Assembly: GCF_000024605.1 (NCBI RefSeq)
Contig: NC_013385.1
Location: 248,001 to 312,000 of the forward strand
Source: Ammonifex degensii KC4
GTDB lineage: Bacteria; Bacillota; Desulfotomaculia; Desulfotomaculales; Ammonificaceae
Length of the DNA: 64,000 nt
Reading direction: 5' to 3'
In this document: piece after piece, positions 1 through 64,000 of the stretch
Numbering within the stretch: the first letter of the stretch is position 1
How the letters are laid out: every line of letters begins with the position of its first letter
Notes under the pieces: model-generated
Told to the model about the DNA's origin: nothing
What the model saw: the letters and a program-made list of their open reading frames with translations, nothing else
Databases searched by the model: none
Position numbers and translations under genes: made by a program

Positions 1-344
1 CCGCAAACAAGGATATATTTGAGGTCCTAAACCAACTATCTAGCGATCTAAGGGACGGTAAAACGCAGGATATTTCCAACCAACGCCTCCAAGAACTTGA
101 CCAGTCCATAGATAACCTTCTAAAGGTTCTTGCCGAGGTGGGGGCGAAGGTCAAGCGGCTGGAGATGGGGATGGAGCGGCTGGAGACCAACGAGGCCGAC
201 CTCACCCGGCTCCTTTCCCAGACCGAGGACGCTGACATGGCCCGCACCATCGTGGACCTGAAGACCCAGGAAAACGTCTACCGGGCCGCCCTGGCGGTGG
301 GTGCCCGGTTACTTCAGCCTTCGCTCGTGGACTTCCTCAGCTAA
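1..344 (+). CDS. flgL: Flagellar hook-filament junction protein FlgL (HAP3), 3' end only
   Basis: The reading frame is open from base 3 and enters from outside the window, so only the C-terminal 113 residues are present. They form the C-terminal helical region typical of FlgL: an NKDIFEVLNQL segment, a long amphipathic coiled stretch, and the flagellin-like ending TRLLSQTEDADMARTIVDLKTQ. FlgL joins the hook to the filament outside the cell. The next genes (DUF6470-like, fliC, fliD, fliS) are standard flgL neighbours. A GTG at 138 lies inside the frame and is not the true start. Confidence 0.9.
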   Translation, partial: ANKDIFEVLNQLSSDLRDGKTQDISNQRLQELDQSIDNLLKVLAEVGAKVKRLEMGMERLETNEADLTRLLSQTEDADMARTIVDLKTQENVYRAALAVGARLLQPSLVDFLS

Positions 345-359
345 CGGGAGGTATGGCTC

Positions 360-656
360 TTGCAGCTCCTCTACGTGTCCATAGATCAGAGCCAGTGCTG
401 GCGGGAGATCGGTCTTCTCTCTCCCTGGGATATTGGCACTAAAGGGGCAGAGGAGGGCAAAAGGGCGGCTCTGGAGGCCATTGGCCGCTGGGCCGAGGAA
501 GGAGACTACCTGGCGGCCATAGAGAAGGGGAGTTCGGTGGCCGACCTAGCGGCCGAACTCCCCGAGCCTCCCGAGCTTATCCTGGATTTTTTACCGCACA
601 CGCGCCCAAAAATTTACTTTGTTCCTGAGCCGGCGATTTTTACAGCCAGGGTCTAA
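360..656 (+). CDS. DUF6470-like small protein between flgL and fliC
   Basis: A 98-residue protein starting at TTG 360 behind GGGAGG. It has the IDQSQCWREIGLLSP motif, an Ala/Glu-rich helix (RAALEAIGRWAEEGDYLAAIEKG) and a Pro-rich tail, LPHTRPKIYFVPEP. These resemble the C-terminal part of the DUF6470 (YviE-like) family, which commonly sits between flgL and fliW/csrA in Firmicutes. The family assignment is from memory of motifs and is moderate. fliW and csrA, which often follow, are absent here. The function is unknown. Its TAA stop lies inside the -35 element of the fliC promoter. Confidence 0.5.
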   Translation: MQLLYVSIDQSQCWREIGLLSPWDIGTKGAEEGKRAALEAIGRWAEEGDYLAAIEKGSSVADLAAELPEPPELILDFLPHTRPKIYFVPEPAIFTARV

Positions 657-681
657 AGTTTAAGATCCGGGTTGACGATTA
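654..681 (+). promoter_or_regulatory. Sigma-28 (FliA/SigD)-type promoter for fliC
   Basis: TAAA at 654-657 and GACGATTA at 674-681 are separated by 16 bases. This fits the flagellar sigma-28 consensus (TAAA, 14-16 bases, GCCGATAA/CCGATAT) well. It lies about 115 bases upstream of fliC, and the -35 box includes the stop codon of the preceding gene. Confidence 0.7.
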
Positions 682-798
682 ACAATAGCGAAAAACCGCA
701 CAGCTCGGTCCCCTCCGGGGCGGCCGACCGGCAGGGGAAAGGGGCTAGAAGCGGTTGAACAAAACCCGAACAAAACCTCAAAAGGGAGGAGGATAGTT

Positions 799-1617
799 AT
801 GGGGCTGAGGATCAACCACAACTTAGAAGCGCTTAACGCCTGGCGTAACCTCAACCAGACCTCGAGTCTCTTAGCCAAGTCCATGGAGAAGCTCTCTTCG
901 GGCCTCAGAATCAACCGTGCCGGCGACGATGCGGCAGGCTTGGCCATTTCAGAGAAATTACGTAGCCAAGTGCGGGGTCTCAACCAGGCCATCCGTAACG
1001 CCCAGGACGGCATCTCCCTCATTCAGACGGCGGAGGGGGCGCTCAACGAGACCCACGCCATCCTGCAACGCTTGCGGGAACTGGCGGTACAAGCGTCTAA
1101 TGACACCTTGACGCAGCAAGATCGGCAGGCTATCCAGGCTGAGATTAACCAGCTGGTTGCGGAGATCGACCGGATTGCCACTACGACGGAGTTCAATACT
1201 CAGAAGTTGCTTGATGGTACGTTCCTTAATAAGTGGTTCCAGATTGGTGCCAATACTGGGCAGGGAATTCAGATAAGCATAAGTGCCGCTAACAGTGCTG
1301 CCCTCCAAGTTAATGCTCTCGATGTAAGTACCAGTTTGGCTGCTAACAATGCTATTGCTTCTATTGATGCGGGTATAAGTATAGTCTCTATGATGCGGGC
1401 CAACCTGGGTGCCGTTCAGAACCGGCTAGAACACACCATCGCCAACCTGAGCGTGGCGGCAGAGAACCTGCAAGCCTCCGAGTCGCGCATCCGCGATGTG
1501 GACATGGCCCAGGAGATGATGAACTTCACGCGGCTGCAGATCCTGCAGCAGGCGGGCGTGGCGGTGCTGGCCCAGGCCAACATGGCCCCCCAGGCAGTGC
1601 TGCAGCTCCTGCGCTAG
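799..1617 (+). CDS. fliC: Flagellin
   Basis: A 272-residue flagellin. It has the conserved N-terminal D0/D1 domain ([39 protein letters not shown]) and C-terminal D1/D0 ([20 protein letters not shown], then [14 protein letters not shown]). The central part is so short that the outer D2/D3 domains are essentially absent. This is a minimal flagellin, near the small end of the family. The RBS GGGAGGAGG precedes ATG 799. Transcription probably starts at the sigma-28 promoter at 654-681 and ends at the hairpin at 1638-1673. The Ser/Thr-rich central segment (residues about 155-200) could carry O-glycans made by the genes downstream, which is an inference. Confidence 0.97.
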
Positions 1618-1637
1618 GCTGCTGCGCCTATGCGGCG

Positions 1638-1673
1638 AGAAGAGGGCAGTTCTTCCTGCCCTCTTCTTTTTTT
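1638..1673 (+). terminator. Rho-independent terminator of fliC
   Basis: A perfect 12-bp stem (1638-1649 with 1656-1667), a 6-base loop and a run of T residues, 20 bases after the fliC stop codon. Confidence 0.93.
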
Positions 1674-1724
1674 GCCTCTAAAGGGAACGCTGAAAGGACC
1701 GATTTCTATGAGGGGTGGGAAGTG

Positions 1725-3758
1725 ATGAGACTTTCTCTTTGCGTTATTGCCAAAAACGAAGAAGAAAACCTTCCTCGGCTCCTTTCCAGCGTCAGGGGAG
1801 TGGTGGACGAGATTGTACTAGTAGATACCGGCTCCACCGACCGGACAGTAGAAGTAGGGCGGGAGTTCGGTGCTAGAGTCTTTTCCTTTCCCTGGACGGG
1901 AGACTTCAGCGAGGCACGTAACTTCTCTCTCGACCAGGCCACCGGCGACTGGATCCTGTTTCTCGATGCCGATGAAGAGTTGGTGGAGGGAGAAGGGGAA
2001 AGGTTGCGAAAGCTGCTCGAGGAGGGGGTAGCCGATGCTTACTCGCTGGTCATTGTTAACTTTGTAGGCGAACGCGAGGGGATCGACGCGGTGCTGCACT
2101 CCTCGGTGCGGGTGTTCCGCAACCGGCCGGAATACCGGTTTAGAGGAAGGATCCACGAGCAGATAGTCCTATCTATACAGGAACATGGAGGCAGGATAGA
2201 GTTTACCGACATAAAAATTAACCACTATGGCTACCTCTCCGGTCTGGTGCGGGGCAAGAAGAAAATAAGCCGCAACCTGGCCCTGCTGGAGCGGGCGGTG
2301 CGAGAGTCTCCGCGAGATCCCTTTAACCGCTATAACCTGGGTGTGGAGTACCTGCGCCAGCGTGACTTCGCCGCGGCACTGAGGGAGTTTCAGGCGGCTT
2401 TCCGGTATTTGCCCAGCCTGGCTGTGAGCTACGCTTCGGTGCTAGTGCGCAACATAGTGCTCTGTCTAGTCGCTCTGGGGTGCTACGACGAGGCCCTTAA
2501 GGTTCTGGCCGATGCCAAAGAGGCTTACCCCGACTACACCGACCTCCTCTACTGTGAGGGTTGCGTCTACCTGAACCAGGGGGATCTCGAAAGAGCTCGG
2601 GCTTCCTTCGAGGAGTGTCTCGCCCGGGGCGAGTCGGCTTCTCACCATATAACCCAGCGGGGAGTGGGTAGCTACCTGGCCTGGTGCTCGCTGGGGCAAC
2701 TAGAGGAGCAGAAGGGCAACTTTGAGGTGGCCAAAAGCGCCTACGCCCGAGCTCTGGAGTGTCACCCCAAGTTCTATCCGGCGTTGGCTAGGCTCACTTC
2801 GCTCCTCTTGCGCTCAACCTCCCCTGAGGAAGCGCTGAGGGAGCTCCTCTCGCACCTAAACCTGGAGGACGAAGAGGCCTGCCTCATTGCCGCCCACATT
2901 TTCGCCAGCCAGGGCCACCACGAGCAGGCCTTGGAGCTGCTGGATGAGGCTCTAAGACGGCACCCCTCTTCCTCCCGCCTCTGCTTTGCTCGCGGGGGGA
3001 TGCTCCTGCAGCTCCGGCGCTATGCCGAAGCAGCGGAAGCCTTGAGTGCGGTTTCCCCCAGCAGCCAGGTGTACCCGCTCGCCCTTCTCAATCGCGTCCT
3101 GGCATTAACTCTGGGCGGCGATCTGGCAGGAGCGAGCCAGGCGCTGGAAACCCTTCCGGAAGAGCACGCTCTTGCCCGCCGCCTATACCGGGCTTGGCTT
3201 GACCGCCTGGCAGGAGAGGAGTCCCTGCCTGCCCTGTTGCCGGGAGAAGAGGAAGAGGCTAAAGAGACCCTACTGGAGCTCCTGGGTCGGCTCTTGGCCC
3301 TGGAGGCTTTCGACGAGTTCGAGCGGGCCCTGCCCCTCTTTTTCTTCCTGCCCGAGCCCCCGCGCCGCCTGGAGCTCGGTAAGCTCTACTTCCGCCACGG
3401 CTTTGCCGAATTAGCGGCGGAGGAGATCATCGCAGCGGTGCGGGGAGGAGCCAGGGATGCCGAGGGCTTTGCCATCCTGGGGAAGGTAGCGGCGGAGAAG
3501 GGCTTCCACGAGGAGGCGGTGGTCTTTTACCGGCAGGCGCTGGAGGAAGGGAAGGGGGACTTTTCTTGGTACACCGCGCTCATAAAGGAGCTTACTTTCC
3601 TCGGACGCTATGCGGAGGCGGCGGAGGTGGTCAAAGAGGGACTTAAGGTCTTCCCCCAGAATGAACTTTTGCAGAGTCTCCTTCCCCTGTTGCAAAAGAT
3701 GGGAACTTCTGCTGAGGTGAAGGGAAGTGCGCGTGGAGAAGGTAGAAGCCTTAACTGA
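1725..3758 (+). CDS. Family 2 glycosyltransferase with TPR repeats
   Basis: A protein of about 677 residues. Residues 1-100 form a GT-A catalytic domain: SLCVIAKNEEENL, then DTGSTDRT, then EARNFSLDQATGDWILFLDADEE with the metal-binding DxD. From about residue 190 to the end are helical TPR-like repeats that probably hold the acceptor protein. This arrangement is shared with SunS-type peptide glycosyltransferases. Its place between fliC and flaG suggests flagellin or another flagellar protein as acceptor, which is an inference. ATG 1725 is preferred, 5 bases after GGTGGGA; GTG 1722 is also possible. The end overlaps flaG by 32 bases. Confidence 0.85.
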   Translation: MRLSLCVIAKNEEENLPRLLSSVRGVVDEIVLVDTGSTDRTVEVGREFGARVFSFPWTGDFSEARNFSLDQATGDWILFLDADEELVEGEGERLRKLLEEGVADAYSLVIVNFVGEREGIDAVLHSSVRVFRNRPEYRFRGRIHEQIVLSIQEHGGRIEFTDIKINHYGYLSGLVRGKKKISRNLALLERAVRESPRDPFNRYNLGVEYLRQRDFAAALREFQAAFRYLPSLAVSYASVLVRNIVLCLVALGCYDEALKVLADAKEAYPDYTDLLYCEGCVYLNQGDLERARASFEECLARGESASHHITQRGVGSYLAWCSLGQLEEQKGNFEVAKSAYARALECHPKFYPALARLTSLLLRSTSPEEALRELLSHLNLEDEEACLIAAHIFASQGHHEQALELLDEALRRHPSSSRLCFARGGMLLQLRRYAEAAEALSAVSPSSQVYPLALLNRVLALTLGGDLAGASQALETLPEEHALARRLYRAWLDRLAGEESLPALLPGEEEEAKETLLELLGRLLALEAFDEFERALPLFFFLPEPPRRLELGKLYFRHGFAELAAEEIIAAVRGGARDAEGFAILGKVAAEKGFHEEAVVFYRQALEEGKGDFSWYTALIKELTFLGRYAEAAEVVKEGLKVFPQNELLQSLLPLLQKMGTSAEVKGSARGEGRSLN

Positions 3759-4065
3759 CGTCACCCTCCGCCCCGTGGGAGAAGCGGAAGCTGGAGCCCC
3801 CAAGGGAGAGGGGAAGCTAAGGCTTCGTCTGGAGGAGGGGGATCGGCGGGCGCTGGAGGACGTGGTACACCGTCTTAACTTTATGCTGGAGGTCACCTAC
3901 TACGACCTGCGCTTCCGGATCCACGAGGCCACCCACGACATAATCGTCCAGGTGGTGAACCGCGAGACGGGTGAGGTGGTGCGCGAAATACCGCCCAAGC
4001 GCATCCTGGACATGGTAGCGGAGATGATGCGCCTGGTTGGGATTCTTTTCGAAGAAAGGGTGTGA
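3727..4065 (+). CDS. flaG: FlaG family flagellar protein
   Basis: A 112-residue protein starting at GTG 3727 behind GAAGGGA, inside the end of the upstream glycosyltransferase gene. The C-terminal half carries the FlaG signature: LNFMLEVTYYDLRFRIHE, then VQVVNRETGEVVREIPP, then a final helix. The first 40 residues are variable, as in the family. FlaG influences filament length and normally sits just before fliD, as here. Confidence 0.9.
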   Translation: MRVEKVEALTDVTLRPVGEAEAGAPKGEGKLRLRLEEGDRRALEDVVHRLNFMLEVTYYDLRFRIHEATHDIIVQVVNRETGEVVREIPPKRILDMVAEMMRLVGILFEERV

Positions 4066-4071
4066 ATATGT

Positions 4072-5460
4072 ATGGCCGATATGAGGATAGTGGGCATCTT
4101 TTCCGGGCTGGACACCCAGAGCATTATCGATAAGCTCATGCAACTCGAGCGCAAACCCATAGAGCTCCTGCAGCAAAAGGAAGCTCGACTGGAGCAGCAG
4201 AAAGCGGCCTGGCAGAAGATAGGTCAGGATCTCAATGCTTTAAACGCTGTCCTTTTCGACCTAACGCTGGCCTCTACCTACGCGGCCAAGGCGGCTACTT
4301 CTTCCAACACTTCCGTGCTGACGGCGCAAGCTTCGAACACGGCTCAGCCAGGCACTTATAACATAACAATATCCCAGCTGGCCCAAGCTCAGAGCGTGGC
4401 TTCCGGTGCCTTCTCCGATCCTACGGCGGCGCTTAACCTGAGCGGCACCTTCCAAATCAACGGGAAATCAATCACTGTAGTGACTACCGATTCTTTGAAC
4501 TCTATACGCGACAAGATAAACGCTGCCGGGGCCGGAGTCACGGCTACGGTGGTGTTGCAGCAGACCGGCAGCTACCGTCTAATCATCACCAGCCAGACTA
4601 CTGGCAGTGCCGGTGCCATCAGTTTCGTGGACGATGCCACCACTAAAGTACTGCAGAGTCTTGGCATCCTCACTTCCACCGGTGCTATTGCCAATCAGCT
4701 GACTCCGGCTCAGGATGCTGTCTTCACTGTCAACGGTCTCCAGCTCACCCGGAGCAGCAACACGGTCACCGACGCCATTTCCGGCGTCACCCTCAAGCTC
4801 CAGAGTTTGGGTTCTGCCACCCTCACCGTCTCCACCGATGTGCAGGCCATCAAGGACAAGATCAAGAACTTCGTCGATAAGTACAACGCCCTCATGCAGG
4901 ACATCGCCGAATACACCAAGTACGACCCCAACACCAAGACGGCCGGCATCCTCATGGGCGACGCTTCTCTGTACCAACTCCAGAGCAGCTTGCGCCGCTG
5001 GCTCTCGGACTTTGTGAGCGGCCTTTCTTACCCTTACAATAGCCTCAGCGGCATAGGAATAACCACCTCGGGAGAAGCGCCCACTTTGAGCATAGATGAT
5101 ACCAAGCTTTCCCAGGCCCTGAGCCAGGCTCCCGACCAGGTGGCCAAACTCTTCAACGCAGACTCGGGCAGTGCTTATCCCAGCCAGGCCGACGGAGTAG
5201 CCGTGCGGCTGCGCAAGATTCTCAAACTCTGGCTTACCGGCACCGGAACTACTGGGGTAGGATTCCTTCAGGCTAAAGACAACTACTTCTCTCAAGAAAT
5301 ACGTAGTATTGAGGACCAAATTCGTTCAATGGAGGAGCGGCTGAAGGTAAGAGAGCAAGTTTTGTGGCAGCAGTTCAACGCCATGGAAGAATTCCTGGCT
5401 CAACTCAACGCCCAGAGCAGCTGGCTGGCTCAGAAGTTTGCCCAACTGAACAAGCAGTAA
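4072..5460 (+). CDS. fliD: Flagellar filament cap protein FliD (HAP2)
   Basis: A 462-residue protein starting at ATG 4072. The N-terminal motif GIFSGLDTQSIIDKLMQLER leads into a coiled coil (residues 20-50). A Ser/Thr-rich beta domain follows, and the C-terminal helical domain has FVDKYNALMQDI and a coiled-coil end. FliD caps the filament and folds exported flagellin into place outside the cell. It is followed by fliS at 13 bases, the usual order. Confidence 0.96.
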   Translation: MADMRIVGIFSGLDTQSIIDKLMQLERKPIELLQQKEARLEQQKAAWQKIGQDLNALNAVLFDLTLASTYAAKAATSSNTSVLTAQASNTAQPGTYNITISQLAQAQSVASGAFSDPTAALNLSGTFQINGKSITVVTTDSLNSIRDKINAAGAGVTATVVLQQTGSYRLIITSQTTGSAGAISFVDDATTKVLQSLGILTSTGAIANQLTPAQDAVFTVNGLQLTRSSNTVTDAISGVTLKLQSLGSATLTVSTDVQAIKDKIKNFVDKYNALMQDIAEYTKYDPNTKTAGILMGDASLYQLQSSLRRWLSDFVSGLSYPYNSLSGIGITTSGEAPTLSIDDTKLSQALSQAPDQVAKLFNADSGSAYPSQADGVAVRLRKILKLWLTGTGTTGVGFLQAKDNYFSQEIRSIEDQIRSMEERLKVREQVLWQQFNAMEEFLAQLNAQSSWLAQKFAQLNKQ

Positions 5461-5473
5461 AGGAGGGACGTCT

Positions 5474-5875
5474 ATGGAAGCAGCCAACAAGTACCTGGAG
5501 ATGGCGGTCAGCACCGCACCGCCCGAGCGTTTGCTCCTAATGCTCTACGACGGCGCCATAAACTTCCTTTCCCGGGCCGTGGAGGCCATCGAAGCCCGGG
5601 ATTTTGCCGAGGCCAACCGGCTAATCATACGGGTGGAGGAGATAGTAACCGAGCTCAAGAACTCGCTTGACCCCCAGTACGAAATAAGCCAGCACCTCGA
5701 CAGGCTTTACGACTACTTCTTGTCTCGTCTTTTTGCGGCCAATGTGGCCAAGGACACGGAGGTCTTGCAGGAGGTGCAGAAGCACCTGCGCGAGCTGCGC
5801 GACACCTGGGCCGAGGTCATCTCCCGGGGGGCGAATGCCGGTTCTACTCCACCCTCTAGGGGCTTGGAGGTGTAG
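5474..5875 (+). CDS. fliS: Flagellar export chaperone FliS
   Basis: A 133-residue protein with RBS GGAGGG and ATG 5474. It shows the FliS opening ANKYLEMAVSTAPPERLLLMLYDGAINFL and the middle AIEARDFAEANRLIIRVEEIV. FliS binds the C-terminus of unexported flagellin in the cytoplasm. It is close to the usual length (about 125-135 residues). Confidence 0.96.
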   Translation: MEAANKYLEMAVSTAPPERLLLMLYDGAINFLSRAVEAIEARDFAEANRLIIRVEEIVTELKNSLDPQYEISQHLDRLYDYFLSRLFAANVAKDTEVLQEVQKHLRELRDTWAEVISRGANAGSTPPSRGLEV

Positions 5876-5878
5876 TGC

Positions 5879-6199
5879 TTGCCGGAGAAAATACTGCGGG
5901 CCTGGCTCCGTCTGGCCCAGCTCCAGAAAGAAGCCATTGCCGGCAGGCAGGAAGACCGGTTGCGGCATATACTGGAGGCCAAGGAGCGTCTGCGCCGCCT
6001 CCTGGAGAAGGAGGGCTTGCTTCCTTCCGGCGAAGCGACGGCTTCGCTGATTAAAGAGATCCTAGTTGCTGAAGAAGAGGCCCGGGTTAAGCTGCTCGAG
6101 TGGGAAAAAGAGATCGGTCAGGAAATAGATATGCTGAACCGCTGGCGGGAGTGGGCAAAAAATCTACACTTTGCAGCGGGAGGGGGGGAGAAAAGTTGA
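5879..6199 (+). CDS. Small helical protein in the FliT position
   Basis: A 106-residue, charged, largely helical protein starting at TTG 5879, three bases after the fliS stop, with GGAGGTG as RBS. It sits where fliT (the FliD chaperone) is found in many Firmicutes, and its size and composition fit. No diagnostic residue pattern was recognised, so the FliT assignment rests on position. Its TGA stop overlaps the TTG start of the next gene (TTGA, 6196-6199), implying coupled translation. Confidence 0.5.
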   Translation: MPEKILRAWLRLAQLQKEAIAGRQEDRLRHILEAKERLRRLLEKEGLLPSGEATASLIKEILVAEEEARVKLLEWEKEIGQEIDMLNRWREWAKNLHFAAGGGEKS

Positions 6200-9100
6200 T
6201 CTCCGGGAGCCGCTTGCGGGAGGGTTATTATCACAAGACTCGCCCGGAAATCCTTGCTCGGATTCCTCATTGGGCGCGAATGGTGCTGGATGTGGGCTGC
6301 GGAGCAGGTATGTTGGGTAAGGCTCTTAAGGAGAGGAATCCGGAGGTTGTAGTCCACGGTGTAGAGATCCTTCCCCAGGTGGCGGCTAAAGCAGAACAGG
6401 TACTGGATAAAGTGATTGTGGGAAACATCGAAAAACTCTCCCTCGAACCCCCGCCCGGTGGCTTTGATGTTATCGTCCTGGCTGATGTGCTAGAGCATTT
6501 AACCGATCCTTGGAAGGTTGTTGAGAAGTTGGTATTTTTGCTCAGCAGGCGGGGGCTGATGGTAGTCAGCCTGCCTAATCTGCGCAATTTTACGGAAATA
6601 AAAAGTATCTTTGATGGTTCATGGCAGTATGGATCTGAAGGCATTTTCGACCAAGATCATCTCCGCTTCTTTACCGCAGCTACTGCCAGAAAAATGCTGG
6701 AGGAAGCAGGTTTAAAAGTTTGTGAAACTGCTTTTGTGCCCGACGTCCGGTTTACATTCCCGCCCAATCCCTCCCGCTTGCCCCGAAGTATAAAGCTGGG
6801 ACGGCTAGCCATGCAGCATGTTAGCGACCGGGAGTTGATGGAGCTTTCCGCTCTGCAAATTATCTTGGTTGCCCAAAGAGCAGTTTGGTATAGGAGTCCT
6901 GATGAACCGGAAGTCTCGATAATAATAGTTAATTGGAACGGACTTGTACACCTCGAACGGTGCTTAAACAGCATAAGGACTAACTCTGGTAATAGGATCA
7001 GCTATGAAGTTATTGTGGTAGATAACGGCTCTACTGACGGTTCGCAGGAGTTTTTGAAAAAACTTCCCTGGGTTCGCCTTTTACCCCTTGAACGCAATCT
7101 AGGCTTCGGGCCGGCGGCTAACCTAGGAGCAGAAATGGCGCGGGGGAAATACCTAGTTTTTCTCAACAATGACACCGAACCGCAACCGGGATGGCTCGAA
7201 GCACTGCTGGAAGCGGCTGACCCGCCCCAGGTGGGCGCGGTAGGTGCCATGCTTCTATACCCTGATGGTCGGTTGCAAGAAGCAGGCGGTATCGTCTTTC
7301 GGGATGGGTCGGCGTGGAACTACGGCAGAGGCTACGCACCGGATTTGCCGGAATTCAATGAGCGCCGGGATGTGGATTACTGTAGCGCTGCTGCTCTTTT
7401 GGTGAAAGCCGAAGCTTTTTGGGCTGCTGGTGCTTTCGATCCTCTTTATGCTCCTGCCTATTATGAGGACGCTGATCTATGCTTTTCCCTGAGAGCTAGG
7501 GGCTGGCGAGTAGTTTTTGAGCCCAGGGCCAGAGTGATCCATTTGGAAGGGGCTACTGCCGGCCGGGATCTCAGTTCAGGCTTCAAGCGTTACCAAGTTA
7601 TCAACCGCGAGAAGTTTTATCAGAAATGGCGGCAGGAACTCTCCCGGCAGTGGCCTCCTTTACCTGAAGTGGTCTCGCTGGCCGCGTGGCGCGTACCTCC
7701 GTTGCGCATTCTGATAGTGGAGCACGTTCCACCAGTTTACGATCGTGCCTCAGGTAGCCAGCGGCTTCTGCAGCTCATTCAGCTTATGCTTGAGGAAGGG
7801 CATATTGTAGGCTTTTTCTGCTGCTTTTCCTGGAGAATGGACGACTACCTGGGCATGTTGCGGGGGATGGGAGTTGACGCGGCCTACGGGGCAGACTGGC
7901 CTGTGGGTAACGCAGGGCAACAGGAGGAAATTAAGAGAAAGCTTCTTGGTTTCGCGCTGGATTTTGAGCCAGATGTCGTTTGGTTCCACACCTATCAGAT
8001 GGCAGAAGCCTTCATGGAACCCCTCCGTGCCCTTCTCCCGGAAGCTAGAATGGTGACAGATTGTTGCGATCTTCACTTTCTCCGGGAAAAGCGCATGGCT
8101 GAGATAAACAGCATTGCGGCTTCCGGATGCGACTGGCGAGATACGCAAAGACGGGAGCTAGCTGTGTATGCTAAGTCAGACGTAGTAATAGCTATAACCA
8201 GGGAAGAAAAGGAGCTTCTCGAGGCACTGGTAAGGTCCACTCCGGTGGTTGTTATCCCGAACATTCACGAGCCGTGGCCTCAAACTCCTGGCTTTGCCGA
8301 GCGCAGTGGCCTTCTCTTTGTAGGTAATTTCTTTCATGCTCCGAATGTAGATGCCGTGCATTGGTTCCTAGACGAAGTGTGGCCCCTATTAATGGCTTCC
8401 GATCCCTCTCTCACCTTCACGGTGGTAGGTAATGCTCCGCCCTCTTCTCTGAAGAGCAGAGCGCAGACTGCCCCAGGAAATGTGGTTGTGACCGGTTACG
8501 TCCCAGAGATAGAACCCTACCTGCGAAGCGCCCGTGTGGCTGTAGTACCGCTACGGTACGGAGCGGGAATGAAGGGGAAAATCGGTGAGGTGTTGGCGGC
8601 CGGTTTGCCGGTGGTAACTACCTCGGTGGGAGCAGAGGGAATGGGGTTGGAAAACGAAGTTCATGCTCTGATAGCTGACACTCCCGAGGCTTTTGCTTCA
8701 GCCGTCCAGCGCCTTTATCAAGATAGGGCCTTGTGGGAGAAACTTTCACAAAACGGAAAGACTTATGTTCAGGCCCATTATTCTTTTGATAAGGTTAGGT
8801 TCGATCTGCGTAAAGCTTTGCTTCAAACCCTTCGCGTCTCGCCCAAGTTGAGCGAGAGAGTAGAAGAGAACACCTATCTTCTTCATCAGCGAGCCAACCG
8901 GCTCTACGAGAACAAAATAGATAAGCAAGTTTGTTGCTTTTCCCCTCAAAAGGAGCTCGTAAGTGTAGTGATGCCCGTTTATGGTGAGGTAGAGCCTACG
9001 CGGGTGTCTATAGATGCTCTCCTGAAATTCACCCATCGTCCCTTGGAAGTCATCCTGGTGGATAATAGTGGCAGACAAGAAATGGAAGAATTTTTAGAAG

Positions 9101-10218
9101 GCGTGTCCGCGAAGCACCAAGGAAAGGTTAAGGTCGTAAGACCGGGGGAAAATGTAGGGTATACCTTGGGTTGCAATTTGGGGCTGGCTATGGCGGAAGG
9201 AGATTACCTTGTGGTGATGAACAACGATGTAGTGGTGTCTCCTTACTGGGCCAGTTACCTACTGGCAGCTTTCGCTGCTGATCCACGTTTAGGCATTGTG
9301 GGGCCATGCACCAACTACGCTGCCGGTTTTCAGGGATCCAATCTTTCACCCCCTGATCTTATTTCTTTCCCTGACTGGGCAGGTCGTTGGCACCAGGAAA
9401 GAGCAGGAAAGTTGACGATAGTTAACCGGCTGATAGGTTTTCTGTGGATGATGAGGCGAGAACTGCTGGAGGAAATCGGGGGTTTCGACCCTCTCTTCGG
9501 TACAGGCAATTATGAAGACGATGATTACTGTTTACGTGCTCAGTTAGCCGGTTATCGGCTGGCCCTGGCGGAAGACGTTTACGTTTATCACTACGGCAGT
9601 CACTCCTTCCGCAAGCAGCCGGGAAGTTATATGCGGCTCCTCAAGACAAACCGCCTGCTCTTTCAGGGGAAGTGGGAGCTGGAGTTCAAGGACGGGAGCT
9701 ATAATCCTGAGGAGGTGCTGAGGCGGGCCTGGAGCCGGGAAGAGCTCTTCGTCCCTCTCGATTTTTCGGCTATCTTTTCCCCTCAGGTCAAGCCCCTGGA
9801 TCTAGGTGGAGGAAATAAGCCTATCCGTTTTCTTTGCATTCCCGATCCTTCCGACGAGGAGGATTCCTGGCTAAAGTTGGCGAAAGAATTCCTAACAAGT
9901 CCCGTCGCCTCCAGGGAGGCCAGTCTCATCATATGGGTTGAGCCTCCGCTCAAGAGCTGGCTGGTGGAGGTTCTCTCCCGGCTACAATACGTGGCCCGGA
10001 GAGAGGGCATCGACCTGGAAGAGGCTCAGGCGGACATAGTGATCGAGGCTCGGCGGCTTCCCTCCTGCCAGCGCGGCAGGGTTTACCGGGCGGCCACGCA
10101 CTTCGTTTCCCTCCCCGGGGTGCGGCGGGCGGCTACCCTGCGCGAAGCGCGGGCTTGCGGTCTGGAAATTCTGGAGCTGGAGGAAGCCCTTCGGCGGCTT
10201 AAGGGGTGGAAAGCTTGA
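6196..10218 (+). CDS. Multidomain methyltransferase and triple glycosyltransferase
   Basis: A single frame of about 1340 residues. Domains in order: class I SAM methyltransferase (about 25-220, motif VLDVGCGAG near 29 and [12 protein letters not shown]); GT2 glycosyltransferase (about 237-500, [10 protein letters not shown] and FLNNDTEP); GT4-like GT-B domain (about 500-900, [35 protein letters not shown]); second GT2 (about 920-1190, [10 protein letters not shown] and MNNDVVVS); and a C-terminal tail with no recognised fold. TTG 6196 is favoured because it overlaps the preceding stop and has a strong purine-rich RBS; the frame is open from 6100. It probably builds and methylates a glycan, perhaps on flagellin. 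The acceptor is inferred from the neighbours. Confidence 0.85.
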
Positions 10219-11285
10219 AAGCTCTGGTTCTCTCGGGCGGCAAGGGGACCCGGCTTCGTCCTCTTACCTTCACCACGGCCAAGCAGCTTTTGCCGGTGGC
10301 CAACCGGCCCATCATCCATTACGTCCTCCAGCAGGTCCTGGAGGCGGGGATCGAAGACATCGGCATCATCATCTCCCCGGAGACGGGAGGAAAGGTGAGG
10401 GATGCGGTAGAGGGGGCTTTTTCCGGCAAGGCTCGCCTCACTTTCATCCTGCAGGAGGAGCCCCTGGGATTAGCGCACGCTGTCAAGACGGCTCAAAGTT
10501 TCCTGGGCCAGGATCCCTTTCTCATGTTTCTGGGGGACAACCTCATTCAGGGCGGAGTGCGTCAGTTGGTCAGTGAGCTTGAGCGGGGAGAAAGCGAGGC
10601 CGTCATCCTGCTCAAGGAAGTTCCTGATCCCCGCGCTTTCGGCGTGGCCGTGCTCGACGGCGAGGGGAGGGTGGTAAAGCTTATTGAAAAGCCCAAGGAG
10701 CCTCCCAGCAACCTGGCCCTGGTGGGGGTCTACGCCTTCACCCCGGCCATCCACGAGGCCATCTCCCGCATCAAGCCTTCCTGGCGGGGGGAGCTGGAGA
10801 TAACCGACGCCATCCAGGAACTCATCCATCTGGGCGGGAGGGTGAAGGCTTTGAAGCTTGAGGGCTGGTGGCTTGACACCGGCAAAAAGGACGACATTCT
10901 GGAGGCCAACCGGATAGTGCTGGACGAGTACGCCGAGCGCCGCCTGGAGGGAGAGGTAGACGGAGAAAGCGTCGTGGTAGGAAGGGTGACGGTGGGTCCA
11001 GGCAGCCGGATCGTGCGCAGCACCATACGCGGCCCGGCGGTCATAGGGAAAAACGTCCTCATCGAGGACTCCTTCATCGGTCCCTTCACCGCCATTGGGG
11101 ACGGGGTGGTGCTGCGGGGAGTGGACATTGAACATTCTGTGGTGCTGGAGGGCTGCCACCTGGAGAACGTGGGGCCGGTGGAGGACAGCCTCATAGGCTA
11201 CCGGGCCAGGATAAAGAGGGCTGGGGGAAACAGGCGCAGCGCCCTGCGCTTCTTCATCGGGGACGAGTGCGAGATAAGCCTTTAA
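10215..11285 (+). CDS. rmlA: Glucose-1-phosphate thymidylyltransferase, long form
   Basis: About 356 residues. The nucleotidyltransferase signature [13 protein letters not shown] is at the N-terminus, followed by [14 protein letters not shown] and a sugar-binding region. A C-terminal left-handed beta-helix has isoleucine/valine hexapeptide-like repeats. This is the StrD-type long form (about 355 residues). It makes dTDP-glucose from glucose 1-phosphate and dTTP. TTG 10215 is favoured: it has AAGGGGTGGA upstream and overlaps the previous stop as TTGA. GTG 10206 is in frame but poorly spaced. The operon continues with rmlC and rmlB. Confidence 0.88.
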
Positions 11286-11302
11286 CCGAGGGGGATAGTG
11301 AC

Positions 11303-11764
11303 GTGCAACTCATTCACGGCGTGCAGGTGAAAAAGCTCAGGCTCATTCCTGATGACCGGGGATTCTTGATGGAGTGCCTGCGTTCCGACTGGCCGGAGTT
11401 TACGAAGTTCGGCCAGGCCTACGTTACCGCCTGCTATCCCGGAGTGATAAAAGCCTGGCACTACCACAAGGTGCAGTGGGACCACTTCGTCTGCATCTAC
11501 GGCATGGCCAAGGTAGCGCTTTACGACCCGCGCGAGGACAGCCCCACCAGGGGCATGGTCAACGTCTTTCACATCGGGCTTTTAAACCCCTGCCTCATAA
11601 AGATACCGCCGCGGGTCTACCACGGCTTCACCAGCGAGGGGGGGCAGCTCGCCCTCATCCTCAACATCCCCACCGAGCTTTACAACTACGAGGAGCCGGA
11701 CGAGTACCGTGTCCCCTACAACGACCCTTCCATCCCCTTCTCCTGGGAAGTAAAGCACGGGTAG
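11303..11764 (+). CDS. rmlC: dTDP-4-dehydrorhamnose 3,5-epimerase-like protein
   Basis: 153 residues from GTG 11303 (RBS GAGGGGGAT). It is a cupin of the RmlC superfamily: DDRGFLMECLRSDWPEF, AWHYHKVQWDHFVC, then KIPPRVYHGF, with the conserved histidines. It is shorter than classical RmlC (about 180 residues) and belongs to the compact type common in surface-sugar clusters. It would epimerise the 4-keto sugar made by RmlB. The exact product sugar cannot be deduced. Confidence 0.82.
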   Translation: MQLIHGVQVKKLRLIPDDRGFLMECLRSDWPEFTKFGQAYVTACYPGVIKAWHYHKVQWDHFVCIYGMAKVALYDPREDSPTRGMVNVFHIGLLNPCLIKIPPRVYHGFTSEGGQLALILNIPTELYNYEEPDEYRVPYNDPSIPFSWEVKHG

Positions 11765-11773
11765 GTGGATAGA

Positions 11774-12757
11774 GTGCGTCTGCTGGTGACGGGAGGAGCC
11801 GGTTTTATAGGCTCCAACTTCATCCGCTACATCCTGCAGAAGCACCCCGACTGGGAAATACTCAACCTCGACAAGCTCACCTACGCGGGCAACCTTGACA
11901 ACCTCCGGGACGTGGAAAGCCTGCCCGGCTACCGCTTTGTCAAAGGGGATATCGCCGACCCCGAGCTGGTAGGGGAGCTCATGGCCGAGGGCTGGGACGC
12001 GGTGGTCAACTTTGCGGCCGAGACCCACGTGGACCGCAGCATCGCCGACTCCTCTCCCTTCGTGCGCACCAACGTGGAAGGGGTGAGGGTCCTTTTAGAG
12101 GCCGCCCGCAGGCACAAGATCCCTCTCTTCCTTCAGGTTTCCACCGACGAAGTGTACGGCTCCTTAAGAGAAGAGGATCCTCCCTTCACCGAAAGCTCCC
12201 CTCTCCTTCCCAACAGCCCCTACGCGGCCAGCAAGGCGGCGGCCGATCTGCTGTGCCGGGCTTATCACCGGACTTACGGCCTGCCGGTGATCATCACCCG
12301 CTGCTCCAACAACTTCGGTCCCTACCAGTTTCCCGAGAAGCTCATCCCGCTGGCCGTGACCAATCTTCTGGAGGGGAAGCCCGTGCCCGTTTACGGGGAC
12401 GGGAGGAACATAAGGGACTGGATCTACGTGGAAGACCACTGCCGGGCGCTGGAGCTGGTGCTCCTCAAGGGCCGGCCGGGGGAGATCTACAACATCGGCG
12501 GGGGTCAGGAGATGCGTAATTTGGATCTCCTCAAGGAGATACTGCGACTTCTGGGCAAGGGGGAGGAGTATCTGGTTTTTGTGCCCGACCGGCCGGGGCA
12601 CGACTGGCGCTACGCTTTAGATTCGAGCAAGATCGAGCGGGAGCTGGGCTTTGAAAGGAAGCACACCTTCGCCGAGGCCCTGAGCCGTACGGTAAAGTGG
12701 TATGTCGAAAACGAGTGGTGGTGGAAGCCCCTAAAGGAGCGGCTGAGGGATGATTGA
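11774..12757 (+). CDS. rmlB: dTDP-glucose 4,6-dehydratase
   Basis: About 327 residues. An extended SDR protein with the NAD-binding GGAGFIGSNF at the N-terminus, STDEVYGSL (catalytic Thr-Asp-Glu), YAASKAAAD (YxxxK) and RCSNNFGPYQFPEKLIPL. It converts dTDP-glucose to dTDP-4-keto-6-deoxyglucose. GTG 11774 is chosen because AGGTGG lies 5 bases upstream; GTG 11765 is in frame. No rmlD is present in the window, so the final sugar may not be rhamnose. The gene is followed by inserted DNA rather than the rest of the operon. Confidence 0.93.
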   Translation: MRLLVTGGAGFIGSNFIRYILQKHPDWEILNLDKLTYAGNLDNLRDVESLPGYRFVKGDIADPELVGELMAEGWDAVVNFAAETHVDRSIADSSPFVRTNVEGVRVLLEAARRHKIPLFLQVSTDEVYGSLREEDPPFTESSPLLPNSPYAASKAAADLLCRAYHRTYGLPVIITRCSNNFGPYQFPEKLIPLAVTNLLEGKPVPVYGDGRNIRDWIYVEDHCRALELVLLKGRPGEIYNIGGGQEMRNLDLLKEILRLLGKGEEYLVFVPDRPGHDWRYALDSSKIERELGFERKHTFAEALSRTVKWYVENEWWWKPLKERLRDD

Positions 12758-12836
12758 CGTCGTAACCTGCCTCGCGAAGTGAAGTACAGGTTATCGGTGA
12801 GATATGCATGTCTGCCAAGTATTTGAGCTTTTTCAA
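12758..12836 (-). pseudogene. DUF5615 (PIN-like toxin) remnant, N-terminal piece
   Basis: Reading leftwards from TTG 12836: KKLKYLADMHISP and LREAGYDV, the characteristic start of DUF5615 proteins. The frame runs into the 3' end of rmlB with no sign of the rest of the family. The TTG overlaps the TGA of the DUF433 remnant, as in the other copy. It is a truncated toxin gene. Confidence 0.65.
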
Positions 12837-12917
12837 GGTCTTGGGGCCTCCTGGGGAATCGGCCGCACCTGCTCCGCAGCGAGCCAGGCAGCGTAAGCAA
12901 GGCTTTGGCGAATGTCT
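12803..12917. repeat. 115-bp direct repeat, copy 1
   Basis: Nearly identical to 13823-13937 (offset 1020), with only two differing bases seen. It covers the end of DUF433 and the start of DUF5615 and flanks the Phd/PIN pair on its left. Confidence 0.92.
12833..12917 (-). pseudogene. DUF433 antitoxin remnant, C-terminal piece
   Basis: Encodes DIRQSLAYAAWLAAEQV and the tail RPIPQEAPRP, identical to the end of the intact DUF433 gene at 13853-14092. The N-terminal two thirds are missing; similarity stops at 12917, where unrelated sequence carrying the Phd promoter begins. Confidence 0.7.
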
Positions 12918-12969
12918 CCGCAGGTCAACGGCTTTGCGGAGGGCCTGAAAATCTTTCTCTTTTGCCTCA

Positions 12970-12998
12970 TTGAAATGTGGCTTCATTTGTGCTATAAT
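12970..12998 (+). promoter_or_regulatory. Sigma-A promoter of the first Phd/PIN pair
   Basis: TTGAAA at 12970-12975 and a consensus TATAAT at 12993-12998, spaced by 17 bases. The Phd start codon is 22 bases further on, with the RBS GGAGGT between. Confidence 0.85.
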
Positions 12999-13019
12999 GT
13001 GGCCACCGGAGGTGACTTT

Positions 13020-13286
13020 ATGCAAGCGGGTATCAGGGAGGTCAAAAACCGTTTCAGCGAGTACCTCAGGCGCGTCAAGCAGGGAGAAATACTCCTTATC
13101 ACGGAGCGCAATGTGCCCGTTGCCAAGCTGATCCCAGTCCAGAGGGACGAGCAGCTCCCCGTTTTGACCCTGATAGAACAGGGAACGGCTTCCTGGCGCG
13201 GGGGGAAGCCGCAAGGGATAGCCGCGCCGCCAGCAGTCCGTGGCGCTACCTCGATCGGATCATTGGTTGCGGAGGATCGCCGGTGA
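13020..13286 (+). CDS. Phd/YefM-type antitoxin
   Basis: 88 residues from ATG 13020 (RBS GGAGGT). The N-terminal Phd fold is clear: IREVKNRFSEYLRRVKQGE, then ITERNVPVAKLIPV. The C-terminal half is a flexible toxin-binding tail. It would neutralise the PIN toxin encoded next and bind its own promoter. It overlaps the toxin gene by four bases (GTGA). Confidence 0.88.
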   Translation: MQAGIREVKNRFSEYLRRVKQGEILLITERNVPVAKLIPVQRDEQLPVLTLIEQGTASWRGGKPQGIAAPPAVRGATSIGSLVAEDRR

Positions 13287-13738
13287 TCTGCTACCTGGAC
13301 ACTAGTGCCCTGGTGAAGCTCTACGTCCGGGAGCCGGGCTCAGAGATGGTGCGTAAGTTGGTGGACGAAGCTTCTGTGGTGGCCACCAGCAAAGTCGCAT
13401 ATCCAGAGGCACGTGCCGCTCTAGCCCGGGGTTTCCGGGACGGGTTACTGGAGGAAAAGGATTACCGCCAGGTTGTGGTGGCCCTGCAAAACGATTGGCC
13501 GAGGTACCTTGTCTTAGAAGTATCGGATTCCCTCGCCTGGCTTGCTGGGGAATTGGCCGAAAAACACCGCCTCAGGGGTTTTGACGCCATTCACCTTGCC
13601 GCGGCGCTAACCTTGAAAACGCAGGTGAAGGGCCGGGTAGTGGCAGCGTGCTTCGACGACCGGCTGTGGGAGGCCCTATGTGCCGTAGATCTCGAAGTGG
13701 TGCCGGAAGTGAAACCTTCCCTGCTCCTGAGCGGGTGA
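13283..13738 (+). CDS. vapC: PIN-domain toxin (VapC family)
   Basis: 151 residues from GTG 13283. It has the PIN-domain acidic residues: YLDTSALVKLYVREPGS (Asp near residue 5), a central Glu in YPEARAAL, then GFDAIHLAAAL, and D in CFDDRLWEA. VapC toxins are Mg-dependent ribonucleases that cleave tRNA or rRNA. It appears intact and is coupled to the Phd gene. The pair lies between two broken DUF433/DUF5615 modules. Confidence 0.9.
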   Translation: MICYLDTSALVKLYVREPGSEMVRKLVDEASVVATSKVAYPEARAALARGFRDGLLEEKDYRQVVVALQNDWPRYLVLEVSDSLAWLAGELAEKHRLRGFDAIHLAAALTLKTQVKGRVVAACFDDRLWEALCAVDLEVVPEVKPSLLLSG

Positions 13739-13749
13739 ACTACAGCTCC

Positions 13750-13856
13750 GGAGGTTATGATCACCATTTGTCGGGTTCGGGCATATTCGAGAATCTGCTG
13801 GTCGGAAGCATTACCGGCGAGGTATGCATGTCTGCTAAGTATTTGAGCTTTTTCAA
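13750..13856 (-). pseudogene. DUF5615 toxin remnant with internal deletion
   Basis: Starts at TTG 13856 with KKLKYLADMHTSP. A different frame then gives ASDQQILEYARTRQMVIIT, which matches the later part of DUF5615. The middle is deleted and the frame is broken. Its partner DUF433 upstream is intact. Confidence 0.7.
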
Positions 13857-13937
13857 GGTCTTGGGGCCTCCTGGGGAATCGGCCGCACCTGCTCCGCAGC
13901 GAGCCAGGCAGCGTAAGCAAGGCTTTGGCGAATGTCT
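13823..13937. repeat. 115-bp direct repeat, copy 2
   Basis: Second copy of the repeat at 12803-12917. This copy is part of a longer, intact DUF433 gene, so it is likely the parental one. Confidence 0.92.
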
Positions 13938-14092
13938 TCCTCTTCCAACTCCGGGTATGCTTTAAGGATGGCAGGAATGTCCATACCAGAAGCCAAAAGC
14001 TTTAGGATAAACGCCACGGTGATCCGCGTCCCCCAAATGGTGGGCTGTCCCATACAGACCTCCGCGTCGCGGGTAATCCGGTCAAGCTTCAT
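13853..14092 (-). CDS. DUF433 family antitoxin
   Basis: 79 residues from ATG 14092. It has the family motif MGQPTIWGTRITVAFILKLLASG, then ILKAYPELEEEDIRQSLAYA, a small helix-turn-helix-like fold. DUF433 proteins pair with DUF5615 PIN-like toxins, but here the toxin gene (13750-13856) is broken, so this is an orphan antitoxin. Its TGA overlaps the toxin's TTG. A palindrome lies just upstream. Confidence 0.85.
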   Translation of the reverse strand: MKLDRITRDAEVCMGQPTIWGTRITVAFILKLLASGMDIPAILKAYPELEEEDIRQSLAYAAWLAAEQVRPIPQEAPRP

Positions 14093-14115
14093 ACCGAGTA
14101 ACCGTTCCTACGCAC

Positions 14116-14149
14116 GTAGACATACATACCCAAGGGTATGCGTGTCTAC
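14116..14149. promoter_or_regulatory. 16-bp imperfect palindrome upstream of DUF433
   Basis: Arms 14116-14131 and 14134-14149 match at 14 of 16 positions with a 2-base centre. The site lies 24 bases upstream of the DUF433 start, as expected for an autoregulatory operator. It could also be an end of the neighbouring transposon. Confidence 0.45.
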
Positions 14150-14609
14150 AGTACCTGAGGCAATCGGCTTGCCTCCGGCCGGAGTCTTGCTGGGATACCT
14201 GGCTCTCCTTCACGCCAGACCTTACTCCCTCCGACCGACGCGGGGCGAACGGCCTTCCCCGCGGTTCGCGCCGGGGACTCTCACCCCGGAAGGGGAGCCG
14301 GAGCATCGGCTCACGACCAGACCACGCCGGTCGAGGCTTCATCCCGCTCCGGTCACAACCGGGGCCGTGCCGCCTCACGGCCGGTACCCGGCCCGTGCCG
14401 TCTGACGGCCGGTGCCCGGAAGGATGGGAGGGGCTGTCCCCTCCCGCCCCCCTGCCCCTGTTAGGAGCCGCTCGTGGTCTCGTGCCGGCGCGGCCTGCTT
14501 CATCGGGGGGTGGTATGTGGTCCCGGGCATCCTCGCGGGTCCCCGGGAAGCGTTGCCGCCGCCCTCAAAGCCTGCCACACCGGCACGGAAGAAGCTCAAA
14601 GACCGGGGA
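14150..14609 (-). other. GC-rich non-coding region downstream of the first tnpB; possible guide RNA
   Basis: No convincing gene on either strand. The region is very GC-rich with many short inverted repeats. It includes two tandem 27-base units at 14365-14391 and 14393-14419, each able to form a GCCGT/ACGGC hairpin. In IS605 and IS607 elements the sequence from the end of tnpB to the element's right end encodes the omega (reRNA) guide. This is the corresponding place, but the RNA itself is an inference. Confidence 0.35.
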
Positions 14610-16124
14610 TCAGAACCTGTCGGCGTAGAGCACGTCCACGCGGAGGCCGGAGCCGGGACCGCGCTTGAGAGACTTACACACCTGCCACCAGTAGCCCCGC
14701 CGTGAGGCCCTTCCCCGCGGTGGGATTCCCGGGGCTGAAACTTCCGGTGCCCGCTCCAGGCCAAAGCCCAGGCCGCGCCGGGCTATCACACACGCCGCCG
14801 CACCGTGCGGGCTTAAACCGTACCTGGCCATGAACTTCAGCTGCCCTATAAGCGACGTCGCGAACGGGTCGACCCGCAAGAGCTCCACGCCCTCACGCGA
14901 GCAGCAGGACTCGACCATCACGCGGAACTTCCTGTAGGCGAAGCCCGAGAGCATGCGGGCGTACCGGGAGCCGGACTCCCTCAGGCCCTGCTTCTTCCCG
15001 GTAAAGTCCAGGTCCTCTATGACCACCGGCTTTCCCTTTTCCTTCGCGTACAGGACGACCTTTTTGACCGCTTCGCCCAGGGCCGCGGTTATCTGTCCCC
15101 TCGTCCTGTCCCTCATGGCTACGGGGACCTTGAACTCGTTTACCGGGTTGCCGGACCGGTCCACTTCACCCACCTGCAGGAAGCCGTCGTTCAGGTCGAC
15201 GCCCACCGCACCATTCCACCTGCTCGTCGAGGGCGCCGGGTCGTCCCGCTCCACTGTGGCAAAGAGGTACCAAATTCCGCTGCGCCACACGAAGCGGTAC
15301 GTGACCGCACGGTAGACCTTCCGGCCCCTCACGACGCACACCGGTCGTTTGGCCCGGTCCAGGTGCTCCTGGCCGTACGGGAAGCGGACGGACTTGATTA
15401 AGACCCACTGCCCAAACCCGGCCCGCAGCCGGTCCGGGACCCTGACCCGCAGCGTGTTGTCCTCAGTGTAAGTGCAGGTCTGGTTGCCGCACGCCTCGTC
15501 TTTAGAGCCGAGCACCAGGAAGTTGCCCGAACGCGCCTCACGCCAGGCGCACAGCCACTCCGCGTGGTCCCGGAAGCCGTTTGCCTCCAGATCGTGCTGG
15601 GCCTTGAAGAGCTCCCGGCCGCCGAAACAGATGGGGTACCGGCCCGACTCCAGGTCCCTCCGCACCGCCTCCAGCTTGTGCCTCAGGTTCCTCAAACGCC
15701 GCTTCTTCTGGTGAAGGACGAACTTTACCTTCTTCAGGCGATCGACCTTCTTCTGCCACTCTTCCGAGCGGGGTGTCAGCCTGGACAGGGACTTCTTAAG
15801 CCTCTCCCGCTCCCTCTCCTTCTCTTCGATGAACCGCTCAAGTCGCCCGATACGGCCCAGGAGGTCCCGTTTACGGAAGACGAGGCTCTCGCGGACAGAC
15901 GCGAGTTTCGCGGTCAGGTCTTTTAAGAGGGAGTTGAACTGTCGGGCCGTGATGCCGTGCTCCGCGATGTATTTGCGCTTCAGTTCCTTCACCTGCAGAC
16001 CTTTGATGTGGTAGTCCACGTAGAGCTTTCTTTCCAGGCGGCCGAAGTATTCGCCACAAGCTTCGAGGAAGGGGTAGCTTTCCCGGTCGTCAATCCGCGT
16101 CTGGTACGTGGCCAGCAGCCTCAA
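14610..16124 (-). CDS. tnpB: TnpB-like RuvC nuclease of an IS607-type element, no zinc ribbon
   Basis: 504 residues from TTG 16124 (RBS AAGGAGGTG). A basic helical N-terminal half includes a coiled coil (about 85-150). The RuvC-like core has GVDLNDG (Asp 310), VVIEDLDFTGKK (Glu 370) and RVDPFATS (Asp 419). All three acidic residues remain, so it may be an active RNA-guided nuclease. Unlike standard TnpB there is no CxxC...CxxC zinc ribbon before the last Asp. The upstream partner is only a 39-residue HTH piece of TnpA, and the two overlap as TTGA. The non-coding stretch at its 3' side could encode the guide RNA. Confidence 0.8.
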   Translation of the reverse strand: MRLLATYQTRIDDRESYPFLEACGEYFGRLERKLYVDYHIKGLQVKELKRKYIAEHGITARQFNSLLKDLTAKLASVRESLVFRKRDLLGRIGRLERFIEEKERERERLKKSLSRLTPRSEEWQKKVDRLKKVKFVLHQKKRRLRNLRHKLEAVRRDLESGRYPICFGGRELFKAQHDLEANGFRDHAEWLCAWREARSGNFLVLGSKDEACGNQTCTYTEDNTLRVRVPDRLRAGFGQWVLIKSVRFPYGQEHLDRAKRPVCVVRGRKVYRAVTYRFVWRSGIWYLFATVERDDPAPSTSRWNGAVGVDLNDGFLQVGEVDRSGNPVNEFKVPVAMRDRTRGQITAALGEAVKKVVLYAKEKGKPVVIEDLDFTGKKQGLRESGSRYARMLSGFAYRKFRVMVESCCSREGVELLRVDPFATSLIGQLKFMARYGLSPHGAAACVIARRGLGFGLERAPEVSAPGIPPRGRASRRGYWWQVCKSLKRGPGSGLRVDVLYADRF

Positions 16125-16240
16125 ACACCTCCTTTACCTACCTTACAACTTTCTCCTTCCTCTTTCTCCCACCGCTGGAGTGTCTTTAGAGACACCCCTA
16201 AGATTCTGCACGCTTCGTGGAACGGGTAAAGCTTCTCCAT
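16121..16240 (-). pseudogene. Truncated IS607 TnpA: MerR-like HTH only
   Basis: 39 residues from ATG 16240: EKLYPFHEACRILGVSLKT and LQRWEKEEGE, the DNA-binding helix-turn-helix that opens IS607 serine recombinases. The catalytic domain is entirely missing and the frame ends after KVGKGGV at a TGA overlapping the tnpB TTG start. A good promoter and RBS remain, so it may still be translated as a leader or repressor peptide. Confidence 0.7.
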
Positions 16241-16249
16241 GGTGACTAC

Positions 16250-16278
16250 ATTATATCACCTATTTTGCCCTATGTCTA
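16250..16278 (-). promoter_or_regulatory. Promoter of the reduced IS607 element
   Basis: On the minus strand, TAGACA (16278-16273) and TATAAT (16255-16250) are separated by 17 bases. The truncated tnpA start is 9 bases beyond the -10 box. Confidence 0.6.
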
Positions 16279-16351
16279 CTTAATCAGTCAACTGCTGGCA
16301 ACCCCGATATGTTTTAGTTTCTTTAGCGGCATGGCATTTACAGTATACTAG

Positions 16352-16541
16352 CTTTTCTTCCACGAGCAAAGCGTAGAGGCTCTGGAGGCCGCGGTGAGGC
16401 AGTTTCTGGACTGGGAAGGCTGCTTCCGGCTGGCGCAATGCGGAGCGCTTCAGCCGGGAGCGGTTTAAGCAGCGCGCGGGGGATTTCGTCCGGGAGAAGT
16501 GGGAGGAGTTCTGCCAAGAAAGGGGAGGGGATAGTATTTGA
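16352..16541 (+). pseudogene. Glycosyltransferase (GT4) C-terminal relic
   Basis: Two frames together read LFFHEQSVEALEAAVRQF, then (shifted near 16436) NAERFSRERFKQRAGDF and VREKWEEFCQERGGDSI. This matches the usual end of GT4 mannosyltransferase-like enzymes (xxFFxEQTVEALxxAVxxF ... NAxRFSRERFKxx). A stop codon precedes the first block and the rest of the gene is absent. It probably was the next gene of the polysaccharide operon after rmlB, cut off by the intervening insertions. Confidence 0.55.
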
Positions 16542-16567
16542 CTTAGGTCAAAGACTTAGTTTATTGT
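16538..16567 (+). promoter_or_regulatory. Probable promoter of the second Phd/PIN pair
   Basis: TTGACT (16538-16543), 18 bases, TATTGT (16562-16567). The RBS GGAAGGGGGG and ATG 16588 follow. Confidence 0.55.
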
Positions 16568-16587
16568 ATGGAAGGGGGGTGTTCAAG

Positions 16588-16824
16588 ATGGCATTGCAGG
16601 TCAACATTCACGAAGCCAAAACCCACTTCTCCAAGCTCCTGGCCTGGGTGAGGGAAGGGGAAGAAGTGATTATCGCCAAGGCTGGCGTTCCGGTGGCGCG
16701 TTTGGTTCCGGTAACCGCTAAAGAAGGGAAAAGGGTTCCCGGCACCGCCAAGGGAAAGATATTCATCGCACCCGATTTTGAAGCACCCCTTCCAGAAGAA
16801 GTTCTGGAGGAGTTCGAGCGATGA
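16588..16824 (+). CDS. Phd/YefM-type antitoxin (second pair)
   Basis: 78 residues from ATG 16588. Phd motifs: VNIHEAKTHFSKLLAWVREGEE, then IAKAGVPVARLVPV. The C-terminal tail (APDFEAPLPEEVLEEFER) is the toxin-binding segment usual for antitoxins paired with this PIN subfamily. It overlaps the toxin gene by four bases (ATGA). Confidence 0.9.
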   Translation: MALQVNIHEAKTHFSKLLAWVREGEEVIIAKAGVPVARLVPVTAKEGKRVPGTAKGKIFIAPDFEAPLPEEVLEEFER

Positions 16825-17208
16825 GAGTTCTTCTTGATACCCACGCCTTCCTCTGGTGGATCGCTGACGACCCGAGGTTGTCCGAGCGGGCACGGGAGAC
16901 GATTGCGGACGAGAGGAACGCTCTTTTCTTCAGCGCCGCTAGCGCTTGGGAAATGGCCATCAAGGCTGGCTTGGGGAAGCTCTCCGTACCAGGAGACCTG
17001 AGAGACTTTGTAGTAGAACAGCTGCGCCTGAACAACATCACCCCCTTGCCGGTGAGGCTCACCCACGCTCTGCGCGTCTATTTCCTTCCCCCCCATCCAT
17101 CGCGATCCTTTTGACCGCCTGCTGGTGGCCCAGGCCCAGGAGGAGGGTTTTGCCATCCTGACGAACGATCCGAGGATAAAGGAGTATCCTGTGGAGGTTA
17201 TCTGGTAG
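16821..17208 (+). pseudogene. PIN-domain toxin with a frameshift in a C7 run
   Basis: ATG 16821 gives RVLLDTHAFLWWIADDPRLS and SAASAWEMAIKAGLGKL, the PIN subfamily with LLDTH and WE residues. After VYFLPP the frame breaks at seven C residues (17088-17094). With one C fewer the protein continues IHRDPFDRLLVAQAQEEGF, then AILTNDPRIKEYPVEVIW, ending at TAG 17206-17208 with the remaining acidic residues. So the gene is one base from intact. It may be a true mutation, a sequencing error or a slippage site. Without correction the product stops at 17114. Confidence 0.8.
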
Positions 17209-17257
17209 TTTTTGGGGATCGTCCTGCGGTCGGGCTTTCCCTTCTTCACCCAGAAGG

Positions 17258-17926
17258 CTACTGCGAATAGGAGCGGTGCTGCGGAGGGGGACTGCTCCGG
17301 ATCCGAGCAGCGAGTCTTTCTAGAAAAGTGGCGAAGAGCACAGGCGTGTTTTCCTTTAAGTCTGCGTCCTGGACTTCCAGTTCCTCCACCTCGGTCCGGT
17401 ACTTCGGCTCCAGCCGGCTCCACTTCCACTCTATCGACCGGAGGCGAGAACCCAAAAGACCGGATGCCACTCCCAGCAAGACTTCAGGTTGGTGCTTAAA
17501 CACAGTAGCTACATCCACTATGTCACGAACCTTTAGGAACTCGGCCCGGTAGAACAGCTTCTTGATGACAATCTCCACCGGCGTCTCGACACGCACTCTC
17601 CGGCCACAAACAACTTCCTCCGTGAAATAGTCCTTTGTGAGGTGGGGAGCCACAATGAAGTCTACCTGGCCCTCGGGGAAAAACAGCTTGAGGGATGATG
17701 CTGCTTCTTCGTAGTCGGACACCCGTTCTGCAATCCCGGTGTTGAGGCGGGGCGTAGCCAGCAGCAGGAGCTGCGCATCGGTCAGAAAGATGTCCACGTC
17801 CCGGCTTACCCGGTGGTTGAAGCGGAAGGCCAGCGCGCTCCCTCCGCCAAAAGTCCATTCCCCTGCAGGAATAGCCGCTGCGTCGATGACTTCCAGTGCT
17901 CTGTCGAACAGGACTTTCCAGGTCAA
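17258..17926 (-). CDS. Nucleotidyltransferase toxin-like protein (AbiEii/AbiGii family)
   Basis: About 222 residues from TTG 17926. It has the nucleotidyltransferase-fold motif TFGGGSALAFRFNHRVSRDVDIFL (GGS, R-x-S-x-D-x-D) near residues 25-48, then QVDFIVAP and ETPVEIVIKKLFYR. These match DUF1814/AbiEii proteins, the toxin half of many antitoxin-linked and phage-resistance systems. The TTG overlaps the stop of the upstream gene (TTGA), and RBS GGAGGAG lies in that gene's end. It converges with the second Phd/PIN pair. Confidence 0.8.
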   Translation of the reverse strand: MTWKVLFDRALEVIDAAAIPAGEWTFGGGSALAFRFNHRVSRDVDIFLTDAQLLLLATPRLNTGIAERVSDYEEAASSLKLFFPEGQVDFIVAPHLTKDYFTEEVVCGRRVRVETPVEIVIKKLFYRAEFLKVRDIVDVATVFKHQPEVLLGVASGLLGSRLRSIEWKWSRLEPKYRTEVEELEVQDADLKENTPVLFATFLERLAARIRSSPPPQHRSYSQ

Positions 17927-18195
17927 CCTAACATCTCCTCCAGCTCCCGGTTCGGGTATGTGTCCCTGACGTACTCCCGGTAGTACTCCAGGAGGGCCTC
18001 CGCCGGGATGCCGTGCTTGTCGAGGAACTCCAGGAGCAGGCGCGGGGGTACTTCGGTGAAGAAGTTGGCTATCTGGGTAAAGCAGCGCCCGGGCGGCTTC
18101 TTGTTCCGCAGGAGGTCGGCCAATTCTTCTTCCCCGAGCCAGGTGCGCGTCTGGCAGTTGATGATGCTCTCGATTGGGGAAGCCATCCGGACCAT
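17923..18195 (-). CDS. Probable partner (antitoxin) of the nucleotidyltransferase
   Basis: 90 residues from ATG 18195 (ATG 18186 is also possible and better spaced from GGGGAGGGG). The sequence includes LADLLRNKKPPGRC and LLLEFLDKHGIPAEALLEYY. I do not recognise a named family. Its size, position and translational overlap with the AbiEii-like gene make it the likely antitoxin. An extended -10-like TGATATACT lies upstream. Confidence 0.55.
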   Translation of the reverse strand: MVRMASPIESIINCQTRTWLGEEELADLLRNKKPPGRCFTQIANFFTEVPPRLLLEFLDKHGIPAEALLEYYREYVRDTYPNRELEEMLG

Positions 18196-18360
18196 CCCCC
18201 TCCCCTGCTGCATCCAGTATATCACAAGATGAGCAAGGACGGATTCGAGTTTTCCCCCAGGACGCGGGCCACGACCTATCACAGGTGTGATGCAAGATGT
18301 GGCATAATTGTGATGTAATTAAAGGCGTGAAAGAGATCCCCAGAAGGGAGTAGAGAAACC

Positions 18361-18474
18361 ATGCGGTTCGTTACCGTGCGCGACCTGCGGCTGCGCGGGA
18401 GGGAAATCTGGAATGCCCTCCGTGCGGGCGAAGAAGCGGTTCTCACCCACAATGGCCACCCGGTAGCGCTGTTT
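18361..18474 (+). pseudogene. Antitoxin gene, 5' part, interrupted by IS607
   Basis: ATG 18361 opens MRFVTVRDLRLRGREIWNAL and AVLTHNGHPVAL, the start of a Phd-like antitoxin of the type that precedes COG1569 PIN toxins. Family similarity stops at about 18474. The expected continuation is found at 21097, beyond the IS607 element. Confidence 0.72.
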
Positions 18475-18481
18475 CAATTTT

Positions 18482-18518
18482 GCTACCAAGTGCTATCAAG
18501 GAGTAGCGTCCTGGTAGC
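18482..18518 (-). repeat. Hairpin at the right end of the IS607 element
   Basis: Outer stem GCTACCA/TGGTAGC (18482-18488 with 18512-18518) and inner stem GCTA/TAGC (18492-18495 with 18504-18507). It sits a few bases inside the inferred element end. Confidence 0.5.
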
Positions 18519-18955
18519 AAAGCGGGCCTGGAAGTTCACGCTCTCCGAGAGGCCGGACACCTGCCCTCCCGGCCGGGAGGAAAGGGCAGGGCCTGTGCGT
18601 CTGGAGTCCCGCCCGAAACAGTCACCGTCAGGCCGGCGCGTCATCCGGCGGGCCCCGGGGGACCCACCGTCTTCGTCCGGTCTTCGGGCTTCCAAACGGC
18701 GGGGTGGTCAAAACGCCCGGCCCGCAGGGCTCCCACCCGGAAGGCGGGAGGTTGCTTACCGCCACCCAGGACGCCGTTTCCCGCGCGCCCCAGGGAAGAC
18801 ACCCGGCGGTGCGGGGGCTCATCCCCGTAAAAGCCCGCCCTCGCGCACTCCCTTTCCCGGCCGGAGCGCGTTTCAGGCGGCGCTTTCTCCCGCCGGGCCG
18901 GCCTCCCGCCCACACGCCCCGGGACACCCGGGGCAAAACGACCGCGGCCAAAAGA
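18519..18955 (-). other. GC-rich non-coding 3' region of IS607; possible guide RNA
   Basis: About 440 bases between the tnpB stop and the right-end hairpin with no plausible gene and many inverted repeats. It is the counterpart of 14150-14609. In characterised TnpB systems the omega RNA lies here on the tnpB strand. No specific RNA structure was confirmed. Confidence 0.35.
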
Positions 18956-20386
18956 CTAGACCGCGCCGTTCCCGGAATACCGACGCAGCAAGATCTCCTT
19001 TACCTTGCTCCTGGGCGTGTACCGCGTTATCTCCTCATCGCGCAGCCTGGCCTTCAGGTTCATCGCTGCCACCCGGTCGGCGTCGGCGGTGAAGCCGCAC
19101 TTCCTGCACTTGAAAGTGTCCCCGCTGCGGTTCTGCGGGTCCGGCCACCCGCACGCGGGGCAGGTCTGGCTGGAATAGGCCGCGTTCACCGGCCCCGGGT
19201 CCTCTACCGAGTACACAAACCACTTGAACCCCATGCGCTCCCTGATGATGCTCCTCTGCCACATGGAGACCCTCCGGGAAAGTCCTCTGCTTTTTGCCTT
19301 GCCCCGCAGACGCGACAGGTCCTCGTAGGCCACTACCCTGGGCCTGCGCGCCTTCAGGAACTCGTTGAAAGCGCGGTTGACTTCGTTTTCGCACCTCCGC
19401 CGGAACCTCCGGCACCGCTCCCGCTGCTTAAGGACGCCCAGGTTGTGCTTCCTTATGCGCCGCGCTTTGGCGGGGTCCCTTTCCAGGTTCTCGCGGTACA
19501 GCGCCCAGAGCTTCTGGCGCTTCCTGCTCTTGTCCAGGAGGTAGTCCGAGATCTCTTTGAGGGCTTCACCGTACTCCGGCCGGTACTTCCTGCCCGTGTC
19601 GTCGGTGAACACCTCCGTCACGCCAAGGTCTATGCCCGCCTCTCCGTCCCCGGGGAGAAAGACTGCCGGCTCACAGCTTATGTGGACTTCCACCGCCCGC
19701 TCGTCGGGCAGGAGCACCAGCCGCAGGTTGCCCTTCACCGCGTGCACCCCCGCCAGGGGGACGACCACCCTCTCCCCGGGAGTCAGAGTAGACACCGCTA
19801 TGTACTGCCTCTTCTCCGTGGAAAACACCCGGTACATCTGTGGGTCCACCACGAAGCTGCGGGCCTTCTTTACTCTCGGCCTTTTGCCGAGGACGCGGCG
19901 GAGCGCACGCCTCAGGTAGTTCCTCACCCTCAGCCTGTCGGCTTCGTCCGGCTTCACCTGCCCGCCGGTGACGTCTTCGCCGGTGAAGATGGCCTGGACG
20001 CGTTCCCACGGGCGGCTGCCCTTCTCCGGCTTGTACAGCAGCCAGAAGGCGTAGCGCTTTTCTTCGTCGGTGAGTCCTCCGTGGCGGGCGACCAGGCCCC
20101 TTACGGTCTCTATGGCCGCTTCCCACTGCCTCTCCAGGGTGAAGAGGGCGTCTTCCAGGCAGAGCTTCCACATGCGGGCACTAAGCCCGAAGGGACTGGT
20201 AAAACCCCGGGAGACCAGCTCGTCACGCAGGGCGCGCTTGTCGCCCAGGTAGTGCAGGTACTTGATGCGGGCGTACTCCACCAGGAAGGCGTCCTTCTGA
20301 CGGGCGTAAGCCTCAGCGGTCTCGACCAGCCTGGCCCACTTTCCGCTGTTCAGCGGCAGGCTCTTCTGCCTCACCGTCCGCCGCAT
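18956..20386 (-). CDS. tnpB: TnpB RNA-guided nuclease of the IS607 element
   Basis: 476 residues from ATG 20386, overlapping the end of tnpA by 74 bases. The RuvC core is complete: AGIDLGVTEVF (Asp 253), VVAYEDLSRL (Glu 355), a zinc ribbon with CPAC (409-412) and CRKC (427-430), then FTADADRVAAMNLKAR with the last catalytic Asp. It is likely active. TnpB cuts DNA at sites chosen by its omega RNA and helps retain the element. Confidence 0.9.
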   Translation of the reverse strand: MRRTVRQKSLPLNSGKWARLVETAEAYARQKDAFLVEYARIKYLHYLGDKRALRDELVSRGFTSPFGLSARMWKLCLEDALFTLERQWEAAIETVRGLVARHGGLTDEEKRYAFWLLYKPEKGSRPWERVQAIFTGEDVTGGQVKPDEADRLRVRNYLRRALRRVLGKRPRVKKARSFVVDPQMYRVFSTEKRQYIAVSTLTPGERVVVPLAGVHAVKGNLRLVLLPDERAVEVHISCEPAVFLPGDGEAGIDLGVTEVFTDDTGRKYRPEYGEALKEISDYLLDKSRKRQKLWALYRENLERDPAKARRIRKHNLGVLKQRERCRRFRRRCENEVNRAFNEFLKARRPRVVAYEDLSRLRGKAKSRGLSRRVSMWQRSIIRERMGFKWFVYSVEDPGPVNAAYSSQTCPACGWPDPQNRSGDTFKCRKCGFTADADRVAAMNLKARLRDEEITRYTPRSKVKEILLRRYSGNGAV

Positions 20387-21002
20387 CCGCCAGCGCCTCC
20401 TTCACCTTTTTTACCAGCTTCCGGGCCCTGTACGTCCGCTGGCCGTAAAGCCTGGCGGCGAAGTGCTGCACGATGCTCACCAGGTCTTCGGCCAGCTCCT
20501 GCGCAGACGAAGCGTCCTCCGCCCGGTTGACCACCACCAGCTCGCACCCGAAGCGGGCGAAGAGCTTTTCCAGGAACTCGAAGCCGAAGCGCGCCAACCG
20601 GTCCTTATAAGCCACGACGACCGTCTTGACCTCTCCCCGGAGCACCAGGTCGCAGAGCTTCATGAGGCCCTTGCGGTGCCAGTTTAAGGCCGAACCCACG
20701 TCGGTGATTATCTCGTCGACGCAAAGTCCCCTCCCGGCGGCGAACTCCTTGAGGTAAGCCACCTGGTTTTCCAGGTCGGGCTCCTGCGCCTTTGAGGACA
20801 CGCGGGCGTAAAGCACCACCTTCCGGGGCTCAGACCTCAGCTTTTTGAGGCCCAGCGCCCGCTGGATCATCTCTTCTGTGTAGCGCCGCTTGCCTGTGGG
20901 CGTCCTTAAAGGCACGAGGATGCCCTTCTTGTCCCACAGGCGCAGGGTGGAAACGCTGACCCCCAGCGCTTCTGCCGCTTCCCTGATCGTGTAGAGCTTC
21001 AC
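20313..21002 (-). CDS. tnpA: IS607 transposase TnpA (serine recombinase)
   Basis: 229 residues from GTG 21002, with AGGTGG 7 bases upstream; GTG 21014 would add four residues. An N-terminal MerR-type helix-turn-helix (KLYTIREAAEALGVSVSTLR) is followed by a resolvase domain with VVLYARVSSKAQEPDLENQ (catalytic Ser in ARVS), VGSALNWHRKGL and YKDRLARFGFEFLEKLF. It appears intact and would catalyse excision and integration. Confidence 0.92.
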   Translation of the reverse strand: MKLYTIREAAEALGVSVSTLRLWDKKGILVPLRTPTGKRRYTEEMIQRALGLKKLRSEPRKVVLYARVSSKAQEPDLENQVAYLKEFAAGRGLCVDEIITDVGSALNWHRKGLMKLCDLVLRGEVKTVVVAYKDRLARFGFEFLEKLFARFGCELVVVNRAEDASSAQELAEDLVSIVQHFAARLYGQRTYRARKLVKKVKEALADAADGEAEEPAAEQRKVGQAGRDR

Positions 21003-21010
21003 AGCAATCA

Positions 21011-21041
21011 CCACCTGTTGTTAAGGTATCACAACAGGTGG
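21011..21041. promoter_or_regulatory. Perfect 11-bp inverted repeat upstream of IS607 tnpA
   Basis: CCACCTGTTGT and ACAACAGGTGG separated by 9 bases, ending 9 bases before the chosen tnpA start and containing its RBS. It is a likely binding site for the MerR-like domain of TnpA. Confidence 0.6.
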
Positions 21042-21096
21042 CAAAACGCAAGTCTTCTTGAGAAAGAAGGTGAAGAAATCAGAAACTGTTTCTGAC

Positions 21097-21252
21097 CTCC
21101 TCATCGGCCTCGAGGAAGATCAACTGGAGGAGACTATTCGGCTGATACGGCAGGTCCGAGCTCAAATGGCTGTCTCGCGCATGCGCGAGCGTGCCCGCGC
21201 CCTGGGGCTGGACAAAATGAGCAACGAGGATATCGAAGCTGAAATTCATGCG
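21097..21252 (+). pseudogene. Antitoxin gene, 3' part, after IS607
   Basis: The frame reads DLLIGLEEDQLEETIRLIRQ, then VRAQMAVSRMRERARALGLD, then EDIEAEIHAV, the standard C-terminal half of the antitoxin begun at 18361. The ATG-like open frame at 21058 starts in IS607 sequence and is a chimera. After HAV the frame enters the right end of the IS200/IS605 element, so the real C-terminus is also lost. Confidence 0.72.
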
Positions 21253-21262
21253 GTGACCTCCT

Positions 21263-21283
21263 CCCACCTCTAAAGGAGGTGGG
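21263..21283 (-). repeat. Right-end hairpin of the IS200/IS605 element
   Basis: Perfect 8-bp stem CCCACCTC/GAGGTGGG with a 5-base loop, followed by CTTCCCC, the layout of Y1 transposase recognition hairpins in this family. Confidence 0.75.
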
Positions 21284-21306
21284 CTTCCCCTTTCACAGAA
21301 GGAAGC

Positions 21307-22532
21307 TTACGCGGATATAGGGATTGCTCCCCAGTATCCGCGCAGCGGCTTCCCTCTCCAGGGGCTTGAGTTCGGGCAGGGGCCTGACCCTACGGCCTGG
21401 TCAGGGCCCAGGCCAAGCCCTTTCCTCAAGATGACCAGGGCAGCGTTGAGGTCCCTGTCGCAGCTCCAGCCACACCCGCACCTGATGACCCTGTCCGAAA
21501 GGGAAAGGTCGTGTTTCTTCCCGCAGGCGTAGCACTCCTGGCTGGTAGGCTCGAACCTCTCCACGGGGACAGGCGCCCCGAGGCTGTCCCTCAACCTCGA
21601 CTTAAGTCCGCCTATCCCCGAGGAGTGAACCTGCCTGCCGAAGAGCGCCGCCCAGCCCTTGAAGCCGTCGTCCTGGAACGCCACCTTCCCGTAGAGCCTG
21701 AGGAAGGCCAGGACTTTGTTCTGGGCGTCCTTGCGCTTGTTGTTCAGCTTCTCGTACTCCCTCTTCAGGAGGCGCCGGACTCTCTCCCTGTTCCTGGAAC
21801 CTTTCTTTGCCCTGGCGAGCTTCTTCTGGAGCCTTTTGAGCCTGGGCGTCTCGTGCACCCCAAAGTCTATTTTTATTCCGCTGGACAGGGTCACCTTGGT
21901 CTCGACGCCGAAGTCTGCTCCTACGGCTCCCCGCAGCCTGTAGGGATAGCAGAAGTACTCCCTCGGGAGGTAGCAGGTCACGTGGAGGTAGTACCCGCTG
22001 GGCTTCCGCACCAGCACGGCACTCGCTATCTCCGCGTCGGGAGGTATCTGGTGAAGCCCCAGGACGCGGAAGCTTCCCAGCTTCTGTATCCTCACCCTGT
22101 TCCGGGTGAAGTCCAGGCTGTAGGTCACGCCGTACTGCTTGAGGGGGATGGAGTTCACAAACTTCTTGAACTTGAGCCTTCCCACCTTGTGGCCGTTTTC
22201 CTTCAGCCGGGCCAGCGCCCGGAGGTTGTCTTTTAACCTGTCGGCTATTTCCTGCTTGACCTGGGAGCCGAGGACGGTGAGCTCCCTCTTCTCGAAGACC
22301 CCCCCACTTTGACCTCTACTTCGCTTATGCCGTTGGCGGGGAGGTCGAGCCTCGCGGGGTCCGCCACCAGCCAATTGTAGAGCCACTTGGCCTCCAGGAA
22401 GGCCCTCTCGAGGGTCTCTTCCTTCTTCCGGGAGAGGTTCTGGAGCTTGAGCTGGTAGACGACGGGGACCAGGGCCTTCCGCCGCTCCTTCGTCTCCCGG
22501 ATGGTGTTCCTTATCCGCTCGGCTTTGGTCAC
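21307..22532 (-). pseudogene. tnpB: IS605 tnpB (OrfB) with a frameshift in a G7 run
   Basis: The 5' part (from ATG 22532) reads LVPVVYQLKLQNLSRKKEET and EAKWLYNWLV. The 3' part reads VFEKRELTVLGSQVKQEIAD onward, with VGADFGVETKVTL, VAFQDDGFKGWAALFGRQVH, zinc-ribbon CYAC and CGCG, and CDRDLNAALVI. The two parts are in different frames, joined at a run of seven G on the minus strand (22299-22305). The motif normally carrying the catalytic Glu reads FQDD. So it is broken unless slippage restores the frame. Confidence 0.85.
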
Positions 22533-22535
22533 GCC

Positions 22536-22937
22536 TCACTTCCCCTTCTGATCCTCGATGTACTTTCGGATGGTCTCTTCCGATATGTGCCTCACCGATT
22601 CGCAGTAGTACGACCTCGTCCACAGAGAGGGAAGGCGGCTTTTCAAGAAGGGAAACTCTTCCCTCAGCACCCGGGAAGTGTAGCCTTTTAACTGCTGCAC
22701 GATGAAGTGGGGACTGTTAGTAGGGACGGTTTTTACGAACAGGTGTACGTGGTCTGGCATGACCTCCATCTGCACAATTTCCACTCCGATCTCTCCGGCC
22801 TTTCAAAGCAGCAACTCTTTTAGTCGTTCCGCCACTTCACCCACCAGGACCTTGCGGCGGTACTTGGGGCACCAGATAAGGTGGTAGCCCATGTTGTATA
22901 TCGCTGTCTTTGATCGCTTCCACCGTTTGCCGTTCAT
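22536..22937 (-). pseudogene. tnpA: IS200/IS605 tnpA (Y1 transposase) with an in-frame stop
   Basis: From ATG 22937: NGKRWKRSKTAIYNMGYHLI, WCPKYRRKVLVGEVAERLKE, LLL, then TGA at 22805-22803, then KAGEIGVEIVQMEVMPDHVH and LFVKTVPTNSP, ending SEETIRKYIEDQKGK. The HUH motif (HVHLF) and the catalytic Tyr region are preserved beyond the stop. CGA to TGA is the simplest explanation. Confidence 0.85.
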
Positions 22938-22973
22938 GTCTACATCATACCACAGCTATTAGAAACCTGCAAC

Positions 22974-23681
22974 TTACTCGACGTTTATGTAGCGCCGACA
23001 ATCACGCACCGCCTTCCTCCGGCCAGGTGTCTCCGCCTGCCTCGCCGCTCCCTTCAGTACCTTCTCTACCCCCACCCGATCACCACGCCTCAAGGCTGCC
23101 CAAATCTCTCCATATACCTCTTTGTCCTTTCCTAAAGCGGCCACAAGGTATTTATCCAGGTGGAAAAGGTCCAGAACAAATACGCTCTTCGGTAAAAACT
23201 CCAGACCCCTCTTTATCCACCTGTCCCCGTCTCCACAAAGATAGATCCGCTCAATATCGTGTAGCTCATAATGCTCCTCAATGTAGGTTAGAACGTCCAG
23301 CCACAGTTCATCCGTGTCCGGATATAGCCCTCCCAGGTAGTAAGGCCGCTTAAGCTTATACCGCCCTTTCCCCACCTCTTCTTTCCCTTCGTGTATGTAA
23401 ATTCGTGTATGTAAACAAGACGAGGTAGGTGGCTCTTCTTGTCCTGGCCAGCTACGTGGTCTTCGTCCGCTTCTACGTAAAGGACCTTCACCCGGCGCTT
23501 CTCTTTGGGTGGTAGCGTCTTTTGCCTCCAGAACTTCCCTCAGGATCTCCTTTCCTAAGCTTTTAAGCTCCTGCCAGAGCTTCTCCTCGAAGCTTAAAAG
23601 GTCGATCCCTTCCTCCAGAATCTTTAACGTTAGCTCCGCTACCCTCTGGAACTTCTCCCAAATCTGTTTTATAATCTGCAT
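22974..23681 (-). pseudogene. ISLre2-family (UPF0236) transposase fragment
   Basis: The N-terminal part (IWEKFQRVAELTLKILEEGI) is followed by an internal deletion. Then [20 protein letters not shown] in another frame, then [20 protein letters not shown] and IYLCGDGDRWIKRGLEFLPK, which are UPF0236 hallmarks. A 14-bp tandem duplication (23388-23415) shifts the frame. The C-terminal part is cut by the IS605 left end. Confidence 0.8.
23388..23415. repeat. 14-bp tandem duplication inside the ISLre2 fragment
   Basis: Two adjacent identical copies of TTCGTGTATGTAAA (23388-23401 and 23402-23415). Removing one copy restores the [12 protein letters not shown] reading frame. Confidence 0.85.
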
Positions 23682-23682
23682 A

Positions 23683-23748
23683 GAGACCTCACCCTCCTGA
23701 ATGGTTGGATTGTCAACTGCTCGTCCCTTCGAAGGACGGTGGGGTCTC
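23683..23748. repeat. Inverted repeat at the 5' edge of the ISLre2 fragment
   Basis: GAGACCTCACC (23683-23693) is complementary at 10 of 11 positions to GGTGGGGTCTC (23738-23748), with an inner GTCC...GGAC hairpin. It may be an element end; its role is unknown. Confidence 0.35.
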
Positions 23749-23825
23749 TCTTCGTTTTTTCCTCCTCAGCTCCTGCGAAACTCCTACGGTAACTTTACAC
23801 TAACAACGTTAAGGCCGCCTTTCAT

Positions 23826-23845
23826 CCCACCCTTAAAAGAGTGGG
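23826..23845 (-). repeat. Isolated IS605-type right-end hairpin
   Basis: CCCAC (23826-23830) pairs with GTGGG (23841-23845) and is followed by CTTTCCC, in the same orientation and layout as the hairpin at 21263-21283. No second transposase is attached, so it is probably a solo end. Confidence 0.45.
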
Positions 23846-23883
23846 CTTTCCCGGCGGGCCCTCGTAAGGCGTGCGCGGCGGCA

Positions 23884-23934
23884 ATGAAAGTCGTCTTGGA
23901 CACCAACGTCGATCACGGGCTTAAGAGCCGGGCC
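23884..23934 (+). pseudogene. PIN toxin stub (first residues only)
   Basis: ATG 23884 gives MKVVLDTNV, the start of COG1569 PIN toxins, then unrelated sequence. It is probably the toxin partner of the antitoxin split at 18361/21097. Only about nine family residues remain, so the call depends on context. Confidence 0.5.
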
Positions 23935-24032
23935 TCCGGCGCTTCACCTCGGAATTTCGACCGGTCGCTTCTCCTTGTTCTTGCTCCCCTCGTTCTTCTG
24001 TGCTAAAAGTGTGGTAAAAGCGTATCTTCCTC

Positions 24033-24180
24033 CGGCGGGTGTAAGGGAAGCGGGTGCAAATCCCGCGCGGTCCCGCCCACTGTGACCGGGAGCTCGCCGC
24101 CCACTATCCAAGCCACTGGGCTTTATGCCTGGGAAGGCCGGGCGGAGGCGAGGAACGGGAGCCAGGAGACCTGCCCGCCG
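24033..24180 (+). ncRNA. Cobalamin (AdoCbl) riboswitch
   Basis: Contains the conserved core blocks in order: GGGAAGCGGGTGCAAATCCC, GCGGTCCCGCCCACTGTGA, GCCACTGGG with TGGGAAGG, and the B12 box GCCAGGAGACCTGCC at 24161-24175. It lies directly upstream of a cobalamin-type ABC transporter operon and would reduce its expression when adenosylcobalamin is plentiful. Confidence 0.95.
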
Positions 24181-24210
24181 GGAAGGTATTCCGCGGCCTT
24201 GCGGGGTTAA

Positions 24211-24250
24211 GGCCGGGGCAAAGGCTTTTTTGTCCCGGCCCCGTGCCGGG
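24211..24250 (+). promoter_or_regulatory. Candidate expression platform of the riboswitch
   Basis: The segment 24233-24240 can pair either backwards (24211-24222 with 24229-24240, a 12-bp stem with one G-T pair) or forwards (CCCGGC 24234-24239 with GCCGGG 24245-24250, followed by ACTTTAAATTTT). Two mutually exclusive hairpins just before the btuF start suggest switching. Which is the off state is not clear. Confidence 0.45.
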
Positions 24251-24280
24251 ACTTTAAATTTTGGCAAAGGGGGAGAGAGT

Positions 24281-25396
24281 TTGCGGCGGTATCTTTCGGT
24301 GCTGGTGGTGGTCCTACTCCTCGCGCTGCTGGCCGGGTGTCGGACGAGTGCTTCCACGGCAGGGAAGGCTCCTGCCAGGGAGCTCCGGCTGGCCTACGCC
24401 AAAGGCTTTAAGATCGAGTACCTGGAGAAGGGGTGCAAGCTGGTCACCGACGGGGACGGGAAAAAGCTCCTGCTCTGCCCCCGGGGGGAGAAGCCCCCGG
24501 CCGGGTATGAAAACATCCCGGTAGTCTACACGCCGGTCAAGCGGGTGGTGGTGCTCTCCACCACCCAGGCGGCCCTGCTCAAGCCCTTAGGAGAGCTGGG
24601 GAGCATCGTGGGGGTGAGCACCCCGGCCAAGGACTGGTACATCCCCGAGGTGAAGCGGGGGATAGAGGAGGGGAGGATCACTTACCTGGGCAAGCTGGAG
24701 GCGCTCGACTACGAGAAGGTTCTGGCTTTGAAGCCCGACGTGGTCTTCACCTACACCAAGGCCATGGGGGGTGACCAGGCGGCGGCTCGGTTGAGGGAGC
24801 TCGGGGTGCCGGTGGCAGTGGACAACGAGTGGCTGGAGGAGAATCCTTTGGGGAGGCTAGAGTGGATAAAGTTCCTGGCTGCTTTCTACGACAAGGGAAA
24901 GGAGGCCGAGAGCTTTTTTGCCCAGGCGGAAAAGAGGGTGCGGGAGCTGGCGGACAAACTTAAAGACGTGCCCAGGACCAAGGTGGTGTGGGTGAACATT
25001 TGGGGCGGGAAGGTCTACGTCCCCCGGGGGAACTCCTACACTGCGCAGCTCATCGCCATGGCCGGCGGGGATTACCTGATGAAGAACCTGGAGGGGGTAG
25101 GGTCGGCGCAGATAACCCCGGAGGAGTTCTACCAGAAGGCACGGGAGGCGGAGGTCATGATCTATGCCTCCAGCCCCAACTACGGCACAAAATCGGTTAA
25201 GGATATCCTCAAGCAGGCCCCTCTCTGGAAAGATCTGCCGGCTATTCAGCAGGACCGGGTCTACTGCCTGGCTCCTGACTACTGGCAGAGTCTGGATGAG
25301 CTCACGCAGCAGCTTCAGGACCTGGCGGCCATCTTCCACCCGGATATGTTCCCGGGGCACAAGACCGAACAGTTCCTGAAGCTGCCCAAAGAATAG
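24281..25396 (+). CDS. btuF: Cobalamin/corrinoid ABC transporter substrate-binding lipoprotein
   Basis: 371 residues from TTG 24281 (RBS AAAGGGGGAGAG). A signal peptide ends in the lipobox LLAGC (Cys 20). The fold is that of class III periplasmic binding proteins: KRVVVLSTTQAALLKPLG, ALKPDVVFTY and later AGGDYLMKNL. In Gram-positive cells it is anchored outside the membrane and delivers substrate to the permease. Cobalamin rather than heme or siderophore is inferred from the riboswitch. It is followed at two bases by the permease gene. Confidence 0.88.
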   Translation: MRRYLSVLVVVLLLALLAGCRTSASTAGKAPARELRLAYAKGFKIEYLEKGCKLVTDGDGKKLLLCPRGEKPPAGYENIPVVYTPVKRVVVLSTTQAALLKPLGELGSIVGVSTPAKDWYIPEVKRGIEEGRITYLGKLEALDYEKVLALKPDVVFTYTKAMGGDQAAARLRELGVPVAVDNEWLEENPLGRLEWIKFLAAFYDKGKEAESFFAQAEKRVRELADKLKDVPRTKVVWVNIWGGKVYVPRGNSYTAQLIAMAGGDYLMKNLEGVGSAQITPEEFYQKAREAEVMIYASSPNYGTKSVKDILKQAPLWKDLPAIQQDRVYCLAPDYWQSLDELTQQLQDLAAIFHPDMFPGHKTEQFLKLPKE

Positions 25397-25398
25397 CG

Positions 25399-26403
25399 AT
25401 GCGCCGCTTCCACTGGGTCTTCTTCCTGGGCTTTGTGCTCCTGGTCTTCGGGGTGCTGGTGGCGAGCCTGGGCTGGGGTTCGGTTAAGGTGCCACCGGAG
25501 AAGGTGCTGGCGGTGCTGCTGCATCCCGGGCGCCCGGGGCTGGCGGAGGCGGTGGTGGTCAAAATCCGCCTTCCCCGGGCGCTGGGGGCACTGCTGGGCG
25601 GGGCGGCTTTGGGGGTGAGCGGTCTTTTGCTGCAGGTCTTCTTCCGCAACCCCATAGTGAGCCCCTATGTCTTGGGCATTTCCTCAGGGGCTTCGCTGGC
25701 GGTGGGCATCCTGGCTTTGAGCACCCTCACCGCCGGCCTTTCCCTCACCCCGACCCTTCTGGCGCTGGCGGCTTTTGCCGGAGCCTTTGCGGTTACGGCG
25801 GCGGTGGCGGTGCTGGCTCCCCGCACCCGCTCGGTGGTGACCTTACTGGTGATCGGCCTCATGTTCGGCTACCTGGCCTCGGCCTGTACCAGCATCCTCC
25901 TGGCCTTCGCCGAGAAGGAGCGGGTGCACGGCTTCTACCTCTGGACCTTCGGCAGCTTCGCTCCCATGGACTGGGGCAAGGTGACGGTACTGGCGGCAGC
26001 CGGCTTTCCCCTTCTGCTTTTTTCCTTTCTTCTGGGCAAGGCGCTCAACGCTTACCAGGGGGGAGAGGAGTACGCCTTGAGCGTGGGGCTTAACGTGCGG
26101 CGCTTTCGGGTGGCGGTGGTGGTGCTTTCCAGTGCTCTGGCCGGGCTGGTGACCGCCTTTGCCGGCCCGGTGGCCTTTATCGGCCTGGCCGTGCCCCACC
26201 TGGCCCGGCTCCTTTTGCGCACGGCCGACAACCGGGTGCTCATACCGGCGGTGATCCTGCTGGGGGCGGCAGTCACCGGCCTTTGCGATCTCCTGGCCCG
26301 CCAGCTCTTCTGCCCGGTGGAGCTCCCCATTACCGCCGTCACCTCCCTCTTCGGAGCTCCCCTGGTCATAGGCTTTCTTCTTAGAGGGAAGGTGAAGATG
26401 TAG
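25399..26403 (+). CDS. btuC: Cobalamin ABC transporter permease (FecCD/BtuC family)
   Basis: 334 residues from ATG 25399. About ten hydrophobic membrane segments with family motifs: VVKIRLPRALGALLGGAALG, GLLLQVFFRNPIVSPYVLGI and PVAFIGLAVPHLARLL. It forms the dimeric channel that takes substrate from BtuF. A TA module on the other strand separates it from the ATPase gene. Confidence 0.93.
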   Translation: MRRFHWVFFLGFVLLVFGVLVASLGWGSVKVPPEKVLAVLLHPGRPGLAEAVVVKIRLPRALGALLGGAALGVSGLLLQVFFRNPIVSPYVLGISSGASLAVGILALSTLTAGLSLTPTLLALAAFAGAFAVTAAVAVLAPRTRSVVTLLVIGLMFGYLASACTSILLAFAEKERVHGFYLWTFGSFAPMDWGKVTVLAAAGFPLLLFSFLLGKALNAYQGGEEYALSVGLNVRRFRVAVVVLSSALAGLVTAFAGPVAFIGLAVPHLARLLLRTADNRVLIPAVILLGAAVTGLCDLLARQLFCPVELPITAVTSLFGAPLVIGFLLRGKVKM

Positions 26404-26425
26404 CCGGGACTGGGAAAATAACCCG

Positions 26426-26788
26426 CTAATCTTTCTTTTCTAGCTGGCGGAAACGAACCATTTCGGGACTGATTACAGTGAAACAGTTTGGCAGGTTATG
26501 TCCGTGCTTCTCGACGACCATCAGTACAATGTTTGCTTTTCTGTCTGGAGGTAACCCGGCTAAGCGGATAAGGATAATCCCCGAGGCGAGCCGACGCTGA
26601 CGAAAAACAAGTTCACCGAAGTCTTTATCTGCGGTTAACAACAGGGCTTTTTCTCGCCTTGCCAAGCCCAACACAGCTTCGTCATGGATGCCTGGCTCTG
26701 CTTCGGCCACATACAAAACAGTATGACCGGCTTCGCGAAGGTGCTCCACGATCTGGCGGTCGACGCTTTCGTCAGCCACAAACTTCAT
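26426..26788 (-). CDS. DUF5615 PIN-like toxin
   Basis: 120 residues from ATG 26788. Typical family start MKFVADESVDRQIVEHLREA, then GIHDEAVLGLARREKALLLT and ADKDFGELVF with the conserved acidic residues of the PIN-like fold. It overlaps its DUF433 partner by four bases (ATGA). Unlike the copies at 12.8 and 13.8 kb it is intact. The function as a toxic nuclease is inferred from fold and pairing. Confidence 0.85.
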   Translation of the reverse strand: MKFVADESVDRQIVEHLREAGHTVLYVAEAEPGIHDEAVLGLARREKALLLTADKDFGELVFRQRRLASGIILIRLAGLPPDRKANIVLMVVEKHGHNLPNCFTVISPEMVRFRQLEKKD

Positions 26789-27027
26789 TTTGCCGCCTCA
26801 TTAATGGGATAGACTACATCTGACCTAAGAGCATCTGCGGCAAAGGCTAGAGCAGCCTGAATTGCTTCCCTCGTAAGCCGGGGATGGGCTTCTAAGATTT
26901 GCTCGATTGTTTCGCCGGCGGCTAGTTTCTCCAGGATAAGCTCCACGGTAATGCGGGTCCCGGCGATCACCGGCTTGCCCATCATAATCTTCGGGTCCGA
27001 TACGATTAGTCCCTGGTACTTTTGCAT
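26785..27027 (-). CDS. DUF433 family antitoxin
   Basis: 80 residues from ATG 27027. Family motif MGKPVIAGTRITVELILEKL, AAGETIEQILEAHPRLT, REAIQAALAFAADAL. It is the first gene of an intact DUF433/DUF5615 module inserted between btuC and btuD on the opposite strand. Confidence 0.9.
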   Translation of the reverse strand: MQKYQGLIVSDPKIMMGKPVIAGTRITVELILEKLAAGETIEQILEAHPRLTREAIQAALAFAADALRSDVVYPINEAAK

Positions 27028-27146
27028 TCTTGCTTACCCGACTCCTTCTATGTTCGCAACCTTCTAGAGGGCATTTTAACGAAAATCAAGGATCGAAACA
27101 ACACCCGAAAGCTCTTTAGGGTGTTTAAGGGAAGAAGGTGAGAGTT

Positions 27147-28328
27147 TTGAAAATTTTGGAGTGCCAGGGACTGGCGGCGGGCTATGGCAGCCGCACGGTG
27201 GTGTTGGTAGAGGAGCTAAAGGCCCATAAGGGGGAGCTCATCTGCTTCTTGGGGCCTAACGGGGCCGGCAAGTCCACCTTGCTCAAGACGGTGGCCGGGC
27301 TCCTGGCCCCTCTGGGAGGAGCGGTCTACCTCAAGGGGGAGAGGCTGGAGAAAGTCTCGCTGAAAGAAAGGGCCAGCGCCTTAGCAGTGGTGCTCACCGA
27401 CCGGCGCCTGCCGGGGCTTTTGACCGTTTTCGAGGCGGTGGCCCTTGGGCGCCACCCCCACACCGGCCTGCTGGGGAAGCTCTCCCGGCGGGACGAGCAG
27501 GTGGTCTGGGAGAGCCTGCGGCTGGTGGGGGCGGAGGAGTTGGCCTCCCGCTTCTACGGCGACCTGAGCGACGGGGAGAAGCAGAAGGTGCTCATCGCCC
27601 GGGCTCTGGCCCAGGAGCCGGAGATCATGATCCTGGATGAGCCCACTGTGCATCTCGATCTGCAGCACCGGGCCGGGATCATGTCCCTGCTCCTTCGGCT
27701 TTGCCGGGAAAAGGGGATTACGGTTTTCCTCAGCTTGCACGAGGTGGACCTGGCCCTGCGGGGTGCGGCCTACGTGGTGCTGGTGCACGAGGGGAAGGTG
27801 CTGGGAATGGGGCCACCGGAGGAGCTTCTGACGGCGGAGACCGTTTCCCGGCTCTATGGTCCCGGTGCCGGGGAGTTCGACCCGGTGACCGGCGCGGTGG
27901 AGCTCCGGCTCCCGGCCGAAGGCCCCCTCGTCTTTGTGGTGGCGGGAGGGGGCAAGGGGGCCAAGGTGCTGCGGGCCCTGGCCAAGCGGGGGTACCGGCT
28001 GGCCTGCGGGGTGCTGCCGGAGAACGACGTGGATGCCTTTGTGGCCCGGGGTGTGGGGGCGGAGCTCATAACCGTTCCCGCCTTTGCCCCGGTGGGAAAA
28101 GAGGTTTTGGAGTTGGCCCGGCCTTACCTTGAAAGAGCTCAAGCGGTTATAGACACCGGTTTTCCGCTGGTACCGGCGACCGAGGGGAACCGTGCTTTGC
28201 TGAGATGGGCAGCTGACGCCGGAAAACCTCTCCTTTCCTTACGCCCGGAGGGATTCCCCCCAGGAGAGCGGGCGGCGGATCTGACCGCGCTCCTGCAGAT
28301 ACTGAAGGACCTATTCGCCTCCGCTTAA
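27147..28328 (+). CDS. btuD: Cobalamin ABC transporter ATPase with an extra C-terminal domain
   Basis: About 393 residues from TTG 27147 (GAAGGTG 6 bases upstream; GTG 27138 is possible). Residues 1-250 are an ABC ATPase: Walker A GPNGAGKST, signature LSDGEKQKV, Walker B MILDEPTVHLD. Family members usually end near residue 260. Here about 130 more residues follow (FVVAGGGKGAKVLRALAKRG, GVLPENDVDAFVARGVGAEL, ATEGNRALLRWAADAG), resembling a Rossmann-type nucleotide-binding unit of unknown role. It completes the btuFC transporter. Confidence 0.88.
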   Translation: MKILECQGLAAGYGSRTVVLVEELKAHKGELICFLGPNGAGKSTLLKTVAGLLAPLGGAVYLKGERLEKVSLKERASALAVVLTDRRLPGLLTVFEAVALGRHPHTGLLGKLSRRDEQVVWESLRLVGAEELASRFYGDLSDGEKQKVLIARALAQEPEIMILDEPTVHLDLQHRAGIMSLLLRLCREKGITVFLSLHEVDLALRGAAYVVLVHEGKVLGMGPPEELLTAETVSRLYGPGAGEFDPVTGAVELRLPAEGPLVFVVAGGGKGAKVLRALAKRGYRLACGVLPENDVDAFVARGVGAELITVPAFAPVGKEVLELARPYLERAQAVIDTGFPLVPATEGNRALLRWAADAGKPLLSLRPEGFPPGERAADLTALLQILKDLFASA

Positions 28329-28422
28329 ATTTTTTCTGCTGGGTAAAGGAAAATAGATTTCTGCGTCGAATATTTCACAGAAAAACAGGTGCGGCGAAGG
28401 GGCATGAGGGGGAAAAGTCCGC

Positions 28423-31400
28423 ATGCGAAAGATCAGCCGCCGCGAGTTCATCAAGTACGCCGGCTTGGGAGTGGCTGCTCTAAGCCTCCTGGGTAGCGTG
28501 GGTAAGGAAGATCTGGTCTTTTCCCAGGAAGCGGTTAGTGCCTTGCCCAAGCTCAGGCGGGCTAAAGAGACGCGTTCCGTCTGTGCCTACTGCGGCTGCG
28601 GTTGCGGCCTTATCGTCTACAGCGAGGATAACCGGGTTGTCTACGTGGAGGGGGATCCCGATCACCCCATAAACGAAGGCTCCATGTGCCCCAAGGGCAT
28701 CGCCCTCTCCGACACCAACACCATAGTCAACCGGCAGCACCGGCGGCAGCTCAACCCGCAGCGGATAACCAAAGTGCTCTACCGCGCGCCCGGTTCCACC
28801 TACTGGGAGGAGAAGGACTGGGACTGGGCTTTGAGGGAGATAGCCAAGAGGATAAAAGCCACGCGCGATGCCACCTTTGAAGAAAAGGACGAGAAGGGGG
28901 TAACGGTCAACCGCACCCAGGCGATAGCCCACTTGGGCAGCGCCTCGCTCGACAACGAGGAGAACTACCTCATCCACAAGTTCCTGCGTAGCCTGGGAGT
29001 AATCAATATAGACCACCACGCCCGTCTCTGACACTCCACCACCGTGGCCGGTCTGGCCAACACATTCGGTAGAGGAGTAATGACCAACCACTTCATCGAC
29101 TACAAGAACTCCGACGTGGTGATGGTGATAGGAGCCAACCCGGCGGAGAACCACCCGCAGGCGATGAAGTGGATCTTGCGGGGGAAGGCGGAGCGGGGCA
29201 CCAAGCTCATCGTGGTGGATCCCCGTTTCACCAAGACGGCGGCCCACGCGGACATTTACGCTCCTATCCGCCCGGGCACGGACATCGCTTTCCTCCTGGG
29301 GATAATCAACTACGCCCTGGAGCACAATCTCTACTTCCACGACTACGTGGTCAACTACACCAACGCTTCCTTCCTGGTGGACCCCAACTTCAAGTTCGAG
29401 GACGGCCTTTTCTCCGGGGCTACCACCAAGGACGGCCAGTTTGTCTACGATCCCACCACCTGGCAGTACCAGAAGGAAGGGGACAAGATAAAGCGCGATC
29501 CCACTTTGCAGGACCCCAACTGCGTCTTCCAGATCCTGAAGCGCTTCGTTTCCCGCTACGACATCAAGACGGTCTGCCGCATAACCGGCACGCCGGAGGA
29601 CGTTTACCGGCAGGTCTGCGAGCTTTACTGCTCCACCGGCAGGCCGGATAAGGCGGGTAACATCATCTACGCCATGGGCATCACCCAGCACACCTACGGC
29701 AGCCAGAACGTGCGGGCGGTGGCCATACTGCAGCTCCTCCTGGGGAACGTAGGGATAGCCGGGGGCGGGATCAACGCCCAGCGGGGCGAGTCCAACGTCC
29801 AGGGCTCGACCGACATGGCCATGCTCTTCCACCTCCTGCCGGGCTACCTGAGCTGCCCCGATGCCACCAAGCACCCCACGTTGAAGGACTATATCGCCAA
29901 GGAGACCCCGAAGACCAGCTTCTGGTCCAACACGCCTAAGTTCCTGATAAGCCAGCTCAAGGCCTGGTTCGGGCCTAAGGCTACGCCGGAGAACGAGTTC
30001 TGCTACCAGTGGCTGCCCAAGCTCGACGGCAAGGATCACTCGCACATGGCCATCTTCCAGAGCATGGCGGAGGGGAAGATAAAGGGGTTCTTCGCCTGGG
30101 GGCAGAACCCGGCGGTGGGAGGCCCGGCGGCTGAGGCCACACGGAAGGCCATGGAGAAGCTCGACTGGCTGGTGGTGGTCGACCTCTTCGAGACCGAGAC
30201 GGCGGCCTTCTGGAAGCGTCCGGGAGCCGATCCTCGCAAGATCAAGACCGAGGTCTTCTTCCTGCCGGCAGCCTTCTCCTACGAGAAAGAGGGCACGGTG
30301 ACCAACAGCGGTCGCTGGATCCAGTACCGCTGGAAGGCGGTAGACCCGCCGGGGGACGCCAAGTCCGACCTCTGGATAGTCGACCGGCTCTTCAAGGCCG
30401 TGAGGGAGGAGTACCGCAAGGGAGGCAGGTTCCCCGATCCCATTCTGAACATGGTGTGGGACTACGACGCCCCCGGATCCGAGGAGCCGGACATCAACAA
30501 GGTGGCCCTGGAGATCAACGGGTACGAGGTAGACACGGGCAAGCCTCTGCCCGGTTTCGCCAAGCTCACCAACACCGGTTCCACCGCCTGCGGCTGCTGG
30601 ATCTACGCCGGCTACTGGGCTCCCGATCCGGATCTCGGGGTGGTGGCGGCCAAGCGACGCGACCGCACGGACAAGTCGGGTCTGGGGCTTTATCCCAAGT
30701 GGAGCTTCGCCTGGCCGGCCAACCGCCGCATCGTGTACAACCGCTGCTCCTGCGATCCTTCCGGGCGTCCATGGGACCCCGCGCGGGCGCTGGTGTACTG
30801 GGACGGCAGCAAGTGGGTGACCAACGACGTGCCCGACTTCGGGGCCAAGGATCCGGCCACCGGGGCGGACGTTCCTCCGGAGAAGTCGGCCCAGAACCCC
30901 TTCATCATGGTGCCCGAAGGGGTGGGGCGGCTCTTTGGCGCCCAGTATGGTCCCCGGGCGGCAGCGCTTAAGGACGGCCCCCTGCCCGAGCACTACGAGC
31001 CCATCGAGAGCCCGGTGCGCAACCTCATGTCCAAGCAGCAGAACAACCCGGTGGCCAAGATTTACAAGGGTGAGGGCGCGACGCGGGGCGAGCCGGAGAA
31101 GTACCCCTACGTCCTCACCACCCACCGGCTGGTGGAGCACTACCAGAGCGGCGCGGTGACGCGCAACTCTCCCTGGCTTACCGAGCTCATGCCGGAGATG
31201 TTCGTGGGGATCTCTCCCCGGCTGGCGGCCAAGCTGGGCATCAAGCCCGGCGACCGGGTGGTGGTGCTCACGGCCCGCGGGAAGATTTACGGGCGTGCTT
31301 CGGTGCTCCCCACCCTGCAGCCCCTAAAGGTGGACGGCAAAGAGGTGGAGGTGGTGGCCCTGCCCTGGCACTGGGGCTACCAGGGGATGGCACCGGGCGA

Positions 31401-31491
31401 CTCGGCCAACGTGGTCACGGCCCTCTTCGGCGATCCCAACACCTTCATCCCGGAGTACAAGGCGCTCCTGTGCGACGTCCGGAAGGCATAG
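28423..31491 (+). CDS. fdhA: Formate dehydrogenase catalytic subunit, selenocysteine-containing, Tat-exported
   Basis: 1022 residues when the in-frame TGA at 29029-29031 is read as selenocysteine (residue 203) in the context DHHARL-U-HSTTVAGLANTFG, the active site of FdnG/FdoG-type enzymes. The N-terminus has a twin-arginine signal (SRREFIKYAG), then a [4Fe-4S] site (CAYCGCGCG ... MCPKG). The rest is the molybdenum/tungsten bis-MGD protein. It oxidises formate to CO2 outside the membrane and passes electrons to FdhB. A SECIS hairpin follows the UGA. Without Sec insertion the product would stop at residue 202. Confidence 0.96.
29029..29059 (+). promoter_or_regulatory. UGA selenocysteine codon and SECIS element of fdhA
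   Basis: TGA at 29029-29031. The hairpin TGGCC (29045-29049) / GGCCA (29055-29059) has the loop GGTCT, as in the E. coli fdhF SECIS, at the expected distance after the codon. It recruits SelB with Sec-tRNA. Confidence 0.88.
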
Positions 31492-31510
31492 AAAGGGGGC
31501 TTGAACGCCT

Positions 31511-32245
31511 ATGCCCAAGGCTGTTCTGGTGGATCTCACCAAATGCATCGGCTGCCGGAGCTGCATGGTGGCCTGCAAGCAGTGGAACGACCTGCCGGCC
31601 GAAAGGCAGGGCTTTGTCAACGACTGGGCCACGCCGCGCGACACCACGGCGGAGACCTGGACGGTGGTCAAGTACTACATCAAAGACAAGGACGGCCGGG
31701 TCGTATGGCGCTTCATCAAGCGGCAGTGCATGCACTGCGTGGACCCCGCCTGTGTGAAGGCCTGCTTCTCCGGGGCTCTGCGCAAGACCCCGGAAGGGCC
31801 GGTCATCCAGGACCCCAGCCGCTGCATCGCCTGCCTGTATTGCTTTAACGCCTGCCCCTTCCACGTGCCGCGCTACCGCACGGGCGGGAAAGGTCCGGTG
31901 ATCATGCAGAAGTGCCGCTTCTGCTTCGACCCCGGCGGCACCTACGACCGCGTGGGGCAGGGGCAGGCGCCGGCCTGCGTCAGGGCCTGCCCCGGAGGGG
32001 CCTTGAAGTTCGGCGAGCGGGACGCGCTTTTAAAGGAAGCCAAGGACCGCATAGCGCAAAACCCCGGCCGCTATGTGAACCAGGTTTACGGGGAGAGCGA
32101 GTTCGGCGGCACCTCCTGGCTTTACTTAAGCGACGTGCCCTTCGAGGAGCTCGGTTTCCCCGGCGCGGCCCGGCCGGCGATGGTGTCGCTGCTCACCTGG
32201 ACGCCGCTGGCGGCCGGTCTCTGGCTGGCGGCGAGGGAGGCTTGA
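31511..32245 (+). CDS. fdhB: Formate dehydrogenase iron-sulfur subunit
   Basis: 244 residues from ATG 31511 (RBS AAAGGGGG). Four ferredoxin-type cysteine clusters: CIGCRSCMVAC, CMHCVDPACVKAC, CIACLYCFNAC, and CRFC with CVRAC. A hydrophobic helix near the C-terminus (VSLLTWTPLAAGLWLA) anchors it, as in FdnH. It carries electrons from FdhA to the membrane cytochrome. It is probably co-exported with FdhA, since it has no signal of its own. Confidence 0.92.
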   Translation: MPKAVLVDLTKCIGCRSCMVACKQWNDLPAERQGFVNDWATPRDTTAETWTVVKYYIKDKDGRVVWRFIKRQCMHCVDPACVKACFSGALRKTPEGPVIQDPSRCIACLYCFNACPFHVPRYRTGGKGPVIMQKCRFCFDPGGTYDRVGQGQAPACVRACPGGALKFGERDALLKEAKDRIAQNPGRYVNQVYGESEFGGTSWLYLSDVPFEELGFPGAARPAMVSLLTWTPLAAGLWLAAREA

Positions 32246-32248
32246 AGT

Positions 32249-33070
32249 TTGCCCTGGGAGCGGATGGGAAGGCTTTACCATACCCTGGCTTCTCTGGCCA
32301 TTCCCCGTAGGGAGGTCGAAGGGGTATCCCCCGATGGGGAGCGGGGGATACCCCTTCTCTACCTCAACCCGCCGTCCTTTTCGCGGGAAGAGTGGCTGAA
32401 GGCCGCGGGGCAGGTTGCGGCAGTGGTTGCGGAGCACCGCCCGGACTGGCGGGAGGAAGCGGAGCGGGTGAAGCTTTGTCTTGAGCGGTCGCGCCTGCAG
32501 TGGGAAGACTTCCTGCCCGCCCTCCTGCGGCAGGAAGAAAAGGCTTACCGGCGCTTCAAAGATTTCTTATGCCGCCACCGGCTGGACAAGGAAGTGGCCG
32601 GATTTATCTTCCACCACGCTTTAAAGCTTTGCCTGCGCGGCTACGCTTCTTCTTTCCGCCCCCAGGACTTCAAGAACTGGCAGCAGGGGAGCTGCCCCGT
32701 CTGCGGGCGCTACCCGCACTTAGCCCGTTTAAAGGAAAGGGAAGGAAGGCTTTTATACTGCAGCCTCTGCGAGGCAGCCTGGCCCTACCCCCGCCTGGGC
32801 TGCCCTTTCTGCGGACACTCCTCTCCCGAAGGAGAAGAGCTACTGGCCTGGGAGGGAACTCCCTACCGCGTTTATCTGTATTCTTGCTGCGGGAGTTACC
32901 TCAAGGCGGTAGTGGAGACGGGGGCGGTTGACCGGCCCTTCGATCCGGTGAAGGTGGAGGGGGAAACCCTGCCGCTGGACTTGGCCGCCTGGCGCGAGGG
33001 TTTTTCCCCTGCCGCCTTAAGCCTTTTCCCCGCTTTCACTTTTGAGAAGGGACTTCGCGAGAGGAGGTAA
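32249..33070 (+). CDS. fdhE: Formate dehydrogenase accessory protein FdhE
   Basis: 273 residues from TTG 32249. The C-terminal half has FdhE cysteine pairs: GSCPVCGRYPHLARL, YCSLCEAAWPYPRLGCPFCG and YLYSCCGSYLKAVVE, which bind iron. FdhE is a cytoplasmic chaperone that holds the catalytic subunit before Tat export. Its place in the operon fits a FdhA with a Tat signal. Confidence 0.9.
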   Translation: MPWERMGRLYHTLASLAIPRREVEGVSPDGERGIPLLYLNPPSFSREEWLKAAGQVAAVVAEHRPDWREEAERVKLCLERSRLQWEDFLPALLRQEEKAYRRFKDFLCRHRLDKEVAGFIFHHALKLCLRGYASSFRPQDFKNWQQGSCPVCGRYPHLARLKEREGRLLYCSLCEAAWPYPRLGCPFCGHSSPEGEELLAWEGTPYRVYLYSCCGSYLKAVVETGAVDRPFDPVKVEGETLPLDLAAWREGFSPAALSLFPAFTFEKGLRERR

Positions 33071-33076
33071 GAAAAG

Positions 33077-33799
33077 ATGGGGGAGTCCAATTTCAAGAAC
33101 GCGGCGCCCTACATCATCGTGGCACTCCTCTTCATACTCGGTGTGGGTCTAAACGCGATAATAAGCGCCTATCGGGAAGGAGCCAAGGCCAAGGAAGCTA
33201 CGACAGGGGAATATCAGCTCGCCAGCTTCAAGTGCGCCGAGTGCCACGAGATGTGGCCCTACATCTCCACCTGGATGCTTTCCGCCCACAAGAAGGTTAG
33301 CTGCGACCGCTGCCACACTAATATCGATCTGGCGGCCATGGAGAAAGCCCACGCTGCGGGTAGCTACCGGCAGCCCATAGCGCTTAAGGCCCCCATGGAT
33401 CGAGGGGTTTGTCTGGGATGCCACAGCGGCCAGCGGGCGCCTTCCATGCCGGGAGATCTGAGGGACCCGCACCCGATACACTTCGAGGCGGGGGTCAACT
33501 GTACGGCCTGTCACTACGGGGTGACGCACTTCAAGATTGCCCAGCGCGACGTCTTCAAGCTCCCGGACTTCAGCAACCCGAGCAACTGGCGCCCGGAGCT
33601 GGTAAGAACTATCGCCACCCTTCCTTACTCCCGCCCCACCATGCACGACTGCTTCGGCTGCCACCAGACCGTTGCTGTTTCTCTGCAGCCGGTGGACCTT
33701 AAGGGAACGCCCTGCGCCGGTTGCCACACCTACTCGGTGAACGTGACCCCCTGCGCTTCTTGCCACACGCACTTCACCGGTTCTCCCCAGCAGAGATAA
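33077..33799 (+). CDS. Heptaheme membrane-anchored cytochrome c (NapC/NirT-like)
   Basis: 240 residues from ATG 33077 (RBS GAGGAGG). One N-terminal membrane helix (IIVALLFILGVGLNAII) is followed by seven CxxCH heme-binding motifs: CAECH, CDRCH, CLGCH, CTACH, CFGCH, CAGCH and CASCH. The first part resembles the NapC/NrfH quinone-linked group, which usually has four hemes. As last gene of the fdh operon it probably takes electrons from FdhAB to menaquinone or another acceptor, replacing the cytochrome b subunit (FdnI) seen in enteric bacteria. Confidence 0.88.
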   Translation: MGESNFKNAAPYIIVALLFILGVGLNAIISAYREGAKAKEATTGEYQLASFKCAECHEMWPYISTWMLSAHKKVSCDRCHTNIDLAAMEKAHAAGSYRQPIALKAPMDRGVCLGCHSGQRAPSMPGDLRDPHPIHFEAGVNCTACHYGVTHFKIAQRDVFKLPDFSNPSNWRPELVRTIATLPYSRPTMHDCFGCHQTVAVSLQPVDLKGTPCAGCHTYSVNVTPCASCHTHFTGSPQQR

Positions 33800-33800
33800 T

Positions 33801-34562
33801 CTAGAAGGGGGCCCAGCCCCCGTCTAGCCCCAGAACCTGACCGTTGATGAAGGCGGCGGCCGGAGAGGCTAGAAAGACGCAGGCCGCCGCCACTTCTTCC
33901 GGCCTACCTAGACGCCCGGAGGGTATGGCTTCGGCCAGGGCGGCCAGTTCTTCCGGGGCAAGCTCCTCCCGCAAAAGGTCGGTCTCGATGGGGCCGGGAG
34001 CCAGGGCGTTCACCGTTATTCCCGCGCTTCCCACCTCACGGGCTAAAGACTTGGTGAGGGCGATGAGCCCCCCTTTGGTGGCGGCGTAGGCGGCCTCGCA
34101 AGAAGCCCCGGTGATGCCCCAGACGGAAGCGATGTTTATGATCCTCCCCCAGCGCTGCCTTATCATGAAGGGGAGGGCTTCCCGGCAGCAGTAGAAGGGA
34201 CCCGAGAGGTTGACCCGCAAAAGCTTCTCCCACTCTTCGTCGGAGGTGTCCACCAGAAGGCGGCGCAGCCCCATTCCCGCGTTGTTCACCAGGATGGATA
34301 CCGGCCCCAGCTCCGCGGACACGGCGGCGAACAGGCGGCGCACCTCCTCCGGGTCGGTGACGTCGGCGCGAAAGGCTTGCGCTTTTACCCCCCATTCGCG
34401 GCAGCGACGGGCCACCTCTTCCGCCTGGGCAGCTGAGCGGCAGAAGTTCACGGCCACCGCTGCCCCACTTTGGGCTAAGGCCAGGGCCACGGCCGCCCCG
34501 ATCCCCCGGCTGGCCCCGGTCACCAGTGCTACTTTTCCTTCTAAGAATCGCTGCCCTTCCAC
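33801..34562 (-). CDS. Short-chain dehydrogenase/reductase (FabG-like)
   Basis: 253 residues from GTG 34562 (RBS AAGGGGAG). Classical SDR motifs: VALVTGASRGIGAAVALALA (cofactor binding), LVNNAGMGLRR, catalytic Ser in NIASVWG, and YAATKGG (YxxxK), with PGPIETD and the end INGQVLGLDGG. It resembles 3-oxoacyl-ACP reductases, but the substrate cannot be told. An IS481-like element sits 82 bases upstream of the start. Confidence 0.9.
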   Translation of the reverse strand: MEGQRFLEGKVALVTGASRGIGAAVALALAQSGAAVAVNFCRSAAQAEEVARRCREWGVKAQAFRADVTDPEEVRRLFAAVSAELGPVSILVNNAGMGLRRLLVDTSDEEWEKLLRVNLSGPFYCCREALPFMIRQRWGRIINIASVWGITGASCEAAYAATKGGLIALTKSLAREVGSAGITVNALAPGPIETDLLREELAPEELAALAEAIPSGRLGRPEEVAAACVFLASPAAAFINGQVLGLDGGWAPF

Positions 34563-35784
34563 GGAGTGCTGCTCCCCTTCGGCCTTCGTTGGTGCTCGCG
34601 CCAAAAAGATAGCAGGTCCGGTTTGCCTTTGCAAGCTGCTGCATGTATTGAGCCAGGGTTTCGTTCACAGCGAGGCTTTCATTTTTGGGTGGGTAATCCC
34701 ACGGGAGAGTAGAGAGTTTGTAGGCATCGAAGATGTGCGGAGCCAGGTGATCCAGGACTACCACCGGCATAGCCCCTATAGCCGGATGGTAGTGGGAAAG
34801 CGAGGTCGCTATTTCCATAGGAGTTTTCCCGTTCAGTTCCCGGCCCAGATGTGGACGCTGGTAGTTGTAGTAAAGGATCCACCTCTGGGCAGAGATAAGG
34901 AAATCCTTCTGGCTTCTGATACCTGCCAGGTAGGGGATGTAGAACTCTTCATCGTCGGTGCGGTGTGATCTTTCTACATAGCCGTTGGCTTCTTTTCTGC
35001 CTGCGGGTATGTTAAGCAGCTGGCAGTCAAGGCGAGAGAAGATAAGGGACATGAGTTTACGCTTTCTCGAGTTAGGAGGGCCACCGAACTCCGAGCCATT
35101 ATCGGTCTGGATAAGGATTGTTTGATTAAGGCCGAAGGTTTTAAGCCAGTTTGCCAGGAGCACAAGGAAAGCGATTCCGTTGGCGAAAGAGAGGGAGTAG
35201 GCGAAGGCTATGAACCGGACCCTTGTTCGGACATCGATAGCGGTGAACTGGTAACGGGGCAGGCGGTTTTTCAGAATAGAGGAGTAGGCTGCGGCTGGGA
35301 GGGTTGTCTTATCGGCTATGTGCTTTACATCGACCTGCCAGAAGGAGAAGGGGGCGAAGGCCTGCACATCGGTCCAGTATTTCCGGGAGCCCGTTTTGCT
35401 TTTACGTTTGCGACAGCGGATGTGGTGGCGTTTGAGGATATTTCGTATGGTGTAGGGGGAGAGCTTAATTTTAAGGCTTTGGTACAGGAGGGAGGCGAGG
35501 CGTTTAGGGCCCAGGTTAGTTTCCTGAGCGAGTTTTACGACTAGGGCTTCGAGTTCTTGAGGGGTACGGTTGGGCATTCTTTTTTTGGGGCCGCGAGGGA
35601 GGATACAACCGGACAAGTTTCCGCCGGATTCGTTTAGGCGTTTGCGCAGTTTATAGATCCAGCGGACGGAGCAGCCCATTATGCGGGCTACCTCTTTAGG
35701 GCTACAGGTGGTGAGGAGGGAGGCCACGGTTTGGGCGATTGCCTGGGGGTTTCCGCTCCTCTTAAGTTGCTGGTATAATGTCAT
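34036..35784 (-). CDS. IS481-like DDE transposase, reading on into flanking DNA
   Basis: The frame from ATG 35784 codes 582 residues, but only the first 380 or so belong to the element. An N-terminal HTH (CSPKEVARIMGCSVRWIYKL) is followed by an rve integrase core: FWQVDVKHIAD (Asp), TAIDVRTRVRF, IQTDNGSEFGG (Asp) and KEANGYVERSHRTDDEEFY (Glu). The element ends at 34644 before any stop codon, so translation continues antisense to the SDR gene up to 34036. All three catalytic residues are present. Confidence 0.85.
   Translation of the reverse strand: MTLYQQLKRSGNPQAIAQTVASLLTTCSPKEVARIMGCSVRWIYKLRKRLNESGGNLSGCILPRGPKKRMPNRTPQELEALVVKLAQETNLGPKRLASLLYQSLKIKLSPYTIRNILKRHHIRCRKRKSKTGSRKYWTDVQAFAPFSFWQVDVKHIADKTTLPAAAYSSILKNRLPRYQFTAIDVRTRVRFIAFAYSLSFANGIAFLVLLANWLKTFGLNQTILIQTDNGSEFGGPPNSRKRKLMSLIFSRLDCQLLNIPAGRKEANGYVERSHRTDDEEFYIPYLAGIRSQKDFLISAQRWILYYNYQRPHLGRELNGKTPMEIATSLSHYHPAIGAMPVVVLDHLAPHIFDAYKLSTLPWDYPPKNESLAVNETLAQYMQQLAKANRTCYLFGASTNEGRRGAALRGRAAILRRKSSTGDRGQPGDRGGRGPGLSPKWGSGGRELLPLSCPGGRGGPSLPRMGGKSASLSRRRHRPGGGAPPVRRRVRGAGAGIHPGEQRGNGAAPPSGGHLRRRVGEAFAGQPLGSLLLLPGSPPLHDKAALGEDHKHRFRLGHHRGFLRGRLRRHQRGAHRPHQVFSP
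34629..34643. repeat. Target-site duplication, left
   Basis: TTGCAAGCTGCTGCA, identical to 35911-35925. It marks the insertion point of the IS481-like element. Confidence 0.92.
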
Positions 35785-35910
35785 CGGGTGGGGTTCCTCC
35801 TTTCTTTAAGGTACACTTGCCAGAAGTGTAGAAGGGAGGGGATCCCCACCCTCTTTAATACGCTCTTCAACTTCAAAAACCTCTGTGAACGAAACTCTGG
35901 CCCTTCTACA
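34644..35910 (-). mobile_element. IS481-like insertion sequence with 15-bp target duplication
   Basis: 1267 bp. The ends begin TGTA and share an inverted repeat containing the complementary GCCAGGGTTTCGTTCACAG (34652-34670) and CTGTGAACGAAACTCTGGC (35883-35901). Identical 15-base sequences flank it (34629-34643 and 35911-35925). Confidence 0.9.
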
Positions 35911-35925
35911 TTGCAAGCTGCTGCA
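35911..35925. repeat. Target-site duplication, right
   Basis: Second copy of the 15-base target sequence, directly after the element's right end. Confidence 0.92.
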
Positions 35926-35929
35926 CCTC

Positions 35930-35958
35930 TTGACATAGAAAAGGGCGCGTAGTATAGT
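35930..35958 (+). promoter_or_regulatory. Strong sigma-A promoter of the hydrogenase operon
   Basis: TTGACA (35930-35935), 17 bases, TATAGT (35953-35958). It begins five bases after the IS target duplication, so the insertion just missed it. Confidence 0.85.
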
Positions 35959-35964
35959 TGAAAC

Positions 35965-36136
35965 CGAAAAGTTAAAGAGGGAACATGATAGGATCTAGGC
36001 CGAAGCCTGCGACGAAGAATAACCCGTTTTAGCTAGAAAGCGGTTATAGGGCGGAAAAGGCAAAAAGCGGAAGGCCGCAGAACCGGCAGCGAAGGGCCGG
36101 GGCTGTGGCCTTTCTTTTCTGTAGGGGGCGGGGGAT
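35965..36136 (+). ncRNA. Structured 5' leader of the hydrogenase operon, class unknown
   Basis: About 170 bases between the expected transcription start and the first gene. It can form AGGC-CGAA-GCCT near 35997-36008, a long stem built on ATAACC/GGTTAT near 36020-36050, and a terminator hairpin (36071-36119). Purine-rich single-stranded joints lie between. I could not match it to any riboswitch class known to me. An attenuating leader is the most economical reading. Confidence 0.5.
36071..36119 (+). terminator. Terminator hairpin in the hydrogenase operon leader
   Basis: AAGGCCGCAG (36071-36080) pairs with CTGTGGCCTT (36103-36112), with an inner CCGGC/GCCGG stem and then TTCTTTTCT. It lies after the promoter and before the first start codon, as in transcription attenuation. 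Confidence 0.75.
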
Positions 36137-36706
36137 TTGGGCAAAGAGGCTGCCGTAATAGGAATCGGTGATCTGTTCCGGCGCGACGCCGGTCTGGGTT
36201 CGTGGGCGGTGGAGTTTCTGGACCAGGAAGGTTTGTCGGCCCACGTGGAGCTCGTCGATCTCGGCACCGGAATAGGCAACCTGGACACCTACTTTAACCG
36301 GCACGAGTACTTGCTGCTGGTTCAGGCGTGGCCAAAAGGGAATTCCCCCGGCAGGATATGCAGGCTCGGACCCGAAGGGGTAGTGCGCCTGCTCCAGGGA
36401 AAAAAGGAAGGGATAGGGTTGGCCTCTTTCTGCCTCTCTCCCTTCTCGCTTTTCCAGGACACCCTCGCCTACCTGCGCGCCATGTACCGGCTGGGAATCG
36501 TCAGGGGAGAGGTCTCCTTGATGGGAGTGGAGCCGAAGGATCTCTCCCCCGGCATGGGGCTTTCTCTTCCCGTCCAGAAGGTTCTCCACCGCTTCCTGCG
36601 CCTGATCCGCAGAGACCTGGAAGAGCGGGGATATGTGCCGCTAAAGTCTTCGGTGGTAGTTCCCCTGCGGCGTTATTGTTTCGGAGGGCTGCGAAACGGG
36701 ACTTGA
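36137..36706 (+). CDS. M52 hydrogenase-maturation-protease-like protein lacking the metal ligands
   Basis: 189 residues from TTG 36137 (RBS GGGGGCGGGGG). The fold of HycI/HybD proteases is recognisable: VIGIGDLFRRDAGLGSWAVE, YLLLVQAWPKGNSPG, SFCLSPFSLF and SLMGVEPKDLSPGMGLSLPV. In the active family these places read GDDGxG, VDAxxxG and SHxxxL; here the acidic, aspartate and histidine nickel ligands appear as Ala, Gln and Phe. It is therefore probably not a protease. It is the first gene of an operon for an [FeFe] hydrogenase, which needs no C-terminal cleavage. A chaperone or regulatory role is a guess. Confidence 0.7.
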   Translation: MGKEAAVIGIGDLFRRDAGLGSWAVEFLDQEGLSAHVELVDLGTGIGNLDTYFNRHEYLLLVQAWPKGNSPGRICRLGPEGVVRLLQGKKEGIGLASFCLSPFSLFQDTLAYLRAMYRLGIVRGEVSLMGVEPKDLSPGMGLSLPVQKVLHRFLRLIRRDLEERGYVPLKSSVVVPLRRYCFGGLRNGT

Positions 36707-36793
36707 GCAGGGGAGGTGACAGGGCGGGAAAGATCGGTTTGGATCTGAAAGTGTTTACCGACTAGGGAGCAGCTAGTTAAGGAGGGAGGAATC

Positions 36794-38443
36794 ATGGAGG
36801 TAGAAAAACTGCTGGAAGAGGCGCTCAAGCAGAAGGAAGTAACCCGCCGGACCTTCCTCAAGATGATGGCGGGGCTGGGCCTGGCGGGCCTGGCCGGTTC
36901 GGTGGGTGGCTGTCTCAGGCAGCACCAGGTTGCCGCCGGTGGCGAGGGCTGGCTGCCCTACCAGTACGATGTGGCCGGGACCTGGCCGGCCCACGTGCGT
37001 GGGAGGGTGCCCATCGATCCCAACAACCCCTCCATCATGCGCGACGACCGCAAGTGCGTTCTCTGCGGCCAGTGCCTGGAGATCTGCCACCGGGTGCAGT
37101 CGGTTTACGGCTACTACGAGCTTCCCATCCGCGACGACATCGTATGTATCAACTGTGGTCAGTGTTCCCTGGCCTGTCCCACCGGTGCCATTCAGGAGCG
37201 GGACGACACGGAGAAAGTGCTTAAAGCCTTGAAGGACCCCAACAAGTTCGTGGTGGTTCAGACCGCTCCTTCCATTCGGGTGGCGCTGGGTGAGGAGTTC
37301 GGCATGCCCCCGGGCACCTGGGTGGCAGGTAAAATGGTGGCTGCTTTGCGGCGCCTGGGCTTTAACGCGGTGCTGGATACCAACTTTGCCGCCGACCTAA
37401 CCATCATGGAGGAGGCCACCGAGCTCATCAAGCGCATCAAGGGGGAGCTGCCGGGACGGCCGCTACCCCAGTTCACTTCCTGCAGCCCGGGCTGGGTCAA
37501 GTTCTGTGAATACTTCTACCCCGATCTTATACCCCATCTCTCCAGCTGCAAGTCGCCCCAGCAGATGTTCGGGGCCACGGTGAAGACCTACTATGCCGAG
37601 AAGCGGGGTATCGATCCGCGCAAGATAGTCTCGGTTTCCATCATGCCCTGCACGGCCAAGAAGTTCGAGGCCCAGCGCCCGGAGATGATCTCGGCCAAGA
37701 AGTACTGGGAGAAGAAGGACCCCAAGATTGCGGAAGGGGTCACCCGCGACGTAGACATCGTGCTCACCACCCGCGAGCTGGCCAAACTCATAAAGCAGGC
37801 CAAGATCGACTTCCCGCGCCTGCCGGACGAGGATTTCGATCCCCTCATGGGCAAGTGCACGGGTGGGGCGATCATCTTCGGTGCTTCCGGCGGGGTGATG
37901 GAGGCAGCCATCCGCACGGCCTACTTCTTCATCACCGGCAAGGAGCCGCCGCAGCAGCTCTTGGATCTGAAGCCCGTTCGCGGCCTGGCCAGCGTCAAGG
38001 AGGCGGCGGTGGACATCCCCGGGGCGGGGACCATCCGGGTGGCAGTCTGTCAGGGTATGGCAGCCAGCCGGCAGGTCCTGGACATCGTGCGGGCTGGCAA
38101 GGCTCCCTGGCATTTCGTGGAGTTCATGGCCTGCCCCGGCGGCTGCGAGAGCGGTGGCGGCCAGCCGCGCAGCTCGGTGCCTCAGGCTAACGAGGTGCGG
38201 GCCAAGCGCACTGCCAGCCTCTATGCTGCTGATGCCCGCTGGGTCTGGCGCGAGAGCCACGAGAACCCGGACATCCTGAAAGTTTACCAGGACTTTTACG
38301 GCCACCCCATGAGCGAGCTGGCGGAGGAGCTTCTGCACACGCACTACACCTCGCGCGCCGACAAGCTCAAGGCCATACAGCCTTCTGAGAAGGAGAAGCC
38401 GTGGGAGCAGTACTACCCGGTGCGACTTACGCCCGAGATTTAA
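36794..38443 (+). CDS. hydA: [FeFe] hydrogenase catalytic subunit with Tat signal
   Basis: 549 residues from ATG 36794 (RBS GGAGGGAGG). A twin-arginine signal (TRRTFLKMMAGLGLAGLAG) is followed by two [4Fe-4S] clusters (CVLCGQCLEIC and CINCGQCSLAC). The H-cluster domain has L1 TSCSPGWVKFCE, L2 MPCTAKKFEAQR and L3 FMACPGGCESGGGQP, and includes the small-subunit-like C-terminal tail. The second residue after Cys in L1 is Ser, and L3 has ES in place of the more usual IG. Most clostridial HydA are cytoplasmic; this one is predicted to act outside the membrane, likely oxidising H2. Confidence 0.93.
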   Translation: MEVEKLLEEALKQKEVTRRTFLKMMAGLGLAGLAGSVGGCLRQHQVAAGGEGWLPYQYDVAGTWPAHVRGRVPIDPNNPSIMRDDRKCVLCGQCLEICHRVQSVYGYYELPIRDDIVCINCGQCSLACPTGAIQERDDTEKVLKALKDPNKFVVVQTAPSIRVALGEEFGMPPGTWVAGKMVAALRRLGFNAVLDTNFAADLTIMEEATELIKRIKGELPGRPLPQFTSCSPGWVKFCEYFYPDLIPHLSSCKSPQQMFGATVKTYYAEKRGIDPRKIVSVSIMPCTAKKFEAQRPEMISAKKYWEKKDPKIAEGVTRDVDIVLTTRELAKLIKQAKIDFPRLPDEDFDPLMGKCTGGAIIFGASGGVMEAAIRTAYFFITGKEPPQQLLDLKPVRGLASVKEAAVDIPGAGTIRVAVCQGMAASRQVLDIVRAGKAPWHFVEFMACPGGCESGGGQPRSSVPQANEVRAKRTASLYAADARWVWRESHENPDILKVYQDFYGHPMSELAEELLHTHYTSRADKLKAIQPSEKEKPWEQYYPVRLTPEI

Positions 38444-38461
38444 GCGGATGGAGGCGAAACT

Positions 38462-39223
38462 ATGAAGGGAGTTCTGGTAGACATAACCCGCTGTGTAGGC
38501 TGCGGCAGTTGCGTGGTGGCCTGCAAGCTTTACAATAACCTTCCCTGGTCCAACGCGCCTCACCTGGGGAAGGATGCGGTCCTGACGGCCGACAACTGGA
38601 CGGTGGTGAAGGAGTTCACCGCCTCCAGGGGGAAGGAGTCGGTCTGGCGGTTCGTCAAAGAGCAGTGCTTTCACTGCCTGGAGCCAGCCTGTGCTTCCGC
38701 CTGCTTTGCCTCGGCCTTCCGCAAGACGCCAGAGGGGCCGGTGATCTACAACGAGCGGGTCTGCGTGGGCTGCCGCTACTGCATGATCGCCTGTCCCTTC
38801 AGCATACCCAAGTACGAGTGGCAGGCTCGCTTCCCCCGGGTGCAAAAGTGCCAGATGTGCTTCTACCGGGTGAAGGACGGCGAGATGCCGGCCTGCGTGA
38901 CCGTGTGTCCTGCCGGGGCGTTGAAGTTCGGTGACCGGGACGCGCTTTTGAAGGAGGCCAAGGAGCGCATAGCCCAAAACCCCGGCCGGTACGTGAACCA
39001 CGTGTACGGCGAGAAAGAGTACGGCGGCACCTGCTGGCTTTACTTGAGTGATGTGCCTTTTGCGGAGCTCGGCTTCCGGACCCACGTGTCCACCGAGTCC
39101 ATCCCCCACTGGAGCGAACGGGTGACCAAGTGGACGCTGCCGGTGGCCGGGGGCTGGGCGGCCGTGCTCACCGCCCTTTATCTGGCCACCAGGGGCTCCG
39201 GTGGGGCGGAGAAGAGCCATTAG
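38462..39223 (+). CDS. Iron-sulfur electron-transfer subunit (FdhB/HmcB-like)
   Basis: 253 residues from ATG 38462 (RBS GGAGG). Four cysteine clusters: CVGCGSCVVAC, CFHCLEPACASAC, CVGCRYCMIAC, and CQMC with CVTVC. The C-terminal membrane helix (VAGGWAAVLTALYLA) follows. It is clearly related to the fdhB product at 31511 (both share KFGxRDALLKEAKxRIAQNP) and probably arose by duplication. It links the hydrogenase to the NrfD-like subunit. Confidence 0.9.
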   Translation: MKGVLVDITRCVGCGSCVVACKLYNNLPWSNAPHLGKDAVLTADNWTVVKEFTASRGKESVWRFVKEQCFHCLEPACASACFASAFRKTPEGPVIYNERVCVGCRYCMIACPFSIPKYEWQARFPRVQKCQMCFYRVKDGEMPACVTVCPAGALKFGDRDALLKEAKERIAQNPGRYVNHVYGEKEYGGTCWLYLSDVPFAELGFRTHVSTESIPHWSERVTKWTLPVAGGWAAVLTALYLATRGSGGAEKSH

Positions 39224-40456
39224 GTGAAAAGAAACTTTAAACCTTCACAGGGGCGGGTGAAACAGATGGCTTGTGAATTTCCGGAAGGCTGGCGCTTCCG
39301 CATGACGGGTTGGCGCAAGTTCTTCATCCTGGTCTTCCTGGTAGCGGTCGGCGTGATGATCTACCGTCTGGTCTATGGGCTGGGTGCGGCCACCCACCTC
39401 AACGACCAGTGGCCCTGGGGCTGGTGGATCGCGGTCGACGTCCTGATCGGCGTGGCTTTAGCCGGTGGCGGCTACTCCACGGCTTTTCTGGTCCACATCC
39501 TGCACCGGAAGCAGTTTGCGCCGGTGGCGCGGGCCGCGCTTCTCACCTCCATGCTGGGTTACATCCTGGTGCTGATCGGCCTCTTCATGGATATCGGACG
39601 GTGGTACAACTTCTGGCGGCCCTTCCTGGTTTACCCGGGGAGCTGGCACTCGGTACTCTTCGAAGTGTTCTGGTGCATCTCCCTTTATACCACGGTGCAG
39701 GTTCTGGAGTTCGGGAGCATAGTCTTCGAGCGGGTCAAGTCGGAAAGACTCAAGCGCGTCTTCGACACCATGCTTCCTCCCCTTTTCATCCTGGGCGTGG
39801 TCCTGCCCACCCTGCACCAGTCTTCGCTGGGCTCCCTCTACGTCGTAACGGTGGATAGGCTTGATCCCCTGTGGTGGTCCCTTGCGCTCCCCATTTTCTT
39901 CCTGCTGTCCTCCTTCTTCGTAGGACCGGCCATGGTGACGCTGGAAGGTTCCCTGGCGGCTAAGGCCTATGGCCGGCAGATGGAGATCCCGGTTCTTTCC
40001 CGGCTGGTTAAAGTAGGTGCCTGGGTGATGTTCTTCTACCTGGTGTTTAAGCTCATCGACCTCGGCTACCGCAATCAGTTCGGCCACCTCTTCGACGGTT
40101 CTCTTGCCAGCAACCTGTTCCTGGTGGAGATGATAGGCGGGGTTCTTATCCCTATGATCATGTTTGCCATCCCGAGCGTGCGCAACTCCAGCAAGGGACT
40201 CATTACCGCTTCCATCCTCACCGTGGCCGGAGTAATTCTCAACCGTATGAATGTGGTCTTCACCGGGATGGCGGCGGCCATGGGCGGCTCTTACTTCCCC
40301 AAGTGGACGGAGTTCATGGTCACGGCGGGACTGATAGCCTTCGCCGTGCTGGCCTACTGCTTCCTGGTGGAGAACTTCGCCATCTTGCCGGCGGAGGAGC
40401 ATGTACCGGCGGGCAAGCCGGCGGAGGCGCACACTACCTACACCGTGGTCGGCTAA
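39224..40456 (+). CDS. NrfD/HybB-type membrane subunit
   Basis: 410 residues from GTG 39224, overlapping no gene and adjoining the previous stop; ATG 39266 is also possible. About ten membrane helices: FFILVFLVAVGVMIYRLVYG, WGWWIAVDVLIGVALAGGGY, TSMLGYILVLIGLFMDIGRW and later helices. NrfD-family proteins pass electrons between an attached Fe-S subunit and menaquinone, some pumping ions. It completes an exported hydrogenase-quinone reductase complex like Hmc or Hyb. Confidence 0.9.
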   Translation: MKRNFKPSQGRVKQMACEFPEGWRFRMTGWRKFFILVFLVAVGVMIYRLVYGLGAATHLNDQWPWGWWIAVDVLIGVALAGGGYSTAFLVHILHRKQFAPVARAALLTSMLGYILVLIGLFMDIGRWYNFWRPFLVYPGSWHSVLFEVFWCISLYTTVQVLEFGSIVFERVKSERLKRVFDTMLPPLFILGVVLPTLHQSSLGSLYVVTVDRLDPLWWSLALPIFFLLSSFFVGPAMVTLEGSLAAKAYGRQMEIPVLSRLVKVGAWVMFFYLVFKLIDLGYRNQFGHLFDGSLASNLFLVEMIGGVLIPMIMFAIPSVRNSSKGLITASILTVAGVILNRMNVVFTGMAAAMGGSYFPKWTEFMVTAGLIAFAVLAYCFLVENFAILPAEEHVPAGKPAEAHTTYTVVG

Positions 40457-40477
40457 AGCACCAAGCATAACCATCGA

Positions 40478-42359
40478 GTAGGAGGGGGCGGCTAACCCCC
40501 GTCCTCTCACACCACCGTACGTACCGTTCGGTATACGGCGGTTCATGAGGCACTACGAAGTTCACGGTACCGGTCGACCAAGCTAACCAGCCCTTGGCTG
40601 CGCCAGTAGGCAAGGCCAAGGGCTTTGTTCACCTGGGGCGTGTTTGCCAGCCGCCAGCAGCCTTTGCGCGAACCGCTAATGTGGCGCGCCCAGTCCTCAG
40701 GAATGCCCAGGGCCACCAGGTTGCGTCGTCTGGTGCGGGGCCGCTTCCATTGCTTCAACAGACACATGCGCAGTCGCCGCCGTATCCACTCGTCCAGGGC
40801 CTGCAGTATGCTGGGGGTCTCTATCAGCCGAAAGTAGCCCATCCATCCCTTGAGGTATTCATTGAGGCGCGCCAGGCGCTCGGCCATATTCACACTGCGG
40901 CTGCGCGAGGTCGGCCAGCGGATGCGCTGCTTGAACCGCTTCACCGTCTGGGGTGCCAGCCGGATGCGCGGCTCCTTTTCCCAGGTGAAGGAAAAGCCGA
41001 GGATTCCGCGCCGCCAGGCGTAGTCCACGGCGCTCTTTTCCTCGTTTATCCGTAGCTTGAGCCGTTGCTCCAGGAAGCGCTTCAGGCTCTCGAACACCCG
41101 CTGGCCGGCGCGGCAGCTTTTTACGTAAACGTTGCTGTCATCGGCGTACCTTACGAACCTGTGGCCGCGCCGCTCCAGTTCTTTGTCCAGGTCGTCCAGA
41201 ATGATATTGGCCAGAAGCGGGCTCAGCGGCCCTCCCTGCGGGGTGCCCTCCTCCGTGCGTACGCAGCAGCCATTAATCATGACTCCGGCCTGAAGGTAGG
41301 CCCGTATTAACTTGAGTACCCGCTTGTCCTTCACCTTCCGCGCCACCCTGGCCATCAGGAGGTCATGGTTGACGCGGTCGAAGAATTGTGCCAGGTCGAG
41401 GTCCACCACGTGCCGGTAGCCCTGGGCCACGTACCTGCGGGCTTGCTCCACCGCCTGGTGGGCGCTGCGCCCCGGGCGGAAGCTGTAGCTGTGTGGGGAA
41501 AACCCGGGGTCAAAGATGGGTGTCAGTACCTGAAGCAGGGCCTGCTGGATCAGGCGGTCCAGCACTGTGGGGATGCCCAACAGCCGCACGCCGCCACCGG
41601 GTTTCGGGATTTCGACCCGGCGCACCGGCATGGGCCGGTAGGTCCCCGCAAGCAGTTCTTCCTTGATGCGCGGCCAGTGTTCTTTCAGGTAGGAGCGTAG
41701 GGCTTCTGGCTCCATCCCGTCCACTCCGGCTGCGCCTCCGTTCCGCTCCACCCGGCGCAGGGCCTTCGTCATGTTGGCCCGCTCGACTACCTGTTCCATC
41801 AGGCGGTACCGTGGGTCTCCGCCGGGTTGCTCCATCGGTGCCGGGAGGGTGCTCGGCACTCCCACAGTCCCCCGCGGATTCACCGCTTCCTCCTGTGGGC
41901 AGCTCCCTGCCGGGATTTTCGGCTGTCGTCGCTCCCTCCGCGAACCTTCCATGGGCTCCCCGCTCCTCATGTTCGGCCCTTCCCCCCTTTTGATGTCTTA
42001 AAAGGGAGTACTATGGCGTCTGCTGACTCCTGCCGGTTCAGCCGCACCTCCCGGTACGGGTTGCCGGATAACCCGGCTTGTCCGGCAGGCCTCCCCGGGT
42101 AAGGGCGCTGTCTTTCCCTCCATCTACCCGCCCCATTTACTCTCGGCAGCCTTCGGTGGCCAGGACTTCGCTTTGTTTTGCAAGCTCATCCAGCTGCCGC
42201 TAGCCTCGCCTGGGGTTCGTGGTCCTCGGGCCGGAGGTTTGCCGCCGGCTTCCTTCGGATTCCGCCTCGCGGCGGACACCCTTGCCTTAAGCTAACGACT
42301 ACCGCCACCTTCGTCGTTCGGGACTTTCACCCTATAGACAACGCCCATGCCGGGCACAC
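40478..42359 (-). mobile_element. Group II intron, bacterial class C type
   Basis: About 1.88 kb on the minus strand. The 5' end begins GTGTGCCCGGC (42359) and includes GGGTGAAAGTCCCGAACG typical of domain I. The reverse transcriptase ORF lies in domain IV. Domain V-like sequence (GTACGTACGGTGG region, 40503-40545) and the end CCTCCTAC (40478) follow. The 5' exon ends in a terminator stem and T run, the usual class C target. Exact ends are inferred from the consensus. Confidence 0.88.
40543..41970 (-). CDS. ltrA: Group II intron reverse transcriptase/maturase
   Basis: 475 residues from ATG 41970. RT domains: AAGVDGMEPEALRSYL, PIFDPGFSPHSYSFRPGRSA, VVDLDLAQFFDRVNHDLLM, EEGTPQGGPLSPLLANIILD and the catalytic RYADDSNVYV. 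A maturase X domain follows (LNEYLKGWMGYFRLIETPS, then IRRRLRMCLLKQWKRPRTRR). It has no HNH endonuclease at the end, normal for class C introns. It appears intact, so the intron may be mobile. Confidence 0.94.
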   Translation of the reverse strand: MRSGEPMEGSRRERRQPKIPAGSCPQEEAVNPRGTVGVPSTLPAPMEQPGGDPRYRLMEQVVERANMTKALRRVERNGGAAGVDGMEPEALRSYLKEHWPRIKEELLAGTYRPMPVRRVEIPKPGGGVRLLGIPTVLDRLIQQALLQVLTPIFDPGFSPHSYSFRPGRSAHQAVEQARRYVAQGYRHVVDLDLAQFFDRVNHDLLMARVARKVKDKRVLKLIRAYLQAGVMINGCCVRTEEGTPQGGPLSPLLANIILDDLDKELERRGHRFVRYADDSNVYVKSCRAGQRVFESLKRFLEQRLKLRINEEKSAVDYAWRRGILGFSFTWEKEPRIRLAPQTVKRFKQRIRWPTSRSRSVNMAERLARLNEYLKGWMGYFRLIETPSILQALDEWIRRRLRMCLLKQWKRPRTRRRNLVALGIPEDWARHISGSRKGCWRLANTPQVNKALGLAYWRSQGLVSLVDRYRELRSAS

Positions 42360-42360
42360 A

Positions 42361-42395
42361 AAAGAGGGGGGTCTTCTCGAAAGCCCCCTCTTTTT
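42361..42395. terminator. Bidirectional terminator and intron target
   Basis: AAAGAGGGGG (42361-42370) pairs with CCCCCTCTTT (42384-42393), with T-rich runs on both sides. It probably ended the hydrogenase operon before the intron separated them by 1.9 kb. Confidence 0.85.
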
Positions 42396-42439
42396 AATTT
42401 TGGTGTGTATCATACCTTTTTGCGCCTGTACGCGGGCCG

Positions 42440-42469
42440 TTGACAGGAGTTTCGCAGGTGTCATAAGAT
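42440..42469 (+). promoter_or_regulatory. Promoter of valS
   Basis: TTGACA (42440-42445), 18 bases, TAAGAT (42464-42469), 35 bases before the valS start. The leader is too short for a T-box. Confidence 0.65.
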
Positions 42470-42503
42470 TTTTGCAAACGGAGGCTGGAGGTCGGGATAT
42501 ACC

Positions 42504-45152
42504 TTGGGCAAAAGGCTTTTGCCACCAGTTTACGAGCCAAAAGAAGTAGAAGCTAAATGGTATCGCTTCTGGGAAGAAGGGAAGTTTTTCCGGGGAGAAG
42601 TCGATCCTTCCCGACGCCCCTTTTGCATAGTCATGCCCCCGCCCAACGTGACGGGGGAGCTGCACATGGGGCACGCCCTGGACAACACCCTGCAGGACGT
42701 GCTCATCCGCTGGCGGCGCATGCAGGGTTACACCACCCTCTGGGTGCCCGGAACTGACCACGCGGGTATTGCCACCCAGGCCCGGGTGGAGGCGGAGCTG
42801 GCCAAGGAGGGCCTCAGCCGCCACGACCTGGGGCGGGAGAAGTTCCTGGAGCGGGTCTGGCAGTGGAAGGAAAAGTACGGCAACACCATCACCATGCAGC
42901 TCAGACGTCTGGGGGCCTCCTGCGACTGGGACCGGGAGCGCTTCACCATGGACGAGGGTTGTTCCAGGGCGGTCAAAGAAGTCTTCATCCGCCTCTATGA
43001 GGAGGGGCTGATCTACCGGGGGGATTACATCGTCAACTGGTGCCCCCACTGCCAGACTGTGATCTCCGATATCGAAGTGGAGCACAAGGAGACGCCCGGC
43101 AAGCTTTACTATATCCGCTATCCCCTGACGGAAGGGGGATTTATTACCATCGCCACCACCCGTCCGGAAACCATGCTGGGGGACACGGCGGTGGCGGTCA
43201 ACCCCAAAGACCCCCGCTACCGGGAGTTCATCGGCAAAAAAGCTATCCTTCCCCTGGTGGGGCGGGAGCTCCCCATCATTGCCGACGAGTACGTGGACAT
43301 GGAGTTCGGCAGCGGGGCGCTCAAGGTGACGCCGGCGCACGACCCCCACGACTTCGAGATCGGGCAGCGCCACCACCTGCCTGCAGTGCAGGTCATAGGG
43401 TTTGACGCCCGGATGACGGCGGAGGCCGGGGAACGCTACCGAGGCTTGGACCGCTGGGAGGCCCGCCGGCGGGTGGTGGAGGATTTGCGGGCCCAGGGGC
43501 TGCTAGAGAAGGAAGAGGATATCGTGCACGCGGTGGGGCACTGCTACCGCTGCGGCGAGGTAGTGGAACCCATGATCTCTAAGCAGTGGTTCGTGCGCAT
43601 GAAGCCCCTGGCCGAGCCGGCCATCGCGGCGGTGAAGGAAGGACGCATCCGCTTCATACCGGAGCGCTTCACCAAGATTTACTTGAACTGGGTGGAGAAC
43701 ATAAAGGACTGGTGTATCTCGCGGCAGCTCTGGTGGGGCCACCGCATACCGGTGTGGCACTGCGCCGACTGCGGCCAAAGCACCGCCGCCCGCAACGGTC
43801 TGGACAGGTGCCCGCACTGCGGCTCCAGCCGGGTGGAGCAGGACCCAGACGTGCTCGACACCTGGTTTTCCTCCGCCCTCTGGCCTTTCTCCACTCTGGG
43901 CTGGCCTGAGGCGACCCCCGAGCTCAAGTTCTTCTACCCCACCTCGGTGCTGGTCACCGGCCGCGACATCATCTTCTTCTGGGTGGCCCGCATGATCTTC
44001 ATGGGGCTCAAGTTCATGGGGGACGTTCCTTTCCGGGAGGTCTTCATCCACGGGCTGGTGCTGGATGCGCTTGGCCGGAAGATGTCCAAGTCCCTGGGCA
44101 ACGGCGTCGACCCCCTGGAGGTCATCGAGAGCCACGGGGCGGATAGCCTGCGCTTCATGCTGGTCACGGGTAACACTCCGGGTAACGACCTGCGCTTCCA
44201 CTTCGAGCGGCTGGACGGGGCGCGCAACTTCATAAACAAGCTCTGGAACGCTTCCCGCTTCGTGCTCATGAACCTGGACGAGGGGGAGTCGCTTCCCCGG
44301 CTTGGCGAGGTGCGCCTGGAGCTTGTCGACCGCTGGATAATAAGCCGCCTGCAAGACGTGGTGGAGCGGGTGACTGCTTACCTGGAGGAGTACGAGTTGG
44401 GCGAGGCGGCTCGCCTCCTTTACGAGTTCATCTGGGACGAGTTCTGCGACTGGTATATCGAAATGGCCAAGCTGCGCCTCTACGGCAGCGATCCGGAGGC
44501 CCGGCGGACGGCCCAGGTGGTGCTGAAGTCAGTGCTCGGTACCTGCCTCAAACTCCTGCACCCCTTCATCCCCTTCGTCACCGAGGAGATGTGGCACCAA
44601 CTGGAGCCCGAAAGCGCTCCTTTAATAGTTCAGTCCTGGCCGGCGGTGGAGGAGAAGAGGAAGGATGCGGCGGCCGAGGCCGCGGTGGGGATACTGCAGG
44701 AAGTGGTGCGGGCGGTGCGGCACCTGCGGGCGGAGATGCAGGTGCCGCCGGGGAAACGGGCCACGGTCATTCTGGTGACCCCCGAGGCCGAGAAGATGGG
44801 GCTCCTGGAGGAGCACCGGAGGATAGTGGAGTCCCTGTCGGCGGGGGAGTTGGTGCTGAAGGAGACCTTGCTGGAGAAGCCGGTCAACGCCGCCCACGCT
44901 GTGGCGGCCGGAGTGGAGATCTACCTGCCTCTGGAAGGCCTCATCGACGTGGAGAAAGAGCGGGCGCGCCTCCAGAAAGAGCTTAAAGAGCTGGAGGAGG
45001 AGCTCGCCAGGGTGCGCCGGAAGCTCGACAATCCCAGCTTCCTAGCCAAAGCACCGGCCGAGGTGGTGGCCAAGGAGCGGGCCAAGGAGGAGGAGCTGGA
45101 GAAGAACCGCCTGAGCCTGGAAAAACTACTCTCCTTCCTGGAAGGAGTCTAG
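42504..45152 (+). CDS. valS: Valyl-tRNA synthetase
   Basis: 882 residues, normal length, from TTG 42504 (RBS GGAGGTCGGG). Class Ia signatures: HIGH-type [17 protein letters not shown], an editing domain ([17 protein letters not shown]), KMSKS in [14 protein letters not shown], an anticodon-binding domain and a C-terminal coiled-coil ([20 protein letters not shown] region). It charges tRNA-Val in the cytoplasm. folC follows after five bases, a common pairing in Firmicutes. Confidence 0.97.
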
Positions 45153-45157
45153 GAGCA

Positions 45158-46438
45158 ATGCGCGAGGCACTGGCCTATATCCAGCAGGTGGCGGCGGTGG
45201 GGATAAAGCCGGGGCTGGAGCGGATAGAAGCGCTGCTCGAGCGGCTGGGTAACCCCCACCGCCGTTTGCGTTTCTTGCACGTAGGAGGGACCAACGGCAA
45301 GGGCTCGGTCACGGCCTTTTTGAGCTCCATCCTGCGGGCGGCGGGGTACCGGGTGGGCACCTTTACCTCCCCCCACCTGCGCTCTTATCTGGAACGCTTC
45401 CGCCTGAATGGCCGTCCGATAAGGGAGCGGGAGTTTGTCTGGTTGGTGAACGAGCTTTATCCCCACCTGGAGGCCCTGCGCCAGGAGGGGATAAGGCTTA
45501 CCGAGTTTGAGATCCACACCGCCCTGGCCTTCCTCCTTTTCGCGCGGGCCAGAGTGGAAGTAGCAGTGGTGGAGGTGGGCCTGGGAGGAAGGTGGGATGC
45601 CACCAACGTCGTGCTTCCCGAACTTGCGGTCATTACCAATGTGGCGGTGGATCACACTGACTACCTGGGCTCTGACATCACCTCCATCGCCCGAGAGAAG
45701 GCGGGGATCATAAAGGCTGGGGTTCCCGTGGTGACGGGGGCTACAGGCGAGGCGCTTAGGGTAGTGGAGGAGGTGGCCCGGGAAAAAGGAGCTCCGCTTT
45801 ACGTCCAGGGCCGAGACTTTAGCTTCCGGGAGAAGGCTAACGATCTTACTGGGCAGGTGATCGAGGTTGAGGGATGGTGGGGGAAGACTCCTCCCTTGCG
45901 TCTGAACCTCCTGGGTCGGCACCAGCAGTCAAACGCTGCTTTGGCGGTGGCGGCGGCCAGGCTTCTTGAGGAGCGGGGCTGGCAAATAGATAAAGGGGCG
46001 ATTAAAGTGGGGCTTTACCGGACGCGCTGGCCTGGGAGGCTGGAGATCGTCTTCTCCCAGCCCACCTTAATTCTGGACGGGGCCCACAACCCGGCAGGGA
46101 CGGCGGCCTTGAGAGAAGCCCTGGACTACTATTTCCCTCGCGGCCGGCGCTTACTGGTGCTGGGGATGTGTGATGACAAGGCGCGGGAGGAGATGGTGAA
46201 GATTATCGTGCCCGGCGCTTCCTTAGTGGTGGTGACCCGCCCCCCGGGGCCCAGGTCAGAGGACTGGCGGCGGGTGGCGGACTGGGCCCGATCACTTTGC
46301 CCCCAGGTCTACCTGGTAGAGGAGCCGCAGGAGGCGCTGGGTCAGGCTTTGCGCCAGGCCCGGCCGGAAGACCTGGTGGTAGTAACCGGCTCCCTTTACC
46401 TGGTAGGAGCTCTGGAGCCGGAGGATAAGGCTTTCTGA
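45158..46438 (+). CDS. folC: Folylpolyglutamate/dihydrofolate synthase
   Basis: 426 residues from ATG 45158. Mur-ligase-type ATP-binding GTNGKGSVTAFLSSIL, GTFTSPHLRSYLERFRLNG, VEVGLGGRWDATNV and, in the C-terminal domain, LILDGAHNPAGTAAL. It adds glutamates to folates, and possibly to dihydropteroate. The five-base gap from valS suggests joint transcription. Confidence 0.95.
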   Translation: MREALAYIQQVAAVGIKPGLERIEALLERLGNPHRRLRFLHVGGTNGKGSVTAFLSSILRAAGYRVGTFTSPHLRSYLERFRLNGRPIREREFVWLVNELYPHLEALRQEGIRLTEFEIHTALAFLLFARARVEVAVVEVGLGGRWDATNVVLPELAVITNVAVDHTDYLGSDITSIAREKAGIIKAGVPVVTGATGEALRVVEEVAREKGAPLYVQGRDFSFREKANDLTGQVIEVEGWWGKTPPLRLNLLGRHQQSNAALAVAAARLLEERGWQIDKGAIKVGLYRTRWPGRLEIVFSQPTLILDGAHNPAGTAALREALDYYFPRGRRLLVLGMCDDKAREEMVKIIVPGASLVVVTRPPGPRSEDWRRVADWARSLCPQVYLVEEPQEALGQALRQARPEDLVVVTGSLYLVGALEPEDKAF

Positions 46439-46466
46439 AAGATTTCACCCTCTCCGGCTCATACTA
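46436..46466 (+). promoter_or_regulatory. Candidate sigma-G promoter of the germination operon
   Basis: CATACTA (46460-46466) is an exact match to the forespore sigma-G -10 consensus. TGAAAG (46436-46441) matches the -35 TGAATA at four positions, 18 bases away. The -35 overlaps the folC stop region. The RBS lies within a few bases of the predicted start point, which is tight. Confidence 0.5.
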
Positions 46467-46488
46467 GTAGTCGGAGGGGGTGGGCGCG

Positions 46489-47646
46489 GTGGTGCGGGAA
46501 GAGGGAAGAATTTCTGCTCTGCAGGCTTGCGGGTATCAAGTGAGCATCGTCCTGGCCACGGCTATCCTCTTCGTTCCCGGTATTGTAGCCCAGAAGGCCC
46601 GTTCCGACGGCTGGCTATCCCTCCTCTTAGCTCTTATTTTCGGCCTCATAGTGGCAGTAATTTCTTCCAAGCTGGCCCTGCGCTTTCCCTCCCAAACGGT
46701 AATTCAATACGCTCCCCGGGTTCTGGGTCCTTTCTGGGGCAAAATAGTTGGCTTCATCTACGTTTACTACTTCTTCTACGTGGCCTACTACGTCCAGCGC
46801 CAGTTCGGGGAGCTTATGACCACCGCCTACATGCAGGAAACTCCCATTGTGGTTTTCATCGCCATTCTGACCCTGCTGTCCTGCTACGCCATCTACCAGG
46901 GACTGGAGGTCATATGCCGGGTCAACCAGATAGTCCTGGTTATTTTCATTCCTGCCTTCTTCTTTCTTCTGGCCTTAATTGCTAAAGATATCCGCTGGGA
47001 AAATTTTCTTCCCTTCCTGGAGAGCGGCTGGGGGCCGCCGCTGTTGGGAGCGCTGGCTCCCGGTGCCTGGCTGGGAGAGGTGGCGGTTATCCTCATGCTC
47101 GCTCCCTTTGTCAGCGACCGCCGGCGGGTATTGCGCACCAGCGTGGTGGCCGTGGTAGTGCTTTTCCTCTGCATGTTCGTCGTCGTGGTCGGGGCTATAG
47201 GGACCATGGGGGCCGAAGTGGTGGCGCGTCTACTCTTTCCTGCCTTTTCCCTCTATCGCCGCATCCACTTCGCCACTATTCCCGTCCTGGATCGTCAGGA
47301 CGCCATCTTCATGATGATTTGGGTGGCGGGTATGCTCTTCAAGCTCACCACTTTCTTCTACGCCGGCCTTCTGGCCTTAAGCCAATGGCTGGGACTTAAA
47401 ACCTACCGCCCCCTGATCTTTCCCACCGGGGCTTTACTCGCGGCTCTGTCGCTCATGTCCTGGCACAACATAAGCGACTTGGTGGCCTTTTCGGCAGAGG
47501 TATTTCCCCTCTCCATCGACTTCGTCAACTTCTTCCTGACCGGCCTGCTCTTGCTGGTAGCGGCCTGCCGGGGTTTGCGGGAGGTGAACGGGGAGTTTCT
47601 TTATGCGGATGGGGAAGAAGTTAAAGGATCTCCTGGTACAATCTAA
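46489..47646 (+). CDS. Spore germination receptor permease subunit (GerAB family)
   Basis: About 385 residues from GTG 46489 (46480 and 46492 are in-frame alternatives; GGAGG is at 46473). Ten or so membrane helices of the APC-type spore permease fold (SALQACGYQVSIVLATAILF, FYVAYYVQRQFGELMTTAYM, PFVSDRRRVLRTSVVAVVVL). B subunits bind the germinant in the spore inner membrane. The gene order here is B-A-C rather than the more usual A-B-C, and it overlaps the A gene by 44 bases. Confidence 0.88.
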   Translation: MVREEGRISALQACGYQVSIVLATAILFVPGIVAQKARSDGWLSLLLALIFGLIVAVISSKLALRFPSQTVIQYAPRVLGPFWGKIVGFIYVYYFFYVAYYVQRQFGELMTTAYMQETPIVVFIAILTLLSCYAIYQGLEVICRVNQIVLVIFIPAFFFLLALIAKDIRWENFLPFLESGWGPPLLGALAPGAWLGEVAVILMLAPFVSDRRRVLRTSVVAVVVLFLCMFVVVVGAIGTMGAEVVARLLFPAFSLYRRIHFATIPVLDRQDAIFMMIWVAGMLFKLTTFFYAGLLALSQWLGLKTYRPLIFPTGALLAALSLMSWHNISDLVAFSAEVFPLSIDFVNFFLTGLLLLVAACRGLREVNGEFLYADGEEVKGSPGTI

Positions 47647-49240
47647 GCTTAAGCGGCGCCTAGCTCCTGCTCCTCCTCCACCGCTGCAGGAAGACCAAAA
47701 GGTGGAAAAGAAGGTCTGGGAACCGTGGGAGCTCAAGCAGATCCCCATTTCCTCCTCCCTGGAGCAAAATCTTGCCCTGGTAAAGAGGGTTGTGGAGGGC
47801 AATGCGGACTTTGAAATGCGCGAGTTTGCTTTGGGAAGGGGAGGAAAACGAGCGGCCATCATCTTCCTGGCCAACATGGTGGAGCGCTCGCAGCTCAACC
47901 GCCAGATATTAGAAAACCTCATGTTCCGCATACCTAAGGATCAGAAGGTTGACCTGGACTTTCTGCGCGACCGGGTCATAACCGTGGCCGAGGTATGCGA
48001 GGTCAAGGACTTCTGGGAGGTCTTCTCCCACGTCACCGAAGGGTGCGCCGTACTCCTCGTGGACGGGGAAAATCGCGCCTTGGGGCTCGACGTACGGGGC
48101 TACGAGCGGCGGGCCATCGAAGAACCGGTGACGGAGTCCACCGTCCGCGGGCCAAGGGATGGCTTTGTCGAGGACATAGAAGAAAACATCATGCTCATCA
48201 GGCGGCGGATAAGGACCCCGAACCTGGTCATGGAGAGGATAACGGTGGGGAGGCTCACCCGCTCGGTGGTGGTTTTGGGCTACATAAAGGGTCTAGTCAA
48301 CCCCGCGCTGGTAGAGGAAGTAAAGAAGCGGATCGCCCAAATCGACATGGATGCCGTTTACGGCTTCCGCTACGTGGAAGAGATGATCATAGACAACCCC
48401 TATACCTTTTTCCCCCAGGCCATCTGCACTGAACGCCCCGACCGGGTGTGCGGTGCCTTGACTGAGGGACGCGTGGTCATCCTGGTGGATACCTCTCCTT
48501 TTGCTCTGATAGTTCCGGCTTCTCTGCCCATGCTCTTGCAGACGCCGGAGGACTATTACCACATAAGTGGCATTTCCACCGCCATTCGGTGGTTGAGATA
48601 TTTAGCCTTCATCTTCTCCGTGGTAGGGTCTCCCCTCTATGTGGCCATATCCAACTATCACCCCGACATGATACCGGCACGGCTGCTCTTCTCGCTAGCC
48701 GCGGCCCGGGAAGGGGTGCCGGTGCCTGCTGCCCTGGAGGCCTTTATGATGGAGGTGGCCTTCGAGCTTCTACGTGAGGCCGGCATAAGATTGCCACGTC
48801 AGATAGGTCAGGCGGTGAGCATCGTGGGGGCGCTTATTATCGGCGAGGCGGCGGTGCGGGCGGGTCTGGTCTCTCCCCTCATGGTGATCGTGGTAGCGGC
48901 CACGGGCATCGCTTCCTTCACCGTTCCCTCTTACGAACTTGGAGTTCCCATGCGTCTCTTACGCTTTCCTATCCTCTTCCTGGCGGCTACCTTGGGGCTT
49001 TTCGGCGTTGTGGTGGGGCTTTTGGCCATCCTCATCCACCTGGCGGGGCTGCGTTCTTTTGGCCTCCCTTATCTTTCCCCTTTGGCTCCTCTGAAGTTTG
49101 GCGAACTCAGGGACGTTCTGGTACGGGCCCCCTTCTGGGCCATGCGCACCCGTCCAGAAACTTCCAAGCGTAACTGGTTCCGCGTCTCCCCCTGGGGAAG
49201 GAGCCGGAGGCCCGAAGAAGAGTACCGGAGGAGAAGTTAA
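47603..49240 (+). CDS. Spore germination receptor subunit (GerAA family)
   Basis: 545 residues from ATG 47603. A cytoplasmic N-terminal domain (SSSLEQNLALVKRVVEGNAD, AVLLVDGENRALGLDVRGYE, PVTESTVRGPRDGFVEDIEE) precedes membrane helices (SLPMLLQTPEDYYHISGIST onward) and a conserved SIVGALIIGEAAVRAGLVS. The A subunit forms an oligomeric ion channel opened upon germinant binding. It overlaps its B partner and abuts the C gene. Confidence 0.94.
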   Translation: MRMGKKLKDLLVQSKLKRRLAPAPPPPLQEDQKVEKKVWEPWELKQIPISSSLEQNLALVKRVVEGNADFEMREFALGRGGKRAAIIFLANMVERSQLNRQILENLMFRIPKDQKVDLDFLRDRVITVAEVCEVKDFWEVFSHVTEGCAVLLVDGENRALGLDVRGYERRAIEEPVTESTVRGPRDGFVEDIEENIMLIRRRIRTPNLVMERITVGRLTRSVVVLGYIKGLVNPALVEEVKKRIAQIDMDAVYGFRYVEEMIIDNPYTFFPQAICTERPDRVCGALTEGRVVILVDTSPFALIVPASLPMLLQTPEDYYHISGISTAIRWLRYLAFIFSVVGSPLYVAISNYHPDMIPARLLFSLAAAREGVPVPAALEAFMMEVAFELLREAGIRLPRQIGQAVSIVGALIIGEAAVRAGLVSPLMVIVVAATGIASFTVPSYELGVPMRLLRFPILFLAATLGLFGVVVGLLAILIHLAGLRSFGLPYLSPLAPLKFGELRDVLVRAPFWAMRTRPETSKRNWFRVSPWGRSRRPEEEYRRRS

Positions 49241-50463
49241 TGCGCTGCCTGCTGGCCTGCCTGACGGTAGGTTTTCTTCTGCTTTCCGGCTGCTGGGACA
49301 TGCGGGAGCTGGAAGATCTGGCTTTCGTCACGGCAGTGGCAGTGGACTGGACACCCGGGAGAGAGGTTAGACTGATCGCCCAGGTTTTCAACCCCCGTGC
49401 CTTGGCGGGAGGGGCTCAGGGAGCCATAACTCCCGGTGCCAGTATATCCTCCAAAAGCTACCGCAACTACGAAGCGCGGGGAAAGACTGTCTTTGCTGCC
49501 ATGAGGGAGTTGGCACTTAAAATGCCCAAGCGCCCTTATTTCGCCCAGAGTCGGGTGCTCTTGCTCACGGAAGAAACGGCGCGGCAGGGGGTGGCGGAGG
49601 TACTGGATTTCTTCGAGCGCAGCGTGGAAATACGAAAGATAATCCCTATCTTTGTGGTCCGGGGGGATATATTGGAGTTCCTGGACGTGCCTAACCCCCA
49701 CGATATTTGTCCAGCTACGCGCCTGGAGGATCTCGTCCGGGAACAGAGCCGGACCTCTTTCTTCCCCGCAGTCACCTTAGGGGAATTTCTGGGGATGCTT
49801 GTGAGCGAGGGGCAGGAGGCTTACTGCCCGGTGGTCCGGGTCGAGCGCAACCCCACACGGAAGCTAAGGCCCGGGGAACTCCTTGATCCGGCACCCGAGC
49901 CTGCTATGGAAATCAAGGTGGGAGGTACGGCCGTTTTCCGCCGGGGTCGCCTGGTAGGTTTCTTGAACGAGCAGGAGAGCCGGGGGCTTCTGTGGACCAA
50001 AGGAAAGGTGGGTGGGGGAGCACTGGTTCTCTCGCTGGGGGGAAATAAAGAAGTCACGGTCGATGTTCTGCGTTCCCAGGCTCGCATCCGCCCGCACCTC
50101 ACTCCCTACGGGCCGAAGTTCACGGTGGAAATAAGGGAGGAGGGAAACGTGGCGGAAGCTGCCTGCCCCTTGGACCTTAGCAAGCTGGAGGTAATGCGGC
50201 AGCTGGAGGCAGCTCAAGCGGCAGCCATAAAGGAAGAGGTAGAGCAGGCCCTGCGGCGGGCCAAGGAACTCAAGGCCGATATTTTCGGCTTTGGTGCGGC
50301 CCTTCACCGGCACTACCCCCAGGAGTGGAAAAAGCTCAAGCAGAAGTGGCCAGAGGAGGTCTTCCCTTACCTGGAGGTCGAGGTGAAGGTAGATGCGAGA
50401 CTCCGGCGCACCGGCCTGCGTTCCAAGTCGCTGCCCCAGGAGATAAAGTTGATCGGGAGATAA
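49240..50463 (+). CDS. Spore germination receptor lipoprotein (GerAC family)
   Basis: 407 residues from ATG 49240, one base overlapping the A gene's stop. A signal peptide with the lipobox LLSGC (Cys 18) is followed by WDMRELEDLAFVTAVAVDW, typical of GerC, three-domain layout and the end KVDARLRRTGLRSKSL. The C subunit is a lipoprotein outside the spore inner membrane needed for receptor assembly. It shows that the organism has, or recently had, the capacity to form endospores. Confidence 0.94.
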   Translation: MRCLLACLTVGFLLLSGCWDMRELEDLAFVTAVAVDWTPGREVRLIAQVFNPRALAGGAQGAITPGASISSKSYRNYEARGKTVFAAMRELALKMPKRPYFAQSRVLLLTEETARQGVAEVLDFFERSVEIRKIIPIFVVRGDILEFLDVPNPHDICPATRLEDLVREQSRTSFFPAVTLGEFLGMLVSEGQEAYCPVVRVERNPTRKLRPGELLDPAPEPAMEIKVGGTAVFRRGRLVGFLNEQESRGLLWTKGKVGGGALVLSLGGNKEVTVDVLRSQARIRPHLTPYGPKFTVEIREEGNVAEAACPLDLSKLEVMRQLEAAQAAAIKEEVEQALRRAKELKADIFGFGAALHRHYPQEWKKLKQKWPEEVFPYLEVEVKVDARLRRTGLRSKSLPQEIKLIGR

Positions 50464-50467
50464 CAGC

Positions 50468-50716
50468 ATGCTTTACGTTTTGGTTCTCGCCTTCTTTTAC
50501 TTCCTGGTGGCCTATTTTGAAGTGCCCCGGATGCTGAAAAACCGTATGTACCGGGAGCTCTGGGTCTTTGTCTTTCTTTCCCTCCTGGGCTTTACCCTGG
50601 CCCTTTTCCAGATCTTCCACTGGCCTTTCCCCAACATCACCAAGGGGATAGAGTCTCTTTTTCGCCCCCTTTATTTTCGCCTGGAAAAGCTCTTGCTTCC
50701 TAACGAGCCGGGTTGA
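50468..50716 (+). CDS. Small two-helix membrane protein of the germination operon
   Basis: 82 residues from ATG 50468, four bases after the GerAC gene. Two hydrophobic helices (residues 2-18, and 31-48 LWVFVFLSLLGFTLALFQIF) with a charged loop. I recognise no named family; small membrane proteins (D subunits) accompany some ger operons. A receptor accessory role is inferred from position. Confidence 0.6.
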   Translation: MLYVLVLAFFYFLVAYFEVPRMLKNRMYRELWVFVFLSLLGFTLALFQIFHWPFPNITKGIESLFRPLYFRLEKLLLPNEPG

Positions 50717-50780
50717 TCGGCCTTTTTGTCTGGCATTAAAATGAAGTAAAAGCCTAGCAGGGAAAGCGAGGGATGGCTTT

Positions 50781-51458
50781 ATGCTAAAGATCCGTTTCTT
50801 GGGGCACGCGGCGGTGTGGCTGGACGACGGGCGCACGAAGCTAATCGTCGATCCCTTTCTCACCGGCAACCCCCAAGCTTCTGTGCGCCCGGAGGAGTTG
50901 ACAGCGGACATAGTGGTGGTGACCCATGCGCACGGAGATCACTGGGGAGACGCGCTCTCCTTCTGCCAGCGCGGGGCTTGGCTTGTGTCCAACTTCGAGA
51001 TCACCAACTACGCCAGCCGTAAGGGAGCCAAGCGTACTTGTTCCCTTAACACCGGCGGGAAGTATTGCTTCGAGGGGGGATGGGTCAAGCTGGTTCCTGC
51101 CTGGCACTCTTCCAGCTTCCCCGACGGCACTTACGGGGGTATGCCCTTAGGAGCAGTAATCGAGCTCGGGGGTAAAAGGGTCTACCACGCTGGCGATACC
51201 GCGCTTTTGGCAGAAATGGCCTTTATCGGAGAGCTGGGGCTGGACGTGGCCCTGCTGCCTATAGGAGGGACTTACACCATGGACCCGGAGGACGCCTTGC
51301 GGGCGCTCAAGCTCTTGAAGCCCAAGTCGGTTATCCCTATCCACTACGACACTTTCCCGGCTATCCGGCAGGACGCAGCGGCTTTCGTGGCTGAGGCCGA
51401 GAAGCTAGGAGTCAAGGGAATAAAGCTTGCTCCCGGCGAGGAGATAACCCTGGAGTAG
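50781..51458 (+). CDS. UPF0173 metal-dependent hydrolase (metallo-beta-lactamase fold)
   Basis: 225 residues from ATG 50781. The metal site is clear: VVTHAHGDHWGD (HxHxDH), then PAWHSSS, HAGDTALLAEM and PIHYDTFPA. FLGHAAVWLDDG at the start is usual for UPF0173. The substrate is unknown; the family is widespread and often near central-metabolism genes. Confidence 0.92.
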   Translation: MLKIRFLGHAAVWLDDGRTKLIVDPFLTGNPQASVRPEELTADIVVVTHAHGDHWGDALSFCQRGAWLVSNFEITNYASRKGAKRTCSLNTGGKYCFEGGWVKLVPAWHSSSFPDGTYGGMPLGAVIELGGKRVYHAGDTALLAEMAFIGELGLDVALLPIGGTYTMDPEDALRALKLLKPKSVIPIHYDTFPAIRQDAAAFVAEAEKLGVKGIKLAPGEEITLE

Positions 51459-51467
51459 GGAGGTTTT

Positions 51468-52313
51468 TTGGTTTTGCGGGAGATTACGGCGGCAGAAGTC
51501 ACGGCTACGGTGGCCCGGCTTTTCCGCGAGGCCAACCTTTATCTTCCCCCGGACGTGAAAGAGGCTTTAAAGCGGGCCCGGGAGAGGGAGAGTTCTCCTC
51601 GGGCCCGCGAAATATTGAGTCGGCTTTTGGAAAACGCCCTCATAGCGGAAAAGGAGGGCCTGCCTATATGCCAGGACACGGGGATAGCGGTGGTCTTCCT
51701 GGAGATGGGGCAGGAGGTGCGGGTAGTAGGCGAGCTGGAAGAGGCGGTGCACGAGGGGATAAGGCAGGGGTTTCGCGAGGGTTACCTGCGGGCTTCGGTG
51801 GTGCGCCATCCGCTGGACAGGGTCAACACGGGAGATAGTGCCCCGGCGGTCATCCATACCCGGCTGGTCCCCGGCGACCGGCTGAAGATAACGGTCATGC
51901 CCAAAGGGGCGGGAAGCGAAAATATGGGAGTGGTCAAGGTGCTCCGGCCGGCCGACGGCAGGGAAGGGGTGAAGCGCCTGGTCCTGGAAACAGTGCAGCG
52001 CGCCGGTCCTAACGCCTGCCCTCCTCTGGTGGTGGGGGTAGGGATAGGGGGGACAGTGGAAAAGGCGGCTTTGCTGGCCAAGAAGGCGGTGCTGAGGCCG
52101 GTGGGGAGCCGTCATCCTGACCCCCTGGAGGCAGAGCTGGAGGAGGAGTTGCTGGAGGCCATCAACTGCCTGGGAATGGGACCTCTGGGCCTAGGAGGGG
52201 ATACCACCGCCCTGGCGGTGCACGTGGCCACTTATCCCTGCCACATCGCCAGCCTGCCGGTGGCGGTGAACCTCAGCTGCCACGCCACGCGCCACCGCAC
52301 GGCCATTCTTTAA
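51468..52313 (+). CDS. fumA: Class I fumarate hydratase, alpha subunit
   Basis: 281 residues from TTG 51468 (RBS GGGAGGT). Fe-S-dependent fumarase/tartrate dehydratase N-terminal domain: REITAAEVTATVARLFREAN, LPICQDTGIAVVFLEMGQEV, MPKGAGSENMGVVKVLRPAD and GVGIGGTVEKAALLAKKA. Cysteines in PICQDTG, NACPP and INCLGMG ligate the [4Fe-4S] cluster. It interconverts fumarate and malate together with the beta subunit encoded 348 bases downstream. Confidence 0.95.
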   Translation: MVLREITAAEVTATVARLFREANLYLPPDVKEALKRARERESSPRAREILSRLLENALIAEKEGLPICQDTGIAVVFLEMGQEVRVVGELEEAVHEGIRQGFREGYLRASVVRHPLDRVNTGDSAPAVIHTRLVPGDRLKITVMPKGAGSENMGVVKVLRPADGREGVKRLVLETVQRAGPNACPPLVVGVGIGGTVEKAALLAKKAVLRPVGSRHPDPLEAELEEELLEAINCLGMGPLGLGGDTTALAVHVATYPCHIASLPVAVNLSCHATRHRTAIL

Positions 52314-52579
52314 GCAATCTGTACACTCAGACACCCGCTTCCTGTCAGCCATACGTCCTCTCGCTTCCAAGAGATTTCGCCGCCGGTGCCTAAGTTGAGT
52401 TCGTTTAACAGGGCCAAGTGGCGTTCTTGCGCTTTACGATATGCGTCTTCTTGGCGGGTGAAGTCTTCTAACAGTTGAACAAGGAGGGCTGAGAGCGCAA
52501 CTCCCCGCTCAACGGCGATAAGCTTTGCTCGACGCAAAACATCCTTAGGCAGGGAGAGAGTTACATTCTGATATTCCAT
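52310..52579 (-). CDS. CopG/RHH-like antitoxin-type protein
   Basis: 89 residues from ATG 52579 (RBS AAAGGAGG). The N-terminus MEYQNVTLSLPKDVLRRAKL is typical of ribbon-helix-helix DNA-binding antitoxins, and the C-terminal half is helical. No toxin gene accompanies it here; partners usually are PIN toxins. A promoter-like pair (TTGGCT, 16 bases, TACACT) lies upstream on the same strand. It is placed opposite to, and between, the two fumarase genes. Confidence 0.72.
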   Translation of the reverse strand: MEYQNVTLSLPKDVLRRAKLIAVERGVALSALLVQLLEDFTRQEDAYRKAQERHLALLNELNLGTGGEISWKREDVWLTGSGCLSVQIA

Positions 52580-52660
52580 GAATTTCTTTAAACCTCCTTT
52601 TACGTAAATAAGTGTATCACGTTTTTCGCGAAAGCCAATATAAATGAAGGAAAGGGGACT

Positions 52661-53206
52661 TTGCCCTTGTCTAGAGCGAAGGTTTTGCGCCCACCGCTTA
52701 CTGAGGAAGTGATCGAAGAACTCAAGGTGGGAGACCAGGTGCTCTTCACCGGGCGCCTGCTCACGGCCCGCGACGCTGCCCACCAACGCCTGGTGGAAGC
52801 TTTACGCCGGGGAGAAGAGCTCCCGGTAGACTTGAAAGGGCAAGTTATCTATTACACCGGCCCCACTCCTGCTCCTCCGGGAAAGGTGATAGGATCGGCC
52901 GGCCCCACCACCTCCGGCCGGATGGATCCCTACACTCTTCCCCTTCTGGTGGAAGGGCTTAAGGGTATGATAGGCAAAGGGTACCGCTCCCCGGAGGTGC
53001 GGGAGGCCCTGGTGAAGTTCCGGGCCGTTTATTTCGTCACCTACGGCGGGGCGGGGGCGCTTTTAAGCCGCTGCATAAAGGAAGTGAGACTGGTAGCCTA
53101 CCCGGAACTCGGCCCTGAGGCGATTTACGAGTTCTGGGTAGAGGACTTCCCCGCCTGGGTGGCCAACGACATCTACGGTGGGGATATATACGAAACTAGG
53201 GAATGA
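52661..53206 (+). CDS. fumB: Class I fumarate hydratase, beta subunit
   Basis: 181 residues from TTG 52661 (RBS AAGGAAAGGGGA). C-terminal fumarase domain: EELKVGDQVLFTGRLLTARD, YYTGPTPAPPGKVIGSAGPT, TSGRMDPYTLPLL and TYGGAGALLSRCIKEV. It completes the two-subunit enzyme begun at 51468. It overlaps the end of selD on the opposite strand by 11 bases. Confidence 0.95.
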   Translation: MPLSRAKVLRPPLTEEVIEELKVGDQVLFTGRLLTARDAAHQRLVEALRRGEELPVDLKGQVIYYTGPTPAPPGKVIGSAGPTTSGRMDPYTLPLLVEGLKGMIGKGYRSPEVREALVKFRAVYFVTYGGAGALLSRCIKEVRLVAYPELGPEAIYEFWVEDFPAWVANDIYGGDIYETRE

Positions 53207-54239
53207 CCTCGATGGTGCCTGGCGGCCCTTCGGTGACCTCACCTATGACCGCCACCGTGGCCACTCCTTTCCTTTTCAGCGCTTCCAGCAGGGCTTCCAA
53301 GCGCTCTGCGGGGACAGAGATGAGCAGGCCGCCAGAGGTCTGGGGATCAAAGAGGATATCCTGCAGCTCCGGCGGCACGGCGGGGGAAATCTCTACCCGC
53401 TCGGCCACGAACTGCCGGTTGGCGTAAGCCCCGGCCGGGATGAGCCCCATGGCGGCGAAGTCGAGTACCTGGGGGAACAGAGGGAGCTGCGAAGCTTTGA
53501 TGACCAGGTGCACGCCGCTGGCCCGAGCCATTTCCAGGGCATGTCCCAAGAGACCGAAGCCGGTTATGTCGGTGCAGGCGTTAACCCCTACCTCCTGCAT
53601 GGCCTCCGCTGCTGCCTGGTTGAGGGTGGCCATCTCCTGCGTGGCCTCTGCCACAAGCTCCGCCGGGGCCAGGTCAGCTTTTAGGGCGGTGACCACGATG
53701 CCCGTGCCCAAGCGCTTGGTGAGCACTAGGCGGTCGCCGGGGCGCGAACCCCGGTTGGTGAGCACCTTGGCCGGGTGTACGATGCCGGTGACGGCCAGGC
53801 CGTACTTAGGCTCCTTGTCCTCCACACTGTGCCCCCCTAAGAGTACCACCCCTGCCTCCTTCACCTTCTCTGCTCCCCCTCTTAGGATCTGGGCCAGGAT
53901 CTCCAGATCTCCGCAGGCGGTGGGGAAGCAGATGATGTTGAGGGCGGTGAGGGGCTTCCCTCCCATGGCGTAAACGTCGCTTAAGGCGTTGGCGGCGGCT
54001 ATCTGGCCGAAAAAGAAAGGATCGTCCACCACCGGGGTGAAGAAGTCCACCGTCTGAATTAAAGCGATCTCCTCCGTGAGGAGGTAAACCCCGGCGTCGT
54101 CCGAGGTTTCTATGCCCACCAGCAGGCGCGGGTCTTTTATAAGCGGCAGGTCCTGCAGTATGCGGGCCAGAGTCCCGGGCCCGATCTTGGCCGCTCACCC
54201 GGAGCTGGTGGTTAGGGCGGTAAGCCTTATCCGCTCCAT
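53196..54239 (-). CDS. selD: Selenide, water dikinase, itself a selenoprotein
   Basis: 347 residues from ATG 54239 when the TGA at 54197-54195 is read as selenocysteine (residue 15). The N-terminus RIRLTALTTSSG-U-AAKIG corresponds to the active-site Cys/Sec of SelD (usual SSGCAAKI). Then VGIETSDDAGVYLLTEEIAL, QTVDFFTPVVDDPFFFGQIA, ALSDVYAMGGKPLTALNI, VVLLGGHSVEDKEPKYGLAV and TDITGFGLLGHALEMA. It makes selenophosphate for Sec-tRNA synthesis. Starting at ATG 54119 would lose the active site. Confidence 0.95.
54163..54197 (-). promoter_or_regulatory. UGA codon and candidate SECIS of selD
   Basis: UGA at 54197-54195. On the minus strand the stem CGGGCC (54183-54178 side) pairs with GGCCCG (54168-54163) around a 9-base loop, 13 bases after the codon. 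Confidence 0.65.
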
Positions 54240-54415
54240 TTTTAAGCCTCCATAAACTTTCGTTTTGACCACTATCACCATTTTGCCACATCGGGAGGAG
54301 CGGAACAATGCCAACTCCTCTACTTTTTGTGTTAGAATCCAGGAAGGTGATGCTGTTTATGCGCGAGCGCTTGGCCGTTGCCTTCCTTTTTCTGCCCGGA
54401 ACCGGGCGCCTTTAA

Positions 54416-54445
54416 TTGACAAGAATTTTAGGGCTTTGTTAGAAT
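54416..54445 (+). promoter_or_regulatory. Promoter of the purine operon
   Basis: TTGACA (54416-54421), 18 bases, TAGAAT (54440-54445). Transcription would start near 54452. Confidence 0.8.
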
Positions 54446-54465
54446 GGAGGAGGCAAGATGTCCAG

Positions 54466-54508
54466 GACCTGAGCGGATTTTGCCGCTTAGGTCGAGTTTT
54501 TCTTTTTT
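54466..54508 (+). terminator. Attenuator-like terminator in the purE leader
   Basis: GACCTGAGCGG (54466-54476) pairs with CCGCTTAGGTC (54483-54493) with a 6-base loop, followed by GAGTTTTTCTTTTTT. It lies between the promoter and the purE start, with no gene upstream on this strand that it could serve. Confidence 0.82.
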
Positions 54509-54530
54509 GAACATGGGGGGAAGGAGAATT

Positions 54531-55061
54531 TTGCAAGGAGAAAATCGGCCTGGTCCTCTGGTGGGCATAGTGATGGGTAGCGATTCGGACCTGCCGGTAG
54601 TCAAGGGGGCAGCGGAAGCCCTTTCCCTTCTTCAGATACCCTTCGAGATCAGGATTATCTCCGCTCACCGTTCTCCTGCCCAGGCTTTGGAATACGCCCG
54701 GACAGCTGCCGAGCGCGGCTTAAAAGTGCTGATTGCTGCCGCCGGGGGGGCAGCTCACCTGCCCGGTCTGCTGGCTGCCCTGACTCCTTTGCCGGTGATA
54801 GGAATCCCCGTGGCGGCAGGAACCTTGGGGGGACTAGATGCTCTCCTTTCCATAGTCCAGATGCCGCGCGGGATACCGGTGGCCACGGTGGCGGTGAACG
54901 GAGCCTTTAATGCTGGCATTTTGGCCGCCCAGATAATCGGCGCTGGCGATCCGGAAGTGCAGAAAAGGGTAGCTGCCTACAAGGAGAGACTGGCAGCCGA
55001 GGTAGGAGAAAAGGATGCCCGCCTGCAATCTTCAGGAATAGAGGGGTATGATAAGCGATGA
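54531..55061 (+). CDS. purE: N5-carboxyaminoimidazole ribonucleotide mutase
   Basis: 176 residues from TTG 54531 (RBS GGGGGGAAGGAG). Motifs VGIVMGSDSDLPVVKGAAEA, RIISAHRSPAQALEYA and AAAGGAAHLPGLLAAL. It shifts the carboxyl group of N5-CAIR to give CAIR. The frame is open further upstream to 54444, but that would cross the terminator and lacks an RBS. No purK is seen in the cluster. purB overlaps it by four bases. Confidence 0.95.
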   Translation: MQGENRPGPLVGIVMGSDSDLPVVKGAAEALSLLQIPFEIRIISAHRSPAQALEYARTAAERGLKVLIAAAGGAAHLPGLLAALTPLPVIGIPVAAGTLGGLDALLSIVQMPRGIPVATVAVNGAFNAGILAAQIIGAGDPEVQKRVAAYKERLAAEVGEKDARLQSSGIEGYDKR

Positions 55062-56350
55062 TCCCGCGTTATACCCTTCCGGAAATGAAGAACCTTTGGT
55101 CGGAGGAAAATAAGTTCCGCAAGTGGCTGGACGTGGAGCTGGCGGTTTGCGAGGCTTGGTCGGAGCTGGGCGTGATCCCCAAGGAAGATCTGGCGGAGAT
55201 CAAGGCGAAGGCCAACTTCGATGTCGAGCGCATTAAGGCCATAGAAAAAGAGGTCCGGCATGACGTCATCGCCTTTCTTACGTGCGTGGCCGAGTACGTG
55301 GGGGAAAAGGCCCGCTGGATCCACCTGGGGCTCACTTCCTCTGACGTGGTAGACACGGCTTTGAGCCTGCTCATGAAGGAGGCGGGAGAGCACCTGCTCA
55401 ACCGCCTCTTTACCTTACGCGAGGCGGTATTGGAGCAGGCAAAACGCCACCGGGATACGGTGATGATCGGCCGGACGCACGGCGTGCATGCCGAACCCAT
55501 AACGCTGGGCTTTAAGTTTTTGGTGTGGGTGGCGGAGCTAGACCGGCAGGCGGAGCGGCTCTCCCGGGCCATAGAGACCGTGAGCGTGGGCAAGATTTCC
55601 GGGGCCGTAGGCACCTACGCCAACCTCCACCCGCGGGTGGAGGAGCTGGCCTGCCGCCGCCTGGGTCTGAGACCTGCTCGCATCTCCACCCAGATCCTGC
55701 AGCGCGACCGCCACGCTGAGTACCTCACCACCTTGGCTCTGATCGGGGGTTCTCTGGAGAAGTTTGCCGTGGAGATAAGGGGGCTGCAGCGCACGGAGAT
55801 AAGGGAGCTGGAGGAGCCTTTCCGACCGGGACAAAAGGGCTCTTCGGCTATGCCCCACAAGCGCAACCCCATCGTGGCCGAGCGGATAAGCGGGCTGGCC
55901 CGCATCTTGCGGAGCAACGCCCTGGCGGCTATGGAGAATATGGCCCTCTGGCACGAAAGGGATATCTCTCACTCTTCGGTGGAGCGAATCATTATACCCG
56001 GCAGCACCACCTTGCTGGACTACATGCTTTATAAAATGACCGAGCTTGTCCGCGACCTGCACGTTTATCCCCAGAACATGCAGCGCAACCTGGAGCACAC
56101 CCGGGGCTTAGTCTTCTCGCAGCGGGTGCTGCTCAAGCTGGTGGAAAAGGGCTTAAGCCGCGAGGAGGCCTACCGACTGGTGCAGCGCAACGCCATGGCC
56201 GCCTGGGAGAAGGAAGTCTCTTTCAAGGAGCTCCTGCTTCAGGACGAGGAGGTCGGCCGCTACCTTCGCCCGGAGGAAATCGAAGAGCTTTTCGATTACC
56301 GGTACTTCCTCCGGCACTTAGACGAAATTTACCAGCGCTTTGGCCTCTGA
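55058..56350 (+). CDS. purB: Adenylosuccinate lyase
   Basis: 430 residues from ATG 55058. Fumarase/aspartase superfamily: GLTSSDVVDTALSLLM, MIGRTHGVHAEPITLGFKFL, the family signature GSSAMPHKRNPIVAERISG, and VERIIIPGSTTLLDYML. It splits SAICAR to AICAR and adenylosuccinate to AMP, each with fumarate release. ATGA overlap with purE. Confidence 0.97.
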   Translation: MIPRYTLPEMKNLWSEENKFRKWLDVELAVCEAWSELGVIPKEDLAEIKAKANFDVERIKAIEKEVRHDVIAFLTCVAEYVGEKARWIHLGLTSSDVVDTALSLLMKEAGEHLLNRLFTLREAVLEQAKRHRDTVMIGRTHGVHAEPITLGFKFLVWVAELDRQAERLSRAIETVSVGKISGAVGTYANLHPRVEELACRRLGLRPARISTQILQRDRHAEYLTTLALIGGSLEKFAVEIRGLQRTEIRELEEPFRPGQKGSSAMPHKRNPIVAERISGLARILRSNALAAMENMALWHERDISHSSVERIIIPGSTTLLDYMLYKMTELVRDLHVYPQNMQRNLEHTRGLVFSQRVLLKLVEKGLSREEAYRLVQRNAMAAWEKEVSFKELLLQDEEVGRYLRPEEIEELFDYRYFLRHLDEIYQRFGL

Positions 56351-56374
56351 ATTTTACTTACGGAGGGAGCCGTT

Positions 56375-57100
56375 TTGTCTAAAAAAGAGTTTCTTTACGA
56401 GGGGAAGGCCAAGCGGATTTACCGGACGGACGATCCTGGGAAATACCTGGTGGAGTTCAAGGACGAGGCCACCGCTTTCGACGGCAAGAAGCGGGGGATT
56501 ATCGAGGGGAAGGGAGTTTACAACAACCTCATTTCCGCCTATTTCTTCAAGCTTTTAGAGAAAGAAGGGATTCCCACCCACTACCTCGAGACGATAAGCG
56601 ACCGGGAGATGCTGGTGCGGGCCGTCACCATTGTGCCTTTGGAAGTGGTGGTGCGGAACGTGGTGGCCGGAAGCCTGAGCAAGAGATTGGGTTTGCCGGA
56701 GGGAACGGCCTTGCCCGCGCCGATAGTGGAGTTTTACTACAAGCGGGACGACCTGGGCGATCCCATGCTCAACTGCTCCCACATCCAGGTGCTGGGGCTA
56801 GCTACGGAAGAGGAGCTCAAGACGATGCGGGAGCTGGCGCTCAGAACGAACGAGGTTTTGCGGCGGCACCTGGAGGAGAAGGGGCTTTTACTGGTGGACT
56901 TCAAGCTGGAGTTTGGCAGGACGGCGGAGGGTACCATCATCTTGGCCGATGAGATTTCCCCTGACACCTGTCGTTTCTGGGACCGCGCTACGACAGAGCG
57001 CCTGGACAAGGACCGCTTCCGCCGCGATCTGGGCGGGGTGGCGGAGGCCTATGCTGAGGTCTGGCGGCGCCTGGTGGGATCGGAAGAAGATGTGGGGTAA
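56375..57100 (+). CDS. purC: SAICAR synthase
   Basis: 241 residues from TTG 56375 (RBS GGAGGG). Motifs [65 protein letters not shown] and [15 protein letters not shown]. It joins CAIR and aspartate with ATP to form SAICAR. Its end overlaps the purF start by 11 bases. Confidence 0.97.
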
Positions 57101-58511
57101 AGACAAGCTCCGGGAAGAGTGCGGCGTTTTCGGCATATTCGCTCCCGGGCAGGACGTGGCACGGCTTACTTACTACGCCCTCTATGCCTTGCAGCACCGG
57201 GGGCAAGAGAGTGCCGGCATAGCGGTGGCCGACGGTCGGCAAGTAACCCTGCACAAGGGCATGGGCCTGGTTCCGGAGGTCTTTCGGGAGGAGCACCTTC
57301 GCTCTTTGCGGGGCTTAGCGGCCATAGGGCATGTCCGCTACTCCACTACCGGCGCCAGTCACCCGGTGAACGCTCAACCGCTGGTCTTTTACTGCAGCCA
57401 GGGAATGATGGGCCTGGCCCACAACGGCAACCTTTCTAATGCCCAGTTCCTGCGCCAGAAGCTCCTGGCTACCGGCGCCATTTTCCAGACCACCACCGAC
57501 AGCGAGATCATCGTCAACCTCATCGCCCGCTTCTTGGAGGGCGAGGACTTTCCCGCAGCGGCGGCTTCTGCCATGGCTTACCTGGAAGGAGCCTACTCCC
57601 TGGTAATCCTTTCGGAAAAACGCCTTTACGCGGTGCGCGATCCTTACGGCTTTCGCCCTTTGTGTTTAGGCCGCCTGCCGGAGGGATGGGCGGTAGCCTC
57701 GGAGTCCTGCGCGCTCGACGCCATCGGTGCCCTCTTCGTGCGGGATATAAGACCGGGAGAAATCTTGGAGATAGGGCCGGAGGGGGTAGTGAGCCACGCG
57801 GGTCCGGCTGCTCCCAGGTTTGCCCACTGTGTCTTCGAGTACATCTACTTCGCCCGGCCGGATAGCATACTTGACGGCTTCACGGTAGGGCAGGTGAGGC
57901 GCGAGCTGGGAAGGCAGCTGGCGCGCGAGTTCCGCCCGCCAGCCGACGTGGTGGTCCCCGTTCCCGACTCCGGGGTGGCGGCGGCGCACGGCTACGCCGA
58001 AGAAGCGGGCTTGCCCCTGGAGGAAGGGCTCATGAAGAACCGGTACGTGGGGCGCACTTTCATCCAGCCCTCGCAGGAGCTGCGCTCGCTGGGGGTGCGC
58101 CTGAAGCTCAACCCGGTGCGCGAGGTGGTGGCGGGGAAGAGGGTGATCCTGGTGGACGACTCGCTGGTGCGGGGGACTACCAGCGCCAAGATCGTCCGCA
58201 TGCTGCGCGAGGCGGGGGCGGCCGCCGTTTATTACTGTCTGAGTTCTCCGCCGGTCATCCGGCCCTGCTACTTCGGCATCGACATCTCCGACGAGGCGGA
58301 GCTCATCGCGGCCCGGTCGAGCCGGGAGGAGATACGGGAGAAGATAGGGGCGGACGGGCTTTACTACCTCAGCCTGGAAGGGCTCCTGCGCCCCTTCGGG
58401 GAGATGGCCCGGCACCTTTGCACCGCCTGCTTCACCGGCGACTACCCCTTTCCCGTTACCAACTGTCGCAAAACTTTGACTCCCCACAAACCGCACCTGC
58501 TGGGGGTGTGA
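57090..58511 (+). CDS. purF: Amidophosphoribosyltransferase
   Basis: 473 residues from ATG 57090, with a short propeptide [10 protein letters not shown] before Cys 11, the glutaminase nucleophile (CGVFGIF). Glutaminase domain: [28 protein letters not shown] and AHNGNLSNA. PRTase domain: [21 protein letters not shown]-terminal [14 protein letters not shown] with cysteines of the [4Fe-4S] cluster found in Bacillus-type enzymes. It carries out the first committed purine step from PRPP. Confidence 0.96.
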
Positions 58512-58514
58512 GGC

Positions 58515-59555
58515 TTGCAGGAAAGGCTTACCTACGCCGCCTGCGGCGTGGACATCGATGCTGCCAACCGGTTGGTGGAGCGGATAAAGGAGTTGGCCCG
58601 CTCGACCTACCGGGAAGAGGTTCTGGCCGGGATAGGGGGATTTGCCGGAATGGCCCTTATTCCCGCGCGCTACCGCCACCCGGTGTTGGTGGCCAGTACC
58701 GACGGGGTGGGGACCAAGCTCAAGGTGGCCTTTTTAGCCCGCCGCTACGACACCGTAGGGATAGACCTGGTGGCCATGTGCGTGAACGACCTGCTGGTGA
58801 CCGGAGCCGAGCCCCTCTTCTTCCTCGATTACCTGGCGGTGGGGAAGCTCGACCCCGCGCAGGCGGAGGCGGTGCTGGCGGGTATCGCCGCCGGCTGCCG
58901 GGAGGCCGGCTGCACCCTCCTGGGGGGTGAGACGGCGGAAATGCCTGGCTTTTACCCACCCGGGGAGCTGGAGCTGGCCGGCTTTGCGGTGGGGGTGGTG
59001 GAGCGCGACCGCATTGTAGACGGGAAGAAGATCCTCCCGGGGGAGGTAGTGGTAGGCCTGCCTTCTTCCGGCCTGCACGCCAACGGGTTTAGCCTGGTGC
59101 GCAAACTCTTCTTCGAAATTGGCAAGTACTCCTTGGAAGCTTACCTGCCCGAACTGGGTCGCACCCTGGGGGAGGAACTGCTCATCCCCACGCGCATCTA
59201 CGTCCCCCTGGTCCTACCTCTGCTCGAGCGCTTTTCCATTCACGGGATGGCGCACATAACCGGAGGGGGTCTCTTGGAGAACATTCCCCGGGTGCTGCCT
59301 CCCGGCCTGGGTGTGGTAATAGAGCTGGGGAGCTGGCCGGTTCCCCCCATCTTCCGGCTCATCCAAGAGCGGGGTAACATAACCACCGAGGAAATGTTCC
59401 GCACCTTCAACATGGGGATAGGGTTTGTGCTCATCCTGCCGGCACAGCATGCGGAAGCTTTGACTCTTTACCTGGCCCAGCAGGGGGAAAAGGCCTACCG
59501 CATAGGAAGGGTCGTCGAGGGTGTGCGGGGAGTGAAGCTGGAAGGAAATCTTTAG
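58515..59555 (+). CDS. purM: AIR synthase (phosphoribosylformylglycinamidine cyclo-ligase)
   Basis: 346 residues from TTG 58515. Motifs [80 protein letters not shown] and [20 protein letters not shown]. It closes FGAM to AIR with ATP. purN, which usually follows, is missing; purH begins 12 bases later. Confidence 0.97.
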
Positions 59556-59567
59556 AGGAGGGGGAAA

Positions 59568-61103
59568 ATGGCCAAAAGGGCCATCATAAGCGTAGCGGAC
59601 AAGACCGGGGTGGTGGAGTTTGCCCGGGGACTAGCCTCTTTGGGATGGGAGATCGTCTCTACCGGCGGGACGTACAAGGAGATCCGTGCGGCTGGTGTTC
59701 CCGTCATCTACGTGGAGGAAGTTACCGGCTTCCCAGAAATCTTAGGGGGAAGGGTCAAGACCCTGCACCCTAAGATCCACGGGGGAATCTTAGCCCGCCG
59801 GACCCCGGAACAGCTGGCAGAGCTGGAAGCCCACGGCATCGTGCCGGTGGATCTGGTGGCAGTGAACCTCTACCCCTTCCGGGCCACCATCGAGCGCCCC
59901 GGCGTGACCCTGGAGGAAGCGGTGGAGCAGATCGACATCGGTGGCCCCACCCTGATCCGGGCGGCGGCCAAGAACCACGCGCACGTCCTGGTGGTGGTCA
60001 ACCCTGCTCGCTACGAAGAGGTGCTCGCGCGGCTCAAAGAGGACCGAGTGACCGACGATTTCCGCCTGGCCCTGGCCCGGGAGGCCTTTGCCCACACCGC
60101 TTTCTACGACGCCGTGATCGCCCAGTACCTGGGGACGCTTTCGCCGGGAGAGAAGTTCCCCCGGGAGCTGGTGCTGGCCTTCGAGCGGATTGATCTGCTG
60201 CGATATGGCGAAAATCCCCACCAGCAGGCTGCCTTTTACCGGGACATTATGGTCCAGGGTCCCTGCGTTGCCAACGCCGAAAAGCTGCAAGGTAAGGCCC
60301 TTTCTTACAACAATATCCTCGACCTCAACTCGGCTCTGGAGCTGGTGCGGGAGTTCGAGGAGACCACCGTGGTCATTATCAAGCACAACAACCCCTGCGG
60401 CGTGGCCCAGGGGGCTACGGTGGCGGAAGCCTATCGCCGGGCTTATGAGGCCGATCCCGTCTCCGCCTTCGGCGGCATCGTGGCAGCCAACCGCCCGGTG
60501 GATGAAGAAGCGGCTAAAGCCATGCTGGAGATCTTCCTGGAGGTCATCGCTGCTCCCGACTTCACCCCCGAAGCTTTAAAGCTTTTCCAGAGCAAGCCCA
60601 ATCTCCGGCTTTTGCGCACCGGCCCCCTTACCACCCAGAGCAGCGACTGGTGTGACCTCAGGAAGGTGAACGGCGGGCTCTTGTTCCAGGAGGCCGACCG
60701 GGAAGTGCTCGATCGAGCGGCGCTGGCTGTGGTGACCAAGCGCCAGCCCACGCCGGAGGAGATGGAAGAGCTTATCTTCGCCTTCAAGGTGGTCAAGCAC
60801 GTGAAGTCTAACGCCATTGTGGTGAGCAAGAACCGGCAGGTGCTGGGAGTAGGAGCCGGGCAGATGAACCGCGTGGGAGCGGCGCGCATAAGCCTGGAGC
60901 AGGCGGGTGATAGGGCGCGCGGCGCGGTGCTGGCTTCCGACGCCTTCTTCCCCTTCCCCGACACGGTGGAGCTCGCCGCGCGGGCGGGGATCACTGCTAT
61001 CATTCAACCCGGCGGCTCCGTGCGGGATGAGGAGTCCATAAAGGTGGCCGACGAGCACAACATCGCCATGGTCTTCACCGGTATGCGTCACTTCCGGCAC
61101 TGA
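59568..61103 (+). CDS. purH: AICAR transformylase/IMP cyclohydrolase
   Basis: 511 residues from ATG 59568 (RBS GAGGAGGGGG). The N-terminal MGS-like cyclohydrolase domain has [34 protein letters not shown] and [15 protein letters not shown]. The C-terminal transformylase domain has [35 protein letters not shown], and [20 protein letters not shown]. It performs the last two steps to IMP. It also consumes AICAR released by the histidine pathway, whose genes follow. Confidence 0.97.
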
Positions 61104-61115
61104 GGGGGGAGGAGC

Positions 61116-62396
61116 TTGCGGGTTTTAGTGGTAGGTGGGGGAGGGCGGGAGCACGCCCTGGTCTGGAAGCTGGCTCAGAGCTCCCGGGTGGAGAAGCTTT
61201 TCTGCGCTCCCGGAAATGCTGGGATCGAGAGGCTGGCCACCTGCGTACCCATAAAGGCCACCGATCTGGAGGGCCTGCTCGCCTTTGCCCGGCAGGAGAA
61301 GATCGACCTCACCGTGGTGGGACCTGAAGCCCCGCTGGCAGCGGGCATAGTGGACCTCTGGGAGCAGGCGGGGCTCAGGATCTTCGGGCCTTCTAAACAG
61401 GCGGCGGCTTTGGAAGCCAGCAAAGTTTTCGCCAAAAAGCTTATGCAGCGCTACGGCATACCTACCGCCCGGGCGGCAATCTTTACTTCCCCGGAGGAGG
61501 CCAAGGCTTATGTACGCTCTTTAGAGACGCCTTGCGTGGTGAAGGCAGACGGCCTGGCGGCAGGAAAAGGGGTGGTGGTGGCCGCCACGGTGGAGGAAGC
61601 GGAGAAGGCCATAGAAGATATGATGGTGCGCCGGGTCTTTGGGACGGCGGGGGAAAGGGTGCTCATCGAGGAGAAGCTGGAGGGGGAGGAGGCGAGCGTC
61701 ATCGCCCTTACCGACGGAAAGACGGTGCTACCGCTTTTGCCGGCACAGGATCATAAGCCGGTGTACGACGGCGACAAGGGTCCCAACACTGGCGGGATGG
61801 GGGCCTACGCCCCGGCCCCCATGGTGGACGGAGCTATGCTTGGGCGCATCCAGAAAGAAATCCTGGAGCCTGCCGTCCGGGGCCTGGCCTCCGAAGGCAT
61901 AGTCTACCGGGGAGCGCTTTATGCTGGTCTCATGCTGACCAGGGAAGGTCCCAAGGTGCTGGAGTTCAACGTGCGCTTCGGCGACCCGGAAGCCCAGCCC
62001 CTCCTTTATCTGCTGGAAAGCGACCTCCTGGAGGCGCTGGAGGCGGCGATAGACGGCCGGCTGGAGGACATAAAGCTTTCCTGGTACCCGGGGGCGGCGG
62101 TGTGCGTGGTGCTGGCGGCGGCAGGCTACCCGGGCCCGGCGCGCAGTGGGGATGAGATAAAGGGGCTGGAAGAGCTGGAAGAGGAAGAAGGGATAATGGT
62201 CTTTCACGCCGGCACAAGACGCGAAGGAGACCGGCTTTTAACCGCCGGGGGCAGAGTCCTGGGAGTTACAGCCCGGGGTAAGGACGTCCGGGAGGCGCGG
62301 GAGAGGGCCTATAAAGCGGTAGAGCGCATCTCCTTCCCGGGAATGCACTTCCGGCGGGACATCGGGCTCAAGGCCCTCAAATATCTGGAGGGGTAA
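61116..62396 (+). CDS. purD: Phosphoribosylamine-glycine ligase
   Basis: 426 residues from TTG 61116 (RBS GGGGGGAGGAG). ATP-grasp ligase: LVVGGGGREHALVWKLAQSS, VVGPEAPLAAGIVDLW, CVVKADGLAAGKGVVVAATV, LPAQDHKPVYDGDKGPNTGG, and EFNVRFGDPEAQPLL. It couples phosphoribosylamine and glycine. It ends the purine part of the operon; hisD starts three bases after its stop. Confidence 0.97.
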   Translation: MRVLVVGGGGREHALVWKLAQSSRVEKLFCAPGNAGIERLATCVPIKATDLEGLLAFARQEKIDLTVVGPEAPLAAGIVDLWEQAGLRIFGPSKQAAALEASKVFAKKLMQRYGIPTARAAIFTSPEEAKAYVRSLETPCVVKADGLAAGKGVVVAATVEEAEKAIEDMMVRRVFGTAGERVLIEEKLEGEEASVIALTDGKTVLPLLPAQDHKPVYDGDKGPNTGGMGAYAPAPMVDGAMLGRIQKEILEPAVRGLASEGIVYRGALYAGLMLTREGPKVLEFNVRFGDPEAQPLLYLLESDLLEALEAAIDGRLEDIKLSWYPGAAVCVVLAAAGYPGPARSGDEIKGLEELEEEEGIMVFHAGTRREGDRLLTAGGRVLGVTARGKDVREARERAYKAVERISFPGMHFRRDIGLKALKYLEG

Positions 62397-62398
62397 AA

Positions 62399-63676
62399 GT
62401 GCTCAAGATCATAACCTACGATGACCCCCGCTTGCCTCAAGTGCTGGACCGCCGCTTCTCCTTTCCTTCCGAGGCTGCTGATCAGGTAGCTAGCATCTTG
62501 CAGGAGGTGAAGGAGAAGGGGGACGAGGCGGTCTTATCCTTCACCGCCCGCTTCGATCGGGTGAACCTGCGCCCTGAGGAGCTGGAGGTTACGGCGGCGG
62601 AGATCGACCGGGCTTACGAGGAAGTTTCCCCAGCGTATCTTACGGCCGTCAAGTGCGCGGTCACCCGCATCTTCAACTTCCACGCCAAGCATGTGCCCAA
62701 GAGCTGGCACGAAGTGAAGCCCGACGGCTCGGTCTGGGGGGAGTTGGTGCGGCCGCTGGAGCGGGTGGGGATCTACGTCCCCGGCGGCAGGGCGCGCTAC
62801 CCCTCCTCGGTGCTGATGAACGCCGTGCCGGCGCGGGTGGCGGGAGTGAAGGAGATCGTGATGGCCACTCCTCCCGGCCCGGAGGGGAGGGTCGATCCGC
62901 ACGTCCTAGTGGCCGCGCGCGAGGCCGGGGTGAGCCGCATCTTCCGGGTGGGCGGGGCGCAGGCCGTGGCGGCCCTGGCCTACGGGACGGAGCGCATCCC
63001 CCGGGTGGACAAGATAGTGGGGCCGGGCAACATCTACGTCACCTTGGCCAAGCGGATGGTCTTCGGCCAGGTGGGGATCGACCTTTTGGCCGGTCCCAGC
63101 GAGGTGGCGGTGGTGGCTGACGAGACTGCTCCTGCGGCCTGGGTGGCGGCCGACCTCCTGGCCCAGGCGGAGCACGATCCCCAAGCCCGCGTTCTCCTGG
63201 TCACCACCTCCCGCGAGCTGGCCGAGGAGGTGAACCGGAGGCTTCAGGAAGAATGGCGCTCTTTAGGCTCCCCCAGCGGGGCGAGGGAGGCGCTTTTGGC
63301 CAGCTGGGCGGTGCTGGTGCCCGATTTATCGGCAGCCCTTGACTGCGTCAACCGCTTTGCTCCCGAGCACCTGGAGCTCCTGGTGGCCGACCCGGCTCCC
63401 CTGGTAGAGCAGGTGAAGCACGCCGGAGCCATCTTCCTGGGACCCTACTCGCCCGTCCCCATGGGGGACTACATCGCCGGCCCCAACCACGTCCTGCCCA
63501 CGGGAGGGACGGCCCGCTTCGCTTCGCCTCTAGGGGTGGCCGACTTTCTCAAACGCACCAGCGTGCTCAAGCTCTCTCCGGCGGCTTTCCAGGAACTGGC
63601 GCCGCACGCGGCGGCTTTAGCCGAGGTGGAGGGACTGGTGGCCCACGCGCGGGCGATCAAGGTGCGGGGGGTGTAG
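62399..63676 (+). CDS. hisD: Histidinol dehydrogenase
   Basis: 425 residues from GTG 62399 (RBS GGAGGGG within the end of purD). Motifs VGIYVPGGRARYPSSVLMNA, ATPPGPEGRVDPHVLVAARE, RVGGAQAVAALAYGTERIPR, KIVGPGNIYVTLAKRMVFGQ and VGIDLLAGPSEVAVVADETA, with zinc-binding residues in AEHDPQA and in MGDYIAGPNHVLPTGG. It converts histidinol to histidine with two NAD. The tight junction with purD joins the pur and his pathways. Confidence 0.97.
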   Translation: MLKIITYDDPRLPQVLDRRFSFPSEAADQVASILQEVKEKGDEAVLSFTARFDRVNLRPEELEVTAAEIDRAYEEVSPAYLTAVKCAVTRIFNFHAKHVPKSWHEVKPDGSVWGELVRPLERVGIYVPGGRARYPSSVLMNAVPARVAGVKEIVMATPPGPEGRVDPHVLVAAREAGVSRIFRVGGAQAVAALAYGTERIPRVDKIVGPGNIYVTLAKRMVFGQVGIDLLAGPSEVAVVADETAPAAWVAADLLAQAEHDPQARVLLVTTSRELAEEVNRRLQEEWRSLGSPSGAREALLASWAVLVPDLSAALDCVNRFAPEHLELLVADPAPLVEQVKHAGAIFLGPYSPVPMGDYIAGPNHVLPTGGTARFASPLGVADFLKRTSVLKLSPAAFQELAPHAAALAEVEGLVAHARAIKVRGV

Positions 63677-63679
63677 GCC

Positions 63680-64000
63680 TTGCGCCGGGCCGAGATATCC
63701 CGCAAGACTAAAGAGACCGAGGTGCGGGTGGAACTTTGCCTGGACGGGCAGGGGCGGGCGGAAATAAACACCGGTATAGGCTTTTTTAACCATATGCTGG
63801 AGGCCTTTACTCGCTTTAGTAACTTCGATCTGAAAGTGAGGGCCAGAGGAGACCTGGAGGTAGACGCCCACCACACGGTGGAGGACGTGGGCATAGTACT
63901 TGGGAAGGCTCTGGAAGAGGCTCTGGGGAACAAGGAGGGGATTGCCCGCTTCGGGCACGCCATACTTCCCATGGACGAGGCGCTGGTGCTGGCGGCGGTA
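63680..64000 (+). CDS. hisB: Imidazoleglycerol-phosphate dehydratase, 5' part
   Basis: The first 107 residues from TTG 63680, with the frame open to the window end. Motifs [40 protein letters not shown] and the Mn-binding [20 protein letters not shown]. It dehydrates imidazoleglycerol phosphate in histidine biosynthesis. Remaining his genes are expected beyond the window. Confidence 0.95.

Follow-up and report, generated by a model that had tools for sequence, protein, structure and literature searches.

A ligand-less relative of [NiFe] hydrogenase maturation proteases, encoded beside a Tat-exported [FeFe] hydrogenase in Ammonifex degensii, is a candidate assembly or export chaperone

The region analyzed here (the window) is a 64,000-nucleotide stretch, positions 248,001-312,000, of the 2.157-Mb genome of Ammonifex degensii KC4 (two contigs). 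Window positions 36137-36706 (+) hold an intact open reading frame with a TTG start, which encodes a 189-amino acid M52-like protein without metal ligands. The next gene, hydA (36794-38443, +), starts 87 nt downstream in the same direction and encodes a single-polypeptide group A [FeFe] hydrogenase with the Tat signal RRTFLK. Its H-cluster domains (PF02906 and PF02256) and family score (TIGR02512, 496 bits; cut-off 406) are present, and a VGGC, read by eye, is a possible lipobox. Profile matches identify the two following genes as encoding a HybA/HmcB-like electron-transfer subunit with four [4Fe-4S] clusters (38462-39223, +) and a HybB/NrfD-like integral membrane subunit (39224-40456, +). By description rather than by sequence, this subunit set resembles that of Dred_0461-3 in Desulfotomaculum reducens, a trimeric membrane-bound iron hydrogenase with catalytic, 4Fe-4S, and cytochrome b subunits (PMC4137172); unlike for the window operon, no M52-like gene is described there (PMC4137172). 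An IS-type transposase ORF (34036-35784, -) lies upstream of the M52-like gene, and a formate dehydrogenase cluster is located beyond it, further upstream of the hydrogenase operon. A group II intron with reverse transcriptase (40543-42276) lies directly 3' of the operon, and the window also contains a cobalamin riboswitch (24020-24192, 103 bits).

The sequence-only reading of this locus had described the 189-residue product as an M52 fold whose motifs remain while its metal ligands are gone, and our comparisons agree on both counts. The protein matched the Pfam family HycI at 30.5 bits (cut-off 23) and TIGR00072 at 61.6 bits (cut-off 47.45); no Pfam family other than HycI was matched, and all NCBIfam matches were to hydrogenase maturation protease families. 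It also matched solved structures of the HybD type (HybD chain 1cfz, E=3e-7; 5ttx, E=2e-8), and profile-profile comparison with M52 (hhalign) gave a probability of 99.6 and E=8.7e-25. Judged by these matches, the protein is a true homolog of the M52 endopeptidases that mature [NiFe] hydrogenases (HybD, HycI). With the M52 endopeptidases (HybD/HyaD/HycI; PF01750, TIGR00072), it shares the core motifs GxG, D, G-G of the ligand-1 loop, DxG, and PG. A structure predicted from three sequences had a pLDDT of 41.7 and was set aside.

The alignment with M52 proteases that the earlier reading had proposed revealed no intact ligands. In the window protein, A18, Q63, and F103 occupy the positions of HybD Glu16, Asp62, and His93. 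Among the 58 aligned sequences, all three ligands (Glu/Asp, Asp, and His) were found in each of the 51 canonical proteases, HybD included, whereas not one ligand was kept in any of the seven members of the M52-like family, which carry A, M, or R at the first site, Q or Y at the second, and F, G, E, or a gap at the third. All seven retain D17 (HybD D15, just before ligand 1) and the Asp of the DGGT motif (HybD D40), and most structural glycines of the fold are still there. The family further differs from M52 endopeptidases in that N10 of the GN motif is mostly D, the loop around His93 is shorter in five members, and the partner is an [FeFe] HydA. In addition, all seven have an extra C-terminal tail of 25-28 residues in which RG and PL are invariant and RY nearly so, beginning at about residue 164 in the window protein (ERGYVPLKSSVVVPLRRY...), whereas canonical tails are mostly shorter. 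The protein is best explained as a former maturation endopeptidase that no longer recognizes nickel and has almost certainly lost nickel-dependent cleavage. Because the Pfam and TIGR00072 cut-offs are passed, automated annotation would label it a hydrogenase maturation protease and so mislead [NiFe] inventories.

A profile search of 113 genomes of the class recovered seven matches at 223-308 bits, followed by a gap down to 73 bits, where the canonical proteases start. These members come from three families: the window, A. thiophilus, UBA3572 (G364), G300 (a complete genome in one contig of 2,349,476 bases), G437, G438, and G456. Outside the class, no members were detected among 398 genomes of the phylum in a single-sequence search with ligands checked, and the viral contigs scanned contained no relative. 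Among named genomes, a pattern scan picked up just A. thiophilus and UBA3572; its patterns are narrow, and the genome surveys are the better census. The seven proteins fall into two groups with about 35% identity between them and form one clade (support 100/99) whose stem measures 2.2 changes per site, a topology that places a single origin behind the ligand-less proteins. By profile scores, their best canonical matches are the proteases of group-1 Tat [NiFe] hydrogenases (the group-1/NiFeSe type). A group-1 [NiFe] protease ancestor would agree with these scores, and a tree test did not reject that grouping (p-AU 0.34), although the long stem keeps this placement tentative. Among open-licence papers, we found none on an M52 homolog paired with an [FeFe] hydrogenase.

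The pairing with an [FeFe] hydrogenase, proposed earlier from the window, recurred throughout the family. In all seven members the M52-like gene immediately precedes a hydA whose product bears an RRxFLK-type Tat signal, and across the 113 genomes the ligand-less variant was always next to such a gene and never elsewhere. In GTDB families f1, f2, and f147 (17 genomes), the M52-like gene was present in 7/7 genomes with Tat-HydA and 0/10 without it (Fisher 5e-5), and restriction to HydF-positive genomes gave 7/7 versus 0/6 (6e-4), p-values to be taken as indicative because the genomes are related and the genes travel as operons. Presence of the gene tracked neither [NiFe] large subunits nor general [FeFe] maturation (HydF). 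The partner HydA proteins of six members form one cluster with moderate support (81/79); in UBA3572 the partner is a different Tat-HydA paralog, whose gene lies 356 nt downstream and is possibly transcribed separately. The link to Tat-HydA is well supported. A further 27 Tat-HydA rows in the HydA tree have no M52-like neighbor, and since most Tat-HydA proteins of the class lack such a partner, the M52-like protein would be a lineage-specific accessory, dispensable for the enzyme type. Gene adjacency would also fit a protease that trims HydA itself, and the tails of partner HydA proteins are on average slightly longer. Measured after the last conserved motif, however, these tails span 7-31 residues, against 12-24 in other HydA proteins, and have no cleavage-site-like extension in common, which makes such trimming very unlikely. 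Separately, the Tat-hydA of G456 (L108, about 10540-12100) carries a single TAG codon in frame where Trp is expected (CSPG*IKF), reflecting either a pseudogene or an assembly error.

The window contains no [NiFe] large subunit; those of the genome lie at about 0.57, 1.24, 1.78, and 2.01 Mb, whereas the window spans 0.248-0.312 Mb. In none of the seven genomes does a [NiFe] large subunit lie next to the M52-like gene. All seven do carry at least one tailed (cleavable) [NiFe] large subunit without a canonical protease beside it, and G300 has three tailed large subunits for one canonical M52, as would be expected if the M52-like protein still processed a [NiFe] large subunit through a remodelled, metal-free recognition. 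We consider this quite improbable, given that residues otherwise invariant as ligands are gone and that the gene never adjoins a [NiFe] gene. Moreover, an equal shortage, with two group-1 large subunits and one M52 each, occurs in four f2 relatives (G044, G434, G435, and G436) in which both the M52-like gene and Tat-HydA are absent, so that the distribution of the gene matches that of Tat-HydA and not that of unpaired large subunits. A nearby [NiFe] hydrogenase as the true partner, which the sequence-only reading had named as an outcome that would overturn it, is rejected on the basis of the genome positions and these f2 relatives. The regions L188 and L189 (G300) and L191-L199 hold tailed group-1 large subunits in genomes whose single canonical protease lies beside another enzyme. 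At about 1.243 Mb of the A. degensii genome (L119 7474, -), a [NiFe] large-subunit gene has TGA in frame in place of the first Cys codon of DPCxxCxxH (DP*IGCAVH); it probably encodes a selenocysteine-containing [NiFeSe] hydrogenase, as does its counterpart in A. thiophilus (L125).

Compared between the two Ammonifex genomes, the M52-like gene has a dN/dS of 0.15-0.18, which indicates constraint. This is close to the 0.27 of FdhE, which serves the neighboring formate dehydrogenase as its dedicated accessory protein; HydA gives 0.03-0.05 and the canonical NiFeSe protease 0.09-0.13. The M52-like gene is thus fast-evolving yet maintained, as accessory proteins are, and ligand loss in a gene that stays constrained favors the re-purposing suggested earlier. 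The gene might instead be a decaying remnant of an ancestral operon that contained both a [NiFe] hydrogenase and Tat-HydA. An operon of this kind exists in G463 (L109 7518-13521), where genes for a canonical M52, Tat [NiFe] small and large subunits, Tat-HydA, and a HybA-like protein occur in a row, and the lost ligands and long stem fit relaxed constraint. Yet decay is rather improbable in view of the dN/dS values, the new conserved tail, and seven open reading frames that are intact at such low identity between the two groups. The origin of the gene is compatible with the remnant account; its later state is not decay. A mixed operon like that of G463 is a plausible starting point, since an M52 gene would end up in front of hydA once the [NiFe] genes were lost.

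Retention of the M52-like gene beside Tat-HydA is also apparent from a comparison of G437 with G300. The dS of the M52-like gene was 0.42-0.47 and that of most neighbors 0.25-0.6, against 2.1 for hydA and 3.2 for hybA (L106 11872-13449 versus L105 9108-10679). Because the latter values are high relative to the background, hydA and hybA were swapped for distant homologs while the M52-like gene stayed beside the new Tat-HydA. Specificity of the M52-like protein for one HydA sequence is ruled out by this swap together with the UBA3572 paralog. Between G437 and G438, the hydA/hybA block is nearly identical (dS 0.007-0.04), indicative of recent exchange. In G300, the hybA-like gene (L105 10700-13270) is interrupted by an opposite-strand ORF of 461 amino acids, probably a transposase.

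Upstream of the M52-like gene, a sigma-70-like promoter (TTGACA-17-TATAGT; 35930-35958, +), identified by consensus match only, precedes a leader of about 170 nt (35958-36122), and both are kept in A. thiophilus. The leader contains a terminator- or attenuator-like hairpin with a T-run (36070-36122, +; z -3.8) that ends 14 nt before the TTG; searches of Rfam 15 with the leader returned no family matches. We built a hairpin model from ten copies and searched 69 sources (0.89 Mb) with it; because an exact match to the word CCACGAAGG decided which copies entered the model, and the loci were chosen for their hydrogenase genes, the conservation and enrichment described here are probably biased. The model matched the A. 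thiophilus copy at E=0.03 and the window's own copy weakly. The word CCACGAAGG is frequent in the 5' arm, often as CCACGAAGG...CCTTCGTGG followed by a T-run. Copies occur at L105 7989-8050 (-) and 8292-8350 (+), L106 5328-5389, L110 10388-10449 (-) and 7493-7554 (-), L127 8733-8795, L086 1077-1140, and L109 10983-11050. With genes named by eye, further copies precede Tat-hydA, MvhD-like/HydABC operons, DUF3842 genes, and M52-like genes; a few are found in front of others, such as FmdE-like and aspartase/fumarase-like genes; in 19 regions around [NiFe] large subunits (L188-L206), there was no match below E 0.1. The divergent intergenic regions in L105 and L127 carry one copy per direction, which argues for leader attenuators rather than terminators of upstream genes. 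These recurrent hairpins may represent a new regulatory RNA, mainly of [FeFe]-hydrogenase genes.

The position of the M52-like gene, first in its operon and behind an attenuator-like leader, raises the prospect of a sensor or regulator that uses its M52 fold to bind HydA, a metal, or a redox signal and to govern operon expression or activity, and the protein does evolve faster than HydA (85% versus 97% identity). We regard this role as unlikely: with HycI as its sole Pfam match, the protein has neither a domain for binding DNA or RNA nor one for signalling, and hairpins of this type are also present at operons that lack the M52-like gene and hence do not need it.

[FeFe] and [NiFe] hydrogenases have independent origins and separate maturation systems. 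Since the nickel-detecting residues are lost and the gene always stands in front of that of an exported hydrogenase, the M52-like protein is probably a helper for a different enzyme. We propose, with a probability of roughly 0.5, that it is a non-proteolytic ex-protease acting as an assembly or export-quality (Tat-proofreading) chaperone of Tat-HydA. HydA carries its own Tat signal. A Tat-exported HydA needs its H-cluster inserted in the cytoplasm, and it is for enzymes of this kind that redox-enzyme chaperones control export. The M52 fold would still be able to dock on the catalytic subunit of a hydrogenase, the protein would retain pre-HydA in the cytoplasm during H-cluster assembly by HydEFG, and folded HydA would pass to Tat once the M52-like protein lets go. 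Maturation proteases form a stable complex with the [NiFe] large subunit and bind even a subunit already without its cleavable tail (PMC5299533), so binding can outlast cleavage and a cleavage-less protease may stay on as a holding factor.

This proposed role resembles that of known Tat chaperones (the REMPs TorD, DmsD, and NapD, and HyaE/HybE for [NiFe] enzymes), whose genes adjoin that of a Tat-exported cofactor enzyme, as is the case in 7/7 members here. Unlike them, the M52-like protein has no profile match to the TorD/DmsD, NapD, HyaE, or HybE families. The maturases HydE, HydF, and HydG would serve the same enzyme before export; however, their folds are unrelated to M52, and HydF is also found in relatives without the M52-like gene. 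Overall, the ligand loss noticed in the sequence-only reading was right and its re-purposing direction is supported, whereas the chaperone function is inferred.

We are not aware of any named factor dedicated to proofreading Tat-exported [FeFe] hydrogenases. That a [NiFe] protease became the first dedicated assembly/Tat-proofreading chaperone of an exported [FeFe] hydrogenase, in operons sharing a new leader-RNA attenuator, is a tentative proposal to which we give somewhat less than even odds. If it is true, a maturation protein has moved between hydrogenase types with loss of its metal site, a clear case of pseudoenzyme co-option. The seven genes provide a concrete proofreading-factor candidate, with relatives that have Tat-HydA but lack the M52-like gene as natural controls.
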